Shown here piece after piece: positions 1-7,546 of a stretch of DNA of 7,546 nucleotides (the stretch's first letter is position 1; each line of letters begins with the position of its first letter). Origin of the DNA: DRGV01 sp018903055 [NCBI: bacterium] (lineage in GTDB: Bacteria; UBP18; UBA7526). The translations under genes were made by a program, and so were the position numbers. Under the pieces are notes generated by a model that had not been told where the DNA came from, made no database searches, and worked only from the letters and a program-made list of their open reading frames with translations. The DNA lies in NCBI GenBank assembly GCA_018903055.1, contig JAHIPW010000099.1, positions 1 through 7,546 on the forward strand, read 5' to 3'.

Positions 1-998
1 AATAAGGCTTCTATTTCTTTATTTTTGCCGATGAGATAAGGGGAAATTTTATCTAGAAAAAGTAGAAGGCTCTTTCTCCCTCGTAAATATACAGCATATC
101 CCTGTTTTATACTTCCTCTGTATTTAAAAGATTTAAAGGCTATTCGGCTTAGAATACCAAATCTGAGTAAAAGATCCTGGACCTGATAAGCTAAGCGCTT
201 CGATGAAGTAGCATAGAAAGGGATGGTGTTGGACTTGGAAAAAAGGAATCCATCTCCAGACCATAACCTACCTAAGAATAAAGCAAGGTTATCTAGGGTG
301 AGAGAAAAAATTTCAGAAGGAATAAACTTTTCCGGTGCCTTTTTATTTTGTAATCCGAGATTTTCAATCCATATCCTGGCACCTGATTTTTCTGGTCTTT
401 TATTCTTCCTTTCCTTTAAACGTCTTCTCTTAGTTAAACCTTTATTCCAAGGAACCTGTCCTATAGTAAACTTCGTATCTTTTCCTGTACCAGCATATAC
501 TTCACATCGACCGTCATCCCGTATTGTGAGGGTTGGTTTTGTATTATCAAACTGCTTCAGGTTTTTTATGAAGTCTTCTATCTGGGCTTGATTGTTATTG
601 TAGTAGTAAAAGCCGCTGGGATGGCAGGTATTGCCTTCTGCCAATATGCCTGCCAGGACAATCAGTTTATATTCTTCCCACCTATTTTGGCCAACTACCG
701 GAAGGATGCGGGGAATGGCTACTTTTTCACCAATAGTAATGTTCCTTAACTCTTTCCAGCCTTCTATAGTAAGGAATGGATGATTATCCGTTACTACGAT
801 TTCCTTTCCTAGGGCAGTGGTAACTTTGAAAACAGGTTTATACCCATTTCGCATAGTAGAAACTACGCGGCGCTTTACTATCTTCAAATCATTATCACAA
901 CTTAGGATAATCATTTGTCCGCCTTTTCTATAAAGGTCCTCCACAGTTACCGACTGTCCAGTCTCAGCATCCACCAACGCTGTGCTACCAATGACACA
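1..998 (-). mobile_element. DnaE intein with LAGLIDADG homing endonuclease (N-terminal 332 residues; C-terminus off the window)
   Basis: This in-frame insertion in dnaE should splice itself out of the protein. Residue 1 is Cys (codon 998-996), followed by the block A pattern CVIGSTALVDAETG. Block B is at about residues 59-77 and contains TDNH (T70, H73), the T-x-x-H motif that assists the first splicing step. Two dodecapeptide motifs of a LAGLIDADG (DOD) endonuclease follow: VLAGILAEG (residues 114-122) and LFLGRLWSGDG (240-250), with candidate metal-binding acids E121 and D249. Between them is a very basic insert (183-204) beginning PWNKGLTK. Blocks F and G, including the terminal His-Asn, are not in the window. 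The host site GYGFNK is normally followed by Ser-His in DnaE, so the +1 nucleophile is predicted to be Ser. The DNA is A+T-richer than the extein: 19 of 60 G+C at 301-360 against 32 of 60 at 1801-1860. Confidence 0.95.
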
Positions 999-3242
999 TT
1001 TATTGAAGCCATAACCGGCGAAGTGGGAGATGAGGTCAAAGATTTTATTGGCAATACTTTTGCTTATATCATTCTTTATTGCTCCCTCTACAAACTCCTT
1101 CCTCTGCTGATCCAAAAGCACGGAGATCTTCTTCCCCATGGCCTGTCTTAAAAGGTCTGCCTTGGATAGAGAAAATCCTGCCAGTTCATGGGCAATTCTG
1201 ATTACCTGTTCCTGATATAAGATTACCCCATAGGTATCCTTCAGGATAGGCTCTAACTGGGGATGGAGATACTTAATGGGGATGAGGCCATGCTTCCTCC
1301 TGATGAAGTCATCCGTCATACCACTTCCCATGGGACCTGGTCGATATAAGGCGATTAAAGCAACAATATCCGAGAATTCCTCTGGCTTGAGTTTCTTCAA
1401 GAGGTCCCTCATCCCAGAAGACTCTATCTGGAATACCCCAACCGTATGGGCTCTCTTTAAGAGATCGAATGTCTTCTCATCATCCAAAGAGATTTTGTCC
1501 ATATCGATCTCGACATTCTCTTTCTCCTTTAGTATTCTTAGGGTATGGCCCATGACAGTAAGGTTGCGTAGGCCCAGGAAGTCCATCTTGAGTAGCCCGA
1601 TGGCCTCCAGGGGCCCCATGGCATACTGGGTGGCGATCTCACCCTTCGCTCCCTTAAAGAGGGGGGCATAGTTCGTCAGAGATTCCTTGGAGATGACTAC
1701 TCCCGCAGCGTGGGTTGAGGCATGGCGTACTATGCCCTCCAATGATTTTGCGACATCAACCAGCCTCTTCACTTTCTCGCCCTTCTGAACTATACCCTTT
1801 AGTTCGGGAACGGTTCTCAAGGCCTTCTCTATGGTCATGCCTATCTCGGGAGGAATGAGCTTGGCAATCCGATCCACTTCAGAATATGGAATCTTGAGGC
1901 TTCTTCCCACATCCCGAATCACCGCCCGGGCCTTCATGGTCCCAAAGGTGATGATCTGGGCTACGTTTTCTTTTCCATACTTTTCTACCACATAACTAAT
2001 GACCTCATCCCGTCTATCATCAGCGAAGTCGATATCGATATCGGGCATGGTCACCCGCTCAGGATTTAGAAAGCGTTCGAATAAGAGGTCGTGCTTTAGG
2101 GGATCGAGACTGGTAATGCCCAGAGAGTATGCCACCAGACTCCCCGGGGCAGAACCCCGCCCGGGACCAACGGCAATCCCTTTACTTTTGGCAAACTGGA
2201 CAAAATCCCAGACAATCAAAAAGTAAGAAGTGTAACCGGTATCCTTAATTATCTTTAGTTCATGCTCCAGCCTTTTCTTTAGCTCCGGAGTAACTCCGGA
2301 ATACCTTCTCTTTAGGCCTTGGTAGCAGAGCTCCTTTAAGTAGCCATCCAAGTCGCGGCCTTCCGGCGGTTCATAGTGGGGGAGATGGGTCTTCCCAAAC
2401 TCAAGCTCCAGGTTGCACCTTTCTGCAATCCTTACCGTATTCTCCAGGGCCTCCGGGGTCTGGTGGAAGAGGTCCCCCATCTCTTGAGGGGACTTGAGAT
2501 AGAACTCCTCTGTGGAGAACCTGAGGCGGTTGGGGTCATCGATGGTGGTGGCGGTCTGGATGGATAAGAGGATATCGTGGGCCGGAGCATCCTCTTTTCT
2601 TATATAGTGGCAGTCATTCGTGGCTACCAGGGGAATTCCCAGTTCCCTTCCCATAGAGATCAGTTCCCTATTTACCCCCTTCTGCTCCTCTATTCCGTGA
2701 TCGTGGAGCTCTAAGAAAAAATTTTCTTGCCCAAATATATCCCTATACTCCAAAGCCACCCTCTTCGCCTCCCCTATCCTATTATCCAGGATGAGGGTAG
2801 GAATCTCTCCCTTCAGGCAACCGGATAAAGCAATTATCCCCTCATGATACTTAGCCAGGACCTCCTTATCCACCCTTGGTTTATAGTAGAAGCCCTCTAA
2901 GTAAGCGATAGAGGCAAGCTTCACCAGATTCTTATAACCTCTCTCATCCTTCACTAAGAGCACTAGATGGTAGAAGGCCTCTTTTCCGGGTTTTAGAGAC
3001 TTCTCAAGCCGCGATTTGGGAGCAACGTAGACCTCACAACCAATGATGGGCTTTACCCCTCTAGCCATGGCCTTTCGATAGAAATCGATGACTCCGAACA
3101 TATTCCCATGATCCGTAATGGCTAAAGCCGGCATGCGATAGTCACGAGCGGCCTTCACCAGGTCTTTCAGGCGACAGGCACCATCTAAGAGACTGTACTC
3201 GGTATGGACATGAAGATGGACGAAGTGGGCATGCTCAACCAT
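1..3242 (-). CDS. dnaE: DNA polymerase III alpha subunit, 5' part, interrupted by an intein (runs off left edge)
   Basis: This is the catalytic subunit of the replicative DNA polymerase, which extends DNA at the fork. The visible protein begins MVEHAHFVHLHVHTEYS, an N-terminal PHP domain (about residues 5-280). The polymerase core follows, with the GPGRGSAPGSLVAY loop, PDIDIDF holding D401 and D403, and LLKMDFLGLRN holding D554. By alignment from memory these match the E. coli catalytic Asp triad 401/403/555. YQEQVIRIAHELAGFS and RQAMGKK are also family signatures. ATG at 3242 is chosen because AAGAGGT lies six bases upstream and the PHP motif starts at once. The frame stays open to the window edge. 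After residue 748 (GYGFNK) the intein begins; the C-extein (rest of the fingers, beta-clamp binding and OB regions) is outside the window. The PHP metal-ligand residues look intact, unlike in E. coli DnaE. Confidence 0.97.
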   Translation of the reverse strand, partial: MVEHAHFVHLHVHTEYSLLDGACRLKDLVKAARDYRMPALAITDHGNMFGVIDFYRKAMARGVKPIIGCEVYVAPKSRLEKSLKPGKEAFYHLVLLVKDERGYKNLVKLASIAYLEGFYYKPRVDKEVLAKYHEGIIALSGCLKGEIPTLILDNRIGEAKRVALEYRDIFGQENFFLELHDHGIEEQKGVNRELISMGRELGIPLVATNDCHYIRKEDAPAHDILLSIQTATTIDDPNRLRFSTEEFYLKSPQEMGDLFHQTPEALENTVRIAERCNLELEFGKTHLPHYEPPEGRDLDGYLKELCYQGLKRRYSGVTPELKKRLEHELKIIKDTGYTSYFLIVWDFVQFAKSKGIAVGPGRGSAPGSLVAYSLGITSLDPLKHDLLFERFLNPERVTMPDIDIDFADDRRDEVISYVVEKYGKENVAQIITFGTMKARAVIRDVGRSLKIPYSEVDRIAKLIPPEIGMTIEKALRTVPELKGIVQKGEKVKRLVDVAKSLEGIVRHASTHAAGVVISKESLTNYAPLFKGAKGEIATQYAMGPLEAIGLLKMDFLGLRNLTVMGHTLRILKEKENVEIDMDKISLDDEKTFDLLKRAHTVGVFQIESSGMRDLLKKLKPEEFSDIVALIALYRPGPMGSGMTDDFIRRKHGLIPIKYLHPQLEPILKDTYGVILYQEQVIRIAHELAGFSLSKADLLRQAMGKKISVLLDQQRKEFVEGAIKNDISKSIANKIFDLISHFAGYGFNKCVIGSTALVDAETGQSVTVEDLYRKGGQMIILSCDNDLKIVKRRVVSTMRNGYKPVFKVTTALGKEIVVTDNHPFLTIEGWKELRNITIGEKVAIPRILPVVGQNRWEEYKLIVLAGILAEGNTCHPSGFYYYNNNQAQIEDFIKNLKQFDNTKPTLTIRDDGRCEVYAGTGKDTKFTIGQVPWNKGLTKRRRLKERKNKRPEKSGARIWIENLGLQNKKAPEKFIPSEIFSLTLDNLALFLGRLWSGDGFLFSKSNTIPFYATSSKRLAYQVQDLLLRFGILSRIAFKSFKYRGSIKQGYAVYLRGRKSLLLFLDKISPYLIGKNKEIEAL

Positions 3243-3248
3243 TTTAAT

Positions 3249-3255
3249 ACCTCTT
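3249..3255 (-). promoter_or_regulatory. Ribosome binding site of dnaE
   Basis: The minus strand reads AAGAGGT, six bases before the ATG at 3242. It supports that start over any downstream ATG, since the PHP motif begins at residue 6. Confidence 0.7.
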
Positions 3256-3269
3256 GCTTTCTACTTTTA

Positions 3270-3427
3270 CCCCGTTAGAACTTGTCTTCATCAAAATAAC
3301 GGCGCGCTTCGCTCTCCGCCGTCTTTTGCTTATTGAAGTTCCGATGCCTCAAAATTCCGCTGGAAAAGATTAGGTGGTTTAGTAAAGCTTTCACTGAGTA
3401 AATGATACCACAAAATTTCTAACGGGG
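3270..3427. repeat. 11-bp inverted repeat pair enclosing one hairpin repeat in the dnaE leader
   Basis: CCCCGTTAGAA at 3270-3280 is the exact reverse complement of TTCTAACGGGG at 3417-3427. The pair encloses 136 bases containing the hairpin repeat at 3298-3355 and the -10 box of the candidate dnaE promoter. It looks like the terminal inverted repeats of a small non-autonomous element, but no target-site duplication is evident and no transposase is present. It could also be a long-range stem in the dnaE leader RNA. Confidence 0.5.
3298..3355 (-). repeat. 58-bp hairpin repeat, copy A (minus orientation)
   Basis: Read on the minus strand, this copy has a 32-base head beginning ATTTTGAGGCATCGGAACTT and ending in AAGCAAAA. 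A 26-base hairpin follows with arms GACGGCG and CGCCGTT and apex GCGAAGC. It differs from copy B (3886-3943) at one head base (GGCAT against GGTAT) and is inverted relative to it. It lies in the dnaE 5' leader between the candidate promoter and the ribosome binding site. Confidence 0.9.
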
Positions 3428-3430
3428 CAA
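3402..3430 (-). promoter_or_regulatory. Candidate sigma-70-type promoter for dnaE
   Basis: The minus strand has TTGCCC (3430-3425) and TATCAT (3407-3402) separated by 17 bases. That is 4 of 6 and 5 of 6 matches to the consensus boxes. It lies about 160 bases upstream of the dnaE start and just downstream of a minus-strand terminator, as expected for the start of a transcription unit. The -35 box is inside one arm of a GGGGCAA/TTGCCCC hairpin. Confidence 0.4.
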
Positions 3431-3452
3431 GTCCTTTTTTTAGTTTTGCCCC
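3424..3452. other. GGGGCAA/TTGCCCC inverted repeat overlapping the candidate dnaE -35 box
   Basis: GGGGCAA at 3424-3430 pairs with TTGCCCC at 3446-3452 around a 15-base T-rich loop. No U-tract follows on either strand, so it does not look like an intrinsic terminator. Its overlap with the candidate -35 box makes an operator possible, but nothing else supports that. Confidence 0.35.
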
Positions 3453-3457
3453 TCGAA

Positions 3458-3487
3458 GAAAAAAGCCCCAAAAAAAATCTTGGGGTT
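3458..3487 (-). terminator. Intrinsic terminator, minus strand, upstream of dnaE
   Basis: On the minus strand CCCCAA (3485-3480) pairs with TTGGGG (3471-3466) around an 8-base loop, and C then six T (3464-3459) follow. It would end minus-strand transcription arriving from the right. No gene for it to serve is visible between here and the plus-strand nuclease, so it may be a relic or may isolate dnaE. Confidence 0.5.
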
Positions 3488-3543
3488 ATAAGAAAAAATT
3501 GGTATCTTAAAGGCTCTTTAGAATTTTAAGCGCTCTCTGAGCA

Positions 3544-3572
3544 TTGACAAGCATAATTGGTATCATTATCTT
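3544..3572 (+). promoter_or_regulatory. Candidate promoter ahead of the BON-like fragment
   Basis: A perfect -35 box TTGACA (3544-3549), a 17-base spacer and TATCTT (4 of 6 for the -10) lie 25 bases before the ATG at 3598. No clear ribosome binding site follows, so it may be the surviving promoter of a decayed gene. Confidence 0.35.
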
Positions 3573-3597
3573 TCTTGAGATTTCTGAAAAAGTCAGA

Positions 3598-3678
3598 ATG
3601 AGCAGGGATTACAGTGATATTGAAGACGAGATTCAGGATGCGCTGCGCTGGCATCCTAGAGAGCATCAAATTGATTAA
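3598..3678 (+). pseudogene. 26-codon fragment resembling the start of a BON domain, cut by a repeat
   Basis: ATG at 3598 opens a frame of 26 residues reading SRDYSDIEDEIQDALRWHPR and ending EHQID before a TAA at 3676-3678. The pattern of an acidic amphipathic helix, then ALRWHPR and a short strand, resembles from memory the first helix and strand of BON domains found in periplasmic and osmotic-stress proteins, where D-x-x-I-V-V would follow. Here the text stops exactly where the 59-bp repeat begins (3673), and that repeat supplies the stop codon. I read it as a gene remnant broken by the repeat. It could instead be a short peptide gene or chance; no good ribosome binding site is visible. The frame is open upstream to a TGA at 3538-3540, through a hydrophobic stretch. 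Confidence 0.35.
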
Positions 3679-3731
3679 TATTTAATCATCAACGGCGGAG
3701 AACGAAGTGCGCCGTTTAATATTAAGCATTG
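3673..3731 (+). repeat. 59-bp hairpin repeat, copy D1
   Basis: This copy is identical over 59 bases, in inverted orientation, to the window end (7488-7546). The core hairpin (3691-3716) has arms AACGGCG and CGCCGTT and apex ACGAAGT. Outside it, TTAATATT (3675-3682) and AATATTAA (3718-3725) form a second arm pair. The core is a variant of the hairpin in the 58-bp family, with a different flank. The match may extend further, because the other copy is cut by the window end. Confidence 0.9.
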
Positions 3732-3885
3732 GCAGTGATATTGAAAGCATAGGATTCTAATCCCATTGGAGATTTTATCACCATAATCGTTAATTCGCAT
3801 CATCGTAATCATTCTTAATTTGACAAACGAAAGATAGTATGTTAATTTAACACATAGAAAAGAAAATTCTGCGTTTTTAAGTTTA
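3732..3885. other. A+T-rich spacer with no gene; weak plus-strand promoter candidate
   Basis: No credible coding frame is present. TTGACA at 3820-3825 is a perfect -35 box, but the best -10 about 17 bases on (TAATTT, 3843-3848) is poor, so it is only a weak candidate for driving the nuclease. CAGTGATATTGAA at 3733-3745 repeats 3612-3624 in direct orientation, on the two sides of the 59-bp repeat. Confidence 0.4.
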
Positions 3886-3943
3886 ATTTTGAGGTATCGG
3901 AACTTCAATAAGCAAAAGACGGCGGAGAGCGAAGCGCGCCGTT
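3886..3943 (+). repeat. 58-bp hairpin repeat, copy B
   Basis: The head starts ATTTTGAGGTATCGGAACTT and runs to AAGCAAAA. A hairpin at 3918-3943 follows with arms GACGGCG and CGCCGTT. It is inverted relative to copy A, so the two bracket 3298-3943. The copy sits 43 bases ahead of the nuclease ATG. Confidence 0.92.
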
Positions 3944-3970
3944 ATTTTGCCTGCCTCGTTGGCAGACAGG
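3944..3970 (+). repeat. Short ATTTTG unit with a different hairpin
   Basis: Directly after copy B the ATTTTG junction recurs and is followed by CTGCC and GGCAG around the loop TCGTT. It looks like another module of the same family, shortened and with an unrelated stem. It ends where the nuclease translation signals begin. Confidence 0.5.
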
Positions 3971-3986
3971 TGCTTTGGTGGTTGCT

Positions 3987-4658
3987 ATGAAGCGTTTTTT
4001 AGTTTTTCTCATTATAGTGGCTCTCCTTGGTGGAGGAGCCTTCTTTGTCAGCAAGAAGCCTCAGGTTAAGAATTTCTTTCTTTCTTTGAAGGAGAGGCCA
4101 ACCGAGCCAGAAGAGGCGCCCCCACCAGTGGTTGAGCCTAAGGTAGAGAAAAAAGTCTCGGTGGCAAAAGCAAAACCTGTTATGAAAAAGATTGATACCG
4201 ACGGGGATGGAATCCCGGATACCTTTGTCATGGAAGGAGAGCCAAGAAGTGCACCTGCCGCCTCAGAAAGGATTCCTAAGGGGCTCATCATTGCCTACTG
4301 TTACGCTGTAGCTGATGGGGATACTATCTATGTAAAATTAAAGGACGGAAGAAAAGATAAAATAAGATTTGTAGGAATCAATACCCCGGAAATAAAGCAT
4401 GGAGATAAAGGAAAGGATGAGCCGGGAGGGCAAGAAGCAAAGAAGTTTGTCATGGAGAGATGTTTAGAAAAGACGGTCTTTTTAGATATAGATGATGAAA
4501 GTCCGGTTGATTACTACGGAAGGACTCTGGCCCTGGTCTACCTTCCTTCTACCAAAAGTAAAATACCTCAAAATTCCTTGAATGCTGATTTATTGCGCCG
4601 GGGCTATGCTGATATCCTCTATATTCCCCCCTCGGAGTTTGATCCCCGCTATTGGTAG
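3987..4658 (+). CDS. Membrane-anchored thermonuclease-like (SNase-fold) protein with a calcium-loop motif
   Basis: This 223-residue protein is related to staphylococcal nuclease, a calcium-dependent phosphodiesterase that cuts DNA and RNA. Residues 4-21 are a hydrophobic segment after a short basic start, a signal anchor without a lipobox Cys. A Pro/Glu/Lys-rich linker follows (about 36-66), then DTDGDGIPD (70-78), a thrombospondin-type-3-like calcium loop, and the nuclease domain (about 99-223). Residues corresponding by eye to the catalytic set are present: D110 and D112 in ADGDT, R127 in RFVGINTPE, E135, and R179 in YGRTLALVY; the second calcium Asp is Asn (N132), as in many homologues. 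The protein ends YIPPSEFDPRYW, before the last helix usual in the family. ATG at 3987 is preferred, with GGTGG five bases upstream; TTG at 3975 would add four residues. The active site should lie outside the cytoplasmic membrane. Confidence 0.85.
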   Translation: MKRFLVFLIIVALLGGGAFFVSKKPQVKNFFLSLKERPTEPEEAPPPVVEPKVEKKVSVAKAKPVMKKIDTDGDGIPDTFVMEGEPRSAPAASERIPKGLIIAYCYAVADGDTIYVKLKDGRKDKIRFVGINTPEIKHGDKGKDEPGGQEAKKFVMERCLEKTVFLDIDDESPVDYYGRTLALVYLPSTKSKIPQNSLNADLLRRGYADILYIPPSEFDPRYW

Positions 4659-4661
4659 CCT

Positions 4662-4888
4662 ATTTTGAGCGTAATCGAGAAACAAGGTTCTGACGAAGTC
4701 AGGTTCTTATTTTGAGGTATTGGAACTTCAATAAGTAAAAGAGGCTTCCAGTGGCGTCAGCCACGAAGACTCATTTTGAGGTATCGGAATTTCAATAAAC
4801 AAAAGACGGCGGAGAGCGAAGCGCGCCGTCATTTTGAGGTACTGGAACTTTCATAAGCAAAAGACGGCGGAGAGCGAAGCGCGCCGTC
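4662..4888 (+). repeat. Tandem array of four ATTTTGAG hairpin units between convergent genes
   Basis: Units start with ATTTTGAG at 4662 (47 bp), 4709 (64 bp), 4773 (58 bp) and 4831 (58 bp). Unit 1 has a different head (ATTTTGAGCGTAATCGAG) and the hairpin CTGAC-GAA-GTCAG. Unit 2 has the common head but the hairpin GTGGC-GTCA-GCCAC with outer CTTC/GAAG and GAG/CTC pairs. Units 3 and 4 carry the standard hairpin with arms GACGGCG and CGCCGTC. The array begins three bases after the nuclease stop and ends inside the stop codon of the facing small gene, so it may end transcription from both sides, although no long U-tract follows the hairpins. Confidence 0.92.
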
Positions 4889-5042
4889 ATTCTTCCTTCT
4901 TCCCCATTCTCTTCCAGGCCTCATCCAGACTGATTCTTTCTTCAGTTGCTTTTTTCTCTAATCCCCGGCACATAGCATCAGTAGCCGGAAAGTCTGGATT
5001 CCTCTGGTAGAACTGCTGCCACTCCTTCTTGGTAAAAGCCAT
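4887..5042 (-). CDS. Unrecognised 51-residue protein
   Basis: I do not recognise this protein. It starts MAFTKKEWQQFYQRNPDFPA and ends AWKRMGKKEE. It is small, highly charged and hydrophilic, with one Cys (MCRGLEKK), no membrane segment and no signal peptide. From about residue 23 it is likely helical (repeated Glu/Lys/Arg), ending in a basic-acidic tail. The case for a real gene is the translation start: GGAGG six bases before the ATG, followed by protein-like composition throughout. The start lies about 17 bases after the terminator hairpin downstream of groEL, so expression may depend on read-through or on a promoter hidden in that region. The TGA stop overlaps the end of the last repeat unit. 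No function can be proposed. Confidence 0.7.
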   Translation of the reverse strand: MAFTKKEWQQFYQRNPDFPATDAMCRGLEKKATEERISLDEAWKRMGKKEE

Positions 5043-5048
5043 TTAAAA

Positions 5049-5053
5049 CCTCC
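5049..5053 (-). promoter_or_regulatory. Ribosome binding site of the 51-residue protein
   Basis: A perfect GGAGG on the minus strand, six bases (TTTTAA) before the ATG at 5042. It fixes the start and is the best evidence that the small frame is translated. It follows the T-tract of the upstream terminator directly. Confidence 0.75.
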
Positions 5054-5095
5054 AAACAAAAAGCAGGGTCTTGCCTAAATAGAAACCCTGCTTTT
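5054..5095 (-). terminator. Strong intrinsic terminator downstream of groEL
   Basis: AAAAGCAGGGT and ACCCTGCTTTT (5059-5069 and 5085-5095) form an 11-bp perfect stem around a 15-base loop. On the minus strand it is followed by TTTTTGTTTGG, a good U-tract. It would end the groES-groEL transcript and sits just ahead of the ribosome binding site of the small gene, so it could also act as an attenuator for it. On the plus strand the TTTT then CTCTC makes it a weaker terminator. Confidence 0.8.
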
Positions 5096-5354
5096 CTCTC
5101 GGTTACCGTTGTTCGGTTGCGAGGCTCGTTTCGTCTTACGTTATTCGGTTGCGTCAGTCTAAAATCGGAGAACTGTTGACAGAAATTTGAAAACTGTAGC
5201 GAAATCGGAAATTTGAAATCAGTGCTTTTCCGTTCTCTGTTTTCCCTACTGATTTCGGTTTTCCAACAACTAATTTCTATTTTCACATAACCATAGACGT
5301 TCAACGATGATCGTAACAAGTTGCGCAACCGCAACCGATTACCGATCACTGTTT
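5096..5354. repeat. Repeat-mosaic intergenic region downstream of groEL, no gene
   Basis: No convincing gene is present. CGTTGTTCGGTTGCG (5107-5121) recurs with one mismatch at 5139-5153, and its TCGGTTGCG core is inverted as CGCAACCGA at 5330-5338. GAAATTTGAAA occurs at 5182-5192 and 5208-5218, and AAATCGG at 5162-5168 and 5202-5208. A 123-residue open frame on the minus strand (5349-4978) is composed of these repeats and overlaps the small gene, so I do not call it. Confidence 0.6.
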
Positions 5355-7132
<1,778 letters not shown>

Positions 7133-7134
<2 letters not shown>

Positions 7135-7420
7135 ACTTTATGATTGCCAGGATATCCTCTTCCTTTAAGATGAGATATTCCTCGCCCTCTAACTTTATCT
7201 CTGTTCCTCCGTACTTACTGTAAAGAACCTTGTCTCCCTTCTTCACCTCTAAGGGGACAACTTTTCCATCTTCAAGCATCTTTCCCTTTCCTACCTCAAC
7301 CACTTTTCCTTCCTGGGGCTTCTCCTTAGCAGTATCGGGAATGATGATTCCTCCCTTCTTTACCTCTTTGGGCTCCAGAGGCTTTACCAGCACTCTATCT
7401 CCTAATGGTTTAATGGCCAT
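7133..7420 (-). CDS. groES: Co-chaperonin GroES (Hsp10)
   Basis: This is the 10 kDa lid of the GroEL chamber, a cytoplasmic seven-subunit ring. The protein has 95 residues, the normal size. It begins [19 protein letters not shown], the signature N-terminus. The mobile loop that grips GroEL is at about residues 18-33 and includes the hydrophobic GGIIIPDTA. The core strands ([25 protein letters not shown]) and the C-terminal [14 protein letters not shown] pattern are intact. ATG at 7420 is chosen because AAGGAGGTG ends five bases upstream. It is the first gene of the groES-groEL operon. No CIRCE-type inverted repeat (TTAGCACTC-N9-GAGTGCTAA) is seen in the 126 bases upstream that the window contains; the leader carries CACGGAT repeats instead. 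Confidence 0.99.
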
Positions 7421-7425
7421 ATTAA

Positions 7426-7434
7426 CACCTCCTT
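7426..7434 (-). promoter_or_regulatory. Ribosome binding site of groES
   Basis: AAGGAGGTG on the minus strand, a near-full anti-16S complement, five bases before the ATG at 7420. Confidence 0.85.
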
Positions 7435-7439
7435 TTACA

Positions 7440-7490
7440 CACGGATAATCACGGATTCTTTACGGATGATCACTGATTTATCCGTGTCAA
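7440..7490. repeat. CACGGAT repeats in the groES leader, with a lone TTGACA
   Basis: CACGGAT occurs at 7440-7446 and 7450-7456, TACGGAT at 7461-7467 and the inverse ATCCGTG at 7480-7486. This is the same family as in the groES-groEL spacer. On the minus strand TTGACA (7490-7485) spans the junction with the 59-bp repeat and could be a -35 box, but no good -10 follows at 15-18 bases, so I do not call a promoter. Confidence 0.65.
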
Positions 7491-7546
7491 TGCTTAATAT
7501 TAAACGGCGCACTTCGTTCTCCGCCGTTGATGATTAAATATTAATC
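7488..7546 (-). repeat. 59-bp hairpin repeat, copy D2, cut by the window end
   Basis: This is the reverse complement of 3673-3731 without a mismatch over all 59 bases. It runs to the last base of the window, so the full repeat may be longer. It lies upstream of groES. Confidence 0.9.

What the first reader, a model, noticed from the sequence alone, without database searches (positions are those of the whole stretch)
3298..4888. Modular hairpin repeat family with one head and interchangeable stems
A 32-base head (ATTTTGAGGTATCGG... to AAGCAAAA) is attached to at least two hairpin types, and ATTTTG junctions join further modules with other stems. Nearly all hairpins share CGAAG at or beside the apex (GAGCGAAGCG, GAACGAAGTG, CTGACGAAGTC, CCACGAAGAC) although their stems are unrelated. 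d(GCGAAGC) is known as an unusually stable DNA mini-hairpin, so the conserved part may be recognised as single-stranded or extruded DNA, as with REP-type elements and their transposases.
Basis: partly seen in the sequence, partly recalled or inferred. Interest (0 to 1): 0.6.

Follow-up and report, generated by a model that had tools for sequence, protein, structure and literature searches.

The report
Gene-invading modular hairpin DNA elements
This stretch holds several copies of a tiny hairpin-forming DNA element, built from interchangeable pieces, that has spread through the genomes of one little-known bacterial family, sometimes landing inside protein genes without breaking their reading frame, and no enzyme able to move it has been found.

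Summary
The head occurs five times in the window. Head plus stem gives 18 matches in the genome (17 cover the head), 10 to 21 in each of the 5 other held genomes of its family, and none in 54 genomes outside it. Heads and stems recombine, and a ~160-nt element shares the ends with exchangeable inner stems. Copies lie between direct repeats of an ATTTTR-like target that is single in most of the empty orthologous sites found. The motif just before the hairpin is complementary to that target and covaries with it, as in IS200/IS605 and REP elements. But no Y1 transposase was found in six family genomes at E<=10, nor RT, TnpB or DDE_Tnp_1. Beyond the finding: the 57-nt version sits in frame inside protein genes (pantothenate kinase, Mfd, LCP transferase and others; 39, 54, 65); in both cases where an empty orthologue turned up it lacks exactly those 19 residues. 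Best read as a new lineage-restricted family of miniature palindromic mobile elements, of the Rickettsia-palindromic-element kind, with REP/IS200-like anatomy and an unidentified mobiliser. The REP/RAYT reading is partly supported.

The parts
3298..3355 (-). 58-nt unit: ATTTTG + head + guide CAAAAG (3323-3355) + GC stem (3298-3322); followed by right repeat ATTTTG (3292-3297)
   Evidence: 98% to the 3886 copy; lies inside the inverted-repeat stretch 3267-3430
3886..3943 (+). 58-nt unit between dnaE and the SNase gene: left target ATTTTG 3886-3891, head to 3918 with guide CAAAAG, GC stem 3919-3943; right target ATTTTG 3944-3949
4662..4708 (+). module with a second-class head (ATTTTG AGCGTAATCG AGAAAC) and stem AAGGTTCTGACGAAGTCAGGTTCTT, three bases after the SNase stop codon
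   Evidence: a near copy stands at the same place in G005 (L166)
4709..4772 (+). 64-nt unit: head with guide TAAAAG and stem AGGCTTCCAGTGGCGTCAGCCACGAAGACTC
   Evidence: absent from the orthologous array in G005 (L166)
4773..4830 (+). 58-nt unit: head with guide CAAAAG and GC stem
   Evidence: absent from the orthologous array in G005 (L166)
4831..4888 (+). 58-nt unit: head with guide CAAAAG and GC stem; right flank ATTCTT
   Evidence: present in G005 (L166)
3634..3730 (+). second scaffold that carries the same kind of GC stem (AACGGCGGAGAACGAAGTGCGCCGTT, 3691-3716) without the head, next to a hairpin AGGATGC..GCATCCT (3635-3657)
   Evidence: D3, I2; related stretches in L026, L146, L175
7479..7546 (-). 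second copy of the stretch 3673-3740, cut by the contig end
   Evidence: I2: 68 nt, 96% complementary

Best explanation
A lineage-restricted family of very small non-autonomous mobile DNA elements. Unit = left target ATTTTR, head, a guide (YAAAA then G or C) directly 5' of a hairpin that often has a GAA loop, then a right copy of the target; 57/58 nt in the short form, about 160 nt in the long form with the same left end, a hairpin with a mostly GNA loop at the right end, and exchangeable inner stems. Shown: presence in all six held family genomes, recombination of heads and stems, single target copy in most of the empty sites found and two in filled sites, guide-target complementarity that covaries, in-frame position inside conserved genes, and no match to Y1, RVT_1 or DDE_Tnp_1. 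Inferred: the active form is single-stranded, the hairpin is bound by a nuclease/transposase, the guide selects the ATTTTR target by base pairing at both ends (as in IS200/IS605), and new units often land on the ATTTTR of old ones, which builds arrays like 4662-4888. The 57-nt variant persists inside genes because it is 19 codons long and its consensus is open in 3 of 6 frames. The mobiliser is unknown: a diverged or different single-strand nuclease, or one now lost or carried by an unsampled replicon.
For: Distribution: 6 of 60 genomes, exactly the family members. Empty sites: L201/L133 (single ATTTTG), L180/L153 (single ATTTTTA against a two-module insert), L196/L128 (ATTCTG); in a gene L187/L173 (GTTTTG against ATTTTG..ATCTTG). 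Left base 6 against guide: G:C 30, A:T 27, A/C 7, G/T 3, T/T 4 of 71 units; Fisher on the first four p 3.7e-9; left against right p 1.9e-5. Pairing beats shuffles in 62 modules with class-1 heads (4.76 of 5 against 4.30) and 28 others, 4 of them variant class-1 heads (4.54 against 3.86), no shuffle of 10,000 reaching either; the search pattern itself fixed TTT and AA, as the shuffles do. Both units with guide CGAAA sit at ATTTCG, and no other unit of the 71 does. All 7 counted singletons with an unusual left hexamer have the same (5) or a one-base-different (2) right hexamer. In genes: 11 units inside ORFs of 165 to 1045 aa, all 57 nt; a Pfam domain runs through the insert in CoaX and LCP, Wzy_C for the long form.
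Against: No enzyme: Y1, RVT_1 and DDE_Tnp_1 0 of 6; TnpB none over cut-off, one weak hit being another protein; IS110 one match in G002; rve one open ORF in the own genome and one with a stop in G002. Guide against right target is weaker (p 0.008). 14 of 71 units break strict pairing at base 6 (7 A/C, 3 G/T, 4 T/T), and ATTTAA, ATTTGA and GTTTAA targets do not fit their guides. The empty orthologues of L206 show no clear target hexamer. Intergenic orientation shows no strand bias. Predicted DNA folds are only modestly better than shuffles and do not form the inner GCGAAGC pairing. The ATTTTR/YAAAA pairing could serve structure alone, and related copies are not independent.
Confidence: 0.6

Rival explanations
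1. True REP elements moved by a REP-associated tyrosine (Y1) transposase still resident in the genome.
For: Hairpin with a short motif at its 5' foot, clusters, many copies, some intragenic copies, all known for REPs (PMC6006769 and PMC3733652 passages).
Against: 0 of 6 family genomes have PF01797 at E<=10, though 36 of 54 others do at E<=1e-3; no GTAG/GTGG tag; unit is 57-58 nt with a long linker and target repeats.
Confidence: 0.06
2. MITEs of a lost DDE-type insertion sequence, the ATTTTR repeats being ordinary target-site duplications.
For: 6-bp direct repeats with a single copy in empty sites; left equals right in most unusual hexamers; inverted-repeat elements lie in the same genomes; one rve-type ORF in the own genome.
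Against: By inspection the units have no terminal inverted repeats (left end AGGTATCGG, right end GCCGTT); it does not explain the covariation of guide and target or shared ends with exchanged stems; DDE_Tnp_1 0 of 6.
Confidence: 0.15
3. No dedicated enzyme: hairpins copied and moved by replication template switching or recombination between short ATTTTR repeats on single-stranded DNA.
For: Many unrelated short palindromes are presence/absence differences between these genomes, array modules differ between ATTTTR repeats, and the tested transposases are mostly missing.
Against: Near-identical copies at unrelated loci in different genera (up to 98% over 63 nt), defined ends and a preferred target argue for a specific process.
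Confidence: 0.2
4. Functional RNA or regulatory hairpins (terminators, leaders) kept by selection rather than mobile DNA.
For: Long form has a conserved scaffold with two-sided changes at 7 of 41 pairs and swapped stems; some copies precede open reading frames; in one orthologous pair the element is 51 of 51 identical against 252 of 300 beside it.
Against: No Rfam match to the elements in the 7 sources scanned; no preferred orientation between co-directional genes (18 against 20); UUCG is not among the ten commonest tetraloops listed, though GGAA, a GNRA loop, is slightly enriched (27 against 19); in-frame copies inside many unrelated genes.
Confidence: 0.1

Closest known systems
Rickettsia palindromic elements (RPE)
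   Same: Small palindromic repeats found both between genes and in frame inside many unrelated, conserved protein genes; long form of similar size (about 150 nt; PMC10969869 and PMC2229807 passages); RPE-4 and RPE-6 belong to repeats without a dedicated transposase (PMC3733652).
   Different: Different hosts; short 57/58-nt form; modular heads and stems; ATTTTR target repeats and guide-target complementarity; no rickettsial element model among the NCBIfam rows shown.
REP elements of the GTAG type with RAYT transposases
   Same: Short hairpin with a motif at its 5' foot, clusters, intragenic copies.
   Different: No GTAG/GTGG; no Y1 gene found in the lineage.
CGTC-tagged palindromic repeats
   Same: Palindromes without a dedicated transposase, some intragenic (PMC3733652 passages).
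   Different: CGTC at the stem end is not constant (GTT is the commoner form), stems are not 8-9 bp starting with AT, no CCA tail.
IS200/IS605 insertion sequence ends
   Same: Guide directly 5' of the hairpin foot that interacts with the flanking target and the final bases of the right end (PMC6006769 passage).
   Different: No transposase or TnpB found, one hairpin for both ends, longer Watson-Crick guide, a target copy on both sides.
Correia/NEMIS, ERIC and YPAL MITEs
   Same: Small repeats some of which fuse in frame to genes; in Neisseria one size class is intragenic and the other almost only intergenic (PMC2229807 passage), like the 57- and 58-nt units here.
   Different: About 100-200 bp; Correia and ERIC have terminal inverted repeats (YPAL is marked without in that paper's table).

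Membership tests
REP/RAYT | Y1 (HUH) REP-associated transposase in the genome | tested here: not met
   PF01797: 0 of 6 family genomes at E<=10; genomes 53-93% complete
REP/RAYT | GT[AG]G tetranucleotide at the 5' foot of the hairpin | tested here: not met
   Foot motif is CAAAA (35) or TAAAA (30) in 65 of 77 units
REP/RAYT | Hairpin of 20-40 nt, many interspersed copies, clusters | tested here: met
   24-31-nt stems, 18 matches in the own genome, arrays
CGTC-tagged repeats | Terminal unpaired CGTC, 8-9-bp stem beginning AT, CCA tail | tested here: not met
   Stem sequences listed, compared by eye with the definition in PMC3733652
IS200/IS605 | Guide 5' of hairpin foot complementary to the flanking target | tested here: met
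   Covariation
IS200/IS605 | TnpA (Y1) and often TnpB | tested here: not met
   the single sub-threshold TnpB hit lies in an ORF that I read as an asparagine-synthase-like protein (by eye)
IS200/IS605 | Excision as a single-strand circle, insertion 3' of the target | not testable with these tools
   Needs reads or biochemistry
Rickettsia palindromic elements | In-frame insertion in unrelated protein genes | tested here: met
   11 units in ORFs, domains for 10 of them, empty orthologues for 2
Rickettsia palindromic elements | Sequence homology to an RPE family / Rickettsiales host | tested here: not met
   No such name among NCBIfam rows shown for 8 proteins (only the best 25 rows shown for four of them); named relatives are unclassified MAGs HyVt-354 and CSMAG_2684/2709/2758
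MITE (DDE type) | Terminal inverted repeats | tested here: not met
   Ends AGGTATCGG.. and ..GCCGTY are not inverted repeats, by inspection
MITE (DDE type) | Target-site duplication | tested here: met
   Single ATTTTR-like copy in four of five empty sites looked at, two in filled; left resembles right

The most novel reading that the evidence does not exclude
A new class of guide-directed, single-strand hairpin element: one hairpin with one guide serves both ends, heads and stems are exchangeable cassettes, part of the family is 57 nt long and so can live inside genes, and it spreads in a deep lineage where the recombinase families tested are absent or rare, so that an unknown enzyme, or none, moves it.
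Probability: 0.25. Interest if true: 0.85.

Novelty: new variant of a known kind. Interest (0 to 1): 0.63.

Why it matters
In-frame palindromic insertions have long stood out in Rickettsia without, as far as I know, an established mechanism of spread. A second, unrelated lineage with filled and empty sites, a definable target, a guide that covaries with the target and clean insertions in conserved enzymes gives that question testable parts. It also shows how very short elements can add exact 19-residue inserts to conserved proteins, and six related genomes give a basis for hunting an unknown hairpin-recognising enzyme.

Tried and rejected
Rejected or weakened. (1) Resident Y1, RVT_1, DDE_Tnp_1: 0 of 6 genomes; TnpB none over cut-off; IS110 one match in G002; rve one open ORF in the own genome (L220) and one with a stop in G002, so no family-wide source. 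Other recombinase families were not searched. (2) CRISPR-like array: the 24-31-nt 'spacers' are the repeated stems themselves. (3) Known RNA: no Rfam row for the elements in 7 sources at E<=1; the only row was a sub-threshold sR1 match elsewhere. (4) Virus-borne: 0 exact 21-mer matches in viral contigs. (5) Strand bias: none between co-directional genes (18 against 20; 18 further intergenic clusters were convergent, divergent or at contig edges); 10 of 11 in-gene units read in the sense direction, which frame and signal-peptide selection may explain. (6) Length modulo 3 against in-gene status (11 of 11 against 7 of 66) is partly circular, because in-gene was called on an intact ORF, and a few stems were cut short by my pattern; I rely on orthologues and domains instead. 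I did not look for genes broken by 58-nt units. (7) Loop enrichment is one shuffle on regions chosen because they hold elements and counts copies of a few families; AAA and AGA triloops are enriched too. (8) DNA folding of single units against shuffles is modest, z -0.5 to -3.7. (9) Taxonomy: no name found for HyVt-354 and no paper. Rows dropped: of 124 head matches, 43 without a recognised stem and 4 identical copies were left out of the 77 units; 71 of the 77 enter the guide test; two L192 units with left ATTTTT were not counted as singletons because another head follows. From I left out frames on the other strand and three units (L137, L186, L201) whose frames I judged spurious or upstream of the start.
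Full report
What is in the window. The window is a whole contig (G000:C88) of a 1.085-Mb draft genome, 191 contigs, 85% complete. It holds dnaE with an intein running off the left end, a staphylococcal-nuclease-like gene, and groEL and groES, recognised by eye from their translations and not scanned. The GC stem also occurs without the head in a second scaffold at 3634-3730, partly repeated at the right contig end.

How far it goes. A search with head plus stem gives matches in 6 of 60 genomes: the own genome (18 matches, 17 covering the head) and the five others held of its family (21, 10, 14, 12 and 17), and none of the 54 outside. The kinship labels jump from 'same family' to 'same domain', so no searched genome lies between. 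CSMAG names occur in a cold-seep catalogue (PMC10491686, search listing and start of abstract only). Viral contigs gave 0.

Modularity. In 1.12 Mb of stretches fetched around matches (not random samples) there are 124 head matches with up to 6 mismatches in 25; 77 distinct ones have a recognised stem: 48 GC stem, 23 AAGGTTC..GGTTCTT type, 5 GGCTTCC..GAAGACTC, 1 GAGACAACTTGTTTGGCTC. The same stems also follow other heads, such as ATTTCT-GAGCGAAGCGA-AGAAAC, ATTTTC-GAACGAAGTGA-GAAAAC and ATTTTA-TGAGCAAGGCGAA-TAAAAC. The array in the window shows the process: the orthologous array in G005 (L166) has the first and fourth modules joined directly, the window has two more between them; which state is older is not known.

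A long form with the same ends. In several genomes the head continues into an element of about 160 nt: 24 near-full copies of 35 hits were aligned. It mostly begins RRGYATCGGAATTT and ends with a hairpin whose loop is GAA in 12 copies (15 counting three with a mismatched stem), GGA in 3, GCA in 1, AAA in 2 and other in 3, then ATCTTR. One inner hairpin is replaced by at least four unrelated stems while the rest of the scaffold is conserved; 7 of 41 consensus pairs have two-sided changes. So one set of ends with interchangeable stems holds for both sizes.

Target and guide. Four of five empty orthologous sites looked at have one ATTTTR-like hexamer where filled sites have two: L201 against L133, L180 against L153, L196 against L128, and in a gene L187 against L173; for the fifth, L206, the empty orthologues show no clear hexamer after divergence (CTGGTCACTGAA). 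Comparisons are between species and genera, so target letters differ. Left and right hexamers agree more than shuffled pairs (56 singletons, 4.95 of 6 against 4.52, no shuffle of 20,000 as high), and the 7 counted singletons with an unusual left hexamer have the same (5) or a one-base-different (2) right one. The bases just 5' of the hairpin foot (YAAAA) are complementary to the target and covary with it: G:C 30, A:T 27, against A/C 7, G/T 3 and T/T 4 of 71 (Fisher on the first four, p 3.7e-9); both units with guide CGAAA sit at ATTTCG, in different genes of different genomes. Other heads show CT/AG, TC/GA, TA/TA and TT/AA combinations, but also ATTTTG with AAAAA (5) or AGAAA (3). Related copies are not independent, so these p-values overstate the significance. 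Folded as DNA, the five head-strand sequences tested pair the guide with the right target around the stem; the one reverse-strand sequence does not. [quoted passage not shown]

Inside genes. Scanning the 77 units for open frames that run through them gave long ORFs. Eleven units, all 57 nt, lie inside ORFs of 165 to 1045 aa; of 48 GC-stem units 13 are 57 nt, and 11 of those 13 are these. The inserted peptide is read in three frames: ILRYRNFNKQKTGQAKRAVI, RSIGTSISERRGKRSAPSF and, on the other strand, TARFACPVFYLLKFRYLKI (with variations). Hosts (10 of the 11 scanned against Pfam, 8 against NCBIfam) include type III pantothenate kinase (domain runs through the insert), Mfd, an LCP-family transferase of the own genome (domain runs through), a glycosyltransferase of the own genome (insert at the N terminus), a proton antiporter subunit, a Kdo/WaaP-type kinase, a transglycosylase, an HlyD-type adaptor, a HEAT protein and a protein with an HHH motif. 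Empty orthologues were found for two and lack exactly 19 residues: L187 against L173, L206 against L136 and L159; for two others the orthologue has the insert too (L194/L169, L195/L171), and for the rest no close orthologue covering the site was in the fetched stretches. The HEAT case uses a 58-type stem with one base lost from the head. Four inserts (L170, L185, L187, L194) lie at the N terminus before a hydrophobic stretch, where tolerance is easy. The long form also sits in ORFs: 5 of 24 copies at three loci, namely an NTP_transferase (L180, L153), the N terminus of an amidase (L178), and Wzy_C on the opposite strand (L136, L159). In the pair L194/L169 the element is 51 of 51 identical while 300 coding bases on one side are 252/300 identical and the upstream side 152/316; in L195/L171 the figures are 49/51, 256/301 and 182/312. 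In the latter pair both flanking hexamers differ in step between the genomes, which suggests separate insertions at one site or conversion.

What moves it. Y1_Tnp: 0 of 6 at E<=10, although 36 of the other 54 genomes have it at E<=1e-3. RVT_1 0 of 6 (31), TnpB none over cut-off (32, 38), DDE_Tnp_1 0 of 6 (37), IS110 one match in G002 (36), rve one open ORF in the own genome and one with a stop in G002 (59, 63). The genomes are 53 to 93% complete, so a gene could be missed in one but hardly in all. Families not tested remain possible. I commit to a hairpin-recognising, guide-directed single-strand mechanism like IS200/IS605 with an unidentified enzyme; the strand bias that lagging-strand targeting could leave was not seen.

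Known or new. In-frame palindromic insertions are known from Rickettsia (PMC10969869 and PMC2229807, passages) and intragenic REPs from several species; CGTC-type palindromes have no dedicated transposase (PMC3733652, abstract, outline and passages). That d(GCGAAGC) and GNA loops make very stable DNA mini-hairpins is recalled; papers that use it appeared in a search listing. Four literature searches listed nothing that describes this family (15 of 538 papers listed; 11 of 11; 10 of 284; 1 of 1); the library holds open-licence papers only. I file it as a new variant of a known kind: it works like an IS200/REP end, is placed like an RPE, and belongs to neither by the tested criteria.

Noticed in passing
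window 3-3242 (-): DnaE open frame carries an intein (Intein_splicing and LAGLIDADG_3 domains) and runs off the contig.
   Followed up: partly
L196 2940-3362 and L207 1523-1918: tmRNA genes enlarged by insertions: 423 nt in G001 and 396 nt in the own genome against 351-352 nt in L128, L145 and L178; a 65-nt palindromic insert is visible in L196. These inserts are not of the head family.
   Followed up: partly
window 3267-3430: Inverted repeat CCCCGTTAGAA..TTCTAACGGGG with a head-plus-stem unit between its arms; similar inverted repeats bound presence/absence differences in L143, L156 and L168.
   Followed up: partly
window 7000-7136 and 7441-7500: ACGGATTAGCACGGAT-type repeats with inverted partners; similar arrays are insertion/deletion differences between the related genomes.
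   Followed up: no
L129, L206, L209 and others: Short GC palindromes such as CCTGTCTGCCGACAGGCAGG present or absent between orthologous sites.
   Followed up: no
L192 (-) 1214 and L175 (-) 4557: Elements interrupted by other hairpins: a 22-nt CACGAAGTG..AGCCAT insert inside a head, and an AATGC..GCATT scaffold inside a long element.
   Followed up: partly
G000:C132 (L220) 1-1071 (-): One open rve-type (integrase core) transposase-like ORF in the own genome; the only one without a stop among the two rve matches in six family genomes.
   Followed up: partly
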